A DNA stretch of 64,000 nt, from assembly GCF_902167635.1 (NCBI RefSeq), contig NZ_CABHMS010000011.1, positions 153,252 to 217,251 of the forward strand, in the 5' to 3' direction. The DNA is from Chitinophaga vietnamensis. Lineage in GTDB: Bacteria; Bacteroidota; Bacteroidia; Chitinophagales; Chitinophagaceae. A program made the position numbers and the translations under genes. Under the pieces are notes generated by a model. It saw nothing but the letters and a program-made list of their open reading frames with translations. It did no database searches and was not told the origin of the DNA. Of the stretch, positions 1 to 64,000 are shown piece by piece (position 1 is the first letter of the stretch; every line of letters starts with the position of its first letter).

Positions 1-37
1 CCGTAAGGGCAGCCAATTGCTTATTTAACGGTCAATA

Positions 38-1081
38 ATGAAGTCTGACAAAAAGAACATCCGGCATTTAACTTTGCCATCATTACAAGAATATTTCGGG
101 TCTATCGGAGAAAAGGCCTTCCGTGCAAAACAGGTGTACGAATGGTTATGGTTACGCCATGCTAGCAGCTTTGAGGCTATGACCAACCTCTCCAAAGAGC
201 TGCGGCACAAGCTGGAAGAGAATTTCAGCCTGCCAGTCGTAAAGGTGGACGCCACCCAGCACAGTACTGATGGCACTATCAAGAGCCGTTTCCGCCTGCA
301 CGACAGCCACCTGGTGGAGGGCGTGCTGATACCGACAGACTCCCGTCAAACCGCCTGCGTATCCTCGCAGGTAGGGTGCAGCCTCAGTTGCAAATTTTGC
401 GCAACCGGCTATATGGACCGTAAGCGTAATCTTGATTTCGACGAGATATTTGATGAGGTAGCGCTCATCAACCAGCAATCCCTTGAACATTATGGCAAAA
501 AGCTCAGCAATATCGTATTTATGGGTATGGGCGAGCCTTTGCTGAATTATAAAAATGTGCTGCATTCCATCGAACGTATTACTGCACCCGATGGACTGGG
601 CATGTCGCCCAAGCGCATTACCGTATCTACCGCCGGCGTGGCCAAAATGATCCGCCAGCTTGGAGATGATCAGGTGAAATTCAACCTGGCGCTGTCTTTA
701 CACGCCGCTAACGATACCAAACGCAGCCAGATCATGCCTATCAACGATTCCAACAGCCTGAAGGAACTGATAGATGCATTGAACTACTTCTACAAAGCAA
801 CCGGCAACGAAATTTCGTTCGAGTATATCCTCTTTGATAATTTCAATGATTCGAAAACAGATGCTGATGAGCTGATCAAGATCTATCGTCAGGTACCTGC
901 CGACCTGGTGAATATCATTGAATACAACCCGATCGACAATGCCCGCTTCATGAAGCCTGATGCGCAAACCGCAGAATCATTCATGGAATACCTCGGCAAA
1001 AACCGCGTGAATGCACGTTTACGCCGGAGCCGCGGGAAAGACATAGACGCCGCCTGCGGACAGCTGGCCAATAAAGGTTGA
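38..1081 (+). CDS. rlmN: 23S rRNA (adenine(2503)-C(2))-methyltransferase RlmN
   Basis: Radical-SAM enzyme that methylates C2 of A2503 in 23S rRNA (and, in characterised members, A37 of some tRNAs); cytoplasmic. The radical-SAM cluster motif is visible as C114-x3-C118-x2-C121, followed by ATGYMDRKRNL. A C-terminal Cys at 340 (AACGQL) matches the methyl-carrying Cys of the family, and GMGEPLLNY is the conserved SAM-binding segment. Length of 347 aa is typical. It begins 37 bases into the window, so its promoter is mostly outside. Two pseudouridine synthase genes follow on the same strand, suggesting an rRNA-modification cluster. Confident identification. Confidence 0.96.
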   Translation: MKSDKKNIRHLTLPSLQEYFGSIGEKAFRAKQVYEWLWLRHASSFEAMTNLSKELRHKLEENFSLPVVKVDATQHSTDGTIKSRFRLHDSHLVEGVLIPTDSRQTACVSSQVGCSLSCKFCATGYMDRKRNLDFDEIFDEVALINQQSLEHYGKKLSNIVFMGMGEPLLNYKNVLHSIERITAPDGLGMSPKRITVSTAGVAKMIRQLGDDQVKFNLALSLHAANDTKRSQIMPINDSNSLKELIDALNYFYKATGNEISFEYILFDNFNDSKTDADELIKIYRQVPADLVNIIEYNPIDNARFMKPDAQTAESFMEYLGKNRVNARLRRSRGKDIDAACGQLANKG

Positions 1082-1137
1082 TCATCAAATATTGCAAATA
1101 CACAGACCATCTCATGGTCATCATTCAATAATAGTTT

Positions 1138-2376
1138 ATGAAGAAAAGAATACCTGCTAAAAAAGGGTTTGCCCCTTTCAAAGAAAATAAACCGGGCAAA
1201 ACCGATAAGCCAGCAGGCCACCGCAACCGCCCTTCCTCTGATGGCGAAAGGCCTGGAAGAGCATCTGCAAAAGATCAGCATAACGGCGATGATACACCAT
1301 CACTCCGCAAACGCAGCTTCGACAAACCGGCCAAAGACGAACAGCCTGCCCGCAAACGCGGCTTCAGCACCGGCCGCAATGGCGACGATGCCCCCGTGCG
1401 TAAGAAATTCTCTGATAGAAAAGAAGGCGATAACAGCTCCTTCCATGGTGATTTCTCCCGTAAAACCACTGGCAACCGTGAACACCGCGAAACACCCAGT
1501 GGCTTTAACCGCAAAAAATTCTTCGATCGTGTAAACGAGCGCTTCGCCGACAAACACGAAAGAAAGAGAATGCCTGTTAAAAAGAAAGATACTAACGATC
1601 ACGAATACACGAAAAAGTCATCCGAGCCCAAAGCTCCTAAAGAAAGCACCTTCGGGCCTGGTGAAATGCCGCTCAATAAATATATCGCCCATTGCGGCCT
1701 TTGCTCGCGCAGGAAAGCGGTGGACTATATTAAAGAAGGTAAAGTGACCGTAAACGGTAAAACCGTCACAGAGCCGGCCACCAAAGTAACCGCTGCCGAC
1801 ACGGTTACCCTGCAGGATAAAAAGATCACGCTGCAAAAGAACCTCGTGTACATCCTGCTCAACAAACCGAAAGGGTATATCACTACCACCGATGATCCCG
1901 AAGGCCGCAAAACCGTGATGGACCTGATTGAAGACGCCGTGGAAAATGAGCGTGTATATCCTGTGGGCCGCCTGGACCGCAACACCTCCGGTCTGCTGCT
2001 CCTCACCAACGATGGCGAGCTGGCGCAGAAACTGGCGCATCCCAAACACAATATCAAAAAGATCTACCAGGTGGAGCTGGACAAACCACTCACCAAGAAC
2101 GACGCAGAAAAGATCCTTGCCGGCGTAACATTGGAAGATGGCGTGGCGCATGTAGACGCTCTCGGTTATGTAGATCCCAGGGATAAAAAGCAGGTAGGCA
2201 TCGAAATCCATAGCGGCAAAAACCGCATTGTACGCCGCATCTTTGAGCACATGGAATACAATGTGGAAAAGCTGGACCGCGTGATGTATGCCGGCCTGAC
2301 CAAAAAAACCCTCAACCGCGGCCAATGGCGCTTCCTGACCGACAAAGAAGTGATCCTCCTGAAACATTTTAAATAA
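1138..2376 (+). CDS. rluB: RluB/RsuA-family pseudouridine synthase with basic N-terminal extension
   Basis: Pseudouridine synthase of the RsuA/RluB/RluE/RluF family, acting on rRNA. About residues 1-170 are a low-complexity, Lys/Arg-rich, probably disordered arm (repeated RKRSFDKP and RKRGFSTGR-like pieces). An S4 RNA-binding domain starts near residue 176 (LNKYIAHCGLCSRRKAV), and the catalytic domain carries GRLDRNTSGLLLL near residue 277, whose Asp is the catalytic residue. KNRIVRRIFEH is the family's C-terminal signature. At 412 aa it is about 150 residues longer than E. coli RluB because of the arm, a common feature in Bacteroidota. It lies 56 bases after rlmN and 14 bases before the next pseudouridine synthase. 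RluB is the best paralogue assignment; target position 2605 is inferred. Confidence 0.88.
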   Translation: MKKRIPAKKGFAPFKENKPGKTDKPAGHRNRPSSDGERPGRASAKDQHNGDDTPSLRKRSFDKPAKDEQPARKRGFSTGRNGDDAPVRKKFSDRKEGDNSSFHGDFSRKTTGNREHRETPSGFNRKKFFDRVNERFADKHERKRMPVKKKDTNDHEYTKKSSEPKAPKESTFGPGEMPLNKYIAHCGLCSRRKAVDYIKEGKVTVNGKTVTEPATKVTAADTVTLQDKKITLQKNLVYILLNKPKGYITTTDDPEGRKTVMDLIEDAVENERVYPVGRLDRNTSGLLLLTNDGELAQKLAHPKHNIKKIYQVELDKPLTKNDAEKILAGVTLEDGVAHVDALGYVDPRDKKQVGIEIHSGKNRIVRRIFEHMEYNVEKLDRVMYAGLTKKTLNRGQWRFLTDKEVILLKHFK

Positions 2377-2390
2377 GAGCCGGACATTTG

Positions 2391-3116
2391 ATGCGATTAG
2401 AAGATCATATTATACTTGAAACACCCGATTTTGTGGTGGTCAACAAACCATCGGGGATGCTTACCCTTCCCGACCGTCATGATAACGAACTGGCTTCGCT
2501 CATCGCCATCATGAAGAAGGCGTATGGCGAGATTTTCACTGTTCATCGTCTGGACCGTGATACCAGCGGCATTATCCTCTTCGCCCGTAACGAGGCGGCG
2601 CATAAATATTTTTCCCAGCTTTTTGAAAGCAGAGATGTAAAGAAATTTTACCTGGGCATTGTGAATGGCCAGTTGCAGGAGAAGAAAGGCAGTGTGGCGG
2701 AGGGTATTATGGAGCACCCGGTGCAGAAAGGCAAGATGGTGACGAACCGCAAGGGTAAAGCCTCGCTCACTGACTATGAAGTGTTGGAAGAGTTCGGGCT
2801 TTACAGCCTGGTGAAGATGCAGATACATACGGGCCGCACGCATCAGATCAGGGTACATATGAAACACCTGGGGCATCCTATTGCGGTAGATGAATTGTAT
2901 GGCAGTGCAGAGCCGGTGCGGCTTTCCAGTATCAAGAAGAAATTCAAGCTGGGGAAGCATACGGAAGAAGAGCGGCCGTTGCTCAACAGGCTGGCCTTGC
3001 ATGCTTTCATGCTGCAATTCAGGGACCCTAACGGTAAAGAATATACGATAGAGGCGCCGCTGCCGAAAGATATGAGCGCCTTGCTCAATCAGCTAAGGAA
3101 AACAATTCATAAATAA
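2391..3116 (+). CDS. RluA-family pseudouridine synthase
   Basis: RluA-type pseudouridine synthase, acting on rRNA or tRNA uridines. The catalytic motif HRLDRDTSGI is at about residues 52-61 (Asp near 55), and the conserved HTGRTHQIRVH stretch follows. At 241 aa with no S4 domain, it resembles the short RluA/YqcB forms rather than RluC/RluD, so the exact target uridine cannot be stated. The ATG at 2391 is chosen over an in-frame TTG one codon upstream. It sits 14 bases after the RluB-type gene and is followed directly by a strong hairpin that overlaps its stop codon. Confidence 0.9.
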   Translation: MRLEDHIILETPDFVVVNKPSGMLTLPDRHDNELASLIAIMKKAYGEIFTVHRLDRDTSGIILFARNEAAHKYFSQLFESRDVKKFYLGIVNGQLQEKKGSVAEGIMEHPVQKGKMVTNRKGKASLTDYEVLEEFGLYSLVKMQIHTGRTHQIRVHMKHLGHPIAVDELYGSAEPVRLSSIKKKFKLGKHTEEERPLLNRLALHAFMLQFRDPNGKEYTIEAPLPKDMSALLNQLRKTIHK

Positions 3117-3146
3117 CAAGAGGCGCGAAACGCGCCTCTTGTTATT
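3112..3146 (+). terminator. Hairpin terminator after the pseudouridine synthase pair
   Basis: Perfect 16-base inverted repeat (AATAACAAGAGGCGCG and its complement) around an AAA loop. The left arm starts inside the stop codon of the RluA-type gene. The T-run after it is weak, so termination is probable but not certain. Confidence 0.8.
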
Positions 3147-3160
3147 TATGGGCAATAAAA

Positions 3161-3182
3161 AAACGGGGAAAAATCCCCGTTT
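3161..3182 (-). terminator. Rho-independent terminator for the peroxiredoxin gene
   Basis: Stem AAACGGGGA / TCCCCGTTT with a 4-base loop. Read on the minus strand it is followed by seven T residues, which fits termination of the minus-strand peroxiredoxin gene. Confidence 0.8.
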
Positions 3183-3263
3183 CGTAAAAATCAAAAACCA
3201 ACCATTAAAAAATCTTTATCGCTAGGGGCTGCGGCCTGGTGGTAGCGGCAGCTTCCGGATATT

Positions 3264-3899
3264 TTATTTGTTGGGTTGCGGTGTTGTTCTCAGATAAGGT
3301 TTGATGATCTTATGACCTTTCGGAAAACGTTCCGGGATGTCGGCGGTGGCTACTGCAGCCGTTACGATAACATCTTCACCGTCTTTCCAGTCGGCGGGTG
3401 TAGCAACGCTATACTTCGCGGTGAGCTGGAGGGAGTCGATCACACGCAGTACTTCGTGGAAGTTTCTGCCGGTAGAAGCCGGGTAGGTGATCGTCAGTTT
3501 TACTTTCTTGTCGGGGCCTATTACAAACAGGGACCTTACTGTGAATGTTTCAGAAGCGTTAGGGTGGATCATGCCATAGAGGTTGGCCACCGTTTTATCT
3601 TCATCTGCAATAATAGGAAAAGTTACGTCACAATGTTGTGTTTCGTTGATATCTCCTATCCAGCTAAGGTGTTTGTCCAGCGGGTCTACGCTGAGCGCCA
3701 GCACTTTAACGTTACGTTTTGCAAATTCTTCCTTTAAAAGCGCGGTTTTACCCAGCTCGGTGGTACAAACAGGTGTGAAATCTGCGGGATGCGAGAATAA
3801 TACGCCCCAGCTATCACCGAGGTAATCGTAAAAACTTATTTCTCCTAAAGTTGTTTTGGCCTTAAAGTCCGGAGCTGCGTCGCCTAGTCTTAAACTCAT
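3264..3899 (-). CDS. 1-Cys peroxiredoxin (Prx6 type)
   Basis: Thiol peroxidase that reduces H2O2 and organic hydroperoxides. The active-site pattern P38-x3-T42-x2-C45 (HPADFTPVCTTELG) is intact, and the 211-aa length with an extended C-terminal domain (PADWKDGEDVIVT, FPKGHKIIKPYLRTTPQ) is diagnostic of the Prx6 subfamily. No signal peptide, so cytosolic. It is a single-gene unit, convergent with the pseudouridine synthases and with its own terminator. The region upstream of its start is AT-rich and lacks genes for about 200 bases. Confidence 0.93.
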   Translation of the reverse strand: MSLRLGDAAPDFKAKTTLGEISFYDYLGDSWGVLFSHPADFTPVCTTELGKTALLKEEFAKRNVKVLALSVDPLDKHLSWIGDINETQHCDVTFPIIADEDKTVANLYGMIHPNASETFTVRSLFVIGPDKKVKLTITYPASTGRNFHEVLRVIDSLQLTAKYSVATPADWKDGEDVIVTAAVATADIPERFPKGHKIIKPYLRTTPQPNK

Positions 3900-4105
3900 A
3901 GTTTCTCGATTTACTTGTTCAAAAATAGCATTTTCCTACAAAAGTTATAGACTTTAAAGGAATTTTTTCGTTTTTTTTCCAGATTTTTTATAAGGGGACT
4001 CGGCTAAAATGGGATTGGGGCTAACAAACAGATCGGGTAACAAACCGGACAAAAAACAGGGTTAATTCAAACGGATAAAAATATGGTTAGGAAAATATTG
4101 TTATA
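3900..4105. other. AT-rich intergenic region
   Basis: Holds the upstream region of the peroxiredoxin gene and the 3' flank of the unknown minus-strand gene. Poly-T/poly-A tracts are visible (around 3961-3985), but no clear hairpin or ORF. Confidence 0.5.
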
Positions 4106-4495
4106 TCAGGCGGACTGCTGCAGCTGCCAGGCATAGTAGGCCAGGCTGAATTTGGTATCATCAGCCAGGTCTGCTTCCTGCCGGGCGGCTGCATCCTCCA
4201 GTTCCAGCTCAAGGTATCCGAGGTATAGGTCGTAGTAGTGGCCCAACGATTTCACACATTGCCGGATCTTTTTGTTCACATCTTTACGATGGGTGCTATG
4301 ATGGGCATTCTTCGCGGCCGCAGGCGGCAACGTAGGCGTAACCGGCGCGGGTGGCGCCGCTGGCATAGGGATCACTTTTGCAGGTGTCTCTTTCTCTTCC
4401 AATGCAAGCCAGTTCACATGTTGCAGGAGGTGCCCGATCAGAACCGGTTGCTGTGCTTGTACTGCGGATGTATGTGCTGTTTTCATCGCCATCAT
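4106..4495 (-). CDS. Unknown protein with Ala/Pro-rich linker, divergent from WYL regulator
   Basis: Predicted 129-aa protein of unrecognised family. Residues about 40-65 form an Ala/Pro-rich linker (PAAPPAPVTPTLPPAA). The C-terminal half is helical with many charged and aromatic residues (CVKSLGHYYDLYLGYLELELED, shown here as two adjoining motifs: CVKSLGHYYD and LYLGYLELELED). There is no signal peptide or membrane segment. It starts 93 bases from the divergent WYL-domain regulator, so it is a plausible target of that regulator. Coding is supported by the lack of a competing gene and by protein-like composition, but the function is unknown. Confidence 0.6.
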   Translation of the reverse strand: MMAMKTAHTSAVQAQQPVLIGHLLQHVNWLALEEKETPAKVIPMPAAPPAPVTPTLPPAAAKNAHHSTHRKDVNKKIRQCVKSLGHYYDLYLGYLELELEDAAARQEADLADDTKFSLAYYAWQLQQSA

Positions 4496-4588
4496 GTTTT
4501 ATTAACGATACAAAAATATCATGGCAACGCGCATTCGATCTGCGTAGTGAAAAAACTTTACTTATTTTTATTTCCTAAATTTTTGTTT

Positions 4589-5593
4589 GTGCCAAAGAAT
4601 AAGGATGCGGTATCGCGATACCGCTGGATCGATGAAAGGCTGCGCAACAAGCGCCTGCCAAAACCTACACTGGAAGCCCTGATCGAGTATGTTTCCGACA
4701 AAATGGATACTGCTGTTTCCACCCGTACCATCCAGAAAGATATTCAGGATATGCGCCAGGACCCTGAACTGAACTACCTGGCCCCCATCGTATACGACCG
4801 CAGCAGCGGTACCTACCGCTATTCCGATGAGAACTTCTCCATCAGCAATATCCCTATTGAAGAAGCCGACCTGCAAGGGTTGGAAATCGCCATCGGCATA
4901 TTGGAGCAATTCCGCAGTCTGCCGGTGGTGCAACAGTTTGAGGATGCTATCCTCAAGATCGCAGCCAGCCTGAAGATGAATCGCGAAGCGCTGCAACACC
5001 GGGGCCTGATCAAATTCACGCGCACCACGCAATACAAGGGCGCCGAACATATCCCCGAAATAGTGGACGCCATCAAAAACCTGGAAGTGATCCGCATCGC
5101 CTACCAGAGCTTCGATCGCGACGAGCCCAAGGAGCATTGGGTAGAACCCTACCATCTGCGTGAATACCAGCACCGCTTCTACCTCATCGGCAAAAGCCAG
5201 CGAACACGCGGTGGCGCAGTGCTCACCTTCGCCCTCGACCGTGTAGTGAAACTATGGCCTACCATGAAACATTTTGATGAGAAAAATTTCGACGACGCCA
5301 GCTATTTTCAGCATGCGATCGGTATTACGGTGCATGACGGAGAGCCGGAAAACGTGCTGCTGTCCTTCACTCCCCGGCAGGGTAAATATATCAAATCCCA
5401 GCCCATACACGCTTCGCAGCGCGTAGTGAAAGACACTGACAAGGAATGCCGTATATCCCTCAACGTGGTGATCAACCCTGAACTCACGATGACGCTCCTC
5501 AGCTATGGCGCCAACGTGAAAGTCCTGGAGCCTGCACACCTGGCCGGCAAAATGGCCGAAGAAGCCAAAAATATGATGGCCCTGTACAAGTAG
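4589..5593 (+). CDS. WYL-domain transcriptional regulator (YafY/DeoR-like)
   Basis: DNA-binding regulator with an N-terminal winged helix (RYRWIDERLRNKR through TRTIQKDIQDMR) and a C-terminal WYL domain, a ligand-sensing domain often binding nucleotides or nucleic acid. In this copy the namesake motif reads RFYLIG, embedded in the usual WVEPYHLREYQHRFYLIGKS context. I place the start at a GTG (MPKNKDAVSRY), giving 334 aa, normal for the family. The frame stays open 117 codons further upstream, but that extension is Cys/Arg/His-rich noise overlapping the divergent gene. WYL regulators often control stress or defence genes; here the only candidate neighbour is the unknown divergent gene. Confidence 0.88.
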   Translation: MPKNKDAVSRYRWIDERLRNKRLPKPTLEALIEYVSDKMDTAVSTRTIQKDIQDMRQDPELNYLAPIVYDRSSGTYRYSDENFSISNIPIEEADLQGLEIAIGILEQFRSLPVVQQFEDAILKIAASLKMNREALQHRGLIKFTRTTQYKGAEHIPEIVDAIKNLEVIRIAYQSFDRDEPKEHWVEPYHLREYQHRFYLIGKSQRTRGGAVLTFALDRVVKLWPTMKHFDEKNFDDASYFQHAIGITVHDGEPENVLLSFTPRQGKYIKSQPIHASQRVVKDTDKECRISLNVVINPELTMTLLSYGANVKVLEPAHLAGKMAEEAKNMMALYK

Positions 5594-5641
5594 AGGCAAC
5601 CGTTTCGCCGCCGCCAACGTAACAGTTAAAAAACAACTGTT

Positions 5642-6139
5642 ATGCAGTCCATATCCATCCACAGGCAGTTCAGGCGCCACGCCGCAGCGTGGCTGCTGGC
5701 AACAGGCATGCTGTTCTCTGCCTGCAGCAAGAGCAACGACTATGGCGGCGGCAGCCCGTCGCCATCTACCTACAACCTGAGCGCCTCGCTGAATGGCGCA
5801 CAGGAAGTACCACCCACTACCAGTTCCGCCACCGGTACCTTCTCCGGCTCCTATGACCCAGCAAGCTATAAGATCACTTTCACCCTCAGCTGGAATGGCC
5901 TCACCGGCCCTCCTACCGCCATGCATATCCACGGCCCTGCCGCGGCCGGCAGTAATGCTGGCGTGGAAGTGCCCATCACTGGCTTCGCGGCAGCGGCTTC
6001 CGGCTCTGTCACCGTTACCGCCACCGTGCTCACACAGGCGCAGGGCACCGATCTTATCGCCAATAAATATTATGTAAATATTCACACCGCCGCCAATCCG
6101 GGCGGCGAAATACGCGGACAGATCAGCGCCTCTAAATAA
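5642..6139 (+). CDS. CHRD-domain lipoprotein
   Basis: Exported lipoprotein with a single CHRD domain. The N-terminus is a basic/hydrophobic signal ending in a lipobox (LFSAC, lipidated Cys about residue 28). The domain shows the usual SASLNGAQEVPPTTSSATG start, the WNGLTGPPTAMHIHGPA core and the NIHTAANPGGEIRGQI end. CHRD domains occur in chordin and in many bacterial exported proteins; their role is unknown. At 165 aa it is a one-domain form. It lies 48 bases after the WYL regulator, on the same strand. Confidence 0.9.
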   Translation: MQSISIHRQFRRHAAAWLLATGMLFSACSKSNDYGGGSPSPSTYNLSASLNGAQEVPPTTSSATGTFSGSYDPASYKITFTLSWNGLTGPPTAMHIHGPAAAGSNAGVEVPITGFAAAASGSVTVTATVLTQAQGTDLIANKYYVNIHTAANPGGEIRGQISASK

Positions 6140-6200
6140 TCATTGCATAAAAAAAGGCCCTGCTGCGAAATGCAGCAGGGCCTTTTTTATGCAATGATTA
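6137..6200. terminator. Bidirectional terminator between convergent genes
   Basis: Inverted repeat with arms of about 29 bases (one bulged A) around a GAAAT-like loop; the GC core is GGCCCTGCTGC/GCAGCAGGGCC flanked by A- and T-runs. The left arm begins at the CHRD stop codon, and the right arm ends one base before the stop codon of the opposing gene, so it can serve both strands. Confidence 0.9.
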
Positions 6201-6926
6201 TTATTGTTGCGGCTTGTTGAACAAAGTATCAGCTACCGGCTTGTTCACATCCAGGCGCTGTACCGTAACAATCACGCCCATCGGGCCTTGTGAGGTAGTG
6301 CCGGGATATACGTAACCTTCCGCGTTTTTCTTGTAGTCAGACAGTTCTGTTACCAGCTCCATATCTTTTCCCTGTACGTTCAGGGTATTGGTAGTTTTCA
6401 CAATGTAGTAAGACCCTGCATCGATATAGGCATAGCCATCTTTACCTTCTTTGTTGGTCACTTTCAGTTTAAAAGCAGGCTTGCCGTTTACGGTATCTTT
6501 ACCCATCAGCGCTACTTTCTTGCCTTTGGCGGCATAATCATATAATTCGCTGCCGGAGATATCCAGCTGGCCTTTCATTACTTTCAGCGTATTGGCGTCC
6601 ATATCCTGTGGAGAGGTTTGACCCATTACCGGCATCTGCATCCAGCCGGAATCGCCTCTTACTACCTGGATATTCTGTGTGCCCATCACGTCAAACTCCA
6701 TGCGCATGGCTTTGTTGTGCTCTACCCATCTTTTGAAAGGCATTTCCTGACCCTGCGTAGATACCTGTCCTTCGAGGTATTGCGTTTTCACGCCTTTTAT
6801 CTTATCTACACCGCCCATAGCAGTGAAATGTTTCTTTAATATTTCTTCCAGTGATTGACCGAAAGAAACGTGGCTGTTCAGAAACAGCAAGCTGGTAATC
6901 AGGGTTAAGATCTTGAAATATCTCAT
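6201..6926 (-). CDS. LolA-like exported protein (outer-membrane lipoprotein-sorting fold)
   Basis: Secreted 241-aa protein with a Sec signal (ILTLITSLLFLNSHVSFGQ). It starts EEILKKHFTAMGGVDKIKGVKT, a pattern shared by Bacteroidota proteins with a LolA/LppX-like fold, followed by repeated beta-strand segments (WMQMPVMG, AFKLKVTNKEG, YAYIDAGSYYIVKT). The family probably binds lipid or lipoprotein moieties in the periplasm, but this is inferred from fold. It is not a clear LolA orthologue. Single-gene unit with the shared terminator at its 3' end. Confidence 0.7.
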   Translation of the reverse strand: MRYFKILTLITSLLFLNSHVSFGQSLEEILKKHFTAMGGVDKIKGVKTQYLEGQVSTQGQEMPFKRWVEHNKAMRMEFDVMGTQNIQVVRGDSGWMQMPVMGQTSPQDMDANTLKVMKGQLDISGSELYDYAAKGKKVALMGKDTVNGKPAFKLKVTNKEGKDGYAYIDAGSYYIVKTTNTLNVQGKDMELVTELSDYKKNAEGYVYPGTTSQGPMGVIVTVQRLDVNKPVADTLFNKPQQ

Positions 6927-7001
6927 AAAAAAATTTTATCGAATAAAGATAATATAAAAACAACTCCACGCTCCATCTCGCCAATTATTTAGTTTTGCCA
7001 G

Positions 7002-8639
7002 ATGAATACATTCCAGATATCCGGTAATCTGATAGATGTCCTGCAACAGGAGATCTATCCCGCCACGCTGCACATCGTTGATGGACGTATCCGGCGGATA
7101 GTACGCAATAATGATACCACGGCGGCAGGCTACATCCTGCCGGGCTTTACGGACGCGCATGTACATGTGGAGAGCTCTATGCTCATCCCCTCTGAATTTG
7201 CGCGCCTCGCCGTGGTGCATGGCACCATCGCCACCGTGAGCGACCCGCATGAAATTGCCAATGTGATGGGGGTGAAAGGTGTGGAATATATGCTCAATAA
7301 TGGCAAACAGGTCCCTTTCAAATTCAGCTTTGGCGCGCCCTCCTGCGTGCCGGCCACTGTTTTTGAAACGGCCGGCGCCACCGTTACCGTAAACGATATC
7401 AAACATTTGCTGCAACGGGATGATATCGGTTACCTGACGGAGATGATGAATTTCCCCGGTGTACTGCACCAGGACCCCGACGTCATGGCCAAGATCGCGG
7501 CGGCCAAAGCCGTGAACAAGCCTGTTGACGGCCACGCACCGAGCCTCCGCGGCGATGATGCCCGCCGCTATATCGCTGCCGGCATCAGCACCGACCACGA
7601 ATGTTTTACACTGGAAGAAGCACAGGAGAAGCTGTCCTACGGCATGCATATACTCATCCGCGAAGGCAGCGCCGCCAAAAACTTTGAAGCACTGATACCA
7701 TTGCTCCATGATCACCCGGAAAAGATCATGTTCTGCAGCGACGATAAACATCCCGACAACCTCGAGGAAGGACATATCAACCAACTCGTAAAACGCGCGC
7801 TGGCAAAGGGTATCGACCTGTTCAAAGTGTTGCGCGCCGCCTGCGTGAACCCGGTACTGCATTACAAGCTGCATAACGGCCTCCTGCGCGAAAACGATCC
7901 TGCCGATTTCATCGTGATCGATAACACACAGGATTTTAATGTGCTCGCCACTTACATCGAGGGGCAAAAAGTAGCAGAGAAGGGCCGCACGCTGATCCCT
8001 TCCGCTCCCTGCGCTCCTGTCAATAATTTTGTATGCGAAACCAAACAACCCGCAGATTTTCGTATATCCGTTGACGGTAGCGACCGTATAAAAGTGAAAG
8101 TGATCGGCGCCCTGGATGGCCAGCTGATCACACTGAAACAGGAAGCCCTGCTGCCCGTGGAAAATGGCGCCCTGCAAGGCGATACCATGCAGGATGTACT
8201 GAAACTCACGGTGGTGAACCGCTACCGCCCGTCTGCGCCCGCTATGGCATTTATACATGGTTTCGGCCTGAAACAAGGCGCCATCGCCTCGTCCGTAGCG
8301 CACGACAGCCATAACATTATTGCAGTAGGAACAGATGATGAGCAGATATGCGCCGCCGTGAACGCCGTTATTGCTGCCCAGGGCGGCATCAGCGTAGCCG
8401 GCAAAGCGGGCGTAGAAGTATTGCCGCTGCCGGTGGCCGGCCTGATGAGTAACCTCGACGGCTATACGATTGCAGCGCAATACAGCGCGCTCGACAAAGC
8501 CGCCAAAGCCCTGGGATCCACGCTGGCATCGCCTTTCATGACCTTATCATTCATGGCCCTCCTCGTGATCCCTCACCTCAAACTCAGTGATCTCGGCTTG
8601 TTTGACGGAGACAATTTTTCTTTTACGACTATTGACTAA
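7002..8639 (+). CDS. ade: Adenine deaminase
   Basis: Metal-dependent amidohydrolase converting adenine to hypoxanthine plus ammonia, in purine salvage. The N-terminal metal-binding motif GFTDAHVHVESSML is present, as are the adenine deaminase hallmarks VVHGTIATVSDPHEIANVMG, FCSDDKHPDNL and the C-terminal VAHDSHNIIAVGTDD. The 545-aa length is typical. It is a cytosolic single gene, and its last 11 bases overlap the 3' end of the convergent anmK. Purine salvage here and uracil salvage (upp) at 11.7 kb are close but not in one operon. Confidence 0.95.
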   Translation: MNTFQISGNLIDVLQQEIYPATLHIVDGRIRRIVRNNDTTAAGYILPGFTDAHVHVESSMLIPSEFARLAVVHGTIATVSDPHEIANVMGVKGVEYMLNNGKQVPFKFSFGAPSCVPATVFETAGATVTVNDIKHLLQRDDIGYLTEMMNFPGVLHQDPDVMAKIAAAKAVNKPVDGHAPSLRGDDARRYIAAGISTDHECFTLEEAQEKLSYGMHILIREGSAAKNFEALIPLLHDHPEKIMFCSDDKHPDNLEEGHINQLVKRALAKGIDLFKVLRAACVNPVLHYKLHNGLLRENDPADFIVIDNTQDFNVLATYIEGQKVAEKGRTLIPSAPCAPVNNFVCETKQPADFRISVDGSDRIKVKVIGALDGQLITLKQEALLPVENGALQGDTMQDVLKLTVVNRYRPSAPAMAFIHGFGLKQGAIASSVAHDSHNIIAVGTDDEQICAAVNAVIAAQGGISVAGKAGVEVLPLPVAGLMSNLDGYTIAAQYSALDKAAKALGSTLASPFMTLSFMALLVIPHLKLSDLGLFDGDNFSFTTID

Positions 8640-9726
8640 CCCACAGGGCGCCACCGATACTATCGCGGCTGGCGCCTGTTACAGACGACAGCACATTATT
8701 TTCCTGCCGCCAGCGAAGCGCACCGATAAGCGCCATCACCAGTGCTTCTTTGAAGCTCACGGTGGTGGCATCCGGCACCGTAACGCTGATGCCCAATGGC
8801 GCCAGTTGTTCTGCAATACTATTGACCATAAAAGTATTGAAAGCGCCGCCGCCGGTGATCAGCATCTTCGCTCCCCCTTCTACCGCCGGCAGCTGACGTT
8901 GCAATGCAGCAGCGGCTTTCGCCACCTGCACCGCAATATGATCTGTATAAGTACGGAGCTTGCCCTGCACCGATATGGACAGCGCGGTGATCATAGGCAG
9001 CACGGTGCCGGTGCCGAAATCATTGGCCAGCGATTTAGGCCATGGCTCGCTGTAGTAGGGCAAGGCATTGAGCTGTTGCAGGAGTGCGGCATCTTTTACG
9101 CCGCCTTGCGCCAGTTGGCCGCCATCGTCATAAGGGCGGCCCAGCACGGCCGCGAGCGCATTGAGCACACGGTTACAGGGGCATATATCGAAAGCCGTAA
9201 AGCCATCAGGCAGCGCTGCTGATATGTTGGCGATGCCGCCAAGGTTCAACCAGTATTGATATCCGGGGAATAGATATTTTTCGCCGACAGGTACGATGGG
9301 AGCGCCTTGTCCGCCGAGTGCCACATCCATCGCGCGAAGATCGCTGATAACGGGGAGGCCTGTTACAGCGGCAATAGCGGCGCCATCACCCAGCTGGGCG
9401 GTCATCTTGCCCGCAGGAAGGTGAAAAGTAGTGTGTCCGTGAGAAGCGATGAAATGTACTTTATGATCCAGCTGATGCGTCTCGATAAATTTCAGGATGC
9501 GATGGCCGGTATAATGACCGTATTCACTGTGCAGCAGCAGGTAATCGCGGGCAGGCAGGGAAGTAGCATTGGTCAGTTTGTTCACCCATTCCGGCTCATA
9601 TGGCAGGCTTTCGGATGCTTTGATAGCATAGGTCCATTGTCCCCGTACTTCGGTCAGTTCTGCGAAAACCAGGTCCAGTCCATCAAGAGAGCTGCCCGAC
9701 ATAGTGCCAATCACATTGTATACCAT
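8629..9726 (-). CDS. anmK: Anhydro-N-acetylmuramic acid kinase
   Basis: Phosphorylates 1,6-anhydro-MurNAc, recycled from the cell wall, to MurNAc-6-phosphate. Family motifs: YNVIGTMSGSSLDGLD (phosphate-binding start), GHTTFHLP, NLGGIANIS, DICPCNRVLNALA and ITGGGAFNTFMV. The chosen start (MVYNVIG) gives 365 aa. The in-frame ATG six codons upstream is less likely because a TAccTTTG promoter element overlaps it. The 3' end overlaps adenine deaminase by 11 bases. Confidence 0.93.
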   Translation of the reverse strand: MVYNVIGTMSGSSLDGLDLVFAELTEVRGQWTYAIKASESLPYEPEWVNKLTNATSLPARDYLLLHSEYGHYTGHRILKFIETHQLDHKVHFIASHGHTTFHLPAGKMTAQLGDGAAIAAVTGLPVISDLRAMDVALGGQGAPIVPVGEKYLFPGYQYWLNLGGIANISAALPDGFTAFDICPCNRVLNALAAVLGRPYDDGGQLAQGGVKDAALLQQLNALPYYSEPWPKSLANDFGTGTVLPMITALSISVQGKLRTYTDHIAVQVAKAAAALQRQLPAVEGGAKMLITGGGAFNTFMVNSIAEQLAPLGISVTVPDATTVSFKEALVMALIGALRWRQENNVLSSVTGASRDSIGGALWVSQ

Positions 9727-9741
9727 CAGATAAAATTTGGG

Positions 9742-9749
9742 CAAAGGTA
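9742..9749 (-). promoter_or_regulatory. Candidate -7 element for anmK
   Basis: TACCTTTG on the minus strand matches the Bacteroidota -7 consensus TAnnTTTG and lies 16 bases before the anmK start at 9726. No good -33 TTTG was found at the right distance, so support is partial. Confidence 0.45.
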
Positions 9750-9826
9750 AGCAAAGAGAAAATTTATCTGCGGCTTTATGGAATACTGTTCATCTCCGGC
9801 ATCATGCCGGCAGAAAATCTTTCCTT

Positions 9827-11635
9827 ATGCGCAGATATCTCTCTTTATTATTCCTCTCCTGCCTGATGACACTGCGGGCAGATGCCCAATCCCGGCTGCT
9901 TTCCGGCTACGTAAAAGATGCCCAAACCCACGACGCCCTGGCGGGCGTATTGGTGCGTGTAGTCAATACCGATATCATGGCCAGCACCGATAAAAATGGC
10001 CACTATAGCCTGAAAGTGGCTGGCAGCGTAACGTTGGAGGCCATCTACCTGGGTTATCAGCGTGCGGTGGTAAAAGTAAGTGAACAAACTACTTCCAAAG
10101 ATATTTTCCTGCAAGCCGATACCAGGGCATTAAGTGAAGTAGTGGTGGCCCGCGGCAATTATAACGTCAAAGCCATGAGCATAGTGCCTTCTCCGGCGAA
10201 AATATACTTCCGTGGTAACGATGATTTTACCGAGTCTTATGCTGCCATTCATGAAAACGTTTTCCACAATGTAAGCGACCAGCCCCTCAGCACATTCAGC
10301 TCCGATGTAGACCGTGCTTCGTACAGCAATGTGCGCCGCTTTCTCAATAACGGCAGCATGCCCGTTCCGGACGCGGTGCGGGTGGAAGAGATGATCAATT
10401 ATTTCGATTACCATTATAAAGCGCCGCAGGGCAAAGACCCGGTGGCTATCTATTCGGATATGGCCGTCTGTCCCTGGAATACCCGTCATCAGCTGGTGCG
10501 CATTGCCTTGCAGGCCAAAACCATTGACACCAAAGACTTACCGCCTTCCAACCTGGTTTTTCTGATAGATGTTTCCGGCTCGATGAATGAGCCCAACAAG
10601 CTGCCCCTGGTAAAAAAGGCCTTCAAGGCCTTGGTGCAGCAGCTACGCCCACAGGATCGTGTAGCCATCGTGGTATACGCCGGCGCTGCCGGCGAGGTGC
10701 TGCCTTCCACTTCCGGCGACCGCAAAGCGGATATCATCAAAGCGCTGGAAGACTTGCAACCCGGCGGTTCCACCGCCGGTGGCGAAGGCATCACCCTGGC
10801 GTATAATATCGCCGCCAAGCACTTTCTCAAGAAGGGCAACAACCGCGTGATACTGGCTACCGACGGGGATTTCAACGTAGGCCCTTCTTCGGCAGGCGAA
10901 CTGGAAAGATTGATAGAAAGTAAACGTGATAAAGGCATCTACCTGTCGGTGCTGGGCTTCGGCATGGGCAACCTTAAAGATGTTACGATGGAAACCATCG
11001 CCGACAAAGGCAATGGCAACTATGCCTACATCGATAACTTTGAAGAGGCCCGCCGCACCTTCGTTACGGAGTTTGGCGGTACCCTGTTCACCATCGCCAA
11101 AGATGTGAAGCTGCAGGTGGAGTTCAATCCACGATTCGTACAGGCGTACCGGTTAGTAGGCTACGAAAACCGTGTGATGCAAAATGAAGATTTCAACAAC
11201 GATAAAAAAGATGCCGGCGATATGGGCATGGGCCACACCGTTACCGCTCTCTATGAAATCATTCCTACCGGCGCCAAAGGCGAAAAAGTAAATTGGGTAG
11301 ACCCGCTCAAATACCAGCAACCTAAAATTATTGGCAGCGGTTCGGAAGTGCTGACCGTGAAGATGCGTTACAAACAGCCCGACAGCAACACCAGCGCGCT
11401 GGTAGAAGAAGTGTTGCGATACAACGACAACAAGATCGAAAGCAGCAACAGCGATTTCCGTATGGCGGCCGCTGTGGCGGCTTTCGGGCAACTGCTGCGC
11501 AATTCCGCTTTCAAGGGCACCGCTACCTACGACCAGGTGCTGACATGGGCCACCAGCGCCAAAGGCGATGATCCTGAAGGTTATCGCGCTGAATTTATTC
11601 AGCTGGTAAAAAAAGCGAAGCTCCTCGATAAGTAA
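9827..11635 (+). CDS. Exported VWA-domain protein with carboxypeptidase-regulatory-like N-terminus (YfbK type)
   Basis: Secreted 602-aa protein. The signal peptide (RYLSLLFLSCLMTLRADAQ) is followed by a CarboxypepD-reg-like beta-sandwich (SGYVKDAQTHDALAGVLVRV), then the von Willebrand-associated region (STFSSDVDRASYSNVRRFL). The VWA domain has an intact MIDAS (DVSGSMNE) and the ATDGDFNVGPSS segment. A C-terminal DUF3520-type domain ends the protein. Such proteins are often called Ca-activated chloride channel homologues without biochemical proof; protein-protein or metal-dependent ligand binding at the envelope is the safer inference. The start at MRRYLSLL is chosen because it begins the signal peptide. 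Confidence 0.87.
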   Translation: MRRYLSLLFLSCLMTLRADAQSRLLSGYVKDAQTHDALAGVLVRVVNTDIMASTDKNGHYSLKVAGSVTLEAIYLGYQRAVVKVSEQTTSKDIFLQADTRALSEVVVARGNYNVKAMSIVPSPAKIYFRGNDDFTESYAAIHENVFHNVSDQPLSTFSSDVDRASYSNVRRFLNNGSMPVPDAVRVEEMINYFDYHYKAPQGKDPVAIYSDMAVCPWNTRHQLVRIALQAKTIDTKDLPPSNLVFLIDVSGSMNEPNKLPLVKKAFKALVQQLRPQDRVAIVVYAGAAGEVLPSTSGDRKADIIKALEDLQPGGSTAGGEGITLAYNIAAKHFLKKGNNRVILATDGDFNVGPSSAGELERLIESKRDKGIYLSVLGFGMGNLKDVTMETIADKGNGNYAYIDNFEEARRTFVTEFGGTLFTIAKDVKLQVEFNPRFVQAYRLVGYENRVMQNEDFNNDKKDAGDMGMGHTVTALYEIIPTGAKGEKVNWVDPLKYQQPKIIGSGSEVLTVKMRYKQPDSNTSALVEEVLRYNDNKIESSNSDFRMAAAVAAFGQLLRNSAFKGTATYDQVLTWATSAKGDDPEGYRAEFIQLVKKAKLLDK

Positions 11636-11680
11636 GCATCAACTATTTTCGGTAATTTGCCGGCTCAAAGAGGAAAGCTC

Positions 11681-12334
11681 ATGATTATCAATTTAAGTGA
11701 AACTAATTCGCTGGTAGGAGAATGGCTTAGCGAGATCAGGAATATTGAAGTGCAGCAAGATCGTATGCGCTTCCGCCGCAACATGGAAAGGTTGGGCGAA
11801 GTAGCCGCATATGAGATCAGCAAAACGCTGGAATATGTTGAAAAAGAAGTGACCACTCCTATGGGGATTGCCAACTGCCGTGTGCTGAAATCACAGCCCG
11901 TATTGGCTACTATCCTGCGTGCCGGGCTGGCGCTGCATCAGGGATTGCTTCATTATTTCGACAAGGCAGACCATGCGTTCATTTCGGCCTACCGCAAACA
12001 TAATCATGATGGTTCTTTTGATATTAGTCTGGAATATGTGAGCAGTCCTTCCATTGAAGGGCAGGTGCTGATCCTCTCCGACCCCATGCTGGCCACCGGC
12101 GCGTCTTTGGTGAAAACTATCGAGCATCTCGAAGAGATCGGAAAGCCGGTACATATCCATCTTGTAGTGGCGATCGCCTGCACCGTGGGCATCGAATATG
12201 TGCTGCGCAATACCAAGGCCAATCTCACGATCTGGGCCGGAGATATCGACGACGAGCTCACTGCCAAAGGCTATATTGTACCAGGCCTCGGCGATGCAGG
12301 CGATCTCGCCTTCGGCAATAAACTGCAACAATAA
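11681..12334 (+). CDS. upp: Uracil phosphoribosyltransferase
   Basis: Makes UMP from uracil and PRPP in pyrimidine salvage. The PRPP-binding loop appears as LILSDPMLATGASLV, and the C-terminal uracil-binding region as GYIVPGLGDAGDLAFG. The ATG start is preceded by AGAGGAAAG, a good ribosome-binding sequence; an in-frame TTG eight codons upstream is rejected. 217 aa, normal length. It lies 45 bases after the VWA gene and may be co-transcribed. A palindromic repeat follows its stop codon. Confidence 0.95.
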   Translation: MIINLSETNSLVGEWLSEIRNIEVQQDRMRFRRNMERLGEVAAYEISKTLEYVEKEVTTPMGIANCRVLKSQPVLATILRAGLALHQGLLHYFDKADHAFISAYRKHNHDGSFDISLEYVSSPSIEGQVLILSDPMLATGASLVKTIEHLEEIGKPVHIHLVVAIACTVGIEYVLRNTKANLTIWAGDIDDELTAKGYIVPGLGDAGDLAFGNKLQQ

Positions 12335-12357
12335 TTGTTGGATGTAAGAATTTATAG

Positions 12358-12413
12358 ATTTATGGATTTTCGGATTTGAGGGAGCGAATCGATAGATTCG
12401 AAAATCCATAAAT
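12358..12413. repeat. Palindromic repeat, family copy 1
   Basis: Inverted arms ATTTATGGATTTTCG and CGAAAATCCATAAAT separated by 26 bases, preceded by GGATGTAAGAATTTATAG. The left flank and arm resemble those at 13.57 kb and 35.33 kb, so I treat them as one dispersed family. It may also act as a terminator for upp. Confidence 0.7.
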
Positions 12414-12477
12414 GCTTATCTTCATTAGGGTTCCTTTTTTCTTTTTGTTAAATAATTCTTTTTATACATGCATTTTA

Positions 12478-12509
12478 TTTGAAATATAACTTAAAATGCC
12501 GTACCTTCA
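12478..12509 (+). promoter_or_regulatory. Promoter of the PorP/SprF gene
   Basis: TTTG at 12478-12481 and TACCTTCA at 12502-12509 with a 20-base spacer, close to the Bacteroidota consensus. The start codon is 38 bases downstream. Confidence 0.6.
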
Positions 12510-12547
12510 CCGGTACTGCATAAACCCTATGCTTTAAGCTTTACATT

Positions 12548-13561
12548 ATGAAAAGAGCTTTACTATTCCTGACCATATTCTTTTGCGTGAATAACTTGCG
12601 GGCGCAAGACCCGCATTTCTCACAATTCTTTGCCTCACCACTGACCCTTAACCCGGCCTTTACAGGTTTATTCTCAGGCGACTATCGCTTGTCCGGCAAC
12701 TATCGCTCCCAGTGGCGCAGCATTTCCACTCCTTTTGTAACTGGAACCGCCGCGATCGATTTCGGCATTTTGAAGAATGTGATTTCCTATACAGACATCT
12801 GGGGTGTGGGCATTGAAGCAATGTATGACAGAACCGGTGGCGGCGCACTCACCTCCAGCTACCTTTCATTCAGCACCGCTTACCACAAAGGCCTGGACCC
12901 GGAAGGCAATCATACACTCGCCATCGGGCTACAGGGAACACTGGTGCAGAAGAGAATAGATAACGACAAACTCCGTTTTGAAAACCAGATCGATAACAAC
13001 GGCTACAATCCTTCTATCCCGAGTAACGAAACACTGGTGAATCCGAAGATATCCTATTTCGATCCCAACATCGGAGTCCTCTATAATGGCTTGATCGGCG
13101 ACGCCTCCAACATTTACCTGGGCGCCTCCTACTATCATATCACACAGCCTACCGAATCATTCATGAACGCGACACAAAACCGCCTCAGCTACCGCTGGAC
13201 GGTGCATGGCGGCGGCTCCGTTCCTGTGAACGGGAAAGACCGCTTCCACGCCAGCATACTGTACATGAAACAAAGCACTGCCACAGAATTTACATTTGGC
13301 GGAGCTTATGGCTTTACCCTCAGCGATATGGACGACACCCCCACCGTGTTTTATGTGGGCAGCTGGTACCGCGCCAAAGACGCCGTGATCCCTTACATAG
13401 GCATGGAACTGAAAGGATTCCAGGTGGGCCTCACCTACGATACCAACGTTTCCAGCCTGAAACCCGCCTCCAACTACCGCGGAGGCCTTGAATTATCAGT
13501 CATCTACATCCATACCCGCAATCAGAATAACAAATACAAAACCTTGTGCCCCCGTTTTTGA
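12548..13561 (+). CDS. PorP/SprF-family type IX secretion membrane protein
   Basis: Outer-membrane beta-barrel protein of the PorP/SprF family. It has a signal peptide (LLFLTIFFCVNNLRAQ), the family start DPHFSQFFASPLTLNPAFTG, the SGNYRSQWRSI motif, and repeated amphipathic strands to a C-terminal barrel end. 337 aa is usual. Known members anchor type IX-secreted adhesins or gliding-motility filaments, typically encoded with their cargo. No large cargo adhesin is adjacent here, so this copy is an orphan in the window. It has its own promoter and is followed by a long palindrome. Confidence 0.9.
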   Translation: MKRALLFLTIFFCVNNLRAQDPHFSQFFASPLTLNPAFTGLFSGDYRLSGNYRSQWRSISTPFVTGTAAIDFGILKNVISYTDIWGVGIEAMYDRTGGGALTSSYLSFSTAYHKGLDPEGNHTLAIGLQGTLVQKRIDNDKLRFENQIDNNGYNPSIPSNETLVNPKISYFDPNIGVLYNGLIGDASNIYLGASYYHITQPTESFMNATQNRLSYRWTVHGGGSVPVNGKDRFHASILYMKQSTATEFTFGGAYGFTLSDMDDTPTVFYVGSWYRAKDAVIPYIGMELKGFQVGLTYDTNVSSLKPASNYRGGLELSVIYIHTRNQNNKYKTLCPRF

Positions 13562-13573
13562 TGGGAGAATTTA

Positions 13574-13645
13574 TTGATTTACGGATTTATTGATTTACGG
13601 ATTTATAAATTTATAAATCCGTAAATCAATAAATCCGTAAATCAA
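13574..13645. repeat. Perfect 72-base palindrome, family copy 2
   Basis: Two 36-base arms are exact reverse complements with no loop. Each arm is itself two tandem units of TTGATTTACGGATTTA. It lies 12 bases after the PorP/SprF stop codon. On either strand it can fold into a long AT-rich hairpin, so it may act in termination or mRNA 3'-end stability. Confidence 0.85.
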
Positions 13646-13712
13646 ATAACCAAATAATCCACTATTTTCGTTCATCTTAAAATTATTCTGTTTACACTAA
13701 AACTGTTCGGGC

Positions 13713-14477
13713 TTGTTTTCATTCAGAGAAGTGCTGTCGGCTATCCAGTCATACGGAAAAGCACACCAGTTTATCATGCAGCACAAATTGTGGAAGTGGA
13801 TTTTGATACCGGGGATCATTTACTGCCTGCTGTTCTTTGCCGGGTTTTATTTTGTGTGGGGATATTCCGGGCAATTCGTGGAATACCTCTCTCATTTGCT
13901 GCACATCACGGAATGGGTGCAGGACCTGGAAAGCAGCTGGATAAGTTTCCTGTTTATCCTCGTGGCGTTTTCTGTCCGTATCATCTTTGTATTCTGGTAT
14001 TTCTCCTATTTCAAATATTTATTTCTCATCCTGGCATCGCCTGTATTCTCCTATCTGTCTGAAAAAACAGAGGCGATACTCGAATACCGCGATTTTCCTT
14101 TCAGCTGGAAACAGCTCTGGAACGATGCTTTGAGAGGTATTAAGATGTCGTGCCGCAATATCATTTATCAAACGGCCGCGATCCTGATATTGCTCGTAGT
14201 GTCATTTGTACCTGTGGTAGGATGGCTTACGCCGATGGTGGGCTTCTTCATAGAATCTTATTTCTATGGTTTCTCTATGATGGATTACAGCTGCGAGCGG
14301 CATCGTATGAGCATGTCGCAAAGCATACAATTCATCCGGCAGCATCGCGGCATGGCGCTGGGCAATGGCATGGTGTTCTATCTGTTCATGCTGATCCCCG
14401 TGGTAGGCTGGATGTTGGCGCCCTCCTATGCGGTAATCGCCGCCACTATTGATTTACAACGTAAAAGACTGATGTGA
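13713..14477 (+). CDS. EI24-domain integral membrane protein
   Basis: Inner-membrane protein of the EI24/CysZ-like family, 254 aa. Several membrane helices are visible: ILIPGIIYCLLFFAGFYFVW, FLFILVAFSVRIIFVFWYF, AAILILLVVSFVPVVGWL and FYLFMLIPVVGWMLAPSYAV. The N-terminal FREVLSAIQSYGKAHQFIMQHKLW is conserved in family members, which supports the TTG start at 13713 although no ATG precedes it. Family function is uncertain; CysZ relatives transport sulfate, but that is not implied here. Its stop codon overlaps the next start by one base (TGATG), so the two are translationally coupled. Confidence 0.8.
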   Translation: MFSFREVLSAIQSYGKAHQFIMQHKLWKWILIPGIIYCLLFFAGFYFVWGYSGQFVEYLSHLLHITEWVQDLESSWISFLFILVAFSVRIIFVFWYFSYFKYLFLILASPVFSYLSEKTEAILEYRDFPFSWKQLWNDALRGIKMSCRNIIYQTAAILILLVVSFVPVVGWLTPMVGFFIESYFYGFSMMDYSCERHRMSMSQSIQFIRQHRGMALGNGMVFYLFMLIPVVGWMLAPSYAVIAATIDLQRKRLM

Positions 14478-15181
14478 TGAATGCTCCTGGCAAAGTGTAC
14501 CTGGTTCCTACTGTGTTGAGCGCAGATGCCCTCTTCAGCATTCCCGCCTATATTACCGCTGTTGTACAACGGCTGACCGTTTTTTATGTAGAGAATGAAC
14601 GCACCGCGCGCCGCTACCTGAAAGCGCTCGACAGGAATATCAATATCGATGCTTTACAGCTGTTGCCCATGCATGAAAACCAGCCGCCGGATACTGCGCT
14701 TGCTAAAAAATTACTGCTGGCGGGCACCGATATCGGTGTGCTCAGCGAGGCCGGATGCCCTGCCATCGCTGATCCTGGCCATCTCATTGTGCAGGTAGCC
14801 CACAGCATCGACGCAGCGGTAGTGCCGATGGTTGGCCCCAATTCCATGCTGCTGGCCCTGATGGCCTCCGGCATGAATGGCCAAAATTTTCAGTTCGTGG
14901 GCTATCTTCCGGTGAAGCCTCATGAAAGGGTCAAAGCCATTAAAGACCTGGAACTGCAATCAGAACGCAAAAAACAAACACAGCTGTTCATCGAAACACC
15001 CTACCGCAATAACCAGCTGCTGAAAGATATCCTCGATAACTGTAAAGACTATACGAAGATCTGTATAGCCGCAGATATCACCGCACCCACAGAATTTATC
15101 AAAACAAAAACAGTGAAGGAATGGCGGAAAGCCTTGCCGGAGTTGCATAAGCGGCCGGCGATCTTTTTACTGTCTGTTTAA
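14477..15181 (+). CDS. RsmI-family SAM-dependent methyltransferase (tetrapyrrole methylase fold)
   Basis: SAM-dependent methyltransferase of the tetrapyrrole methylase fold, closest to RsmI (16S rRNA C1402 2'-O-methyltransferase). Motifs: KVYLVPTVLS near the start, GVLSEAGCPAIADPGHLIV (RsmI-like SDAGTPxxSDPG), MVGPNSMLLALMASGMNG and the FIETPYRNNQLL segment. At 234 aa it is shorter than E. coli RsmI (286 aa); many Bacteroidota carry such a short paralogue next to an EI24 or similar gene, so the target may differ. Coupled by a one-base overlap to the gene before it. Confidence 0.85.
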   Translation: MNAPGKVYLVPTVLSADALFSIPAYITAVVQRLTVFYVENERTARRYLKALDRNINIDALQLLPMHENQPPDTALAKKLLLAGTDIGVLSEAGCPAIADPGHLIVQVAHSIDAAVVPMVGPNSMLLALMASGMNGQNFQFVGYLPVKPHERVKAIKDLELQSERKKQTQLFIETPYRNNQLLKDILDNCKDYTKICIAADITAPTEFIKTKTVKEWRKALPELHKRPAIFLLSV

Positions 15182-15184
15182 AAT

Positions 15185-15211
15185 AAAAATGGCCCCTGAG
15201 GGGCCATTTTT
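15185..15211. terminator. Bidirectional terminator
   Basis: Stem AAAAATGGCCCC/GGGGCCATTTTT with a TGA loop. A- and T-runs on both sides make it functional on both strands, serving the RsmI-type gene and the convergent minus-strand gene. Confidence 0.9.
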
Positions 15212-15221
15212 GTTAAGTTAT

Positions 15222-15614
15222 TTAGTATGGAACAGATCGTCCGGCAGGTTCTGTAACGGATATCACGCTATCCACTATAAACGGGCTGTAGCCACGCCAG
15301 GGCAGTGCGCCGAGGTATTCTTTGTAATGCAGTTCCACCCATTTGCCGCTGGCAGTCATGAGCTGATTGGCGATACGTTCATCGGCTACCGAGAACTGAA
15401 ATTCATTGGATTGAATAGATCCCGTCACCTGGCCTTTGTAGCCTGACTGGATCAATTTACCTTCATAGGTTTTGAACACGTATCCTTTCTGTACAAAATA
15501 ATTCAGCTCTCCTGCTTTTACTCCCTTACCAAATACGAAATAGTATTTATAGAAGAAAATGCCGCCTAATATCAGTACGATGATCGATACGACGATAAAA
15601 ACAAATCGGCCCAT
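15222..15614 (-). CDS. Small membrane-anchored protein of unknown function
   Basis: 130-aa protein with one N-terminal membrane helix (FVFIVVSIIVLILGGIFFYKY) and a periplasmic or cytosolic domain containing ELNYFVQKGYVFKTYEGKLIQ (read as NYFVQKGYVFKTYEG then KLIQSG). I recognise it as a conserved Bacteroidota unknown rather than a characterised family. The start MGRFVFIVV is chosen because upstream residues are Trp/Cys/His-rich and overlap the peptidase gene. It starts 35 bases after the M28 peptidase stop codon and is probably in its transcript. Confidence 0.75.
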   Translation of the reverse strand: MGRFVFIVVSIIVLILGGIFFYKYYFVFGKGVKAGELNYFVQKGYVFKTYEGKLIQSGYKGQVTGSIQSNEFQFSVADERIANQLMTASGKWVELHYKEYLGALPWRGYSPFIVDSVISVTEPAGRSVPY

Positions 15615-15648
15615 GTAATTTGCTGGTTTATAGTTTTTAGGTTGATGA

Positions 15649-17022
15649 TCAGAAATTGAGATCCACCATGTACAACAATGCGGCCATACCGAAGGCGCCC
15701 AGTTCCAGTTCACGTTTATTCACTCCTTCGAAAACGTCGTTGGCAGCGTGATGAATATCAAAATAACGTTGCGAGTCGGGAGAAAGTTCAGCCATCGGCG
15801 TGCCCAATGCTGCATGCAGCTGGCCTACGTCCGTTCCGCCGCCTTCTTCTTCAAAATCGTATATGCCATAAGGTTCGAAGAGGGGCCTCCAGCTTACGAA
15901 CAGGGCTTTTTTATCTGCGGGCATTTCGGAACTGAAACCTCTCGGGGTGAAACCGCCGCCATCACTTTCCAGCGCAAAAATATGCTTTTCATTGCGAGCT
16001 TTTGCTAATTCAGCATATTTACGTGCGCCGCGGGTACCATTTTCTTCGTTGGCAAACAATACTACGCGGAGCGTGCGTTGCGGATGTATACCGGCAGCTT
16101 TGAAAGCGCGCAGCACTTCGATGGATTGCACACAGCCGGCGCCATCATCCTGTGCGCCTTCTGCCACATCCCATGAATCAAGGTGACCGCCTACGGTAAT
16201 ATACTGATCCGGGTGCTTGCTGCCACGCAATTCACCGATCACATTATGCCCGATGGTATCGGCCAGCATCTGGCAATTGGTACGCAGGAATACTTTGGCG
16301 TCCGGATCATTTTTGAGGCGGGCGCTCAGGCGGTCCGCATCTTCGAGGCCGATGGCTACTGCCGGAATTTTCGGATAGGCAGGATCGTATTGCATCGCGC
16401 CGGTATGCGGGAAATTGTTAGCGCCATGCGACATCGACCTCACGATCACCGCCAGGGCGCCGTATTTGGCGGCACGACTGGCCCCGCCTCCACGATAAGC
16501 TACCGCATCACGGTAAGCATGGAAGGTTTTTACGAAAGTGGGATTGAAATGATAGTTATAGAAAACGATCTTCCCTTTTACCTGGTCTTTCTTCGCTTCC
16601 AGATCCTCGAATGAGGCCACTTCTATCACCGGGGCAGTAACGCCTGCAGCGCCGCTGCCAACGGAATTGCCCAGCGCCAGTACATTCAGCGGCGGAATGA
16701 AATCGCGCCGTTTGGAGATGATGCGGGCTTCCTCTTTGGCGCCACGCACCCAATGCGGCACCATACATTCCTGCAGGTATACCGTATCGGCGCCGGCAGC
16801 CTTGAGGGCGGCCACGCCCCATTGTTCGGCTTTAGGCATCTGCGGAGAACCCGCCAACCGGCCGCCTATCTTCTTGGTTAGCGTTCTAAGGTTTTCGTAG
16901 GCCGTACTGTTTGTCAACACTTCGTCGGCTAAATGTCGCAATGTAAGGGAATCTTGGTGCTGTGCCACTGCCAGCGCGGGGATAGCGCAGGTGAGCAGAA
17001 TTGGCAAAAGGCTTTTTTTCAT
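15649..17022 (-). CDS. Secreted M28-family zinc peptidase (carboxypeptidase Q-like)
   Basis: Exported metallopeptidase, 457 aa, with a signal peptide ending ALAVAQ. An inserted PA-like domain (VKGKIVFYNYHFN...) precedes the catalytic core. Di-zinc ligands are visible: GGHLDSWD, QDDGAGC, ANEENGTRG, ESDGGG and the C-terminal DIHHAANDVFEGV. The order and spacing fit the M28 aminopeptidase/carboxypeptidase Q group, which cleaves dipeptides or N-terminal residues in the periplasm. All metal-binding and catalytic residues appear intact. Confidence 0.9.
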   Translation of the reverse strand: MKKSLLPILLTCAIPALAVAQHQDSLTLRHLADEVLTNSTAYENLRTLTKKIGGRLAGSPQMPKAEQWGVAALKAAGADTVYLQECMVPHWVRGAKEEARIISKRRDFIPPLNVLALGNSVGSGAAGVTAPVIEVASFEDLEAKKDQVKGKIVFYNYHFNPTFVKTFHAYRDAVAYRGGGASRAAKYGALAVIVRSMSHGANNFPHTGAMQYDPAYPKIPAVAIGLEDADRLSARLKNDPDAKVFLRTNCQMLADTIGHNVIGELRGSKHPDQYITVGGHLDSWDVAEGAQDDGAGCVQSIEVLRAFKAAGIHPQRTLRVVLFANEENGTRGARKYAELAKARNEKHIFALESDGGGFTPRGFSSEMPADKKALFVSWRPLFEPYGIYDFEEEGGGTDVGQLHAALGTPMAELSPDSQRYFDIHHAANDVFEGVNKRELELGAFGMAALLYMVDLNF

Positions 17023-17220
17023 CTAGCAGTAGATTTTGGTTAAAGCTAATTAATTGACCGGGCAAGTACAAATAACAATAAAATGGCTTATGAGCCAGCT
17101 TCTATTTGAAAATTCGTAGTTACCTTCGTTGACGCAAAGTAATCAAGCTATTGGCACTAAACAATCCTGATATTGCTTTTTTTACTGGCAAGGCTTTCCA
17201 TTCAGAATAAAAAATAAATC

Positions 17221-18366
17221 ATGCGCATAGGAATAGTATGTTATCCGACGTATGGTGGTAGCGGCGTTCTGGCCACAGAGCTGGGAAAAGCGCTGGCCGA
17301 CAAAGGCCATATGGTCCACTTTATTACGTATCAGCAACCTGTAAGATTGAACGCGTTTCACGCCAACATATATTACCACGAAGTACAGGTGCCCACTTAT
17401 CCCCTTTTTGATTTTCCTCCTTATGAGTCGGCTCTCAGCAGCACCATGGTGGATGTGATCCTCAACCAGAAGCTGGATCTGTTACACGTGCACTATGCCA
17501 TCCCGCACGCCTCTACGGCGTACATGGCCAAACAGATCGTGGCCAAACAAGGTAAGAACATTCCTTTCATCACCACGCTGCATGGTACCGACATTACGCT
17601 GGTAGGAAAAGACAAGACCTATGCACCGGTGGTAACCTTCTCCATCAACGAGTCCGACGCCATTACTGCGGTATCAGAAAACCTCCGCGACGAAACGTAT
17701 AAATCTTTCCAGATCGAAAAAGATATCTCTGTGATCTACAACTTCGTGGATACACAACGTTTCGCACGCCGCGAGATGCCGCATTTCCGCCAGGCGATCG
17801 CACCTAACGGAGAGAAAATATTACTGCACGTGTCCAACTTCCGTAAAGTGAAACGTGTGCCCGACGTGGTGAAAATTTTCGCTAAAGTGCGCAAGGAAAT
17901 ACCTGCAAAACTGCTGCTGGTGGGCGATGGCCCCGACAGGCCCACGATTGAATGCATGTGCAGGGAGATGAATTTATGCGATGATATCCGCTTTGTAGGT
18001 AAACAGGAACAGCTGGAAGATGTGATGTCGATCAGCGATCTCTTCATCCTGCCTTCTGAATACGAGAGCTTTGGTTTGGCCGCCCTGGAAGCAATGGCGT
18101 CAGAAGTACCGGTACTGTCGTCCAATGCAGGCGGCTTACCGGAGATCAATATTCCCGGTGTTACCGGTTATATGGCGGATGTGGGAGATGTAGACACGAT
18201 GGCAAAATATGCGATCAACCTGTTGCAAGACGAAGCCCTGCTGAAGAAAGTGCGCAAAGGCGCATGGGAACAGGCGCAGCGCTTCCATATCGACAATATT
18301 ATTCCGCAATACGAGGCTTTATATGAGCAGGTGTTGCAAACCAGCCGTCAGGCACAATTGCTTTAA
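17221..18366 (+). CDS. bshA: N-acetyl-alpha-D-glucosaminyl L-malate synthase
   Basis: GT4 glycosyltransferase catalysing the first step of bacillithiol synthesis: UDP-GlcNAc plus L-malate to GlcNAc-malate. BshA hallmarks are MRIGIVCYPTYGGSGVLATE at the start, HVHYAIPHASTAYMAKQI, TTLHGTDITLVG, LLHVSNFRKVKR and LPSEYESFGLAALEAMA. 381 aa, as expected. It indicates this organism uses bacillithiol as a low-molecular-weight thiol. No bshB or bshC gene is present in the window. Its 3' end overlaps the convergent EnvC-like gene by four bases. Confidence 0.95.
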   Translation: MRIGIVCYPTYGGSGVLATELGKALADKGHMVHFITYQQPVRLNAFHANIYYHEVQVPTYPLFDFPPYESALSSTMVDVILNQKLDLLHVHYAIPHASTAYMAKQIVAKQGKNIPFITTLHGTDITLVGKDKTYAPVVTFSINESDAITAVSENLRDETYKSFQIEKDISVIYNFVDTQRFARREMPHFRQAIAPNGEKILLHVSNFRKVKRVPDVVKIFAKVRKEIPAKLLLVGDGPDRPTIECMCREMNLCDDIRFVGKQEQLEDVMSISDLFILPSEYESFGLAALEAMASEVPVLSSNAGGLPEINIPGVTGYMADVGDVDTMAKYAINLLQDEALLKKVRKGAWEQAQRFHIDNIIPQYEALYEQVLQTSRQAQLL

Positions 18367-19778
18367 CGGCTGCGTATCCATCTTTCCGGGTTCTGCTTCG
18401 TCATATTACGGTAGATCTGTAATTCGATCTCACCATTGCCGCCACCGGTGGCTGGCGCAGCAGAACCTAATACCTGTCCGCGTTTCACGTTCATGCCTTT
18501 CTTGACGCGCAGGTCCAGCAAGCGTACATAGTTGGTAAAATATTTTCCGTGGCGAAGGGTCACCATATATCCGGCGCCCTGGATCATGAACACCATGATC
18601 ACTTCTCCGTCGAAAATGGCTTTCACGGCGGCTCCGCGCGGTGTGGCGAAGATCACGCCATTATGGTCCACTTCCACTTTACCGATCATGCCGGTACCGA
18701 AATGCGCGCTTACCCGGCCTGCATCCACGGGCCATGGCAGCCTGCCGCGGTTAGCTTCAAAATTACGTGAGAGCGACAGCGCTTCCGGGCTGGCCGCCAG
18801 CACATCTTCGCTGGATGTATTGCTTGCTACCGGCGTATCATCCTCATCATCTTCCGGCTCTTCTTTTTCTTTCACGGGCGGCGGAACAGGCTTCGCTTTT
18901 TTGCCGGCCTTCTTCGCCGCTGCCAGTGCGGCTTTGCGGGCGGCTTCCGCTTTTCTCATCTTCTCCTCTCTTTCTTTCTTCTTTCTGGCGGCGAGCGCAC
19001 GTTTGCGGGCCAGCGCTTCGGCGGCCGCTTTCCTGCGCGCAGCTTCTATCTCCCGGCGGATAGCCTCCTGTATCGCATTATCTACCTGGCGGGCTTCTGC
19101 CTTGCGCTGCGCAATATTCTGTTGCAGTTCTTTTTCTTTTCCCTGCAATTCTTTAATCGTTTGATCGGTTTCTTTTTTATCGGCCAGCAGCGCTATTTTC
19201 TGTTGCTGCTCATTATGCAGTACGCCGGCTTTCCGGGCGCGCTGCTGTTCGAGGGCGGCGAGCTTCTGTCCCAGCAGCTCTTTGGTAGAGAGCAGGTTTT
19301 CTGCCTGGCGGCGCCTGTTCTCCCGGTATTGCCGCAGGTATTGAAAGCGGCGCAGGGCATCGTTGAAGTTATTGGCGGTAAACAAGAAGTTGAGCACATC
19401 GAAGGAGGTCCTGGATTTATAGGTGTATACCACCAGCTGGGCATAACGCGCCCGCAGAGAGTCTACCGTCTTCTCCAGCGTTTGTACGTTATCGTTAGTG
19501 TTGCTGATATCGCCTTCTATCTCGCTGAGCTCTGCGTTGATGGTATTGATCTGTTCATTGCGGGTGGCGATCTTGCTTTCCAGCTGACGCTGTAAGCCTA
19601 TATTCTGGCGGGTCGACTTCTTCGTTTCCTGCAAGGTGCGGGTGGCTTCTTCAATTTCTTTCTGCAGCTGCTGTTTACGCTGTTCCAGTGCAGCGCGCGA
19701 CTGTCTGCCGCTCTTTTGTGCATACAGCAGGGCGGGCAACAGCCACAAGGCCATCAACAGAGGGATCAACTTTCTCAA
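18363..19778 (-). CDS. EnvC-like coiled-coil protein with degenerate LytM (M23) domain, copy 2
   Basis: Exported 471-aa protein: signal peptide, long coiled coil (about residues 22-250), Lys/Ala-rich linker with acidic patch (EKEEPEDDEDD), and a C-terminal LytM domain. Metal ligands of active M23 peptidases are missing: the first motif reads HNGVIFATPRG instead of HxGxDxxxxxG, the HGxxxTxYxHL motif reads HGKYFTNYVRL, and HLHFE is replaced by EIELQI. It is therefore probably non-catalytic, like EnvC, which activates cell-separation amidases. It is a tandem paralogue of the gene 25 bases upstream. Confidence 0.88.
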   Translation of the reverse strand: MRKLIPLLMALWLLPALLYAQKSGRQSRAALEQRKQQLQKEIEEATRTLQETKKSTRQNIGLQRQLESKIATRNEQINTINAELSEIEGDISNTNDNVQTLEKTVDSLRARYAQLVVYTYKSRTSFDVLNFLFTANNFNDALRRFQYLRQYRENRRRQAENLLSTKELLGQKLAALEQQRARKAGVLHNEQQQKIALLADKKETDQTIKELQGKEKELQQNIAQRKAEARQVDNAIQEAIRREIEAARRKAAAEALARKRALAARKKKEREEKMRKAEAARKAALAAAKKAGKKAKPVPPPVKEKEEPEDDEDDTPVASNTSSEDVLAASPEALSLSRNFEANRGRLPWPVDAGRVSAHFGTGMIGKVEVDHNGVIFATPRGAAVKAIFDGEVIMVFMIQGAGYMVTLRHGKYFTNYVRLLDLRVKKGMNVKRGQVLGSAAPATGGGNGEIELQIYRNMTKQNPERWIRSR

Positions 19779-19803
19779 ACGATCAATGCTTTAGGTTAGT
19801 AAG

Positions 19804-21249
19804 CTATCGGTGGCGAATCCATTGCTCAGGATTCTGTTTGGTAACACCTTTCCAGATCTGCAACTCTACTTCGCCGGTATTTTCAATTTCGTTTACGCTC
19901 GCAGTGCCTATCACCTGGCCTGTTCTCACATTGTCTCCTTTTTTCACGCGTGTAGTTTGCAAACGTACATAAGTGGTAAAGTATTGTCCGTGACGGATGA
20001 TGATCACATATCCTGATCCGGGCATTACCACTACAGATTTCACTTCCCCATCGAAAATAGATTTTACGGGGCCGCCTTTGGTGGTGGCGATCACGATACC
20101 ATCGGAAGGCACCTGGATATGTTCCATCACCGCATGCTGGTGTATACCAAAATGTTCGATGATGTTACCGGCATCTACGGGCCAGGGCAGTTTTCCGCGG
20201 TTGGCTTCAAAGCTCTCTGACAGGGCCAGGGCTTCGGGCGTAGCTTCCAGTACGTTTTCGCTGCGGGCCGGTGCTGGTTTTTCGGCAGGTTTCTCTACTG
20301 GTTTTTCAACTGGTTTATCCACCGGCTTTTCCGGCGCCGGGTTATTGCTTGCGTTGTTATTATTAGCGGCAGCGGCTTTGGCTCTTTCGGCGGCGGCGGC
20401 TGCCAGCGCGGCTTTGCGGGCTTCTTCTTCACGCCTGCGTTTTTCTTCTGCGGCTTTACGGCGGGCAGCTTCTTCTTCCATAGCTTTGCGGCGGGCCTCT
20501 TCGATCTCACGACGGATTACTGCACGGATGGCGGCCTGCACTTTCTGCGCGTCTTTATTACGCTGGTTGATATCGGCCACCAGCTCTTTCTCGCGGCCTT
20601 TCAGTTTGGAGAGTACTTCGTCTTTTTCTTTCTTGTCTGCTTCGAGGGTGGCGCGTTGGTCCTGCTCTGTTTTGAGTGCATCCGAGCGTTTCACGCGCTG
20701 GTTCTCGAGGCTCTGTATCTTTTTATTCAGCTGCTCCTGCGTGCTCAGGATGTTATCGGCCTGACGGCGGCGGTATTCGCGGTATTGTTTCAGGTATTGA
20801 AAGCGTTTTACGGCATCGTTGAAACTTTGCGCAGAGAACACGAAGTTCATCATATCATACGCAGAGCGGTTCTTGTAAGCGTAAACAACTAACTGTGCGT
20901 ATTGTGCTTTGAGGGTGTCGAGGTCTTTCTGCAATGTTTTCACATCGCGGTAGGCTGTGTTGATATCGCCGTTGATGAAGTTGATCTCTTCGTTGATGTT
21001 GTTGATCAGTCGGCTACGCAGGGTGATCTTGTCGCGTAAGGCACGCAGCTGGCCCAGGCTTTCGCGGGTAGATTTTTTCGTTTCTTTCAGCTGTTCGTTT
21101 GCTTCATCGATCTCGCGCTGCAGTTCCTTTTTCCTGCGCTCCAGCTCTTCCCGGGATTGCGATTGCTGTTGCCCGCTCTGGGCAAGCAACACGGTCGGCA
21201 TCAACCATACAATCAACATTAACGGGATAATCTTCTTCAAATACAACAT
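19804..21249 (-). CDS. EnvC-like coiled-coil protein with degenerate LytM (M23) domain, copy 1
   Basis: Exported 481-aa paralogue of the next gene, with the same design: signal peptide (MLIVWLMPTVLLAQ), long coiled coil, Ala/Lys/Glu-rich linker with KPVEKPVEKPAEKP repeats, and C-terminal LytM domain. Here even the first-motif His-x-Gly is altered (QVPSDGIVIATTKG), the second reads HGQYFTTYVRL, and the last ELQIWK. A role as a division-linked activator of amidases, or a scaffold, is inferred from EnvC. It belongs to the minus-strand run from porU and follows the DUF4292 lipoprotein by 77 bases. Confidence 0.88.
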   Translation of the reverse strand: MLYLKKIIPLMLIVWLMPTVLLAQSGQQQSQSREELERRKKELQREIDEANEQLKETKKSTRESLGQLRALRDKITLRSRLINNINEEINFINGDINTAYRDVKTLQKDLDTLKAQYAQLVVYAYKNRSAYDMMNFVFSAQSFNDAVKRFQYLKQYREYRRRQADNILSTQEQLNKKIQSLENQRVKRSDALKTEQDQRATLEADKKEKDEVLSKLKGREKELVADINQRNKDAQKVQAAIRAVIRREIEEARRKAMEEEAARRKAAEEKRRREEEARKAALAAAAAERAKAAAANNNNASNNPAPEKPVDKPVEKPVEKPAEKPAPARSENVLEATPEALALSESFEANRGKLPWPVDAGNIIEHFGIHQHAVMEHIQVPSDGIVIATTKGGPVKSIFDGEVKSVVVMPGSGYVIIIRHGQYFTTYVRLQTTRVKKGDNVRTGQVIGTASVNEIENTGEVELQIWKGVTKQNPEQWIRHR

Positions 21250-21326
21250 GACTATTTTAGTAACTGCGAATTAAATATCAGGTATATAAACGATAAATAT
21301 ACAACGTTTATTAGTTTAATACACGC

Positions 21327-22148
21327 TTAGATGCGTTTATAGCCGGAAGGCATATTGAACGGGAAACTCAGCGGTGTATCAAAATCATAGCGGGTGAAGT
21401 CCAATGCTACTTTCGTTACATTTTTTTCTTCCACATAGATGCGCCTGGTGGTCGGGAATTTGTGGCCTGCTACAGTGGCATAGTCGCCATAGGTCATTTC
21501 GCAGGAACGTTTGCTGCCATTATCTTCTTTATCCATCACCTTGCTCTGCTGCAATACATAATCATCTGCAAATACATTGAACAGACTGATAAACTGTGGA
21601 TGATCACAGCTGAAAGATACGATAGACGGGGTTTTCACGACCTGGAAGATAGAATCGCCGAGGTACACCGGGTTACCGATCAGCAGGTCTTGCAAGGTTT
21701 TGAAATCAAAAGGAATATTCAGTTGTGCTGCGGCGTCCGACAGCTTGCGGAGCATGAGCTGTTTCTTCAACCGGTTATACATCTTGAGGCTGTCGGGTGT
21801 GATGGTGGCGCGTATCACTTCATCAATGATTGGCGCGCTGATAGAGATCCAGATCACGCTGTCTTTCTGCATGCGGATGCTCAGGGTGAGGCCATTGCGG
21901 CTGTCCTGTTCGTTCTCGAATGCAAATTTTGCACGGCCGGAAAAAGTGTTGAAGTTGATGTGATTGCCCTGAATGCCTTGCAGCATCTGGCTGGTGAATT
22001 TAGACAGTTCTTCCGAAGAAGAGCTGTCTTTATGTGCTGCTACCTTGTTGGTATCAGCAGCAGGAAATGTAGTGCGTGCCAGTTGTTTGGGATGACGGCA
22101 GGAAACGGCTGCCAGGCCTATCAGCCCCAGTATTAACATTAATCTCAT
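21327..22148 (-). CDS. DUF4292 lipoprotein
   Basis: Predicted 273-aa lipoprotein (LGLIGLAAVSC, lipidated Cys about 17) with a DUF4292 domain, a LolA/LolB-like fold predicted to bind lipid. Conserved stretches include INFNTFSGRAKFAFE, SIRMQKDSVIWISISAPI and RATITPDSLKMYNRLKKQ. The start codon overlaps the stop of the upstream TPR gene (ATGA), indicating translational coupling. The upstream in-frame extension (62 residues) is rejected as it overlaps that gene. The order TPR, DUF4292, M23-like suggests an envelope-biogenesis operon. Confidence 0.88.
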   Translation of the reverse strand: MRLMLILGLIGLAAVSCRHPKQLARTTFPAADTNKVAAHKDSSSSEELSKFTSQMLQGIQGNHINFNTFSGRAKFAFENEQDSRNGLTLSIRMQKDSVIWISISAPIIDEVIRATITPDSLKMYNRLKKQLMLRKLSDAAAQLNIPFDFKTLQDLLIGNPVYLGDSIFQVVKTPSIVSFSCDHPQFISLFNVFADDYVLQQSKVMDKEDNGSKRSCEMTYGDYATVAGHKFPTTRRIYVEEKNVTKVALDFTRYDFDTPLSFPFNMPSGYKRI

Positions 22149-23881
22149 TGAATGTATCTTTTTTCTGCAATCTTCCTGGCCAGGTCCACAGAGGATGCTC
22201 CTTTGTCTTTGGCCTTTTGCCAGTATTCGACTGCCTTTGTCACATCTTTCAGGTTGAAGAGAATATCTCCGTAGTGCTCCAGCAGATTCGGATTGTTCTG
22301 GGCTTCCGGGTATTGCAGTGCTTTCTCGATCCACACTTTTGCTTCGCTGTATTTTTCCTGCCGGAAGAGTATCCAGGCGTAGGTGTCCATGTAGGTCGGA
22401 CTTTCAGGCTCCAGCTCCAGTGATCGTTTTGACATTTCAGCTGCCCTGTCGAGGTTTTCACCGCGCAGCGACAGGTAATAACTGTAGTTGTTGAGCACCA
22501 CGGCATCTTTCGGGCGCAGGATCAGCGCGCGTTCATAACTGCTGTCTGACTGCGGGTGCTGGCCCGTTGCGTGGTACGCATCTCCCAGTAAAGAATAAAT
22601 ATCCGCAATGAACTTCTTCTCGCCATTGCCTATTTCCAGCGCTTTATTCAGCGTATTGATCGCATCCGGAAATTGTTGCAGCAGGAAACTTGCTACGCCT
22701 TTGAAATAGTAGCCCATGAACTCTTTCGGGAAACGTTGCGTAACGGTATCACTGAGCGCCAGCAATGCTTTGGTATTTTCTTCGCGGGAGTAGATCCACA
22801 TCAGTTGATACCATACGGAGAAGCGGGAAGAATCCAGCTGCAAGGCTTGCTGGTAGCTGCTTTGCGCGCTGTCAAGCAAATCGCCCTGCGAATACAGGTC
22901 GCCTTGCAACGCATATGCTTTGGCATCTTTCGGATGCGCTTTGATGATGAGCTTCGTGAGCATCAACCCTTCCTGTAGTTTGGCAGTATCAAGCTGCATC
23001 ATTTGCAGGTAAGGATATACGTACGCTACTTTCTCATCGATGCTGTAAGTAGGATTGGCAAAGGCTTTGGTAAGATAGCCCCAGTAAGTGGGGAGGTCGT
23101 TATTCTTTTTCGCGTAGGATGCCAATGCGATCAATGCGCGCGGGTTGCCGGGATCGCGCGACAAAATTTCGTTGTACACACGAACGGCATCCGGGAGATG
23201 ATCATTGGCATCATATAATTCCGCCAGCAGGTAATAGTAGCGTATTTCCTGCGGGTTAGTATTGATCAGTTTCTGTATTTCGGCGGCGGCCTCATCTACC
23301 TTGCTCATTTTGAGCAATACTTTTTGTTTCTGGTAGGTGAGCTCTTCTACGGTGCCGGTCTTTTTTTCCAGTTCATTGAAGGCTTCGAGCGCTTCCTCCG
23401 GTTCATCGGCCTTGGAGAGCAAGATGCCTTTGTTGAAGAGATAATCATCATTATCAGGATACCTTGCTGCGAGGCGGGTGTATACGATAGCGGCGCTGTC
23501 GAACTGTTGATTGGCCGTGTAGGCATCTGCCAGGGTGATCTGGTACCAATGGTTGGAAGTGTCCATGGAGGCGGCACGGCGGGCACAGCTAAGTGCATAT
23601 GGGCCGTTCTGTATCTCCAGGAAGAGACGGGCCATTTCGTAATAGATGACCGGATTCTTTTTATTCAGCCGCAGGTAATCGGAATACTGTGTGAGCGCGG
23701 TGCGGTAGTCGCCCAGCATTTTAGATCGCTGTGCCGCAAAGAAAAGGCTGTCTGCCCGCTGCTCGAGCAGTGCAGGATCCTTAATGGTGTTGCGGCTTTG
23801 GGCGGTAGTACGCCGGGTGCTGGTGCAAGCGGCCATCAGTATTATCCCGAATAGTCCTATAACGGTGAAGTGTACACGCAT
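22145..23881 (-). CDS. TPR-repeat lipoprotein
   Basis: 578-aa lipoprotein (FGIILMAAC, Cys 19) filled with tetratricopeptide repeats from about residue 45 to the end: examples are ALTQYSDYLRLNKKNPVIYYEMARL (given by its ends ALTQYSDYL and YYEMARL) and AQSSYQQALQLDSSRFSVWY. TPR arrays act as protein-binding scaffolds; here it would be tethered to a membrane facing the periplasm or the surface. It sits between dut (three bases upstream) and DUF4292 (4-base overlap), a tightly packed arrangement. Confidence 0.9.
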   Translation of the reverse strand: MRVHFTVIGLFGIILMAACTSTRRTTAQSRNTIKDPALLEQRADSLFFAAQRSKMLGDYRTALTQYSDYLRLNKKNPVIYYEMARLFLEIQNGPYALSCARRAASMDTSNHWYQITLADAYTANQQFDSAAIVYTRLAARYPDNDDYLFNKGILLSKADEPEEALEAFNELEKKTGTVEELTYQKQKVLLKMSKVDEAAAEIQKLINTNPQEIRYYYLLAELYDANDHLPDAVRVYNEILSRDPGNPRALIALASYAKKNNDLPTYWGYLTKAFANPTYSIDEKVAYVYPYLQMMQLDTAKLQEGLMLTKLIIKAHPKDAKAYALQGDLYSQGDLLDSAQSSYQQALQLDSSRFSVWYQLMWIYSREENTKALLALSDTVTQRFPKEFMGYYFKGVASFLLQQFPDAINTLNKALEIGNGEKKFIADIYSLLGDAYHATGQHPQSDSSYERALILRPKDAVVLNNYSYYLSLRGENLDRAAEMSKRSLELEPESPTYMDTYAWILFRQEKYSEAKVWIEKALQYPEAQNNPNLLEHYGDILFNLKDVTKAVEYWQKAKDKGASSVDLARKIAEKRYIQ

Positions 23882-23884
23882 TTA

Positions 23885-24328
23885 TCAGGATTTACCGGTA
23901 TGACCGAAACCTCCGGCGCCACGATCAGTGGAGGTGAGTATTTCCACTGGTTGTAAAGCCACCTGAACAAAGGGAGCTACGATCATTTGTGCGATGCGGT
24001 CGCCAGGTTGTATTGTTTGCGGTTCGTTAGATAAATTGATCATAATAATTTTGATCTCTCCTCTGTAGTCCGCATCTATCGTGCCAGGCGTATTGAGCAA
24101 GGTGAGGCCCTGTTTGATGGCGAGGCCGCTTCTGGGGCGGATCTGCGCCTCATAGCCCGATGGGAGCTCTATAAAAAGGCCAGTGGGCACCAAAGTTCTT
24201 TCCAGCGACTGGAGGGTGAGCGCTGTTTCCAGGTTGGCTCTCAGGTCCATTCCTGCTGCATCTGCCGTTGCATAAGCTGGCAATTCGTTTGCCGACTTAT
24301 TAATGATTTTCACAATTATTTCAGCCAT
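23885..24328 (-). CDS. dut: dUTP diphosphatase
   Basis: Hydrolyses dUTP to dUMP and pyrophosphate, keeping uracil out of DNA and supplying thymidylate synthesis. The five dUTPase motifs are visible: [39 protein letters not shown] and the P-loop-like C-terminal [11 protein letters not shown]. 147 aa from the start MAEIIVKI, typical of the trimeric form. A 27-residue upstream extension is rejected because it overlaps the ispF end region and lacks dUTPase character. Confidence 0.96.
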
Positions 24329-24374
24329 TCTGCAAAGATATTTGATTATAGTGACGATTACAGGATTAAAATGA

Positions 24375-24863
24375 TCACAGGTTTGACTTTTCCAGCAATA
24401 CAGTGGCATAGGCCACTACGCCTTCTTCGCGGCCTACAAACCCAAGTTTTTCGGTAGTGGTGGCCTTTATGGATACGTCTTCCGCACTGATCCGCAGCCG
24501 GTCGGCAATGACAGCCTGCATCTCGGGTACATACGGTTTTATTTTAGGCGCCTGCAGGCAGAGGGTACTGTCTACATTCACTACGTGGTATCCTTTCTCG
24601 CCTATCAGCTGCGTGCAGCGGGCGAGCAATATTTTGCTGTCAATATTTTTATAGGCATTGTCCGTATCCGGGAAATGAGTGCCGATATCGCCCAGGGCCA
24701 GTGCGCCCAGCATGGCATCGCAGATGGCATGCAGTAAAACATCCGCATCGCTGTGGCCCAGCGCGCCCTTGTGATGCTGTACCAGCACGCCTCCCAGCCA
24801 AAATTCGCGGCCTTCAACCAGTTGATGAAAATCTACACCCGATCCAATACGTATTCTGCTCAT
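24375..24863 (-). CDS. ispF: 2-C-methyl-D-erythritol 2,4-cyclodiphosphate synthase
   Basis: MEP-pathway enzyme that cyclises CDP-methylerythritol 2-phosphate, giving isoprenoid precursors. Zinc ligands are seen in SGVDFHQL and [19 protein letters not shown], with [10 protein letters not shown] and [15 protein letters not shown] completing the family pattern. 162 aa from MSRIRIGSG. It sits between porV and dut in the same direction; the metabolic role is unrelated to neighbours. Confidence 0.96.
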
Positions 24864-24974
24864 AGTATAAAATAATTTAGTGTTTGCCAATCCGCAAGGT
24901 AAGGCATAAAATAACAAATCCTTCCCGAAGGAAGGACTTGTTTTCAACAGTTTATAATTTTTAACAATTTCTGT

Positions 24975-26159
24975 TTACCATCCCGTCCGGCTATCTTCCC
25001 GGTCACGGGCGCCCAGGTCGAAGGTGAGCGTGAAACGCAGGGTATTGGAGAGCGGGTTCCGCTGGATGCCCGATCCGGAGGGCACCAGGTAGGAGAAATT
25101 AAGACCGAAGATATCATACTTGATACCCACGCCGGCCGTGAAATATTTCCTGTTACCCTTGTATTTATTTTCATTGAAATAACCGGCCCTCACTGCAAAC
25201 TGCTGGTTGTACCAGTATTCCACGCCGGCGGAATACATCAGCTCCTGCAGTTCTTCCTTGAGGCCGCCGGGAGCGTCGCCAAAGGATGAGAAGATGCCTT
25301 CCAGCACGCTCTTGTTCTTGTAGTTACCGGAAGTATCCGGTGTAGGTACCAGCAACTTGTTGATGTCGAGCGCAAAGGTAAGCTGGTTGTATTCATCCAT
25401 GGCCAGCGTATAGGCGGCGCCGAGACCCAGGTTGGTAGGCAGAAAATCTTTATTCTGTGCCGAGCTGGTATAAGATATTTTCGTGCCGATATTGGTGATG
25501 GCAAAGCCCAGGTTGAGTTTATTCACCCGGCCATCATCTTTCTCATAATCTTTCGTATAAAACCCGGAGAGGTCCGCTGCAAAAGCTTTTCCCGCTCTTA
25601 CCGACTGATCGTTCACTACCTGCCCGCCAGCAAGGTTGGAGTAGATAAAGCGACCCGCCATACCGATAGAGAAATGCTCCGAGAGCTTACGGGCATAACC
25701 CGCATCCACCGCAAATTCGCGCGGATGGAAGTTACCCTGGTCCTGGTTGGTGACATCCCTGAAGTTGATGCTTCCCAAAGAAAAATATCTTAAAGAGCCG
25801 GATACGGCTTCCTTGTCGTTCAATTTCGTATAGCCGCTAACTGTAGCCAGGAACACATCATTCACCAGCTCTTTGAGCCAGGGCGTGTAGGTAACGGCCA
25901 GATTGGAATTTGTAGTGGCAAAAGGTAACTTCGACAGGTTCCAGTAGATGGAAGAGGCATCGGGGGAAAGGGCAACACCAACGTCGCCCATGGCGCCGCT
26001 GCGGGCGTCAGGCGTAATTCTCAGGAAGGGAACGGCAGTATTAATAGTGTTTGTACGACCATCTATCTGACCAGTTGAGTCTATACGCTGGGCTGAGGTT
26101 TTTAAACTTGTGAAAGTACTGTAAATGAACACTAGGCTCAAAGTTACCTTTCGGATCAT
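24975..26159 (-). CDS. porV: Type IX secretion outer-membrane protein PorV (LptO)
   Basis: FadL-like outer-membrane barrel that works with PorU in the type IX attachment complex, shuttling cargo from the translocon. Evidence: signal peptide, the PorV start NTINTAVPFLRITPDARSGAMG (seen as NTAVPFLRI and PDARSGAMGDVG), the DASSIYWN motif, SGSLRYFSLGSI and barrel strands ending FTLTFDLGARD. 394 aa is typical. It lies directly downstream of porU (108 bases), as in Flavobacterium, where porV, porU and gldJ are neighbours. Confidence 0.94.
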   Translation of the reverse strand: MIRKVTLSLVFIYSTFTSLKTSAQRIDSTGQIDGRTNTINTAVPFLRITPDARSGAMGDVGVALSPDASSIYWNLSKLPFATTNSNLAVTYTPWLKELVNDVFLATVSGYTKLNDKEAVSGSLRYFSLGSINFRDVTNQDQGNFHPREFAVDAGYARKLSEHFSIGMAGRFIYSNLAGGQVVNDQSVRAGKAFAADLSGFYTKDYEKDDGRVNKLNLGFAITNIGTKISYTSSAQNKDFLPTNLGLGAAYTLAMDEYNQLTFALDINKLLVPTPDTSGNYKNKSVLEGIFSSFGDAPGGLKEELQELMYSAGVEYWYNQQFAVRAGYFNENKYKGNRKYFTAGVGIKYDIFGLNFSYLVPSGSGIQRNPLSNTLRFTLTFDLGARDREDSRTGW

Positions 26160-26267
26160 GCAATGTTCGTATTTTGATAGGGTGTAAAAATAATCTTATT
26201 TATTATATAATTCGGAAAGGGGTTGATTAGGGCGAACGGTAACCATACGTGTCTTATTTGCATAGGT

Positions 26268-29200
26268 TTACAATAAAACTAATTTTCCGCCCATCATCTT
26301 TTTCTTGCCGTTACTGTTGATAGTTAGCCGGTAAAAATAGATGCCTGGTGATAATTTTGCTCCCGACTCACCAGTTCCATCCCAGGGCATTCCATCAAAA
26401 CGGCTGCTGTCCGATATTATTGTGTTACGTATTGTTTTCATCAGCTGCCCGTTCACCGCAAAGATCTCCAGGCTTAGCTGCAATGCCTGTCCCTGCTGAT
26501 TATGCACAAACGTAAACCGCGTAACATCATGAAAAGGATTAGGATAATTCCCCAATGCAGATACCATTATGGCTCCCGACCTTACTACTTCAAATTCGAT
26601 TTCGGTTGTTGCTATGTTATTACACGCGTCCCATGCACTGATCCTCAGGCGATGTTTCCCCTCCGCGATATCTGACATAGGAAATGCTACAGTTCCTTTA
26701 CTATAGCTATCCAAAGATGCTTCAAAATAATCATTTAACACAAAATATTCTGAATTATCCAGTACTGCCACCAGGTTATGCGCCGCCACATTACCGCTGA
26801 TATTAATACCGGAACTGTCTGTAAGGTCTACCAATAATAAAGGGGAGACATTGACCACGTCTCCGTTCCGGAACAGGCGATTGTTAAGCCAGGCCTGTAT
26901 CTGCGGGCCCGCCGTATCTTTCGCTGCCGCTCCGGCCGCAGTGGTGAAGCCTTTATAATAGCCATTGCCATCGATATCATTGTTACTGGTATAATAACTG
27001 ATCTTGCCTGTACCGCTTGCGCTGGCGTCGGCAGGGATGGTAACAACAGCTGAAAAACGGCCACCAGACACGGTATGCGTTCCCCTGAACAATACGTGGT
27101 CCTGTACCCGGAACGCTGCCACCTGGCTGCCGGCGCTATTGCCCCGTGTCGTCATCTCGGCAGGGCTGTCATATATCGTCGTATATAGTACGCCGTTATA
27201 CCCGCTGATCATCTGCCCCTGCATATCTTCCACATGGCCGCTGATCACCGCTCTGCGCAAGGCTTTCAGGGTATCGGCATTTCCGTTCACCGCTTTGCCG
27301 TTAATCGAATCTGTTACTACCCGGTAACGTGGAAAGGCCAGTTTAAGCGCCGGGTCTCCCAGTAACTGAAATTTACGGTTATTAATAATATCATTAAAGT
27401 TATTATGCGTTTGATTTTTAGCTTGCTGCAAAGCCGCGCCCAGACTGGGCATCAGCCCATCGGCGCCAGGCGTTGTCACGGCTCGCAGATAATTTTGGTG
27501 CATCAGGCGGTTGGAAGAGGCATACACCGCCCGGGTTGTGGTCATCAATGCAATCGCGCCACTCCGCTGTTGCAGCAACACCTTATGCCCCAGCGATACT
27601 ACCGCCGGGTTATCGAAGGGCGCAAAATCGCAGGAAGCCGTTACCAGCAAGGGCAGGCGGTCTTCATTGTGCCAGTCCGCAATGGTATTGGCATCTACCA
27701 CGCTGGCTTCAGCCAGGCGCGAACTGTTGCCATGACCGCTGTAATTGAAGATGAGCACGCCCCTGTTAATGGCCGCCGCGATAGCTTTATTCACATCAGG
27801 ATAGGCGCCATTCACTTTGGGCCAGGCATCGAGGTAAAGCTTGCCTGTATTGAGTACCGGCGCTTCGATGGCAATACTGTCGCTCACTGATTCGGCATCA
27901 CTGAAATGCAGGTTATTATCGCCTTCATCGGCTACAAAGGCAATGCGGTTGCGCCAATCGCCGAAATGTTGCGGCGCATCGTGATAGTGAATGATCTTGT
28001 CTACCGCCAGCGCAGCTTCAGCGGCGTTACGCGCCGGCAGGCGGCCGATGCCCAGCGCCACTGGGTTTCGTATATCCGTTCTAGTTATATCGTCATTGTC
28101 TCCCAACATACCAAAGTAATCGTCTGTTACATAGGAGCTGAGCGGATTGAGGGCATTATCACTTTGCCAGGAAGGCACCTCATTGGTATTGTTCTTAACG
28201 CGGTAGCGGTAGTCGTAAGACGCGGCGCCAAACAACAGCAGGTAACGGGGCGCCGGGCCGCGATCATGCAACATTTTGAGAAAGTCGCGCAAGGCAGTAG
28301 GATCAGGCGATCCCGAAGCAAATTCATTGTATACCTGGTCCGTGCTCACGACCAATACCTCCAGTTGATCGTGCTGGCGATGCCAGGCCGCGAGGCGCTG
28401 CGCTTCCGCCAGCAGTGTGCCGGTGGTGATGATCACCAGGCCAGCGGCAGCCGCAGCATGGATATCCTGGTTAGGCACGGCGCCTGCGGGATACGCCGCC
28501 AGAGCCTTGCCCGGATCAAATGCAACGTATTCGTGGAGGCGTTCGTTCTTCATCGTGAACACCAGCGAATCGCCCTGTTGTACGGCGGGTACCAACAACG
28601 GTTGTTGCGGATCAGTGACATCCCATATCTGCGTATAGGCATTGGTGTTATATACGGCACAGCGGGCAGCGAGGCCGCTGCCGGCATATTGGGCGGAACG
28701 GAAAGGCAGGAAACCGGTTGCTGGCAGCACGGGAGCGCAAGCGGCCTGTATCTCGAGGTAGTCCAACCATCCGCGGGCATTGTTATCTCCCGGCAGGAAG
28801 TCTACGGTTACCTGCAAGGCAGGATCGGAGGTATACACGCCGCCAGTGCCGGTAGCGGCGGTACCAAAGGCTTCAAATACGTTGCCGCTAACGGGCAACA
28901 GGTACACGGTGGCAGCAGCTTGTTTGTTAATGCTCACATTGAAATTGCTGCCGTTGATGCCGCGGGCGGCCGCACGGATATTCACCGTCACCGGGCCGCG
29001 CGCCGGTGATGGCAGCTGGAAATTATAGCTGTGGCGGATGCCGGCGGCAGGGTCCAGGCTGAACTCCTGCCCAAACCATTGTTTACCACTGCGCAGGAAA
29101 TTGAGGCTGTCCCTTTCATAAAACTCGTGATAGTCGATAGTATAAACATTAGCTTGCGCAGGAGATGCAGGACTGTCGGGCTTTATACGGGCGCCGGGCG

Positions 29201-29660
29201 CTTCAAGATTGAGAAAGTACCAGGCCGTATCGCTGTAGATATTGTACTGATGGCTATAGGACTGTGTACCTGAATCGTACTGCCAGCGATGCGGGCCAGG
29301 GGCATAGAACAGCATATAGTCGTTACCGTTAAGCTGCCCGTCGCCGCCATCGGCGGCGTAGAGGGCTACCGCTTGCAGGTCATCGGGGCGCGGCTGAGCA
29401 TTCGGCTCCGGCAGCATTTGCCCGCCATTGCCATATAAGCGGATGTGCTGAGAAGAGATAGCGCTGGTGTTGATGCCCAGCTGTGCGAGCAGGGGCAGGT
29501 CGATGCGGTAAATGCCCGGCCCGGTCACGGCCAGCTTGTACCAGTTACCGGCGGCCAGCACGGAATGCGCCTGGTAACTGCGGGACTGCTGGCCATGCGC
29601 TTCCCTGGCCCCTGTGAAGGACATCAGTACAATGGTGATAAAAATACAGATGACTTTCAT
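26268..29660 (-). CDS. porU: Type IX secretion system sortase PorU
   Basis: Gingipain-like (C25) cysteine endopeptidase on the cell surface that removes the C-terminal signal of type IX cargo and attaches cargo to A-LPS. 1130 aa with signal peptide (ICIFITIVLMSFTGAREAHG). Catalytic His lies in FNYSGHGN near residue 643 and catalytic Cys in TASCDFAP near residue 677, both intact. The C-terminal part has the beta-sandwich GNYPNPFHDVTRFTF...LSPGIYFYRLTI, usual for PorU and for type IX cargo. Paired with porV downstream and divergent from gldJ. Confidence 0.95.
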   Translation of the reverse strand: MKVICIFITIVLMSFTGAREAHGQQSRSYQAHSVLAAGNWYKLAVTGPGIYRIDLPLLAQLGINTSAISSQHIRLYGNGGQMLPEPNAQPRPDDLQAVALYAADGGDGQLNGNDYMLFYAPGPHRWQYDSGTQSYSHQYNIYSDTAWYFLNLEAPGARIKPDSPASPAQANVYTIDYHEFYERDSLNFLRSGKQWFGQEFSLDPAAGIRHSYNFQLPSPARGPVTVNIRAAARGINGSNFNVSINKQAAATVYLLPVSGNVFEAFGTAATGTGGVYTSDPALQVTVDFLPGDNNARGWLDYLEIQAACAPVLPATGFLPFRSAQYAGSGLAARCAVYNTNAYTQIWDVTDPQQPLLVPAVQQGDSLVFTMKNERLHEYVAFDPGKALAAYPAGAVPNQDIHAAAAAGLVIITTGTLLAEAQRLAAWHRQHDQLEVLVVSTDQVYNEFASGSPDPTALRDFLKMLHDRGPAPRYLLLFGAASYDYRYRVKNNTNEVPSWQSDNALNPLSSYVTDDYFGMLGDNDDITRTDIRNPVALGIGRLPARNAAEAALAVDKIIHYHDAPQHFGDWRNRIAFVADEGDNNLHFSDAESVSDSIAIEAPVLNTGKLYLDAWPKVNGAYPDVNKAIAAAINRGVLIFNYSGHGNSSRLAEASVVDANTIADWHNEDRLPLLVTASCDFAPFDNPAVVSLGHKVLLQQRSGAIALMTTTRAVYASSNRLMHQNYLRAVTTPGADGLMPSLGAALQQAKNQTHNNFNDIINNRKFQLLGDPALKLAFPRYRVVTDSINGKAVNGNADTLKALRRAVISGHVEDMQGQMISGYNGVLYTTIYDSPAEMTTRGNSAGSQVAAFRVQDHVLFRGTHTVSGGRFSAVVTIPADASASGTGKISYYTSNNDIDGNGYYKGFTTAAGAAAKDTAGPQIQAWLNNRLFRNGDVVNVSPLLLVDLTDSSGINISGNVAAHNLVAVLDNSEYFVLNDYFEASLDSYSKGTVAFPMSDIAEGKHRLRISAWDACNNIATTEIEFEVVRSGAIMVSALGNYPNPFHDVTRFTFVHNQQGQALQLSLEIFAVNGQLMKTIRNTIISDSSRFDGMPWDGTGESGAKLSPGIYFYRLTINSNGKKKMMGGKLVLL

Positions 29661-29805
29661 TATCTTGTCCGTCGGTAAAGGATCGTCTCTACAAAGTAGA
29701 TAAAATAGAAGATAAAAAAATTAAATATATCTTTTTTCTTCTTACAAATCATAGATTTAACAGATATCGGGGGGCTTGTATGAGGGTTTCTTACAAATTA
29801 AATTA

Positions 29806-29836
29806 TTTCGCTATAAAATAAAAAAGATTACATTTG
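29806..29836 (+). promoter_or_regulatory. Promoter of gldJ
   Basis: A perfect -7 element TACATTTG (29829-29836) is preceded at 18 bases by TTTCG (29806-29810), a weak -33. The start codon is 37 bases downstream. The gap between divergent porU and gldJ is 213 bases and AT-rich. Confidence 0.6.
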
Positions 29837-29873
29837 CGTTTACTGTAAATATAATCGACTAAAGCTGTATCGC

Positions 29874-31424
29874 ATGCGTAGATTAACCTCTTTATCATTG
29901 CTCGTAGGTACCAGCGTAATGCTATCCATGACTGCCTGTCATAAAGACGGCGGGGGACTTTTCGGCAAAAAGAAAGATAAATCTTCTGCTACCGGCTGGA
30001 CGTATAACGACCCTAAGATGGGCGGGTTCAGCGTAGCCAAGAATAAGGACCAGCAAACGGGTCCGGGCCTTGTGTTTGTACAGGGTGGTACTTTTGCCAT
30101 GGGCGCCACGGAGCAGGACGTAATGGGCGACTGGAACAACATTCCACGTCGTATTACAGTTTCCTCTTTTTACATTGATGAATCAGAAGTAGCCAACGTG
30201 CACTACCGCGAGTACCTGTACTGGCTGGCCCGCGTATACAACGAGTCTTTCCCGGATGTATACCGCAAGGCTTTGCCCGATACGCTGGTATGGCGTAGTG
30301 AACTGGCCTACAACGAGCCGCTGGTAGAATATTATTTCCGTCACCCGGCATACAACGACTATCCGGTAGTAGGCGTAACCTGGAAACAGGCCGTTGACTA
30401 TTGTAAATGGCGCTCCAACCGTGTGAACGAAAAGCTGCTGATGGACAAAGGCCTGCTCTCCAAAGCAGACGTAACTAATCAGTCGGACGATAATACTTTC
30501 GATACCAAATCCTACATGGCCGGCCTGTACGAAGGTACGCCGGGCAAGATGTCGAAAGGCACCAAAAGCGAATTTAAAAATCCTGATGGCACGCCGCGCA
30601 ATGCGCAATTTGAAGATGGTATCATGTTGCCCAACTACCGCCTCCCTACAGAAGCTGAATGGGAATATGCGGCGCTTGGCTACATAGGCCAGAACCCTGG
30701 CCCTTCCAAGAAAGAAGGCAAACACGGGGAAGAGCTCATCATGAACAAACAGGTATATTCCTGGGGCACCAACACCAGCGGCCTGCGTGATATCCGCCGT
30801 GGTAACTGGCAAGGTCAGTTCCTCGCGAACTTCAAACGCGGCTCCGGTGATAACATGGGCGTGGCCGGCGGCTTGAACGACCGTGCTTCTATCCCTGGTC
30901 CGGTACGCTCCTTCTTCCCGAACACCTTCGGTATCTATAACATGTCCGGTAACGTAGCTGAATGGGTACTGGACGTTTACAGACCACTCACCCCCATCGA
31001 TGGCGACGACTTCAACTACTTCCGTGGTAACAAGTTCCAGACGGTATATCAGAACGAAAACAAAGAGTTCGAAAAAGATAGCCTCGGTCACCTGAAAATG
31101 CGCGATGTAACAGATGAAGAAAGCGCCAACCGCCTCAACTACCAGAAAGGTGATGTGATCAACTACCTCGATGGCGACTCCCTCTCCCAGGTGGAATACG
31201 GTTATGGCGTAACTACCCTCATCAACGATAAATCACACGTAGTGAAAGGTGGTAGCTGGAACGACCGCGCCTACTGGCTCTCACCAGGCACCCGTCGTTT
31301 CATGCAGGAAGATATGGCCACCAATACCGTAGGTTTCCGTTGCGCAATGGACCGCGTAGGTAGCCCTGAAGGTAACAAGTTCAAAACTGGTAACCTGTTC
31401 CGCAAGCAAAGACAAAAACGCTAA
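29874..31424 (+). CDS. gldJ: Gliding motility lipoprotein GldJ
   Basis: Lipoprotein with a formylglycine-generating-enzyme-like (SUMF1/FGE-sulfatase) fold, needed for gliding and type IX secretion in Flavobacterium, where it stabilises GldK. 516 aa, lipobox VMLSMTAC (Cys 22). Domain features: GGTFAMGATEQD, YDSEVAN-type ring (YIDESEVANVHYREYL), YPVVGVTWKQAVDYCKW, LPTEAEWEYAA, YNMSGNVAEWV and VVKGGSWNDRAYWL. GldK is homologous, but the divergent porU-porV next to it matches the known gldJ locus and not the gldKLMN operon. Confidence 0.9.
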   Translation: MRRLTSLSLLVGTSVMLSMTACHKDGGGLFGKKKDKSSATGWTYNDPKMGGFSVAKNKDQQTGPGLVFVQGGTFAMGATEQDVMGDWNNIPRRITVSSFYIDESEVANVHYREYLYWLARVYNESFPDVYRKALPDTLVWRSELAYNEPLVEYYFRHPAYNDYPVVGVTWKQAVDYCKWRSNRVNEKLLMDKGLLSKADVTNQSDDNTFDTKSYMAGLYEGTPGKMSKGTKSEFKNPDGTPRNAQFEDGIMLPNYRLPTEAEWEYAALGYIGQNPGPSKKEGKHGEELIMNKQVYSWGTNTSGLRDIRRGNWQGQFLANFKRGSGDNMGVAGGLNDRASIPGPVRSFFPNTFGIYNMSGNVAEWVLDVYRPLTPIDGDDFNYFRGNKFQTVYQNENKEFEKDSLGHLKMRDVTDEESANRLNYQKGDVINYLDGDSLSQVEYGYGVTTLINDKSHVVKGGSWNDRAYWLSPGTRRFMQEDMATNTVGFRCAMDRVGSPEGNKFKTGNLFRKQRQKR

Positions 31425-31441
31425 TAGCTTACTACTACATA

Positions 31442-31477
31442 AAATAAAAAAGGCTCCTCACGGAGCCTTTTTTATTT
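31442..31477. terminator. Bidirectional terminator between gldJ and bcp
   Basis: GGCTCC/GGAGCC core with TCAC loop, extended by AAATAAAAAA and TTTTTTATTT arms; works on both strands. It reaches into the last codon of the convergent bcp gene. Confidence 0.9.
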
Positions 31478-31933
31478 CCAGATCTCTAATATCTCTTCTG
31501 TGTGATTTTTGCTGTGTACTTTCCGGATGATGTGATCGATCACGCCATTGCCGTTGATCAGGAAAGTGGTTCGGTGCGTGCCATCATAAATGCGGCCCAT
31601 CATCTGTTTCTCTCCCCAAACCCCGTACTGGTCAATGATCTTATGGTCTTCATCTGCCAGTAAAGGAAAAGGCAGATCATATTTTGCAGCGAACTTTTTG
31701 TGGCTTTTCTCTGAGTCTTCACTCACGCCAATCACTACGTATCCTTTTGCCAGCAGCGCTTCGTAGTTATCGCGCAGGTTGCAGGCCTGTACGGTGCAGG
31801 TAGGCGTATCATCGTGCGGATAGAAATACAATACTACTTTCTTTCCTTTGAAATCCTTGAGGGATATGGTATTCCCGTGTTGATCCTTTCCTTTGAAAAT
31901 CGGCGCTTTGCTGCCTTCTTGTAATTCAGTCAT
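31472..31933 (-). CDS. bcp: Thioredoxin-dependent thiol peroxidase (Bcp/PrxQ)
   Basis: Peroxiredoxin of the Bcp/PrxQ group, reducing peroxides with electrons from thioredoxin. The peroxidatic Cys is C46 (DTPTCTVQACNLRD) and the resolving Cys is C51, the five-residue spacing typical of atypical 2-Cys PrxQ. 153 aa, no signal, cytosolic. It lies 6 bases after the M23 peptidase stop codon on the same strand, so co-transcription is likely. Confidence 0.94.
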   Translation of the reverse strand: MTELQEGSKAPIFKGKDQHGNTISLKDFKGKKVVLYFYPHDDTPTCTVQACNLRDNYEALLAKGYVVIGVSEDSEKSHKKFAAKYDLPFPLLADEDHKIIDQYGVWGEKQMMGRIYDGTHRTTFLINGNGVIDHIIRKVHSKNHTEEILEIWK

Positions 31934-31939
31934 GATTTT

Positions 31940-33637
31940 TTATCGTTTGAAAGATAAACGGTAAGTGCCTGTATTGCCGGCCAGGTCTGTCACTTTCATC
32001 ACCAGCACATGTGGGCCGGGTTGGCAATGTTCATCGAACGTATAGGTGAGCACGTTAGCCCTGCGGGAGAACATCAGCCATTTGCCATCCAGCTCTGCGC
32101 GGTAGCTTTTGATGCCGCTGGCATCGTTCATGGCGAAAGATAGTTTGGCCGCCCTGGCGAGATTGGCGCCAGGCTTCACTCCCAGCGGCGTCACTTTGGG
32201 CGCTACCGTATCTACTTCGAGGTGAAAATTACCAAAGTCGCGGAAAGTGCCCTTGTACCAACCATTTTCAAACACGGTACCTGAAGTATTATTACTGCCC
32301 AGCGCTTCGCGCACCATCACGATCTTGTCGCGCAGGTGCTCCGGCACAGGCTTCGACGGACGGATACGCAGATCGAAATAATCGTGGATAGGCACTAATG
32401 CCGTATGCAGTTTGTAGATATTGGAATATGCCTTCGGACTGGAGGTGGGTATCTCCTGGTAGTTGAAGCATATCTTGTCGTACAGCGCATTTTCATCGAG
32501 GTAAAACTCTACCTGGTTGTTCTCGAAGATATTGCGGGAATCCGGGTACATAGTGTTGGCGCAGGGCTTTTCCGGTTCATCCGGGCCGGCCTGCTGCAGG
32601 CCAAACTTCACGGTGGAAGTATTGCCATAGGCATCTTTCACCAGCAGTTTAATTTCGTGAACGGCGCCGTCGGCCAGATTGATGGTACCATCTCCTTTCA
32701 GATCATGGTAGATATCGAGCTTGTTGCCTAGCAACGGAAATACCAATTGCAGGTAAGGACCGTCGTTCTTCTTTATTTTGTAATCGATATGTGCGTTGAG
32801 GTAGCGGGTTTCTTCATACCCGATATTGTCCAGCTGGAAATCGATGTTAGGTACCTCGTTATCGAACATGGTCACTTCATATATGCCATAGATATGAGGG
32901 GCGCTGTTGATGCGATCCACGGCGGAAACGGCCACACCGGCTTTGGCAGCTCTCACCTTCAGCACAGGCTGTGCAGGCACATAGGTGCTGCCTACCTTTT
33001 TCACGGCTACCATCAAAGGTTGTTGTTCATAGATGCTGCGGCTACGATCATAGATAGCGATGCGGTAAACGTCGGGCGCCCTTTCATCTTCGATGTTGAA
33101 GCCAAAGAGCAGGGGGTTGAGTGGTTTCTCTGTTTGTGTGTTCCTGATCTCGAAGTGGAGGTGCGGACCAGCGGAGCCGCCGGTATTGCCGCTCCAGGCA
33201 ACAAAATCTCCCTTCTTCACCGGAAACATGCCTTGTGGTATCTCCAAGTCGGAAGCCCAGCTTTCGGCCTTGTATTGCTGCTGTTTCACGTATTGTTCCA
33301 ATGCCGGGAAGAAGCGGTTCAGGTGAGCATATACAGTCGTATAGCCGTTAGCGTGAGTGATGTAAAGCACGTTCCCGAAGCCCGTATGCGATACCCCGAT
33401 ACGGCTCACATAGCCATCGGCAGCGGCATGCACGGCCAGGTTCTCCTTCTGCTGCGTTTTGATATCCATGCCCGAATGGAAGTGGTTAGGGCGTAATTCA
33501 CCAAAGTTGCCGGCCAACTCAATGGGGATATTCAGCGGGTTTCTGAAATAGCCTTGCGGATAATTTTTTACCGGACCGTAAGACTGCGCGTGTAACAATT
33601 GCGGTAGTAAGCAAAATAAACCAATGACTCTTCTCAT
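31940..33637 (-). CDS. M23-family zinc metallopeptidase
   Basis: Exported peptidoglycan endopeptidase. From the chosen start (MRRVIGLFCLLPQLLHAQ, 565 aa) a signal peptide is followed by an N-terminal LytM/M23 domain with all zinc ligands: HFHSGMD (first His/Asp), GYTTVYAHL and GPHLHFEIRN. The long C-terminal part (about residues 190-560) is beta-rich and ends in an Ig-like domain (YRAELDGKWLMF...LVMKVTDLAGNTGTYRLSF). The intact active site contrasts with the two degenerate LytM proteins at 18-21 kb. Starting nine codons upstream would add residues before the signal without benefit. Confidence 0.9.
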   Translation of the reverse strand: MRRVIGLFCLLPQLLHAQSYGPVKNYPQGYFRNPLNIPIELAGNFGELRPNHFHSGMDIKTQQKENLAVHAAADGYVSRIGVSHTGFGNVLYITHANGYTTVYAHLNRFFPALEQYVKQQQYKAESWASDLEIPQGMFPVKKGDFVAWSGNTGGSAGPHLHFEIRNTQTEKPLNPLLFGFNIEDERAPDVYRIAIYDRSRSIYEQQPLMVAVKKVGSTYVPAQPVLKVRAAKAGVAVSAVDRINSAPHIYGIYEVTMFDNEVPNIDFQLDNIGYEETRYLNAHIDYKIKKNDGPYLQLVFPLLGNKLDIYHDLKGDGTINLADGAVHEIKLLVKDAYGNTSTVKFGLQQAGPDEPEKPCANTMYPDSRNIFENNQVEFYLDENALYDKICFNYQEIPTSSPKAYSNIYKLHTALVPIHDYFDLRIRPSKPVPEHLRDKIVMVREALGSNNTSGTVFENGWYKGTFRDFGNFHLEVDTVAPKVTPLGVKPGANLARAAKLSFAMNDASGIKSYRAELDGKWLMFSRRANVLTYTFDEHCQPGPHVLVMKVTDLAGNTGTYRLSFKR

Positions 33638-33695
33638 AAACGCAAATGTACAAATATTGCGCATACCCGCCGTACGGCAGGTATGCGCGGGATAG

Positions 33696-34505
33696 CTACA
33701 GCTGTTCCCTGATCTGTGATATCAGCGCTGTAAACTCTGGCTCACGGCGCACTTCCGGCTGCCAGGCCAATCCCATCTTGCAAAGGTCATACTCCTGTAT
33801 AATGGTGGCGCCTTCCCTGCCAGCCTCTTGTGCCATCACCCAAACGGTATCGGAGATGGCCGCCGCATTCACAATATCATGGCTCACCAGGATCAGCGTA
33901 TTTGTTTCCTGTAAGGTGGATACCTTCAGCAGCAGCTGAATTACTTTGTCGATCATCACCATATCCAGCCCGGAAAAAGGCTCGTCCAGCAAAATGAATT
34001 TGTTGCCGGTCAATACCTGCTGTAAAATGCTCACCCGCTGGCGCTGGCCACCACTGAGCTGTGCGGGGTATTTCTTCAGATGTGCTGTCAGCTCGAAAGT
34101 GGCAGCGTAATCCATAATGATCTCTCTCTTTTCACCTTCCGTCAATCTTGCACTCGCATTATCCAGTCCTATCTTCAGGTTATTATAGATCGTGCGATGC
34201 TGGAACAGGATATAATTCTGCGGCACAATGCCCACCTCTCCTGCTTTTACAGGGTGCTGGTCGGCATCGATCCTGATCACGCCTGCAGTAGGCGTCATCA
34301 GGCCGGATAATATTTTGAACAGCTGTGTTTTGCCGATACCGCTTCTGCCAATCAGCGAAACTACTTGTCCCTGCTGCATATCAGGGCGGTGAATATCGTA
34401 GACGGAGAAATTAATATCCCGCAGGATGGTTTTGCCGGCATATTGCAGGCTGATATTTTCAGCAGTTAGCAAGGCCGATGTTTTCGTATATGCTTTGGCG
34501 TTCAT
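33696..34505 (-). CDS. ABC transporter ATP-binding protein (TauB/SsuB-like)
   Basis: 269-aa ABC ATPase, last gene of an unusual five-gene minus-strand locus. Walker A (GRSGIGKT), Q-loop (VPQNYILF), signature (LSGGQRQR), Walker B (FILLDEPFSGLD) and H-loop (LVSHD) are all intact, so it should hydrolyse ATP. Class resemblance is to nitrate/sulfonate/taurine importers. The start codon overlaps the permease stop codon (ATGA), indicating translational coupling; the 13-residue upstream extension is rejected on that ground. The substrate cannot be read from the sequence. Confidence 0.88.
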   Translation of the reverse strand: MNAKAYTKTSALLTAENISLQYAGKTILRDINFSVYDIHRPDMQQGQVVSLIGRSGIGKTQLFKILSGLMTPTAGVIRIDADQHPVKAGEVGIVPQNYILFQHRTIYNNLKIGLDNASARLTEGEKREIIMDYAATFELTAHLKKYPAQLSGGQRQRVSILQQVLTGNKFILLDEPFSGLDMVMIDKVIQLLLKVSTLQETNTLILVSHDIVNAAAISDTVWVMAQEAGREGATIIQEYDLCKMGLAWQPEVRREPEFTALISQIREQL

Positions 34506-35281
34506 GAGTTGCGTGTTTGAAGTTTGGTGTAAGGGAATAACCATTCGCGGAATTTACCGAGGATGTAGTCGAAGAAGATGCCCAGTAGGAAGATGATCAC
34601 CAATGTGCTGAACACAGTATCCAGCTGCACGTATTTATTAGCCCTGATGAGCATCACGCCAAGGCCGCCTTCACTCATGCTGAGGCCTTCCACAGAGGTG
34701 ATCATCAGCCACGCAATGGCGAAGTTCTGGCGCATCACTTCAAATACCTGGTCGAGGCGGCCCACCACCACTACTTCCCACAGCGTTTTCCAACTGTTCA
34801 TGCGCAGGGTGGTGCACAGTTCGAACTCCTGCTTGTTGATGCCATCGATCACCGATAACAGCGAGGTTACAAAAAAGGGGACAATACCGAAGATGAGCAG
34901 GCTGATCTTGAGATCGTGCCCGTTTTTCGTCCATAGGGTAAACAGGAAAATCAGACCCGTTAATGTCAGATACCTGCACTTGATCACGAAGCGCGCTACC
35001 GGGCTGAATACCGGTATGATCGAAAGATAGCTGATCACCAGCGCGATGAAGATAGAGAGGAACATCCCTTTGATCGTGAGCACCACGCTACTGAAAAGGT
35101 TATCCACAAATGCAGGATCCTGTATCATATGCCCGAGCGATTGCAGTACTTTCAGTGGCGTAGGTATCAGCCCACCACCGCTGATCTGCCAGCAAACCAG
35201 CGCCAGCACTATTTCCAGCACAATGAGTGTTGTCATGGAGCGGCGACTGAGTACCCGCAAAGGCTCAAAGATGTGTTTCAT
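34502..35281 (-). CDS. ABC transporter permease (TauC/SsuC-like) with altered EAA loop
   Basis: 259-aa inner-membrane permease with about six helices (TLIVLEIVLALVCWQI, MFLSIFIALVISYLSIIPVF, LTLTGLIFLFTLW, LLIFGIVPFFVTSLLSV, FAIAWLMITSVEGL, VFSTLVIIFLLGIFFDYIL). The cytoplasmic coupling region lies at ELCTTLRMNSWKTLWEVVV, where the classical EAA-x3-G motif is degraded (the Gly is missing and the following LP is absent). The ending GGLGVMLIRANKYVQLD matches TauC-type proteins. It is coupled to the ATPase downstream, and separated from the solute-binding gene upstream by 163 bases holding a palindrome. Confidence 0.85.
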   Translation of the reverse strand: MKHIFEPLRVLSRRSMTTLIVLEIVLALVCWQISGGGLIPTPLKVLQSLGHMIQDPAFVDNLFSSVVLTIKGMFLSIFIALVISYLSIIPVFSPVARFVIKCRYLTLTGLIFLFTLWTKNGHDLKISLLIFGIVPFFVTSLLSVIDGINKQEFELCTTLRMNSWKTLWEVVVVGRLDQVFEVMRQNFAIAWLMITSVEGLSMSEGGLGVMLIRANKYVQLDTVFSTLVIIFLLGIFFDYILGKFREWLFPYTKLQTRNS

Positions 35282-35322
35282 TTTAGAAGGGATTTTTTAT
35301 TCAAGTATGCTTTGGTGAGATA

Positions 35323-35441
35323 ATTTGAGGATGTGAGAATTTTTGGATTTTCGGATTTGGTTCTATCAAGTCGTTCCTGAAGCTTCAGGAGCGACTTGAT
35401 AGAACCAAATTTCAACATCCGAAAATCAAAAAATCCTCAAA
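35323..35441. repeat. Large palindromic repeat, family copy 3, inside the ABC/OmpA locus
   Basis: The inner 56 bases (35354-35409) form a palindrome with one mismatch centred on GAAG/CTTC. Outer arms ATTTGAGGAT...ATCCTCAAAT and GATTTTCGGAT...ATCCGAAAATC extend it with small gaps. The left flank GGATGTGAGAATTTTTGG resembles the flanks of copies 1 and 2. It lies between the SBP-OmpA gene and the permease gene of the same strand. Confidence 0.85.
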
Positions 35442-35444
35442 TAT

Positions 35445-37211
35445 TTATTGGCCTAGTACGATCTGTACGCGGCGGTTCTGCGCGCGGCCATCAGCGGTGC
35501 TGTTGTCGGCAACGGGTTGAGCGGCGCCATAACCTTTAGACTCGATACGATCGGCAGCGAGGCCTTTGCCGAGGAGGTAGTTCTTTACGGCGGCGGCACG
35601 TTGCTCAGACAACTGCTGGTTAGCGGTTTCGTTGCCCACATTATCCGTGTGACCATACACGCCTATCTTCAGGCCTTCAGCTACCACGGCGCTTTTCAGT
35701 ATCTCGTCCAGCACCACATGGGAGTTGGATCTGATCACGGCGCTACCGGTTTCAAACTGTATCTGGTACGATTTGGACGATACCGCGCTGGTAATGTTCT
35801 CTGCGTACTTTTCCTTGATGGCAGCGCCTTCCAGCAGTTCGGGGTGGTTGGCCAACACAGAGGCAAGGAATGATTTATCCACCACTGCTGTGTACACTGG
35901 ATAGGTAGGCATGATATCGGGATACATTTTCACCATGATATCACCGAAGGTGGTATACACGATCTTGTACCGGTCGATATTATCCTTGCCCATACCGAAG
36001 GTGTTGGCGGCATCGGAGAGATTGAATGCCATAGAACCACCGAGGGATACGGTTTGCCCCTGTGCATCTTTTTCTTCTGTGCCGTTATAGTACTTCAGCC
36101 AGTAGGCGCCATTCTGTTCATTGTACACTTTCGCAGAAACCTCGCCGGCAAAGGCTTTGGCGTCGTTGAAGGAGCGTACCTGGTCGCCGGCCTGCGCCAG
36201 CGCAATGATCAGGTTTTCGATATCCGTACGGTGATCATACGCAAACTTTTTGATGGTGATGGTGATGTTCGGCATCTGTGAAGCGTATTCACGGGTGGAT
36301 GCGATGTTCACCAGTCCGCCTTTTTTCTGCGCCACGTTCACGTCGCCGGGCGTCCAGGTGGCTACGCCATCAACGCCTACGGTCGTGTCTTTGCTGATCT
36401 TTTTACCGTCTACGATGAGCTTGCGCGTTTCTTTATACCCGGCGATGTATTTGGCGCCGGCATCGAGGAAATCGTTTGCTGCCACCAGGTTGATGGCTTT
36501 GGCATCGTAGGTGGTTTCATCGGGGTTCACGCGGATACCGTTGTCGCCAGCCCATTTCAGCAGGATGTTCACGTCGCCGTCGCGGAGCACACCGGCCACT
36601 GTTTTACCGATCGCAGTTTTAGGATCGCGCTTCCAGTCGGCGGGGCCCATCAGTTTATCTTCACCATAACTTTTACCCATGGTATAGAATGCGATGGGTT
36701 GGTATTCGGGGCCGAGTGGCTCCAACTCCTTACTCAGTGCGGCAAAGAAGGCGGGCATACCATCGCCCATGAAAGAGGCGAATATGCCGGTAGCATTGGG
36801 ATTGCTTTTGTACTCCTGTGCAAATTTCGCCAGGTCGGCGATGGATTTGTTACAGTCATCCTGGCGCACCAGTTCTACCTGCAATTTTGCTTTATCGATG
36901 AGCGAGTGCTGGGTGGTATGTTGGCCACCATTGGCATACATGAGCGCGAACTGCGAGTTCCAGGCCATTACACGCCAGGAGATCTTCGTACCGCCATTCA
37001 CCGCTTCCGTATTCCCGGGCAGTGGCAATTTGCTGGCGTTGCCGCTGAGCGATGCCTCGGGCGCATCGGGCAACTGCACCTTACCGATGTCAGTAGCGGC
37101 TTTCGCCTGTTGCGGGCGCTTGTCCCACCAAAATATTTTTGTTGCATAGATGGCGCCTAAGAGCAATACGATGCCCATAACCTTTCCACCAGGTTTCACT
37201 TTCATAGCCAT
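35445..37211 (-). CDS. Membrane-anchored solute-binding domain fused to OmpA peptidoglycan-binding domain
   Basis: 588-aa envelope protein. An N-terminal signal anchor (VMGIVLLLGAIYATKIFWW) is followed by a linker and, from about residue 65 to 450, a type-II periplasmic-binding-like region (ISWRVMAWNSQFALMYANGG, GDVNILLKWAGDNGIRVNPDE, FLDAGAKYIAGYKETRKLIVDG shown as parts). Residues about 470-588 are an OmpA domain (IQFETGSAVIRSNS, GVYGHTDNVGNE, SEQRAAAVKNYL, GYGAAQP, NRRVQI) that should bind peptidoglycan. Ordinary importer-binding proteins are free or lipidated; fusing one to OmpA ties it to the wall. It precedes permease and ATPase genes on the same strand. NCBI-style names call such proteins phosphate-binding/OmpA; the ligand is unknown. 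Confidence 0.88.
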   Translation of the reverse strand: MAMKVKPGGKVMGIVLLLGAIYATKIFWWDKRPQQAKAATDIGKVQLPDAPEASLSGNASKLPLPGNTEAVNGGTKISWRVMAWNSQFALMYANGGQHTTQHSLIDKAKLQVELVRQDDCNKSIADLAKFAQEYKSNPNATGIFASFMGDGMPAFFAALSKELEPLGPEYQPIAFYTMGKSYGEDKLMGPADWKRDPKTAIGKTVAGVLRDGDVNILLKWAGDNGIRVNPDETTYDAKAINLVAANDFLDAGAKYIAGYKETRKLIVDGKKISKDTTVGVDGVATWTPGDVNVAQKKGGLVNIASTREYASQMPNITITIKKFAYDHRTDIENLIIALAQAGDQVRSFNDAKAFAGEVSAKVYNEQNGAYWLKYYNGTEEKDAQGQTVSLGGSMAFNLSDAANTFGMGKDNIDRYKIVYTTFGDIMVKMYPDIMPTYPVYTAVVDKSFLASVLANHPELLEGAAIKEKYAENITSAVSSKSYQIQFETGSAVIRSNSHVVLDEILKSAVVAEGLKIGVYGHTDNVGNETANQQLSEQRAAAVKNYLLGKGLAADRIESKGYGAAQPVADNSTADGRAQNRRVQIVLGQ

Positions 37212-37250
37212 AGCTGTAATATTTAAATTTTTAAGAGGTTTGTTTTTCTT

Positions 37251-38237
37251 TTAGCTTAACAGGTCGTTGTAGTTGTCATTGCGTACAGTACCGGGCTGGC
37301 GCGGCTCACGGGAAGGCTCCCATTTCTGCACATCCAGTTTGTAGGTTTTGTCGGGGTCGAAAGATTCCAGCATTTTCAGGCCTTGCAGCTCATAGGTGGC
37401 ATTGTCCAGGTCTATGGAGCGCATGAAGTCTGTAGAATAGTGGATCGCCTTTTTCATGCTCGACAATTTCATAGCGATATCTTCTTTCAGGAACTCCATG
37501 GATTGTTCTACCATGAGTTTCTTTTCAGGATCGCCATTGAAAATTTTCAGTGCAGATGACAGCGCTTTTTTACCGGAGGTGACGGACTTGTAAAGGTCTT
37601 TTTTCAATTCCAGTTCATTGCGCGCATCTTCTATCATGTATCCGCTGTTCTTGTGTACTTTGGTGAGATAATCACCGATGCGTGCAAGATTGTCGCGGAT
37701 GGGCGTGAGCTGAGAGATATACTCTTTGATACGCGCGATCTGGCGCGTAGCATTACCGAGTTCCGGCAGCATATTGTTGTTCTGTGCAGCTTTGGCGCGG
37801 CTCATGAGCTGCTGCATCTCTTTCTCTTTTTCACCGATCTTCATATCGATCTTTTCTTTCTGCGCATCTACTTCTACTGACTGATTATACAGCTTTTCGC
37901 GCTGCTCTTCCATATCAGAGATATAATCTTCTGCGATGATAAAGGGATCGAGTTCTATTACCAGTCCTACGAGTTTCTTCATCAGCCACTCATAGAGATA
38001 AAAGAGGCTCAGCCTGAGTTTGCGGTGTGTTACGCAATAGAGGAACACACCTAAGCACACCAGTGCTATTCCAAAGTTGATGGTGTTCCATACTACTTTG
38101 GTGAGGATGGGTATCACATAGTATCCAACTGCGATGAGCAGGCCGATACCTATGAGCATACCGAACTTGCCGCCAGGCCTGTTCCAGTATGCTTTCAACT
38201 GCTGGCCTTGTTCAGCGGGAAAATATTGTGTTTCCAT
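37251..38237 (-). CDS. Membrane protein with long cytosolic coiled coil, unknown function
   Basis: 328-aa protein with two adjacent helices near the N-terminus (FGMLIGIGLLIAVGYYVIPIL and TINFGIALVCLGVFLYCVT) and then a mostly helical soluble region with coiled coil (EEQREKLYNQSVEVDAQKEK, GEKEKEMQQLMSRAKAAQNN). The C-terminus is polar and probably disordered (WEPSREPRQPGTVRNDNYNDLLS in part). No characterised family is recognised. It starts three bases after its coiled-coil partner and lies 39 bases before the SBP-OmpA gene, so it is very likely part of the same assembly. Confidence 0.78.
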   Translation of the reverse strand: METQYFPAEQGQQLKAYWNRPGGKFGMLIGIGLLIAVGYYVIPILTKVVWNTINFGIALVCLGVFLYCVTHRKLRLSLFYLYEWLMKKLVGLVIELDPFIIAEDYISDMEEQREKLYNQSVEVDAQKEKIDMKIGEKEKEMQQLMSRAKAAQNNNMLPELGNATRQIARIKEYISQLTPIRDNLARIGDYLTKVHKNSGYMIEDARNELELKKDLYKSVTSGKKALSSALKIFNGDPEKKLMVEQSMEFLKEDIAMKLSSMKKAIHYSTDFMRSIDLDNATYELQGLKMLESFDPDKTYKLDVQKWEPSREPRQPGTVRNDNYNDLLS

Positions 38238-38240
38238 TTT

Positions 38241-38912
38241 TTACAGTGCTGTTTCTATTTTTTGGATGTCTGTATTGATTTTTCTGATCATAGCCTCGCA
38301 AGCCACCTGGTAACCCTGGCGGTTGGCAACGATTCTTTGTTCCTGCGCCGCGATCTGTTCTTTCAATTGTTCAGATTCGTTTTGCGCATCGGTGATTTCC
38401 TTTGTCAGTTGCTGTATCAGTGCAGCATTGTTGGCCATCTTTTTCTGCAATGCAGCCAGTTGTTGCTGGCGGCCATCAATTTCGGAAGACGCTTTTTCAT
38501 TGACGGCGGCTTCAAAGTTGCTGCGGTCCTGCGCGATAATCTGCTTATACTGTGCGGCTGTTTCAATGAGTTTGTTTTTGGTCAAACCCTGTATGCTCAG
38601 CGTTGCAAATACAGCGGACATGCGTGCGGATTCATCTTTGACATGCGCTTCCAATGCGTCCATCATTTTCCAGAATTCATAATAATCCGGACCCGGGAAA
38701 TTGCTTCGTTCAAACAGCGCATTGAAGTGCTGCTCAAATTTGTCCATTTCCGCAGCTGACAAGGCTTTGGGCGGGTTGGCATCCGGAGTGTTGACATTGC
38801 TCGGAGGGAATTTTCCAGGCAGGGCGGACTGATCATGCCTGCCGGTTTCGTGTGTTTCATCGGGTTCAAATTCCACAAAAAGGCCCATGGCTTTTTTCAG
38901 AAAGTTTGACAT
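38241..38912 (-). CDS. Soluble coiled-coil protein, unknown function
   Basis: 223-aa cytosolic protein, first gene of the locus. A conserved-looking N-terminus (MSNFLKKAMGLFVEFEP) is followed by a Pro/Asn-rich linker, a helical domain (FEQHFNALFERSNFPGPDYYEFWKMMDALE, in parts), then a coiled coil to the end (AALQKKMANNAALIQQLTKE, QLKEQIAAQEQRIVANRQGY). No signal or membrane helix. PspA- or toxic-anion-resistance-like adaptors share this general look, but no family assignment is claimed. Confidence 0.75.
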   Translation of the reverse strand: MSNFLKKAMGLFVEFEPDETHETGRHDQSALPGKFPPSNVNTPDANPPKALSAAEMDKFEQHFNALFERSNFPGPDYYEFWKMMDALEAHVKDESARMSAVFATLSIQGLTKNKLIETAAQYKQIIAQDRSNFEAAVNEKASSEIDGRQQQLAALQKKMANNAALIQQLTKEITDAQNESEQLKEQIAAQEQRIVANRQGYQVACEAMIRKINTDIQKIETAL

Positions 38913-39226
38913 TTGTCGTCGGTGATTACATTGTGAAGTGGTTTGATGTGATTTGTGCGTATAGGTTATGCATAACTATAGGTGCGACCTAAAATGCAAG
39001 ACGTATGCCAATTGCTAATTGTATGTTAAAACTTGCATTTGTTATCATCATCATTTAGCAATAAAGACATATATTTTTTAGATGTTCGTGAGAGACGATG
39101 GCAGAAAGATATACGCTTGTTATTGCCAGGCATACAGATTTAGAAATCGGGAAAATCCAATACTAGAAAACTAGTAATCTAGTCATTGCTTTTCGTACTT
39201 TAGTTGCCGCAAAAGAGCAATTATCC
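38913..39226. other. Divergent intergenic region between the ABC/OmpA locus and gldA
   Basis: 314 bases, AT-rich, without an ORF. Near its left end GTTATGCATAAC (38965-38976) is a 12-base palindrome, overlapping a possible minus-strand -7 element. At its right end lie the triple CTAG repeat and a candidate -7 (TACTTTAG, 39196-39203) for gldA. Confidence 0.5.
39163..39182. promoter_or_regulatory. Three CTAG tetranucleotides at exact 8-base spacing upstream of gldA
   Basis: CTAG occurs at 39163, 39171 and 39179, and the last is 14 bases before TACTTTAG, a candidate -7 element. The regular spacing suggests a regulator-binding site around the -33 region. No known regulator is assigned. Confidence 0.4.
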
Positions 39227-40141
39227 ATGTCAATCCAGGTATCATCACTGACGAAAGTTTATGGCGAACAGCGGGCGGTAGACGGGATCTCCTTTGAATT
39301 AAAGAAGGGCGAGATCACCGGGTTTCTGGGGCCTAACGGCGCCGGCAAATCCACTACCATGAAAATGATCACCGGCTTCCTGCCGCCTACCAGTGGCAAA
39401 GCCAGCGTATGCGGCTACGATATCGTGGAGCAATCGCTCGAAGTACGTAAGCGCGTAGGCTATCTGCCCGAATCCAACCCGCTCTATTACGATATGTATG
39501 TAAAGGAGTTCCTGGGTTTCGTGGCAGGTGTGCACCAGCTGGGCGCCGCGGCGCCGGCACGCATCAGCGAAGTGATCGAACTCACAGGCCTCACCCCTGA
39601 AAGCAAGAAGAAGATCGGCGCATTATCCAACGGTTATAAACAAAGGGTAGGTCTCGCACAGGCATTGATACATAATCCCGAAGTATTGATCCTCGATGAA
39701 CCCACCACCGGCCTGGATCCCAACCAGCTGGCGGATATCCGGGCACTGATCAAAACGCTCGGTCAAAATAAAACGGTGATCCTCTCTACCCATATCATGC
39801 AGGAAGTAGAGGCCCTGTGCGACCGTGTAATGATCATCAATAAAGGCAAGATCATTGCCGACGATACGCTGGGCGCCTTACAGCAAACCGGCCACCACAA
39901 CGCTTATATACAGGTATCTTTCAGAGAAATGGCTACAGTGGCCGAATTACAGGCGATCGACGGCGTAAGCCGGGTGGAATCGCTGGAAAACAACAGCTGG
40001 CGCCTCTTTACCAGCGAAGAAGAGCAGGTACGAAAAAACCTGTTACAATTTGCTTTGATTAATAACCGGAACATCCTTTCTTTGCAGAGCAATTCGCAAA
40101 GCCTGGAAACCATATTCCGGGATCTGACCAAGGCCCCTTGA
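39227..40141 (+). CDS. gldA: Gliding motility-associated ABC transporter ATPase GldA
   Basis: 304-aa ABC ATPase of the DrrA/NatA type matching GldA: GFLGPNGAGKSTTMKMITGFLPP (Walker A region), GYLPESNPLYYDMYVKEFL, signature ALSNGYKQRVGLAQAL, ILDEPTTGLDPNQL and STHIMQEVEALCDRV. In Flavobacterium GldA works with GldF and GldG, required for gliding; neither partner is in the window. GldAFG is absent from some gliders, so the function here could be a general ABC export role. Next gene is enolase, 52 bases away. Confidence 0.87.
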   Translation: MSIQVSSLTKVYGEQRAVDGISFELKKGEITGFLGPNGAGKSTTMKMITGFLPPTSGKASVCGYDIVEQSLEVRKRVGYLPESNPLYYDMYVKEFLGFVAGVHQLGAAAPARISEVIELTGLTPESKKKIGALSNGYKQRVGLAQALIHNPEVLILDEPTTGLDPNQLADIRALIKTLGQNKTVILSTHIMQEVEALCDRVMIINKGKIIADDTLGALQQTGHHNAYIQVSFREMATVAELQAIDGVSRVESLENNSWRLFTSEEEQVRKNLLQFALINNRNILSLQSNSQSLETIFRDLTKAP

Positions 40142-40190
40142 GGGTACAGGCATTGACAGCCAGTAGCTTATAACACTTTATAACTTTTGA

Positions 40191-41486
<1,296 letters not shown>

Positions 41487-41493
41487 AAAACTA

Positions 41494-41546
41494 TTGGTTA
41501 TTTAACTGTTGTGGCGCATGCCACAACAGTTAAATAACCAAATTTT
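41494..41546 (+). terminator. Long hairpin terminator after eno
   Basis: Perfect 22-base inverted repeat (starting TTGGTTATTTAACTG) with a 4-base GCAT loop, followed by AATTTTT. It starts 8 bases after the enolase stop codon and ends just before the next gene. Confidence 0.88.
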
Positions 41547-41558
41547 TGTAACTTGTGC

Positions 41559-41873
41559 ATGATGTTGAAGCTAAAGTCCATAAAGATGCCAGCAGTTTTA
41601 AAGAACAAGTTCTTTATCACAGCCGCCGCTTTCTGCATATGGCTCGCCTTCCTCGATAAAACCAATCTCATGTACCAATACCAGTTCTCTTCTGAAGAGA
41701 AGAAACTGGAAAACCAGAAAGACTTCTTCATCAGCGAAATCAAGAAAACCAAAGAAGAACAACAGGAACTCCTGTCCAGCCCCGAAAAACTGGAGAAATT
41801 TTCCCGCGAGAAATACTATATGAAAAAGGATAATGAAGACCTGTTCATCATGGTACCTGCTCCCCAACAATAA
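41559..41873 (+). CDS. Septum formation initiator-like protein (DivIC/FtsB family)
   Basis: 104-aa bitopic membrane protein. A short cytoplasmic N-terminus, one helix (FFITAAAFCIWLAFLD) and a periplasmic coiled coil (FSSEEKKLENQKDFFISEIKKTKEEQQELL, in parts) end in the DivIC-like motif PEKLEKFSREKYYMKKDNEDLFI. FtsB/DivIC form a complex with FtsL and FtsQ/DivIB at the divisome. Position behind eno is the usual one in many bacteria (eno-ftsB). The start could be either of two adjacent ATGs at 41559 and 41562. Confidence 0.88.
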   Translation: MMLKLKSIKMPAVLKNKFFITAAAFCIWLAFLDKTNLMYQYQFSSEEKKLENQKDFFISEIKKTKEEQQELLSSPEKLEKFSREKYYMKKDNEDLFIMVPAPQQ

Positions 41874-41986
41874 GCCGGTCCTGCCCCGCTTGCACTTTTC
41901 AAAAATTTACCCTAAATTAACAATACGTTCCACGTTTTCGCCGTTATTTACTCAGAACACTTTTCTTTTCATTAAAATTATATTGC

Positions 41987-42208
41987 ATGAGTAATTTTAC
42001 ACTAACTACCTTTTCTAACCTGTGTCTTGTTACTGAAGCTGATATAAAAAAGCAACGCCGTAAACAAGCAACATTATCCTTGTCAAAAGAAGAACAAGAC
42101 AAACTGGAAGACACCAAGGCCGCACTCGATACCATCCGCTATTCCCCGAGAGCCGCCACTCTGCAGCATATTTTTGATTACGCCGCCGGAAAACAAGAAC
42201 AACACTAA
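41987..42208 (+). CDS. Small unknown protein
   Basis: 73-aa predicted protein without signal or membrane segment. The middle is charged and probably helical (ADIKKQRRKQATLSLSKEEQ), and the end reads SPRAATLQHIFDYAAGKQ. No family recognised. Support is moderate: a good ATG, protein-like codon use, isolated between two clear genes on the same strand, and a 112-base leader. Confidence 0.55.
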   Translation: MSNFTLTTFSNLCLVTEADIKKQRRKQATLSLSKEEQDKLEDTKAALDTIRYSPRAATLQHIFDYAAGKQEQH

Positions 42209-42283
42209 ACGGTCATCCATCTCTATATTCATTCATCCTGTGTAGCATACACAGCGAAATTTCATTTTCCCTATCTTTACGGC

Positions 42284-42931
42284 ATGACCAAAAAAGAGCG
42301 CTTCGCATTCGTACTCAATTACTTTGAGCAACATGCTCCCAATGCCGAAACAGAACTCATCTACGATAGCCCCTACCAGCTGCTGGTAGCTGTGATACTG
42401 TCTGCACAATGCACCGACAAACGCGTGAACATGACCACTCCTGCTATCTTTCAGCAGTACCCGGATGTGGAAGCCCTCAGTCATGCCACCTTCGACGAGC
42501 TCTTCCCCCTTATCAGGAGCATCAGTTATCCTAACAACAAAACCAAACACCTGATAGGCATGGCCCAGATGGTGATGGAAGATTTCAACGGCGAAATACC
42601 CGCCACCGTTCCCGAGCTGATAAAGCTCCCCGGCGTAGGCCGCAAAACCGCCAATGTAATTACTTCCGTCGTTCACCAGCAACCCAATATGGCTGTAGAT
42701 ACGCACGTGTTCAGGGTTTCAGCGCGCATAGGCCTCACCACCAAAGCTAAAACGCCACTGCAAACAGAATTGCAACTCCTCAAATACATCCCGAAAGAAC
42801 AAGTACATATCGCACATCACTGGCTAATCCTGCACGGACGTTACATCTGTGTTGCCCGCAATCCGAAATGCGGCGAATGCGGACTCCGCCCCGCCTGCAA
42901 ATATTATCAGCAACTCATCAAAGCACAATAG
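42284..42931 (+). CDS. nth: Endonuclease III
   Basis: Bifunctional DNA glycosylase/AP lyase removing oxidised pyrimidines in base-excision repair. The helix-hairpin-helix and catalytic Lys region reads LPGVGRKTANVI, the catalytic Asp follows in MAVDTHVFRVSARIGL, and the [4Fe-4S] cluster is C-x6-C-x2-C-x5-C (CVARNPKCGECGLRPAC). 215 aa, normal length. Confidence 0.96.
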   Translation: MTKKERFAFVLNYFEQHAPNAETELIYDSPYQLLVAVILSAQCTDKRVNMTTPAIFQQYPDVEALSHATFDELFPLIRSISYPNNKTKHLIGMAQMVMEDFNGEIPATVPELIKLPGVGRKTANVITSVVHQQPNMAVDTHVFRVSARIGLTTKAKTPLQTELQLLKYIPKEQVHIAHHWLILHGRYICVARNPKCGECGLRPACKYYQQLIKAQ

Positions 42932-43050
42932 CCCGGGAACCGCCACTGGCAGTACTTCCGGAACCTCGATGGTTTATCGCGCCCATCATTTAATTTCAAC
43001 AACGATGTTTATTTTTTACTATCTTAAAGATTACTTTAAGCGCCATCGTT

Positions 43051-44274
43051 ATGAAACTATCCGTCAGATTACAGCTGTCCTTCATGATGTTCCTGGAATT
43101 TTTTATCTGGGGCGCATGGTTTGTGACACTGGGAACCTTTGTACTGCACAGCCTTCAAGGCACTAACGACAACCAGGTCAGCATCGCCTTTCTTACACAA
43201 TCCTTTGGCGCCGTAATAGCGCCTTTCATCGTAGGCATCATCGCCGACCGCTTTATCTCTGCGCAGGTGATACTCGGCGTCATACATCTCGCCGGCGCCG
43301 CTTTGCTCTGGATATGCTCCGGCACCACGCATTTCGGCAGTTTCTTCCCCACCATCCTGGTGTACATGATCCTCTATATGCCCACCCTTGCGCTGGTCAA
43401 TTCCATCTCTTTCCGGCAGATGGACGATCCCAGCAAAAACTTCTCTTCTATCCGTGTGTTCGGTACCGCCGGATGGATCGTAGCAGGGCTTACCATCGGT
43501 TACCTCAACTGGGAAGCCGACAACAAACTGGAACTCACTTTCCGCATGGCCGCTATAGCCTCCCTGGTATTGGGCCTTTTCAGTTTCACCTTACCCAAAA
43601 CACCACCACTGAAAAAAGGCACTCAGGTATCTGTAAGAGAAATACTTGGCCTCGATGCCATCGGCATGCTGAAGAACCGCTCCTACCTGCTCTTCTTCCT
43701 CGCCTCCATCGCGATATGCATACCGCTGGCTTTCTACTATAATTTCACCAATCCATTCTTAAATGAGATAGGTATGAAAGGCGCCGCTGGCAAGCAATCC
43801 TACGGCCAGGTGTCAGAAGTATTGTTCATGCTCGTGATGCCGCTCTTCTTCCGTAAACTGGGCGTAAAAAAGATGCTGGCCATGGGCATGCTCGCCTGGG
43901 GCCTGCGCTACCTGCTGTTTGCGTATGGTAATGTAGACGCCAACTACTGGATGCTGATCGTGGGTATCGTGCTACACGGCATCTGTTACGATTTCTTCTT
44001 TGTAACAGGCCAGATCTATACCGATCAATTGGCGGGCGAGCAATTCAAAAGCTCCGCACAGGGCTTTGTTACCCTGGCCACTTACGGCGTAGGGATGCTC
44101 ATCGGTTTCCTCATCTCAGGACCGATTGTCAACTCATTGAAAACATCTGCTACCATGCACAACTGGCAAACGATCTGGCTGATACCCGCCAGTATTGCCA
44201 TTGCCGTGTTGTTGCTGTTCATTTTATTTTTCAGAGATAACGGAAATGATAACAAGACCGTAATAAACCATTAA
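43051..44274 (+). CDS. MFS transporter, nucleoside:H+ symporter (NupG)-like
   Basis: 407-aa inner-membrane transporter with about 12 helices. Its start RLQLSFMMFLEFFIWGAWFVTLG, followed by SFGAVIAPFIVGIIADRFIS and SIRVFGTAGWIVAGL, matches the nucleoside permease NupG/XapB family. Substrate could be nucleosides or other sugars. The next gene, a Gfo/Idh/MocA oxidoreductase, begins three bases after the stop codon, so a shared transport/oxidation role for a sugar or sugar-like compound is plausible. Confidence 0.85.
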   Translation: MKLSVRLQLSFMMFLEFFIWGAWFVTLGTFVLHSLQGTNDNQVSIAFLTQSFGAVIAPFIVGIIADRFISAQVILGVIHLAGAALLWICSGTTHFGSFFPTILVYMILYMPTLALVNSISFRQMDDPSKNFSSIRVFGTAGWIVAGLTIGYLNWEADNKLELTFRMAAIASLVLGLFSFTLPKTPPLKKGTQVSVREILGLDAIGMLKNRSYLLFFLASIAICIPLAFYYNFTNPFLNEIGMKGAAGKQSYGQVSEVLFMLVMPLFFRKLGVKKMLAMGMLAWGLRYLLFAYGNVDANYWMLIVGIVLHGICYDFFFVTGQIYTDQLAGEQFKSSAQGFVTLATYGVGMLIGFLISGPIVNSLKTSATMHNWQTIWLIPASIAIAVLLLFILFFRDNGNDNKTVINH

Positions 44275-44277
44275 TCT

Positions 44278-45468
44278 ATGGCGAAGATAGCAATGCTTGG
44301 CTCGGGCTTTATCGGGCGTTTTTATGCAGACTCGCTGCAAGGGCAGCGTAGCAGGGACAAGATCGTCAGCATCTATTCCCGCAGGGAAGAAAGCGCAAAA
44401 AAATTTGCGGCGGATTATAACGTCGCACACTGGACCGTTGATATGGAAGCCGCCATCGCGCATCCCGAGGTAGAAGTGGTGTGCGTATCGCTGCCTAACA
44501 ACCTGCACGAAGCGGCTGTGAATCTCTGCTGCCAACATAAAAAAGCGGTGATCTGCACCAAGCCGCTCGGCCGCAATGCCCAAGAGGCAAAGCGCATGTT
44601 GGAAGCAGTGGAAAAAGCGGGCATCTTCCATGGTTACCTGGAAGATCTCGTATATACGCCCAAATTCCTCAAGGCCCTGCAAAGCGTGCAGCAAGGCGCG
44701 CTGGGCCGCATTCTCTGGGCCAAGTCACGCGAAACGCATCCCGGCCCGCACAGCGAATGGTTCTGGGACAAAGAACAGGCCGGAGGCGGATGTATCCTCG
44801 ATCTTGGTTGTCATTGCGTAGAGATAGCGCGCAGCTTCATCGGAAAAGATATCAAACCCGTGGAAGTGATGTGCTGGGCAGATACGCAGGTGAAACCCAT
44901 CGATGCTGAAGATCATGCCATTGGCCTGGTGAAGTACGAAAACGGCGCCATTGGCCAGTTCGAGGTAAGCTGGACTTTCCGCGGCGGCCTCGACCTCCGC
45001 GATGAAGTGATGGGCACCGAAGGCACCATCTGGCTCAATAGTTTTCTGCGTACCGGATTTGATATGTTCACTACCGGCAAAGGCGCCGACTATGTTGCAG
45101 AAAAAGCGGAAAGCAACACCGGCTGGCTTTTTCCCGTTGGCGACGAACTCAATGAACTTGGCTACAATCACATGTTCACCGATATGTTCAACGCGATGGA
45201 AAACGGCCAGGCTGCCCGCGAAACATTCTACGATGGTTATGTCGTGAACGCTATCCTCGACGCCGCCTATAAAAGCGCGGCCAGCAAACAGTGGGAGCCG
45301 GTGCAGCTGGAAATATGGCGCGGCCGGACGGGCCTCACCAAAGCCAAAACGCTGCAGGATTACGACGATAAATATTATCTCGTGAAAGAAGAAGTAACAC
45401 ACTTCGGTGCAAAGAAACTCATTTTGAAAGATAAAGAGAACGGCCAGATCATCGAAAAAACCGTATAG
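44278..45468 (+). CDS. Gfo/Idh/MocA-family NAD(P)-dependent oxidoreductase
   Basis: 396-aa dehydrogenase with an N-terminal Rossmann fold ([16 protein letters not shown]) and the family signature [33 protein letters not shown] (in parts; the Lys-Pro after CTK is the conserved EKP-like motif). The C-terminal domain has [21 protein letters not shown]. Likely substrate is a sugar, inositol or derivative, not identifiable here. Co-transcribed with the MFS transporter. Followed by a hairpin terminator. Confidence 0.88.
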
Positions 45469-45486
45469 CCGTTAACGTTATTCCCG

Positions 45487-45522
45487 ACGCTTGAAGCGCC
45501 GCCGGTGCTTCAAGCGTTTTTT
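45487..45522 (+). terminator. Rho-independent terminator of the MFS-oxidoreductase operon
   Basis: ACGCTTGAAGC/GCTTCAAGCGT stem with a 9-base loop and six T residues. Confidence 0.9.
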
Positions 45523-45529
45523 AGTTCCT

Positions 45530-45907
45530 TCATTTGATCAGGCCTTTGTCTTTATAGAAGGCAAAACCAGCGGCCAGCATGGCATTGATATCTTCCAGCA
45601 GGCCATTGTTCAGCGTTTTAATATGAAAACAGGATTTGCCTTTCAGGCACTTTTTCAAGGCAGGTGATACTGCTTTAAATTCTTCAGGATGTGTGTATAC
45701 CGGGAAGAAATACAGGCCGGTGTAGCCTTTACGGGCGCCGAGTCCGGCAAAGAACAGCTCGGGGTATGAGCGCCCCTGCAAGGTCACTTCATGCATGGCA
45801 TACAGGTCGTAACGGCCCATCCCTTCTACTTTCGGGTTCAGTGGCGGCACGTACTGTTGCAATACATCATAGAGGCGTTGGTAGATCGCTTTTAAATCTT
45901 CAGGCAT
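45530..45907 (-). CDS. DUF1801-domain protein
   Basis: 125-aa cytosolic protein of the DUF1801/YdhG family. Typical features are the N-terminal helix, YELYAMHEVTL-like (YDLYAMHEVTLQGRSYPELFF in parts), YTGLYFFPVYTHPEEF and a C-terminal LKKCLKGKSCFHIKTLNNGL. Biochemical function unknown. It lies three bases after the DUF6134-like gene and is co-oriented. Confidence 0.85.
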   Translation of the reverse strand: MPEDLKAIYQRLYDVLQQYVPPLNPKVEGMGRYDLYAMHEVTLQGRSYPELFFAGLGARKGYTGLYFFPVYTHPEEFKAVSPALKKCLKGKSCFHIKTLNNGLLEDINAMLAAGFAFYKDKGLIK

Positions 45908-45910
45908 AGA

Positions 45911-46510
45911 TCAGCTGCTTTTAACGATAACGGCTTTGCCAAAGGTATGGTTCACTTCCACTTGTACCAATGTGCCATTCTCATATTTGTAAACATTCTT
46001 TTTCCCTTCAGGTAATTGCAGTTCATATTCTCCATTGCCCAGGTATTTCAGTGGCAGGAATTTCCCGAGTGTTTCGGAAAAGATGCGCGTCACTTGTTTG
46101 GGTTCGGAGAAATAAAGATCGGCTACACAGTGTTGTATTTCCGCATCATTAAGTACAGACCTTTCCCCGTTCAGTACTACCGTATAATCCTTGCCGTCTT
46201 TGCGGGTGGTGGTCCGTTTGTCTTCTCCGTTCTTGTTGGCAATACGGGTGGCAGTGGCCATCATGAGCACATTATTGGTGTACTCGTTGGAGATATCACT
46301 GTTGATCTTCGATAGCATCATCTGGATACGTGTACGAATGATGATACTCTTGGCATGGCCGCTAACTTTGCGTTGCGCTTCAATCGTGCCTACTGCATGG
46401 TTGGCCACGCGTACTTCAAAGGTATTGGTATTGGTCTGGGCCAGTACAGGCAAGTATATTACAGCTGCCGTCATTACGCTCAACAATACACGAAAAAGGC
46501 TCCTCTTCAT
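45911..46510 (-). CDS. Exported DUF6134-like protein
   Basis: 199-aa protein with a signal peptide (LLSVMTAAVIYLPVLAQ). The body is beta-rich (TFEVRVANHAVGTIEAQRKV, YTVVLNGERSVL, YELQLPEGKKNVYKYENGTL) and is consistent with the periplasmic DUF6134 family. No enzymatic motif seen. Assigned from overall pattern only. Confidence 0.7.
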   Translation of the reverse strand: MKRSLFRVLLSVMTAAVIYLPVLAQTNTNTFEVRVANHAVGTIEAQRKVSGHAKSIIIRTRIQMMLSKINSDISNEYTNNVLMMATATRIANKNGEDKRTTTRKDGKDYTVVLNGERSVLNDAEIQHCVADLYFSEPKQVTRIFSETLGKFLPLKYLGNGEYELQLPEGKKNVYKYENGTLVQVEVNHTFGKAVIVKSS

Positions 46511-46583
46511 AATAGCTTACTTAAACAGATAATATTAGAACGCCGGGGACTTAGCTGTAATTATCCCCGTATAGGGAAAATAC

Positions 46584-46615
46584 AAAAAATCCTGCCATAC
46601 TTGACAGGATTTTTT
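46584..46615. terminator. Terminator between the 2-oxoacid oxidoreductase and the DUF6134-like gene
   Basis: AAAAAATCCTG/CAGGATTTTTT arms with a 10-base loop, read on the minus strand just after the oxidoreductase gene and followed by T residues. Confidence 0.8.
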
Positions 46616-46647
46616 GTGAATAAACTATTATGTTCTGTACAAACAGA

Positions 46648-48498
46648 TTATGCGAGCATTTCTTTGATCTTGGTTACCAGTTCGCCTTTCGTAATGGGCA
46701 CACCCATGATCTTGTTATATCCATGTGCATCGATGAGATACTGATCACGGATGATTTTGATGAGTTGTCCATTGTTGATTTCAGGAATGAGGACTTTCTC
46801 GTAGCTGTGTAATATTTCACCAAGATTTTTCGGGAAGGGGCGAAGATGGCGGATGTGCGCATGTGCCACCTGGTGGCCTTCTGCGAGCAGTTCCAGTACT
46901 GCGCTCTTGATAGCGCCGTAAGTAGAACCCCATCCCAACACGAGCACCTTTCCTTTTTCAGGGCCGATCTCGATTTGCTGGGCAGGAATATGTTCCGCGA
47001 TCTTGTCTACTTTCTCCTGGCGTATTTTCACCATGAGCTGGTGGTTTTCAGGATCATAGCTTACGTTACCGGTGATATTCTGTTTCTCCAGGCCGCCGAT
47101 GCGGTGTTCGAGGCCAGGCGTACCAGGCACGGCCCAGGGACGAACCAGGTTTTCATCACGGTGATAAGGCAGGAAGGTTTCTTCTCCTTCTTCCAGTCCT
47201 TTCTTGAATTTCACTGTGATGGCAGGCAGGTCGGCACTCTTCGGGAAACGCCAGGGCTCTGCGCCATTCGCAATGTAACCATCGCTGAGGAAGATCACGG
47301 GCGTCATATGTTGCACCGATATACGGAATGCTTCAAATACGGCATCAAAGCAATCAGCCGGTGTAGATGCGGATATCACTGGCATAGGACATTCGCCATT
47401 ACGGCCATAATAAGCCTGTAAAAGGTCGGATTGTTCCGTTTTGGTAGGTAAGCCTGTAGAAGGACCTCCACGTTGAATATCCACGATCAGCAGCGGAATT
47501 TCCAGCATCACGGCCAGGCCCATGGCCTCGCCTTTCAAGGCCATACCGGGGCCGGATGTGGTGGTAATACCCATATGACCGCCATATGATGCGCCAATTG
47601 CAGAAGTGATACCAGCAATTTCATCTTCCGCCTGGAAAGTACGGATACCGAAATTCTTGAAGCGGCTCAGTTCATGCAGGATATCAGAAGCCGGTGTGAT
47701 GGGATAAGTACCGAGGAAGAGCGGCAGACCAGCTTTCTGCGAAGCGGCCACCAGTCCATATGCCAGGGCAGTGTTACCGGTAATGCTGCGGTAGGTGCCT
47801 GGTTCCATTCTCGCCTTTTCCACGCGGTAGCGGGTGGTGAAGGCTTCTACGGTATCGGCGAAATTATAACCGGCATGCAGTACTTTCAGGTTACTGTCGA
47901 GTATCTCCGGTTTCTTGCCGAATTTTTCGCGGAGGAAGTTTTCGGTGCTGTCCATGTTCCGGTCGTACAACCAGTAGAGGAAGCCCAGCACAAACATATT
48001 TTTTGCGCGGTCTTTCTCTTTCATGCCCATGTTGATATCTTTCAGCGCTTCGCGCGTCATTTTGGTCACATCCATGGTATGCAGCTGGTAATCCACGAGG
48101 GAGCCATCTTCCAGCGGGTTCACGCCATCAGGATAATTGGCGAGGCGGAGATTTTTGGCATCAAAGCCGTCAGTATTGGCGATGATGATACCGCCTTTTT
48201 TAAGTCCTTTCAGGTTGGCTTTCAACGCGGCGGCATTCATGGCCACCAGTACGTCGCAGGCATCGCCTGGCGTAAATATGCGGTTGGAAGAAAAGTGAAG
48301 CTGGAATCCGCTCACACCTGGCAGCGTACCTTGCGGCGCACGGATCTCCGCCGGAAAATCGGGGAAGGTGCTCAGGTCGTTACCGATCAAAGCGGTATTG
48401 TTGGAAAACTGGGTACCGGTTAATTGCATCCCGTCTCCACTATCGCCTGCGAATTTTATCACTACATCCTCCAGCTGTTGAATCGAAGTATTAGGCAT
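46648..48498 (-). CDS. 2-oxoacid:acceptor oxidoreductase, fused gamma-alpha subunit (KorA-type)
   Basis: 616-aa subunit of a 2-oxoacid:ferredoxin oxidoreductase, typically 2-oxoglutarate to succinyl-CoA. The gamma domain is N-terminal (VIKFAGDSGDGMQLTGTQFS), followed by the alpha domain with TYPITPASDILHELSRF (about residue 264), EIAGITSAIGASYGG and TTSGPGMALKGEAMGLAVML. The C-terminus has VLVLGWGSTYGAIKSAV. The TPP-binding beta subunit, usually encoded next to it, is absent here; a different gene follows on this strand. Without it this enzyme cannot act, so the beta subunit must be elsewhere. Confidence 0.93.
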   Translation of the reverse strand: MPNTSIQQLEDVVIKFAGDSGDGMQLTGTQFSNNTALIGNDLSTFPDFPAEIRAPQGTLPGVSGFQLHFSSNRIFTPGDACDVLVAMNAAALKANLKGLKKGGIIIANTDGFDAKNLRLANYPDGVNPLEDGSLVDYQLHTMDVTKMTREALKDINMGMKEKDRAKNMFVLGFLYWLYDRNMDSTENFLREKFGKKPEILDSNLKVLHAGYNFADTVEAFTTRYRVEKARMEPGTYRSITGNTALAYGLVAASQKAGLPLFLGTYPITPASDILHELSRFKNFGIRTFQAEDEIAGITSAIGASYGGHMGITTTSGPGMALKGEAMGLAVMLEIPLLIVDIQRGGPSTGLPTKTEQSDLLQAYYGRNGECPMPVISASTPADCFDAVFEAFRISVQHMTPVIFLSDGYIANGAEPWRFPKSADLPAITVKFKKGLEEGEETFLPYHRDENLVRPWAVPGTPGLEHRIGGLEKQNITGNVSYDPENHQLMVKIRQEKVDKIAEHIPAQQIEIGPEKGKVLVLGWGSTYGAIKSAVLELLAEGHQVAHAHIRHLRPFPKNLGEILHSYEKVLIPEINNGQLIKIIRDQYLIDAHGYNKIMGVPITKGELVTKIKEMLA

Positions 48499-48781
48499 TT
48501 ATGATCTTTTTAAGGTATTCAAAGTTCAGGGTGTAAATTTAGGCAATCAGCAGCTAGGAACGCCATATCTGCTGTAGATTGATCCTGAATTGTATGCAAA
48601 AGTACACAAACCCGGTAGACTATCCTCCGCGAAACGCGCCGCCGCCATTACTTCTTGTTATGGCTGATAACTGGAAGTTATCTCTCCTGAAATGCTAATT
48701 TTTCTGCAAAATACCTGGGAGAAGCCGCGTTTACCAAGGGGAAATCGTACATTTAGACCTGTAAAATTTAAACTATATTTT
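48499..48781. other. Divergent intergenic region
   Basis: 283 bases between the oxidoreductase and the BI-1 gene. A possible BI-1 -7 element (TACATTTA, 48748-48755) is seen 26 bases before its start. Nothing else recognisable. Confidence 0.4.
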
Positions 48782-49531
48782 ATGGCATTATTTGAATCGA
48801 ACAATCCCGTACTGAATCAGCGTGTTTTAGACAATGCAGTTCCTGTACAGGGTGAGGCCATGACTATCCGCGGTACTGTTAACAAATTATCTTTTCTTTT
48901 TGCTTTGTTGCTGGCGGCGGCGGTATATAGCTGGGGCCTCATCGGCAAAGGTGAAACCGGCCAGGCTGGCATGCTCGCAATGGGAGGCGCACTCGTGGGC
49001 TTCATTCTCGCAATGATCATGATCTTTAAAAAACCCTGGTCTGCATATCTGGCTCCAGCCTACGCATTGGCGGAAGGCTTGTTCCTTGGCGCTATTACTG
49101 CTTTATTCAACGCAAAATGGCAAGGCATCGCTTTCCAGGCGGTAGGTCTTACCATCGGCACTTTCCTCGCAATGCTGGTATTGTACCGCTTCCGTGTGAT
49201 CCGCGCTACCGAGCGTTTCAGGTCGATCATCTTCACCGCTATGCTGGGTATCCTCATCTTCTACCTGGCCATCTGGATATTGGGTATGTTTCATGTAAGC
49301 ATGCCTGCACTGGCGCCCGGCTCTCCCCTGGCAATCGGTATCTCCCTGTTCATTGTAGCGATCGCGGCACTGCGCCTGATCATCGACTTCGATAACATCG
49401 AAACCGGTGCGGCACAAGGCGCTCCAAAATATTTTGAGTGGTATGCTTCTTTCTCCCTGCTCGTAACATTGATCTGGCTGTATCTCGAAATACTGAAGCT
49501 GCTGGCTCAACTCAACAGTAGAAAATCATAA
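48782..49531 (+). CDS. Bax inhibitor-1/YccA-family membrane protein
   Basis: 249-aa inner-membrane protein with seven helices (FLFALLLAAAVYSWGLIG, MLAMGGALVGFILAMIMIF, AYALAEGLFLGAITALF, AVGLTIGTFLAMLVLY, IIFTAMLGILIFYLAIWIL, PLAIGISLFIVAIAALRLI, ASFSLLVTLIWLYLEILKLL). TMBIM/YetJ members can act as pH-sensitive Ca2+ leak channels; YccA modulates FtsH. Start MALFESNNPVLNQRV is typical for Bacteroidota copies; the 30-codon extension upstream lacks such character. Confidence 0.93.
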   Translation: MALFESNNPVLNQRVLDNAVPVQGEAMTIRGTVNKLSFLFALLLAAAVYSWGLIGKGETGQAGMLAMGGALVGFILAMIMIFKKPWSAYLAPAYALAEGLFLGAITALFNAKWQGIAFQAVGLTIGTFLAMLVLYRFRVIRATERFRSIIFTAMLGILIFYLAIWILGMFHVSMPALAPGSPLAIGISLFIVAIAALRLIIDFDNIETGAAQGAPKYFEWYASFSLLVTLIWLYLEILKLLAQLNSRKS

Positions 49532-49560
49532 GTAAGTTATTACCTTGCTCCGAAATAAAG

Positions 49561-49590
49561 CGCTCCCGGTGATCACCGGGAGCGTTTTTT
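49561..49590 (+). terminator. Rho-independent terminator of the BI-1 gene
   Basis: 24-base perfect palindrome starting CGCTCCCGGTGA, followed by six T residues. Confidence 0.92.
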
Positions 49591-49761
49591 GTTTTGTTAA
49601 TATCTTCCAAAAGATTTGTTAAATGGCCTTGCTCATCAATTTTATGGCACCGTAATTGCAAAATTGGCGTTTAAACAGGAAGTTCTTTTACACCACATGA
49701 TAAGCACGCTAACAGCTATTACTTACCATTTTCAATTGTTGAACCATTAAAAGCGAATGCT

Positions 49762-50082
49762 ATGAAAAAGACAAAAGTAACCTTGTTAGCGTTGACAGTT
49801 GCAGCGTTTGGCGCGTTTGCGTTTAAAGGGCCGGACGGCGGAACCATCACAGGTAAAGTAACACCTGCCGACGGCGCCACAGAAGCCTGGGCCGTTACCG
49901 GTTCAGACACTTTGAAAACTCCGGTTAACGACGGAGCTTTCAAGTTCACCCACGCAAAAGCAGGAACATATACCGTGATCATTGGAGCCAAATCGCCATT
50001 CAAGCCTGCCACGCTTACGGATGTAAAGGTGGAAGACAATAAGTCTACCGACCTGGGAGAAATAAAATTACTACAACAATAA
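49762..50082 (+). CDS. Small exported protein with carboxypeptidase-regulatory-like domain
   Basis: 106-aa protein with signal peptide (VTLLALTVAAFGAFA) and one small beta-sandwich: GGTITGKVTPADGATEAWAV, GAFKFTHAKAGTYTVIIGA and TDVKVEDNKSTDLGEIKL. Similar domains occur at the start of TonB-dependent receptors; as a free exported domain its role is unknown. A 179-base gap with its own terminator follows. Confidence 0.8.
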   Translation: MKKTKVTLLALTVAAFGAFAFKGPDGGTITGKVTPADGATEAWAVTGSDTLKTPVNDGAFKFTHAKAGTYTVIIGAKSPFKPATLTDVKVEDNKSTDLGEIKLLQQ

Positions 50083-50120
50083 CCAAGAGCAATAGTTGGT
50101 TTTCATAGGGGTTAATCAAA

Positions 50121-50160
50121 AGCCGGTGCCGTACGTCTGTACGGCCGGCTTATTTTTTTT
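50121..50160 (+). terminator. Terminator after the small exported protein
   Basis: AGCCGG-TG-CCGTAC / GTACGGCCGGCT stem (two-base bulge) with GTCT loop, then TTATTTTTTTT. Confidence 0.85.
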
Positions 50161-50261
50161 AAGGCCCTTTCCTCGTCTAATTCTTCACTGCCCGTAGGGG
50201 TAAAGTTTTTCACGGCCGTCATAATATCATCAGAAAGCGAATAACCGTTCAACTTTTTCTT

Positions 50262-51008
50262 ATGCGAAAACAGGTTATTGTTACCTACACCAGCCTGAGC
50301 GTAGGTTGGTTGTTGCTGATGATCGCCATCTTCAGCTTTATTCTTTCCGGATGTACCAAAGAACAGATCAATGGTTCCGGCAACGTAATCACAGAAAAGC
50401 GCAGTACTTCTTCTTTCACAGATGTGGAGATAGGAGGTTCATTTGAGATCCATCTTTTGCAGGACAGCAGCAGCGTGATAGAGATCCGTGCGGAAGATAA
50501 TGTGATACCTGCCATCGAAACCTATATCCGTCAGAACACCTTGTACGTGCGGGTGGAGAGCCATGCGCGCGTGCACAACACGAAACCGATGCAGCTCTTT
50601 GTGCACAGCCCGTTGTTTCAGCGGGTATCGCTTGCGGGTTCGGGCAGTGTGCAGAACAGCGATACACTACGCAGCTCTCTATTTGATTATGAAGTGAATG
50701 GCAATGGCGATGCCAACCTGCTGCTGGCGGTATCAGATATAAAAGCTACTGTAAACGGTTCAGGGAATATCCAGCTGAAAGGCAAGGCTACAGCGCTGGT
50801 GAGTGATATTAACGGGAGTGGCAGCATCCGTGGGTTGGGCCTGAATGTGCAGCACGCGGGTATTACGATCCGGGGTTCGGGAGATCATTCTATTCAGGTG
50901 GTACGGGAGCTGGAGGCCAGTATTTACGGCAGCGGCAGTGTGAGTTACCTGGGCACGCCTTCGGTGCATGCGAAGATCTATGGTTCAGGAAAAGTCATTA
51001 AGCTATAG
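50262..51008 (+). CDS. GIN-domain (DUF2807) lipoprotein
   Basis: 248-aa lipoprotein: transmembrane-like signal with lipobox (FILSGC, Cys about 31), then a right-handed beta-helix-like GIN domain with GSG repeats (GNGDANLLLA, VNGSGNIQLKG, INGSGSIRGLG, IYGSGSVSYLG, IYGSGKVIKL). These putative auto-transporter adhesin head proteins are widespread in Bacteroidota; anti-sigma or adhesion roles are proposed but unproven. Single-gene unit with its own terminator. Confidence 0.9.
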   Translation: MRKQVIVTYTSLSVGWLLLMIAIFSFILSGCTKEQINGSGNVITEKRSTSSFTDVEIGGSFEIHLLQDSSSVIEIRAEDNVIPAIETYIRQNTLYVRVESHARVHNTKPMQLFVHSPLFQRVSLAGSGSVQNSDTLRSSLFDYEVNGNGDANLLLAVSDIKATVNGSGNIQLKGKATALVSDINGSGSIRGLGLNVQHAGITIRGSGDHSIQVVRELEASIYGSGSVSYLGTPSVHAKIYGSGKVIKL

Positions 51009-51064
51009 TTAGCACTCCAAACTTCGTATAGCCTACATTGTTATACTGCGCACTTGTCAACAAT

Positions 51065-51098
51065 AAAAAAGTCCCTCTGCACATGCAGGGGGACTTTT
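51065..51098. terminator. Bidirectional terminator
   Basis: AAAAGTCCCTCTGCA/TGCAGGGGGACTTTT with one wobble pair and a CA loop, flanked by A- and T-rich runs; lies between convergent genes. Confidence 0.88.
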
Positions 51099-51127
51099 AC
51101 TTTTTTATTTTCAGGAGATGCTTTTTA

Positions 51128-52438
51128 TCAAGCGCCGCCCAGTTTGCATTTTTGCAGTACTTCCCATGATTTGCCGTTGTGGCGGAGGAAGTAAAGGTTA
51201 TTCACTTTGAAGGAAGCCTTGTACTCTTTGTTTTCGTATTCGGGCCATGCCTTGTTGAACTGTTCGTCTTCCAGGTCTTTGAAGGCCACGGTAACGTGAG
51301 GAGTGAATCCGGTGCGGGCGAGCATGGTGCTGAATCCAAATTCCTTGCGCAGGAAGTTGATCAGCTGACGGTGCATAGCCGACATGGTTTCGCTTTTTTC
51401 CACGTTGATGAAGAGGACGCGGTTCTGTTTATTCGGGAATGTGCCAAAGCCGTTGAGCGATACTTCGAAAGGCGCCTGTGTTTTGGCGAATTCGGTGAGT
51501 TCGTCGCAGAAGGCTTTTTCCAGCGCCGGATCAGCGGTGAATGGCACTTGCAGGGTAATATGGGGCAGTACTTTCAGTGCGTACACAGGGCCATATTGTT
51601 CTGCAAATTCCTGTTTGATTTTAATGATCTCCTTACCCACTTCTGCTGTAGGCAGCAGTGCGATAAAGTAGATTTTATTATCTGGTTTTGGCTCGAAGCG
51701 TTTGCCGCCCATGTTAGGACGTCTTTGGCCGCCGCCACGGTTATAGCCGCCGCCGCCGCCACCGCGATTGTAGCCGCCACCACCGCCACCGCGGTTGTAG
51801 CCTCCACCGCCGCCGCCACGGTCGTAACCACCGCCGCCGCCACGATTGTAGCCGCCACCACCGCCACCGCGGTCATAGCCACCACCACCGCCACCGCGAT
51901 TGTAGCCACCGCCGCCACCGCCACGGTCATAGCCACCGCCACCACCGCCGCGATTGTAGCCGCCGCCACCGCCTTCGCGGTTATAGCCACCACCGCGATC
52001 ATAGCCGCCACCGCCGCCTTCGCGGTTATAGCCGCCACCGCCACGATCGTAGCCGCCACCGCCTTCACGGTTATAGCCGCCGCCACGGTCGTAGCCTCCG
52101 CCACCACCGCGATCGTAACCACCGCCGCCACCGCGGTTGTAGCCACCACCGCCACGGTCGTAGCCTCCGCCGCCATTGCCACGGTCATAGTTGCTGTTAG
52201 AGTTGTAACCGCCGCCACGTTCGTAGCCTCCACCGCCTTCGCGGTTGTAGTTGTCACGGTTGTAATCACGCGGGCGATAGCCGCCTTCACGGTCTCCGCT
52301 GTTGTAGTCGGGTTTTCCACCTTCCCGCTCACTGTTTAAGTTGGGTTTGAAGTCGCCCCTCTCCTTATTGGGATCATTCTCTTTGTTGGTATCAGAAGAG
52401 TAGGGCCTGCGGGGGCGTTCGTTTCTCTCAAAATTCAT
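51128..52438 (-). CDS. 2H phosphoesterase (2'-5' RNA ligase-like) with RGG-like Gly-rich N-terminal arm
   Basis: 436-aa protein in two parts. Residues about 45-245 are low-complexity: roughly twenty Gly-rich units centred on YDRG or YNRG, with a few YNREGG variants, resembling eukaryotic RGG/RG boxes that bind RNA and drive condensation. From about residue 250 a 2H phosphoesterase follows (IYFIALLPTAEVGKEI), with both catalytic motifs present: HITL near 289 and HVTV near 377. Stand-alone bacterial 2H enzymes of this type (about 180 aa) act as 2'-5' RNA ligase/cyclic phosphodiesterases. The Arg-rich arm should bind nucleic acid. No signal peptide, so cytosolic. Start context is ordinary. Confidence 0.88.
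   Translation of the reverse strand: MNFERNERPRRPYSSDTNKENDPNKERGDFKPNLNSEREGGKPDYNSGDREGGYRPRDYNRDNYNREGGGGYERGGGYNSNSNYDRGNGGGGYDRGGGGYNRGGGGGYDRGGGGGYDRGGGYNREGGGGYDRGGGGYNREGGGGGYDRGGGYNREGGGGGYNRGGGGGGYDRGGGGGGYNRGGGGGGYDRGGGGGGYNRGGGGGYDRGGGGGGYNRGGGGGGYNRGGGGGGYNRGGGQRRPNMGGKRFEPKPDNKIYFIALLPTAEVGKEIIKIKQEFAEQYGPVYALKVLPHITLQVPFTADPALEKAFCDELTEFAKTQAPFEVSLNGFGTFPNKQNRVLFINVEKSETMSAMHRQLINFLRKEFGFSTMLARTGFTPHVTVAFKDLEDEQFNKAWPEYENKEYKASFKVNNLYFLRHNGKSWEVLQKCKLGGA
51715..52260. repeat. Tandem coding repeats of about 21-24 bases (Gly-rich arm)
   Basis: In-frame reiterations encoding (G)3-6-Y-(D/N)-R-G. The later units are 24 bases (8 residues), the earlier shorter and interrupted by REG. 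Ideal substrate for slippage and recombination; unit number is likely to vary between strains. Long open frames on the other strand and frames here are by-products of the repeat. Confidence 0.85.
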
Positions 52439-52447
52439 CGTACTTAA

Positions 52448-53716
52448 TTAAGCGTTTGAAGCAATATTTGCTATGATTTCATAAAAATGAAATACGTCCT
52501 GATAAGAGTTATACATGGGCGCCGGGGAAACCCTGATAACTCCGGGCTCTCTCCAGTCAACGATAATGCCGGCATCCGTCATTCGCTGATGTATCTCTTT
52601 ACCTTTGTCCCGAAACAACAAAGATAGTTGAGCGCCACGTTCATTACAATTTTTAGGTGTAATAATTTCAAAATTTATGCCTTTGATCTGATGCAAGAGG
52701 AACTCCAGGTAGTTCGTCATTCCGATGCTTTTGTTACGTAAAGCGCCGATACCGGCCGCTTCAAATAATTCGAGGGAGGCTTTCAGGCTTACCATGTTAA
52801 ACACCTGAGCGGTGCTTTGTTGCCAGCCCTCTGCTTCTTTCTTAGGCACAAAACCTTTTTCCATTTTAAAACGTGCACTCTCTTCGTTGCCCCACCAGCC
52901 ACCCAGGCGGAGAAATCCGCGGTTGCTGGAATATTTTTCATGCACAAATGCGCCTCCTACTGCGCCGGGACCGCCATTCAGGTACTTATATGAGCACCAA
53001 ACGGCAAAATCTACTTCCCAATTGTGCAACTGCACCGGAATATTTCCTGCTACATGTGCCAGATCGAAACCGGCGTAAGCGCCTGCTGCGTGGGCAGCAG
53101 CTGTTATAGCTGGTATATCAAAAAACTGTCCGGTGTAATAATTGATTCCGCCGAATAAAACTAATGCTAAACTATCACTTTCCTTATTAATTATCTCTAA
53201 AATATCTTCCAATCTTATCAAATGTTCGCCGGGTCGGGGAGAAACCTCTATTATGGCGCTTTCGGGATCAAAACCATGAAATTTCACCTGGGTCTCCACT
53301 GCGTATTGGTCACTGGGAAAGGCTCCTGCCTCCATCAAGACCTTAAACCTTTGTTGAGTAGGCCGGTAAAAACTCAGCATCATCAAATGAAGGTTCACGG
53401 TCAGTGTATTCATCACCGTTAGTTCTTCCTTACTGGCCCCGAGAACGGATGTCAGGGGTTTGCTGCAATATTGCTGATAATACAACCAGGGATTTTTTGC
53501 CGCCCAGTAGCCTTCTACGGCACACTGCTGCCAGTCGTTCAATTCCTGCTCTATAGCAGCTTTTACGTTCTTTGGTTGTAACCCCAGCGAATTACCGCAA
53601 AGATAAATTGCATCCTTCCCCTTACGCTGTGGAAAATAGAACTGGCTCCTGAATTTGTTTAACGGATCCTTTTGGTCCTGCTCTTTAGCATGCGCTAACG
53701 ACGCTACGTACTCCAT
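52448..53716 (-). CDS. kynU: Kynureninase
   Basis: PLP enzyme of tryptophan degradation, cleaving kynurenine (or 3-hydroxykynurenine) to anthranilate (or 3-hydroxyanthranilate) plus alanine. Hallmarks: YLCGNSLGLQPK, HGFDPESAIIEVSPRPGE, GFDLAHVAGNIPVQLHNW (in parts), WCSYKYLNGGPGAVGG with the PLP-Lys in SYKYL, and GGWWGN. 422 aa, close to the usual length. Other kyn genes are absent from the window. It lies nine bases before the Gly-rich 2H gene on the same strand. Confidence 0.95.
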   Translation of the reverse strand: MEYVASLAHAKEQDQKDPLNKFRSQFYFPQRKGKDAIYLCGNSLGLQPKNVKAAIEQELNDWQQCAVEGYWAAKNPWLYYQQYCSKPLTSVLGASKEELTVMNTLTVNLHLMMLSFYRPTQQRFKVLMEAGAFPSDQYAVETQVKFHGFDPESAIIEVSPRPGEHLIRLEDILEIINKESDSLALVLFGGINYYTGQFFDIPAITAAAHAAGAYAGFDLAHVAGNIPVQLHNWEVDFAVWCSYKYLNGGPGAVGGAFVHEKYSSNRGFLRLGGWWGNEESARFKMEKGFVPKKEAEGWQQSTAQVFNMVSLKASLELFEAAGIGALRNKSIGMTNYLEFLLHQIKGINFEIITPKNCNERGAQLSLLFRDKGKEIHQRMTDAGIIVDWREPGVIRVSPAPMYNSYQDVFHFYEIIANIASNA

Positions 53717-54104
53717 GGTCTTCCAATCTTTTTACCCTGATTTCTTTTAATGGCGGCTCTCTCCTGTTCCGTTAAATGCGCTGTGCCTTAAACTATTTCT
53801 CATAAAATAAACAGATAAACATGCATAACTGTTTAATCAGACTGTTTTCTTTTTCTTATCTTATCTATTCCCTGTATAATGGCATATATGGCTAAAGGCT
53901 GTATATGGCTAGTAACGTGAAAAACTATCTGAATGGGTCAAAAGTAATAAAAGGCTGTCGAATTGCCGACACTTCTAAATGTTAAAATTTGTTAATGAGA
54001 TTAAAATTACAGCTTTCTAACCGCAATTTAATAAAAAAAACCGTTCCGAAGAATCGGAACGGTGACTGTTAACCTACAACTGTTACACTGTATAAAAAAG
54101 TAGA
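53717..54104. other. Intergenic region
   Basis: 388 bases, AT-rich, with no ORF of note. Contains the kynU upstream region and, at its right end, the terminator of the RND operon. Nothing else recognised. Confidence 0.5.
54031..54063 (-). terminator. Rho-independent terminator of the RND efflux operon
   Basis: ACCGTTCCGA/TCGGAACGGT stem with AGAA loop. On the minus strand it is followed by a T-rich run (TTTTTTTTATT), 42 bases after the pump stop codon. Confidence 0.9.
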
Positions 54105-57100
54105 TCAATTAACGGCTATACCCTTTGCCCTGCCGGCATGCTCCTTTTCCGCAGCATCGGCCTCTCCATTAAAGAAATGGTAGGGCTTGGGAGATATATA
54201 ATCCGCCGCATGCAGCTTGTGCACTTCGCTCCGTTTCATAAACAGCTTCAGGATCAGCACGAGGAAAGGCACATATTTCAGGCTGCGGGGCAGGTTATAT
54301 CTATCCAGCACATCGATGGAACGCTTGTTCATGGCGTACATCACAGGTACCAGGATCAGGGTGAGGAAGGTCGCAAAGACCAGACCGAACACCATGGTCC
54401 AGGCCAGCGGGCCCCAGAACGCTACGTTATCGCCACCGAAAAAGATATTCGGTTTGAAATGCGCGAACAGGCTCTCGAAGTCGATATTGAACCCGATCGC
54501 CAGCGGGATCAGGCCCAGGATGGCCGCAATCGCCGTGAGCAATACCGGCGTCATACGGGTTTTACCGGCTTCTACCACTGCATCATATACCGGCATATTT
54601 TGTTTCACCAGCAGGTCTGTGAACTCTACCAGCACGATACCATTACGCACCACGATGCCCGCGAGCGCCATAATACCCACACCGGTCATTACGATGGAGA
54701 TACTCATATTGAAGATGGCAAAGCCCAGGAATACCCCGATGATACTGAACAGGATCTCCATGAAGATGATCAGCGGGCGGCCAATAGAATTAAACTGCGT
54801 TACCATGATCATCAGGATCAGGCCGAAAGCGCCCAGCATGGCCATTCCCAGGAAGTTCATCGTTTCCTGCTGATCTTCCTGCTCGCCCGTCATCCTGATG
54901 GTAACGGTATTGGGATGACTGAAATCCTTGATGGCATTGGTGATCTTTTGTACCACCTCATTGGCATTGAAGCCGGTGAGTACGTTGGAATACAGCGTGA
55001 TCACACGTTTCTGGTCGATACGTTTGATACCGGCGTATGTATTGGAGTATTTGATATCCGCTACGGCCGACATAGGCACTTGCCTGATAGCGCCGCCCAT
55101 ATTCATATCGCGGTACACCAGGTTGAGGTTCATCAGGTTGTTGATGTTGTTACGCTGATCTTCCTGTAAACGAACCATGATCTTGTATTCGTCTTTTGCA
55201 TCACGGATCTTGGACGCCTCTGCGCCAAACAGCGCGGCACGCAGGGTAGTACCGATCATGCCGGTGGAAATACCTTCCTTGTTAGCACGTTCACGATCCA
55301 CATTCACCACTACTTCCGGTTTGTTATCTTCAAAGTCGCTCTTCAGCTCTTCCACGCCGCCGATCTGCAAAGAGTCGAGATAACGTTTAAGCCTAAACGA
55401 AGAACTGGTGAGATCATCGAAATTATCACCGGTGATTTCGATATTGATGGGTTTGCCGGTAGGAGGACCGCCCTGCTCCTGCTCTACCGTGATATTAGTG
55501 CCGGGAATGCCTTTCACTGCCTCGCGTATTTTATCGAGGTATTGTACAGTAGATTGCCCTTTACGTGCACCAAATTCCACAAAGGCCACGGTTACTTTAC
55601 CTTTCTGCGGCTGCGTGCTCATATCCATCTGTGAAGGATCGCCGGCGCCTTTGGCTACGTTAGAGATGATAGATTCCACAATCGGGTTATTAGCTCCTAC
55701 CACTTTAGTGATGCGGTTTTCCACGATATGCGTGATAGAATCTGTATACTTCTGGTCGGTACCGTTAGGCAACTCAATATAAGTATAGATGAAGTTAGGA
55801 TCGGCCTGTGGGAAGAACACTACTTTCGGGCTGCGTATAGCTGTTAGCATGATGCTGAATATGAGCAACCCGAAGGTACCTACCAGTATCCACACCGGGC
55901 GCCATCCAATGAGGCACCATTTGAGAACGCGCCTGTAGCGCTCCTGCACCTTGGGCCAGAACTTGTTCTGGAAATTGTACGCCACACCGCCCAGCCAGAA
56001 ACGTTCCAGCACGATCATCAGATAGAGGAAGATAGTGAAGTTGCCCACGCCCGGACTTCCGTTCGCATATCCGATAATAGCGATGAGCGCAAATACAGCG
56101 GTGAGTATCTTGAACTTGCGGTCGAACTTCGGTTTGGGATGGCCTTCGCCTTCGTGCTTCTCCATGAAATCCACGGCAAACACGGGGTTGATGATATAAG
56201 CCACTACCAGTGATGCACCCAGTGTGGTGATCAGCGTTACCGGCAGGTAGAACATGAATTTACCAATTACGCCGGGCCAGAACAGCAGCGGCACAAATGG
56301 CGCCAGCACCGTGAGGGTTCCCGACAATACCGGCAGGAATACCTCTCCGGCCGCTATTTTGGCGGCTTTCACGATGCCGAGGTCGTGCCGTTCCTGGAAG
56401 ATACGATGCACGTTTTCTATCACCACAATCGCATCATCCACCACGATGCCCAATGCCAGCAGGAAGGAAAACAGCACCATCATGTTGAGCGTGAAGCCAT
56501 AGACAGGCATCAGCAGGAAGGCAATGAACATGGAGATGGGCACGGAAAGCGCTACGAAGATGGCATTTACGGCGCCCATGAAGAACATGAGGATCACCGT
56601 TACCAGCAAGAAACCGATGATGATCGTGTTGATCAGGTCGTGCAGGGTAACGCGGGTAGATTTAGACTGATCCGCAGTGATGGTCACATTCAGGTTCTTG
56701 GGGAAGTAATTCTTCTCCATATCTTCCTTGATCTCGCGGATCTTGTCGGAAGCGTCAATGAGGTTTTTACCGCTTTGTTTGATCACGTTGAGAGTGATCA
56801 CATTTTTACCGCCGAGGCGTGCATAGCTTTCCTGTTCGAGGAAACCATCTTTCACTTCGGCTACATCGCGGAGGTACACGGTGGCGCCGGATTGGCCGCG
56901 CACAATGATGTTGGCGATCTTGTTGGGATCTTTATATTCTCCCTTTACACTGAGCGTGCGTTTTTGTCCGTCCATGGATACGAGACCGCCGGAGATGGTG
57001 ATGTTCTCGCCCTGTATCGCCTGGATGATATCGGAGAAGGCGATCTTGGCGGCATCCATCTTGTATTTATCTACATTGATCTGTATCTCTCGTTCCAGCT

Positions 57101-57656
57101 CCCCTACCAGATCTACACGGGTGATTTCATTGAGCGCCTCGATGCGGTCTTTCATATCATCTGCATAACGTTTTAATGTTTGCAGGTCGAAATCACCGGA
57201 GAGGTTGACGTTCATGATAGGGATCTGTGATACGTCTATCTTCACGATCTGTGGCTCCTGTGTGAGGTTGTTGGGCAGGTCTTTCTTCGCGTCGTCCACT
57301 TTTTCCCTTACGCGCTGGCGGGCTGCTTCAATATCTTCATTCGCATTAAATTCGATGGTGATCATGGAGAAATCCTGCATGGAGGTACTCTTGATCTTCT
57401 TCACACCGGCGATACCGTTCAATTGTTTTTCGATCGGCTTGGTGACCAGTGTTTCCATATCTTCCGGTGAGGTACCGGCATTGACGGTATTGATGAAGAA
57501 CTGCGGGAATACGACTTCCGGGAACTGTTCCTTGGGCAGACTGATATACGACAGCACACCGGCGAGCGCGATAATAATGGTGGCCACATAAATGCTCACC
57601 TTATTATCGATGGCCCAACTGGTGGGTTTAAATTCTTTATTGAGATTGTCTTGCAT
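54105..57656 (-). CDS. RND multidrug efflux pump, inner-membrane subunit (AcrB/MexB-like)
   Basis: 1183-aa proton-driven transporter, last gene of the operon. Features: N-terminal helix then the periplasmic domain start PKEQFPEVVFPQFFINTVNAGTSPEDMETLVTKPIEKQL (in parts), the GIVVDDAIVVIENVHR segment in helix 4 with the essential proton-relay Asp pair, the second periplasmic loop, and the second helical bundle (FLTLILVPVMYAM). It is longer than E. coli AcrB (1049 aa) by extra internal and C-terminal residues. Substrate range unknown. Follows the adaptor gene by 15 bases. Confidence 0.93.
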   Translation of the reverse strand: MQDNLNKEFKPTSWAIDNKVSIYVATIIIALAGVLSYISLPKEQFPEVVFPQFFINTVNAGTSPEDMETLVTKPIEKQLNGIAGVKKIKSTSMQDFSMITIEFNANEDIEAARQRVREKVDDAKKDLPNNLTQEPQIVKIDVSQIPIMNVNLSGDFDLQTLKRYADDMKDRIEALNEITRVDLVGELEREIQINVDKYKMDAAKIAFSDIIQAIQGENITISGGLVSMDGQKRTLSVKGEYKDPNKIANIIVRGQSGATVYLRDVAEVKDGFLEQESYARLGGKNVITLNVIKQSGKNLIDASDKIREIKEDMEKNYFPKNLNVTITADQSKSTRVTLHDLINTIIIGFLLVTVILMFFMGAVNAIFVALSVPISMFIAFLLMPVYGFTLNMMVLFSFLLALGIVVDDAIVVIENVHRIFQERHDLGIVKAAKIAAGEVFLPVLSGTLTVLAPFVPLLFWPGVIGKFMFYLPVTLITTLGASLVVAYIINPVFAVDFMEKHEGEGHPKPKFDRKFKILTAVFALIAIIGYANGSPGVGNFTIFLYLMIVLERFWLGGVAYNFQNKFWPKVQERYRRVLKWCLIGWRPVWILVGTFGLLIFSIMLTAIRSPKVVFFPQADPNFIYTYIELPNGTDQKYTDSITHIVENRITKVVGANNPIVESIISNVAKGAGDPSQMDMSTQPQKGKVTVAFVEFGARKGQSTVQYLDKIREAVKGIPGTNITVEQEQGGPPTGKPINIEITGDNFDDLTSSSFRLKRYLDSLQIGGVEELKSDFEDNKPEVVVNVDRERANKEGISTGMIGTTLRAALFGAEASKIRDAKDEYKIMVRLQEDQRNNINNLMNLNLVYRDMNMGGAIRQVPMSAVADIKYSNTYAGIKRIDQKRVITLYSNVLTGFNANEVVQKITNAIKDFSHPNTVTIRMTGEQEDQQETMNFLGMAMLGAFGLILMIMVTQFNSIGRPLIIFMEILFSIIGVFLGFAIFNMSISIVMTGVGIMALAGIVVRNGIVLVEFTDLLVKQNMPVYDAVVEAGKTRMTPVLLTAIAAILGLIPLAIGFNIDFESLFAHFKPNIFFGGDNVAFWGPLAWTMVFGLVFATFLTLILVPVMYAMNKRSIDVLDRYNLPRSLKYVPFLVLILKLFMKRSEVHKLHAADYISPKPYHFFNGEADAAEKEHAGRAKGIAVN

Positions 57657-57671
57657 AAACCTGTTTTTTAC

Positions 57672-58793
57672 TTATGATTTGATCAGGTCATTATCATTCA
57701 GGCCCTGGAATCCGGTGGTGACGATCTTTTCGCCTGCTTTGAGGCCGCTGGTAATTTCTGCTTTATCGTTATAGGTGCGGCCGATTTCGATATTGCGGCG
57801 TTGCGCTACCATTTTGCCGTTGTTGCTGCCGGCAACGATCACGTAAGGTTTTCCGGATGCGTATTGGATCACGCCTACCGGTATCACGATGGCATTGTTG
57901 GCGCTGTAATCGATGATACGGATGCGTGCGATCATGTTAGGACGCAGTGCAGGATCGGGTTTCAGCGGCACTTCTACGGTGATGGTGCGGCTGAGCGGAT
58001 CGATGGTGCGGGAAGAGAAACCGATATTGGTACGCAGTTCCCTGTTCACATCCGGGAAGGTGATGATCACCGGGTTATTAGGTTTGATCAGACCGGCATA
58101 GGCTTCCGCTACGTTGGCGGTTACTTTCAGGTTATTGGTATTTACCACGCGGAAGGCGGGTACGCCGGGCATGGCATTGTCGCCGATCTTTGCGATCACG
58201 GCATCCACTACACCGCTGATCGGTGCGATGATGCGGGTTTGCGACAGCTGGTCCTCCAAGGTGGCCATCTTTTTCTCCAGGGCTTCTTTCTGGTTTTTGG
58301 CGTTGAGGTATTGTACTTCAGAGCCGATCTGTTGTGACCAGAGGTTCTTTTGCTTTTCGTAGAGGACATTGGCGAGTTCCATCTGGGTGCGGAGTTCGGC
58401 CACATTGGCTTTCAGCACCTGGTCGTCGACCTGCGCGAGGGCTTGTCCCTGGCTCACGTGCTGGCCTTCTTTCACGTAGATGGCGGTGATCACGCCTGGT
58501 ACGCGACTGGTGGCGTTCACGTTATCGCGTGCGTCGATGTCGCCTTGTACGTCGATGTAGTGTTCAAACACGGTGTCTCTGACATCGGCCACCACCACGT
58601 CTTTCATCTTCGCGATCGTATCTACCTTACCGATCGATTTTTCGAGGGCAGCGATCTTCTTATCAACTTCGTCGTTGTATTTGGCTTTCTCCTGTTTGAG
58701 TTTTTCGAGTTCCTGTTCCTTGTTTACTTTTCCGCCGCAAGCCGCCAGGATAACAGTGGTGAGCGGTATCAGGAAAAAATATTTTTTATTCAT
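57672..58793 (-). CDS. RND efflux periplasmic adaptor (membrane-fusion lipoprotein)
   Basis: 373-aa membrane-fusion protein linking pump and outer-membrane channel. Lipoprotein signal (TTVILAAC, Cys 19). Coiled-coil region at the start (KVNKEQELEKLKQEKAKYND), lipoyl-like half-motifs (GVITAIYVKEGQHVSQGQALAQVD; RIIAPISGVVDAVIAKIGD in parts), hairpin helices, then beta-barrel and membrane-proximal domains (NIEIGRTYNDKAEITSGLKAGEKIVTTG in parts). The N-terminal extra coiled coil before the lipoyl domain is somewhat unusual. Gene order places it between TolC-like and pump genes. Confidence 0.93.
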   Translation of the reverse strand: MNKKYFFLIPLTTVILAACGGKVNKEQELEKLKQEKAKYNDEVDKKIAALEKSIGKVDTIAKMKDVVVADVRDTVFEHYIDVQGDIDARDNVNATSRVPGVITAIYVKEGQHVSQGQALAQVDDQVLKANVAELRTQMELANVLYEKQKNLWSQQIGSEVQYLNAKNQKEALEKKMATLEDQLSQTRIIAPISGVVDAVIAKIGDNAMPGVPAFRVVNTNNLKVTANVAEAYAGLIKPNNPVIITFPDVNRELRTNIGFSSRTIDPLSRTITVEVPLKPDPALRPNMIARIRIIDYSANNAIVIPVGVIQYASGKPYVIVAGSNNGKMVAQRRNIEIGRTYNDKAEITSGLKAGEKIVTTGFQGLNDNDLIKS

Positions 58794-58826
58794 ATCGTTA
58801 GTAGTAAAAGGTGATAGAATGGCTGT

Positions 58827-60185
58827 TTACAATTTACCGTATGCTTTGAGCAGATCAATTTTCGCCACGATCGCGTTGAAGAGCGCGGTGAAATAATTAT
58901 TCTGCGCGGTGAGCAGGTCGTTTTCAGCGGTGGTCATTTCCAGGCTGGAACCCACGCCCTCCCTGTATTTGATCCTGGTGGTATTATAAACGTCTTGTGC
59001 CAGGTTCATATTTTTTTCCTGTGATTGCAGGGTGAGCACGTTGTTGCGGAAGGTGGATGATGACTGTTCGCGTTCCAGGTCGATGGCGAGTTTCAGGGTT
59101 TCGATGGCCACTTCATTTTTCTTGACGGCGAGGAAAGCCTGATCTACCTGGCGACGGCGCTGGAATCCGGTAAAGATGGGCACAGACAGGTTCAGGCCGG
59201 TGTTGACATAACCATACCACATCTGGTTCTGGAAATAGTCGAACTGGCTGGAACCTCGCAGTGCGCCGGTGGCGGCGAAGAGTTGCAGGGAAGGAAGGCC
59301 TTTCATTTTGTATCTTTTCAGATCGTATTCATTGGCTTTCTTCTGTGTTTGCAACAGCTTGTATTCGATGCGCTGGGAATAGTCGAAGTTATCGGTATCG
59401 AGCACATCTGCTACCACTTGCGCCGTAGAGAGTGTATCCGTTAACGTTATAGGCTGTTTAATAGGCATGCCCATCTGGTATTTCAGGGCGGCGAGGCCTA
59501 ATTCCACCAGGTTGTTGAGTTTTGTTTGTTCTGTTTGCAGGTTGGTATATTGCACTACCAGTCGGTCTACATCCAGTTTTTCGACGAGGCCGTTCTTATA
59601 CGTTTCTTTGGTATCGCTCAATAGTTTTCCAAGCGTAGCGAGGTTGTCGTTGAGAATACTGAGTGCCTTGCGGGCGGACAGCACATTATAATAGGCTTTA
59701 TAGACGTCTGTTTTCACGTCTATTTCAGACTTTTTCACATTTTGTTTCACCAGTTCTTCCAGTGTTTTACGGGCTTGCAGGGCCACGAGTACGCTGGGAT
59801 CGAAGAGGGTTTGTGTGAGCCTTACTTCGCCCACGAGGTTATGGGGCAGCTGGAAACTCACGACCGTAAAGGAATCTTTCGGGAGGCCGAAGTTCCTCAT
59901 GTTGAACATCTGTTTCTGGATGATCGGATTGTATTGGTATTGGCCGGTACCGTTTACAGCAGGGAGGGCCATGCCGCTTACTTCCTTGTTTTTGGCCAGC
60001 TGGATCAGTTCATCCAGTTTGGCGGTTCTCACGGTAGCCTGATTGGCCAGTGCATAGTCGACCGCTTCCCTGGCCGACAGCCGTACCGGCTCAGCGGATA
60101 CTGCCTGCTGGGCGCGGGTGAGCGTGGCCAGCGACAGCAGCCACACCGTTAATGCCATACTGGTGAGCCTTTGAATGAATAGCAT
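58827..60185 (-). CDS. TolC-family outer-membrane efflux channel
   Basis: 452-aa outer-membrane factor. Signal peptide (SMALTVWLLSLATLTRAQQ), then two repeated OEP domains of long helices and barrel strands. Typical landmarks: LSAREAVDYALANQATVRTAKL, LTQTLFDPSVLVALQARKTL, KNGLVEKLDVDRLVVQYTNLQ, NTGLNLSVPIFTGFQRRRQV and KYREGVGSSLEMTTAENDLLTAQNNY (in parts). Partner of the adjacent adaptor and RND pump. Three bases after the regulator's stop codon. Confidence 0.93.
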   Translation of the reverse strand: MLFIQRLTSMALTVWLLSLATLTRAQQAVSAEPVRLSAREAVDYALANQATVRTAKLDELIQLAKNKEVSGMALPAVNGTGQYQYNPIIQKQMFNMRNFGLPKDSFTVVSFQLPHNLVGEVRLTQTLFDPSVLVALQARKTLEELVKQNVKKSEIDVKTDVYKAYYNVLSARKALSILNDNLATLGKLLSDTKETYKNGLVEKLDVDRLVVQYTNLQTEQTKLNNLVELGLAALKYQMGMPIKQPITLTDTLSTAQVVADVLDTDNFDYSQRIEYKLLQTQKKANEYDLKRYKMKGLPSLQLFAATGALRGSSQFDYFQNQMWYGYVNTGLNLSVPIFTGFQRRRQVDQAFLAVKKNEVAIETLKLAIDLEREQSSSTFRNNVLTLQSQEKNMNLAQDVYNTTRIKYREGVGSSLEMTTAENDLLTAQNNYFTALFNAIVAKIDLLKAYGKL

Positions 60186-60188
60186 AGT

Positions 60189-60800
60189 TTATTTGTTTTG
60201 CGATAGTTGTTTATATTTTTCAATGAGTTTGTATCCTTTTGAAGAAGCCACTCCATATAAAAAATTTTCGAGCAACACTTTCGTCACTTTGTTCATATCG
60301 AAGGCGCCTGGAAATACATCGGGCTGGAAGGCGAGCATACAGGCGTGGATGCGGTATTGCGTAAGTATCTGGATCTCGATGTCCGTCCGGTACAATCCTT
60401 CCTGGATGCCGCGTTCCAGGTTTTCACGGATCATGGCCGCCAGTTGTTTGTGTTGATAATCCAGAAAGGCCTGGTAGGCTTTTGCATGGAATTTCTGCAA
60501 GTCGAGGATGATGACCGGGTTCATGTTACGCAGGCGGCGATCGATCATGTCCATGACAAGAAACATTTCGTCGATAGCATCTTTTGATTGATCGCGGTTG
60601 CTTACACCTTCCTTATGAATCTCCTTAATAAATCCGTCTATGGTTTGTGTAACCATATCGTCTTTGTCGGTGAAGTGAGCATACAATGTTTTTTTGGAAA
60701 TGCCCATTCTTTCCGCAATATCATCCATGGTGATAGACCTTGTGCCGAACTGGCGAAAGAGGCTGAAAGCCGTATCCATGATGCGTTCCTGTACTTCCAT
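60189..60800 (-). CDS. TetR/AcrR-family regulator of the RND operon
   Basis: 203-aa repressor. N-terminal helix-turn-helix (FRQFGTRSITMDDIAERMGISKKTLYAHFTDKDDM in parts) and a helical C-terminal effector domain. It is the first gene of the four-gene operon it probably controls. Start MEVQERIMDTAF is chosen over an upstream ATG, because the predicted transcription start lies downstream of that codon. An inverted repeat inside the promoter is the probable operator, so autoregulation and control of the pump are inferred. Confidence 0.92.
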   Translation of the reverse strand: MEVQERIMDTAFSLFRQFGTRSITMDDIAERMGISKKTLYAHFTDKDDMVTQTIDGFIKEIHKEGVSNRDQSKDAIDEMFLVMDMIDRRLRNMNPVIILDLQKFHAKAYQAFLDYQHKQLAAMIRENLERGIQEGLYRTDIEIQILTQYRIHACMLAFQPDVFPGAFDMNKVTKVLLENFLYGVASSKGYKLIEKYKQLSQNK

Positions 60801-60836
60801 AGTGTTAACTTCAATAACGGATTTTGCTATGCAGAA

Positions 60837-60867
60837 CAAAACTATGGAAACTTTTTAAACCACCAAA
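60837..60867 (-). promoter_or_regulatory. Promoter of the tetR-RND operon
   Basis: On the minus strand TTTG (60864-60867) is followed by 19 bases and TAGTTTTG (60837-60844), an exact match to the Bacteroidota -33/-7 consensus. Predicted leader is about 30 bases. Confidence 0.75.
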
Positions 60868-60874
60868 GTTTCCA
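60845..60874. promoter_or_regulatory. Probable TetR operator
   Basis: Perfect 10-base inverted repeat TGGAAACTTT-N10-AAAGTTTCCA spanning the promoter: one arm abuts the -7 box, the other overlaps the -33 box. Occupancy by a TetR dimer would block the polymerase. Confidence 0.7.
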
Positions 60875-60971
60875 GTATTATTTTTTTATATGTAGCAACA
60901 TATATTATCATCGGGTTAAAAGCTGGCGCCTTTGCGCATTATTGAGTAATTTGCCTCCTCAATTCTGAACC

Positions 60972-61580
60972 ATGTCGCCAAAGCTTAAATTCAAAGTATT
61001 CGCGTCGCGCCTGTTGCGTTATTTTTTTCAGGGATTGCTGATCCTGGCGCCGATTGGTATCACTGCACTTACCTTGTATTGGGCATTTGTAACGATAGAT
61101 AATATTATACCCAAAGAGATGCTTCCAGGCGATACCTCTTTTAATTTCCTGCGATACAAAGGCGTGGGATTTGTGCTGGTATTGCTTTTGGTGGTGATCG
61201 TGGGTTATCTCAGTTCTTCGTTTATCATCGGCCGCATCTTTGATTTGTTTGATCATTTATTGGAGCGTACGCCTTTCATTAAATATATCTATACTTCTAT
61301 TAAAGATGTGTTTGATGCATTTGTGGGCGAGAAGAAAAAATTTGATCACCCGGTATTGGTGCAGATCTATGGTGTAGATGTTTGGGAGATGGGATTTATT
61401 ACACAGACGGATGTGAGCAATTTCGGGCTGGAAGGCTATATGGCGGTATATGTGCCGCATGCCTATGCCATCACGGGCAAGGTGTTTATGGTGCCGAAGG
61501 AGAAGGTAAAACCGCTGGAAAATATTTCTGCGGGAGATGCGATGAAATTTGCGGTGAGTGGCGGCGTTACCAATATCTGA
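60972..61580 (+). CDS. DUF502-family membrane protein
   Basis: 202-aa inner-membrane protein with two helices near the N-terminus (GLLILAPIGITALTLYWAF and GFVLVLLLVVIVGYLSSSF), then a soluble domain: LLERTPFIKYIYTSIKDVFDAF (in parts) and VYVPHAYAITGKVFMVPKEKV. This matches DUF502, widespread and uncharacterised in bacteria and plants (COV-like). Upstream it is divergent from the RND regulator gene. Confidence 0.9.
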   Translation: MSPKLKFKVFASRLLRYFFQGLLILAPIGITALTLYWAFVTIDNIIPKEMLPGDTSFNFLRYKGVGFVLVLLLVVIVGYLSSSFIIGRIFDLFDHLLERTPFIKYIYTSIKDVFDAFVGEKKKFDHPVLVQIYGVDVWEMGFITQTDVSNFGLEGYMAVYVPHAYAITGKVFMVPKEKVKPLENISAGDAMKFAVSGGVTNI

Positions 61581-61649
61581 TGTTGTTAACATCTGCTAAA
61601 GCAAAGCAGTGTTGACATTGCCATAAATTCGGGTCCAAAAATTTTTCAC

Positions 61650-62624
61650 ATGTTAACCCGGACCCATATACGAATTTTTCTCGTGACTTTATTATTGATC
61701 CCTGCGGAAGCCCGTTCCTGGGGCTTTTTCGCGCATCAGCGCATTAACCGGCTGGCGGTGTTCTGTTTGCCGCCGGAGATGATGATCCTGTACAAGCCGC
61801 AACTGGAGTACCTGACGGTACATGCTACTGACCCTGACAAGCGCCGGTATATGGTAGCAGCAGAGGGTGCGCGGCATTTTATTGACATCGACCTGTACGA
61901 CCGGCCGCCTTACGCCCATATCCCGCGCAGCTGGGATTCCGCGGTGGCGCTGTATTCCATGGATTCGTTGCAACGCAATGGCATCCTGCCCTGGCACCTG
62001 GAAAAGATGATGGCTATGCTCACCAAGGCTTTCCGCGAAAAGGACCAGCAGAAGATATTGCGGTTCTCGGCTGAAATAGGCCACTACATGGCCGATGCGC
62101 ATGTGCCTTTGCATGCCTGCTCCAATCACAACGGGCAGTTCACGGGGCAGCAGGGTATCCACGGGCTGTGGGAGTCGCGCATACCGGAGCTGCTGGCGGA
62201 TGAGCAGTTTGATTACTGGGCGGGCAAGGCCTCCTATGTGCCGAAGCTGCGCGCGTGGTACTGGCGGATTGTAACGGAGAGCGGTCTTGCGGCAGACACC
62301 GTATTGAAACAGGAAAAAATGCTCAGTTTGCAATTTCCATTGTCACAGCGTTTCGCCTATGAAACAAAAAATGGTGTGTTGATAAAGAATTATTCCGCGG
62401 CCTATGCCACTGCCTATAACCGGTCCTTGGGCGACATGGTGGCCCGGCGAATGAAATGTGCGATCGCAGCAGTAGCCTCCTGCTGGTACACCGCATGGGT
62501 CAATGCAGGGCAGCCGCCCCTGCATGTACTAAACGATACAATGCCCACTGCTGAAGCATTACAGGAATATCGCCATTTGCAGGAACAGTGGATACACGGC
62601 CAGATCAAAGGCAGAGAAGAATAG
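61650..62624 (+). CDS. Zinc-dependent phospholipase C / S1-P1 nuclease-like protein
   Basis: 324-aa secreted protein. The signal peptide ends ...EARS and the mature chain would begin with Trp (WGFFAHQRIN), and in this superfamily the N-terminal Trp coordinates zinc. Other ligands follow in the expected order: His in FFAHQ, Asp in ATDPDKR, His in ARHFIDID, then GHYMADAHVPLHA and HGLWESRIPE. It therefore likely holds a tri-zinc site and hydrolyses phospholipids or nucleic acids; which one is not decidable here. A C-terminal helix region (SWNAG-type, CWYTAWVNAGQP) ends the chain. Confidence 0.8.
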   Translation: MLTRTHIRIFLVTLLLIPAEARSWGFFAHQRINRLAVFCLPPEMMILYKPQLEYLTVHATDPDKRRYMVAAEGARHFIDIDLYDRPPYAHIPRSWDSAVALYSMDSLQRNGILPWHLEKMMAMLTKAFREKDQQKILRFSAEIGHYMADAHVPLHACSNHNGQFTGQQGIHGLWESRIPELLADEQFDYWAGKASYVPKLRAWYWRIVTESGLAADTVLKQEKMLSLQFPLSQRFAYETKNGVLIKNYSAAYATAYNRSLGDMVARRMKCAIAAVASCWYTAWVNAGQPPLHVLNDTMPTAEALQEYRHLQEQWIHGQIKGREE

Positions 62625-62672
62625 TGTATTTAAAATATTTACAGCAATACTACTATTTTAGAAAAGATATTT

Positions 62673-62680
62673 TATCTTTG
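62673..62680 (+). promoter_or_regulatory. Candidate -7 element for serC
   Basis: TATCTTTG matches TAnnTTTG, with the serC start 137 bases downstream. No good -33 at the right distance, so support is weak. Confidence 0.3.
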
Positions 62681-62817
62681 CCATCACTATCTTTTAGCCT
62701 ATCCTACACCACGCGCCTTACAGGTTTTAAAATGCCCGTGCCGTTTTTTTTCCGTTTCCTTAGAAAAACCAAAACAAAGTGGAAAGATCAAAAAATGAAT
62801 TTAATCTAGATCGCAAC

Positions 62818-63888
62818 ATGAAGGTGCACAATTTTAACGCAGGTCCTTCTGTATTACCTAACGAGGTATTGTACAAAGCCAGCAAAGCGCTAATCGACTT
62901 TGAGGGGACGGGTATGTCCATACTGGAGATCGGCCATAGAACAGAACCGTTTGTAGCGGTAATGGACGAGGCCCGCAGGCTGGTGAAGGAACTGATGCAG
63001 CTTGATGATGATTTTGAAGTGCTGTTTTTACATGGTGGCGCTACCACCCAGTTTATGCAGGTACCTATGAACCTTCTGGAAAATGGTGATACTGCTGCCT
63101 ATGTAGATACCGGCGTTTGGTCCAACAAGGCTATCAAAGAAGCCAAATTGTTCGGCTACGTAGATGTAGTGGCCAGCTCCAAAGAAAGCAATTATAATCA
63201 CATCCCCAAACAATTTACAATTCCGCCGCAGGCCAGCTACCTGCACATTACTACTAACAATACCATCTATGGTACACAGTGGCACATGACTCCTGTTACC
63301 GATGTTCCATTGATAGCAGATATGAGCAGCGATATCCTGAGCCGCAGCATGGACTTCAACAAGTTCTCGCTGATCTATGCAGGCGTGCAGAAGAACATGG
63401 GCGCCGCCGGCGCTACCATGGTGGCCATCCGCAAAAGTATGCTGGGCAAAGTAAGCCGCAAAATCCCGTCTATACTGGACTATAAGAACCATATAGAAAA
63501 TGGCTCCATGCTCAACACACCACCGGTATTTGCCGTATATATCTCCATGCTCACACTTCGCTGGCTCAAAGAACAGGGAGGCGTTAGCGCTATCGAGAAG
63601 ATCAACGACAAAAAAGCTGCGCTGCTCTACGACGAAATCGACCACAACCCGCTGTTCCGCGGCACCGTTGTGAAAGAAGACCGCAGCAAAATGAACGCCT
63701 GCTTCATCATGGATAAACCGGAAATGGAAGAAGAATTCCTGAAGTTCTGCAAGAAAGAGGATATCGTTGGCATCAAAGGCCATCGCCTCTCCGGCGGATT
63801 CCGCGTATCCATGTACAACGCGCTTCCTTATGAAAGCGTAGAAGTAATGGTAGAAGCAATGAAGTATTTCAGCCTGAAAAAAGCATAA
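62818..63888 (+). CDS. serC: Phosphoserine aminotransferase
   Basis: PLP aminotransferase making phosphoserine from 3-phosphohydroxypyruvate and glutamate, in serine biosynthesis. Landmarks: NFNAGPSVLPNEVL, GHRTEPF, LFLHGGATTQFMQVPMNLL, MSSDILSRSMD, the PLP-Lys in YAGVQKNMGAAG and IKGHRLSGGFRVSMYNALP. 356 aa from MKVHNFNAG. A 13-codon upstream extension is rejected. A long palindrome follows its stop codon. Confidence 0.96.
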   Translation: MKVHNFNAGPSVLPNEVLYKASKALIDFEGTGMSILEIGHRTEPFVAVMDEARRLVKELMQLDDDFEVLFLHGGATTQFMQVPMNLLENGDTAAYVDTGVWSNKAIKEAKLFGYVDVVASSKESNYNHIPKQFTIPPQASYLHITTNNTIYGTQWHMTPVTDVPLIADMSSDILSRSMDFNKFSLIYAGVQKNMGAAGATMVAIRKSMLGKVSRKIPSILDYKNHIENGSMLNTPPVFAVYISMLTLRWLKEQGGVSAIEKINDKKAALLYDEIDHNPLFRGTVVKEDRSKMNACFIMDKPEMEEEFLKFCKKEDIVGIKGHRLSGGFRVSMYNALPYESVEVMVEAMKYFSLKKA

Positions 63889-63896
63889 GATATAAG

Positions 63897-63980
63897 AATT
63901 ACGAATTACGAATTAAGAATTACGGCCTGCCGGGTAGATCTACCTGGCAGGCCGTAATTCTTAATTCGTAATTCGTAATT
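63897..63980. repeat. 84-base near-perfect palindrome after serC
   Basis: Two 42-base arms matching at 41 positions, with no loop. Outer parts are AATTACG/AATTAAG reiterations, the core is GGCCTGCC...GGTAGATCTACC. It starts 8 bases after serC and may serve as terminator or mobile repeat. Confidence 0.9.
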
Positions 63981-64000
63981 ATAAATTATATCTATTATTT

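Follow-up and report, generated by a model that had tools for sequence, protein, structure and literature searches.

Five minus-strand genes at positions 33696 to 38912 of the window (the whole 64,000-nucleotide stretch of Chitinophaga vietnamensis DNA analyzed here) raise the question of whether two coiled-coil proteins, an ABC permease with its ATPase and a binding protein fused to an OmpA domain belong to one system and, if so, what this system does in the cell envelope. Their arrangement, with spacings of 3, 39, 163 and -4 bases as described in the initial annotation, was confirmed from the open reading frames (Table 1).

Recurrence of the five-gene set

The five genes form one real unit, since the set recurs both in bacterial loci and in IMG/VR contigs: 68 of 83 bacterial loci hold the complete set in the same gene order, contig ends truncate 12 of the remaining 15, and all five were present in 82 of 98 IMG/VR contigs. 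Moreover, the coiled-coil genes and the ABC genes diverge in step across the 145 loci with all five genes, in a comparison run without an outside control gene, and the set is under purifying selection. A chance gene cluster was ruled out by this recurrence and co-divergence. In loci L078 and L116, the ABC genes were retained without the coiled coils. The coiled-coil genes are thus conserved beside the ABC genes, and the accidental association considered in the initial annotation does not apply. The palindrome between the SBP-OmpA and permease genes lies outside the conserved unit and was rejected as an operon element: it is a dispersed repeat with 61 matches in its own genome, mostly partial and 26–60 bases long.

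The genome scan of bacteria kept the best 80 of 231 matches, hence bacteria are under-sampled in the tree; these best 80 belonged to Bacteroidota or to metagenome-assembled genomes with odd labels (L062, L078). A whole-protein search of 148 Bacteroidota genomes gave matches in 145, only three of them full-length, and because OmpA domains swamped this search, later searches used the domain without OmpA. Plasmid records gave no match at E 1e-5.

Domain composition of the encoded proteins

Table 1. Positions of the genes, protein regions and repeat of the five-gene locus in the window.
Feature	Position	Strand	Basis
ABC ATPase, about 269 aa from the ATGA-overlap start	33696..34505	-	PF00005
TauC-like ABC permease, 259 aa	34502..35281	-	PF00528; TauC/SaoP; family alignment A14
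Palindromic dispersed repeat, between SBP-OmpA and permease	35320..35445	.	
SBP-OmpA, inner-membrane-anchored binding protein fused to peptidoglycan-binding domain, 588 aa	35445..37211	-	ORF, Pfam, TM prediction, structure model
SBP-OmpA peptidoglycan-binding domain, OmpA-type, residues 478-588	35448..35780	-	
SBP-OmpA binding domain, TauA/CmpA/NrtA-type, residues about 71-460	35832..37001	-	
SBP-OmpA N-terminal TM anchor, residues 7-29, without lipobox	37125..37193	-	
ccB, two-TM membrane protein with cytosolic PspA-like helical domain, 328 aa	37251..38237	-	ORF, Pfam, model
ccB PspA alpha1 to alpha2+3-like region, residues 97-232	37542..37949	-	starts at DP motif
ccB TM hairpin, residues 23-62	38052..38171	-	hydropathy
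ccA, soluble coiled-coil protein, 223 aa	38241..38912	-	ORF; family alignment A7

An N-terminal TM segment was predicted for SBP-OmpA in 138 of the 145 loci and a lipobox in none, while the C-terminal domain matched PF00691. The conserved Asp and Arg of OmpA domains have a role in peptidoglycan binding; here, Asp523 and Arg538, 15 residues apart, were present in 145/145 by alignment as compared to 138/145 with a strict Asp/Arg pattern. These findings agree with the initial proposal that the binding domain is fixed between the inner membrane and peptidoglycan. A TauA/NrtA-type binding domain was recognized, its fold being identified by a structure model; PDB sequence searches with this domain returned nothing usable, and the best profile match of the binding protein was NMT1 (5.5e-5, in 2/16 members). 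Ten acidic positions of the binding protein reach at least 95% conservation.

The ABC ATPase retains its catalytic motifs across the 145 loci. A first motif count flagged 24 of these, but the alignment and a looser Walker A pattern (145/145) recovered the motifs and point to pattern failures at the flagged loci. An alternative start of the ATPase gene at 34544 would give a protein of 282 aa.

For ccB, four methods (Pfam, hhalign, Vipp1 PDB sequences and VIA-align) placed the cytosolic part on PspA/Vipp1 in the same register. Pro98 of the DP motif is conserved in 145/145, and helices were modelled at residues 99–153, 157–232, 237–274 and 282–292. PF04012 was matched at E ≤ 0.01 by 6 of 31 ccB members (best 2.5e-7). 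Judged by sequence, ccB is PspA-like; it is not named PspA because the window protein scores under the curated PF04012 cut-off (E 3e-4, 20.9 bits versus 33.9). In turn, ccA is not detectably a PspA: hhalign against PspA gave a probability of 1.4% and PF04012 was absent among Pfam matches at E ≤ 1. No TM segment was predicted in any of its 145 family members, and the best 60 of 152 PDB matches look like generic coiled coils. Its N-terminus carries a short segment, MSNFLKKAMGLFVEFE, that appears amphipathic by eye.

Proposed function and viral copies

Membrane remodelling by PspA/ESCRT-III proteins occurs in many organisms. PMC11237479 describes as unknown how assembly is controlled in those PspA homologues that lack an associated AAA ATPase. 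The fixed set of a PspA-like protein and a wall-tethered ABC transporter offers a testable candidate controller of PspA-like assembly. We consider it plausible, if still short of probable, that the products of the five genes form a single trans-envelope complex that maintains the inner membrane. Envelope maintenance appears the most likely function: the wall-tethered ABC module would sense or supply a small solute and the PspA-like pair would act on the inner membrane. Following this, we propose that the TM hairpin of ccB holds the protein in the membrane and displays its PspA/ESCRT-III-like helical domain in the cytosol, where ccA would be its soluble partner, reaching the membrane probably via its N-terminal segment, with the TauC-like permease and ABC ATPase beside them. 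The binding domain is tethered at both ends, its N-terminus in the inner membrane and the opposite end clamped to peptidoglycan by the OmpA domain. A bound ligand, or strain arising between the membrane and the wall, may set the conformation of the permease; ATP hydrolysis would follow and might control assembly of a ccA/ccB coat that stabilizes or remodels the inner membrane.

The same genes could instead encode a true high-affinity importer of the taurine/sulfonate/nitrate/bicarbonate class, in which the tether concentrates the binding domain over the permease, the coiled coils serve as scaffolds clustering the transporter and phages use the system to feed their host. The TauA/NrtA-type binding domain, the BPD_transp_1 permease and the ABC ATPase with its catalytic residues are parts shared with TauABC/NrtABCD-type importers. 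However, the free periplasmic or lipidated binding protein of TauABC/NrtABCD is absent, its place being taken by a protein with a TM segment, no lipobox and a fused OmpA domain; the coiled coils keep pace with the divergence of the ABC genes, which a dispensable scaffold would not require (again without an outside control gene); and the ten conserved acidic residues, if they lie in the cleft, would be odd for an anion binder. We regard an importer as unlikely.

Several lineages of huge phages also carry the set. All five genes are present in the 462 kb phage genome LR756500.1, the sole match among phage records at E 0.01, and 17 of the IMG/VR contigs that hold them encode a T4-type portal as well. 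Neither this viral carriage nor the PspA-like character of ccB had been noted in the initial annotation. The phage copies are under purifying selection. Bacterial and viral copies are intermingled in the tree, where well-supported branches force at least five label changes. Strand switching did not separate the two groups, with 0.18–0.42 per gene in phage contigs versus 0.27 and 0.31 in bacteria. In huge phages the set has stayed whole and under purifying selection, which suggests that controlling the host inner membrane justifies spending about 5 kb of phage genome. Presumably, the cassette preserves the host envelope through a long infection or in competition with other phages. As a tentative extension, the cassette might be maintained in these lineages as a complete trans-envelope machine by which the phage takes charge of the host inner membrane during infection, with the peptidoglycan-tethered ABC binding domain controlling an ESCRT-III-like coat, and the Bacteroidota operons, this one included, might have been repeatedly exchanged with phages. 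Carriage by phages makes the function of the cassette testable in phage infections.

Whole cassettes in phages, their purifying selection, the interspersed tree and the patchy occurrence in Bacteroidota (7/296 genomes) would also suit a device for phage competition, which prevents superinfection or lysis from without by making the inner membrane stiffer or sealing it as DNA enters and was adopted by bacteria as an anti-phage system. Such a role seems improbable: near relatives of the window share a common chromosomal context (enolase, M23-peptidase and bcp neighbours, 11–12 loci each, by eye) that does not look like a defence island, the PADLOC matches were all generic (ATPase, MotB/OmpA or coiled-coil), and an energy-coupled transporter would be left unexplained. 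Even more doubtful is a mechanotransmitter acting on the cell wall in the manner of FtsEX-EnvC or MotAB, in which the ATPase pulls the wall-bound binding/OmpA arm and gates wall synthesis or spacing at sites set by the coiled coils, as the permease is TauC-like and not of the FtsX/MacB type, and a passive arm would have no need of the complete TauA-like fold and conserved residues that the binding domain retains.

Comparison with known systems

The operon type is not undescribed, contrary to what the initial annotation had suggested, since operons of this type are mentioned by Ravi et al. (2024; PMC11237479). In the available text, these PSP-linked operons comprise PspA, a TM-bearing Snf7 homologue, an AAA+ ATPase, an ABC ATPase, a permease and PBPB-OmpA (example OGG56892.1). 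By this description, their PBPB-OmpA protein, permease, ABC ATPase and PspA/Snf7-like TM coiled coil in one operon correspond to the parts of the five-gene locus. As far as that text describes them, the operons differ in having an AAA+ ATPase, which was not seen by eye among the ORFs adjoining the five genes of the window but follows the operon's ATPase in L040, and in that ccA is not recognizably PspA. The words virus, phages and bacteriophage are absent from the main text of that article. Regarding phages, the available text of PMC12363816 reports a pspA-like gene adjoining terD in Jug phages, and the main text of PMC7162821 contains no ABC, PspA, OmpA or transporter. While the operon type is already described, no report of its carriage by huge phages was found in a search of the open-licence literature that left supplements outside its scope.

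As compared to the TauABC, SsuABC, NrtABCD and CmpABCD importers, the five-gene locus shares the binding-domain fold, permease family and ATPase class, with no close sequence match to these families (matches far under cut-offs), but its binding domain is membrane-anchored and OmpA-fused and has coiled-coil partners. PspA, Vipp1 (IM30) and ESCRT-III proteins match ccB in the sequence register of its cytosolic part and, judging from the model, may resemble it in the helix layout of alpha1, alpha2+3 hairpin, alpha4 and alpha5, whereas ccB has a TM hairpin before this domain in the place of the N-terminal amphipathic helix of PspA. TagL of the T6SS and MotB are inner-membrane proteins with periplasmic OmpA-type anchors. 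Like them, SBP-OmpA is an inner-membrane TM protein with a C-terminal peptidoglycan-binding domain; in contrast, it has a complete TauA-like domain between TM and OmpA, and its partner is an ABC transporter.

The five-gene operon and its conservation in bacteria

ORF calls in the 6.3 Mb genome of Chitinophaga vietnamensis agreed with the initial annotation on the five minus-strand genes and their spacings. SBP-OmpA and the permease gene are separated by a 126-bp palindrome, a member of a dispersed palindromic repeat family with 61, mostly partial, matches across the genome. At E <= 0.001, PspA_IM30 matches ccB alone in this genome, and that below cut-off, so the genome seems to lack a canonical PspA; PspA_IM30 scored over cut-off in 5 of 40 genomes of the class.

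Coordinates of the operon (window positions), its neighbours and genes at related loci (locus positions)
Feature	Position	Strand	Remarks
ccA (soluble coiled coil), ccB (two-TM coiled coil), SBP-OmpA, permease, ATPase, in transcription order	38912..33696	-	ORF calls
Palindrome	35320-35445		
Neighbours of the operon, resembling type IX secretion genes	26268-31424		PorU-like, GldJ-like, by eye
Small signal-peptide protein	L128:9558-10037; L166:6628-7131		outer-membrane barrel by eye
TM protein, Xanthocytophaga	L118:8649-9677		Ppx-GppA match
SPFH/band-7 protein	L142:9059-9913		PF01145
AAA+ gene, presumably CbxX/SpoVK-like	L040:9946-11352		relative G084
TnpB-like ORFs	L124:1168-2394; 8188-9513		by eye; beside and inside cassette

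Searching GTDB species genomes with the OmpA-free binding domain yielded 231 relatives, the best 80 of which were kept; these belong to Bacteroidota or to MAGs with doubtful labels (L062, L078), and the nearest relatives of the binding protein, both among them and in the tree, are those of Chitinophaga species. Adding the window and two more genomes gave 83 bacterial loci, 68 of which hold all five genes in identical order (L115, one of these, has split frames for ccB and SBP). Contig ends cut 12 of the 15 incomplete loci, and the real exceptions are three: L057 has ccB and SBP only, with a full copy (L066) in the same genome, and L078 and L116 have SBP, permease and ATPase only. Flanking genes are common to subsets of loci only, the commonest cluster occurring at 15. 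The cassette is a real, conserved system, patchily distributed in Bacteroidota, where it occurs in 7 of 296 genomes and 4 of 140 genera.

Copies on large phage contigs

The phage collection gave a single match, LR756500.1 (462 kb, 'uncultured phage'), with all five genes in order. Two scans of IMG/VR (60 loci in the first; 129 relatives in the second, 80 kept, 38 of those new) gave 98 contigs, near-copies among them. The set is whole in 82 (exact order in 79, an extra hit in three); of the remaining 16, contig ends truncate 11, and five are uncut (L124, L144, L201, L234, L251), L201 and L251 with a ccA-like gene nearby, by eye. The binding-protein frame of L229 is split. Among side observations, the TnpB-like ORFs of L124 lie on a portal-bearing contig, the 620-aa ATPase ORF of the viral contig L150 has an intein-like insertion in Walker A (by eye), and in L139 and L140 a second, shorter binding-protein relative (453 aa) follows the cassette.

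Phage markers were sought in 31 large records, namely 30 first-scan contigs of at least 100 kb and LR756500.1. Terminase_6N matched in 19 (18 over cut-off) and also in 6 of 14 control genomes; the T4-type portal matched in 15 (14 over cut-off) and in none of the 14 controls. With the new second-scan contigs of at least 100 kb (portal in 6 of 22), the portal is over cut-off in 20 of 53 large records, 18 of which (17 IMG/VR contigs and LR756500.1) carry the whole cassette. The phage identity of the other 33 is less certain: L121 (416 kb, 71% identity to the window protein) has neither terminase nor portal and may be bacterial. Three viral contigs read in stretches have 1.44-1.60 genes/kb with median lengths of 134-178 aa, as compared to 0.92 and 282 aa in the window and 1.19 and 223 aa in five bacterial loci, and 55, 41 and 11 tRNA genes per 360, 200 and 200 kb; strand switching did not separate them from bacteria. 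PHROG families found with 48 ORFs sampled from these contigs include, among the 25 listed out of 86, major head protein, head maturation protease, terminase large subunit, RIIA lysis inhibitor and RNA ligase/tail fibre attachment catalyst. Searches of the open-licence literature, two huge-phage papers included and supplements excepted, turned up no mention of a phage-borne cassette; its occurrence as cargo of huge phages is unexpected and, on these searches, unreported.

Co-divergence, exchange and possible role

At 145 loci, 78 of them viral, each of the five genes is close to full length. Pairwise gene distances across these loci correlated at r 0.87-0.94, and at r 0.83-0.91 in the viral set alone, the comparison being among cassette genes only. 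Median identity ranged from 19% (ccA, ccB) to 43% (ATPase). Where synonymous change was unsaturated, dN/dS was 0.02-0.17 among bacteria; phage pairs mostly fell at 0.02-0.19, apart from a single ccA comparison at 0.31. The binding-domain tree, built from 101 sequences (78 viral and 23 of the 67 bacterial ones), requires seven host/virus label changes, five of them forced by well-supported branches, and the window's part of it includes L122, a portal-bearing contig with 66% identity to the window protein. Exchange between bacteria and viruses is indicated, but not its direction, given a quick, midpoint-rooted tree that under-samples the bacterial copies and the chance that some of the viral labels are mistaken.

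The steady co-inheritance of the five genes argues that the PspA-like pair and the wall-tethered ABC module work together, and the cassette is best read as serving envelope maintenance: the tethered binding domain would report a ligand or the membrane-to-wall state to the permease/ATPase, which, so informed, would govern the PspA-like coat. That the cassette is instead an importer appears unlikely, and a phage-competition device is more doubtful still. A mechanotransmitter is the least probable.

Accessory genes and relation to known operons

A gene for a small signal-peptide protein with no Pfam match separates SBP from permease, chiefly within a single phage clade (a cluster spanning 20 loci, with 18 members so placed). 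In L118, the TM protein inserted between ccB and SBP matches Ppx-GppA, which has an actin-like fold. SPFH/band-7 proteins are encoded between permease and ATPase (L142, L143, L146) or after the ATPase (L086, L103, L104, L110), PF01145 being confirmed for those of L142 and L110; they echo the PspA-band-7 links mentioned in passages of PMC11237479. Likewise, the AAA+ gene of L040, 4 nt after the ABC ATPase, echoes the AAA+ partner in the operons described there. The initial annotation had regarded the cassette as the best candidate in the window for an undescribed system, which did not hold for bacteria: the operon is already known in outline from Ravi et al. (2024; PMC11237479), and the bacterial cassette is a variant of that known operon type.
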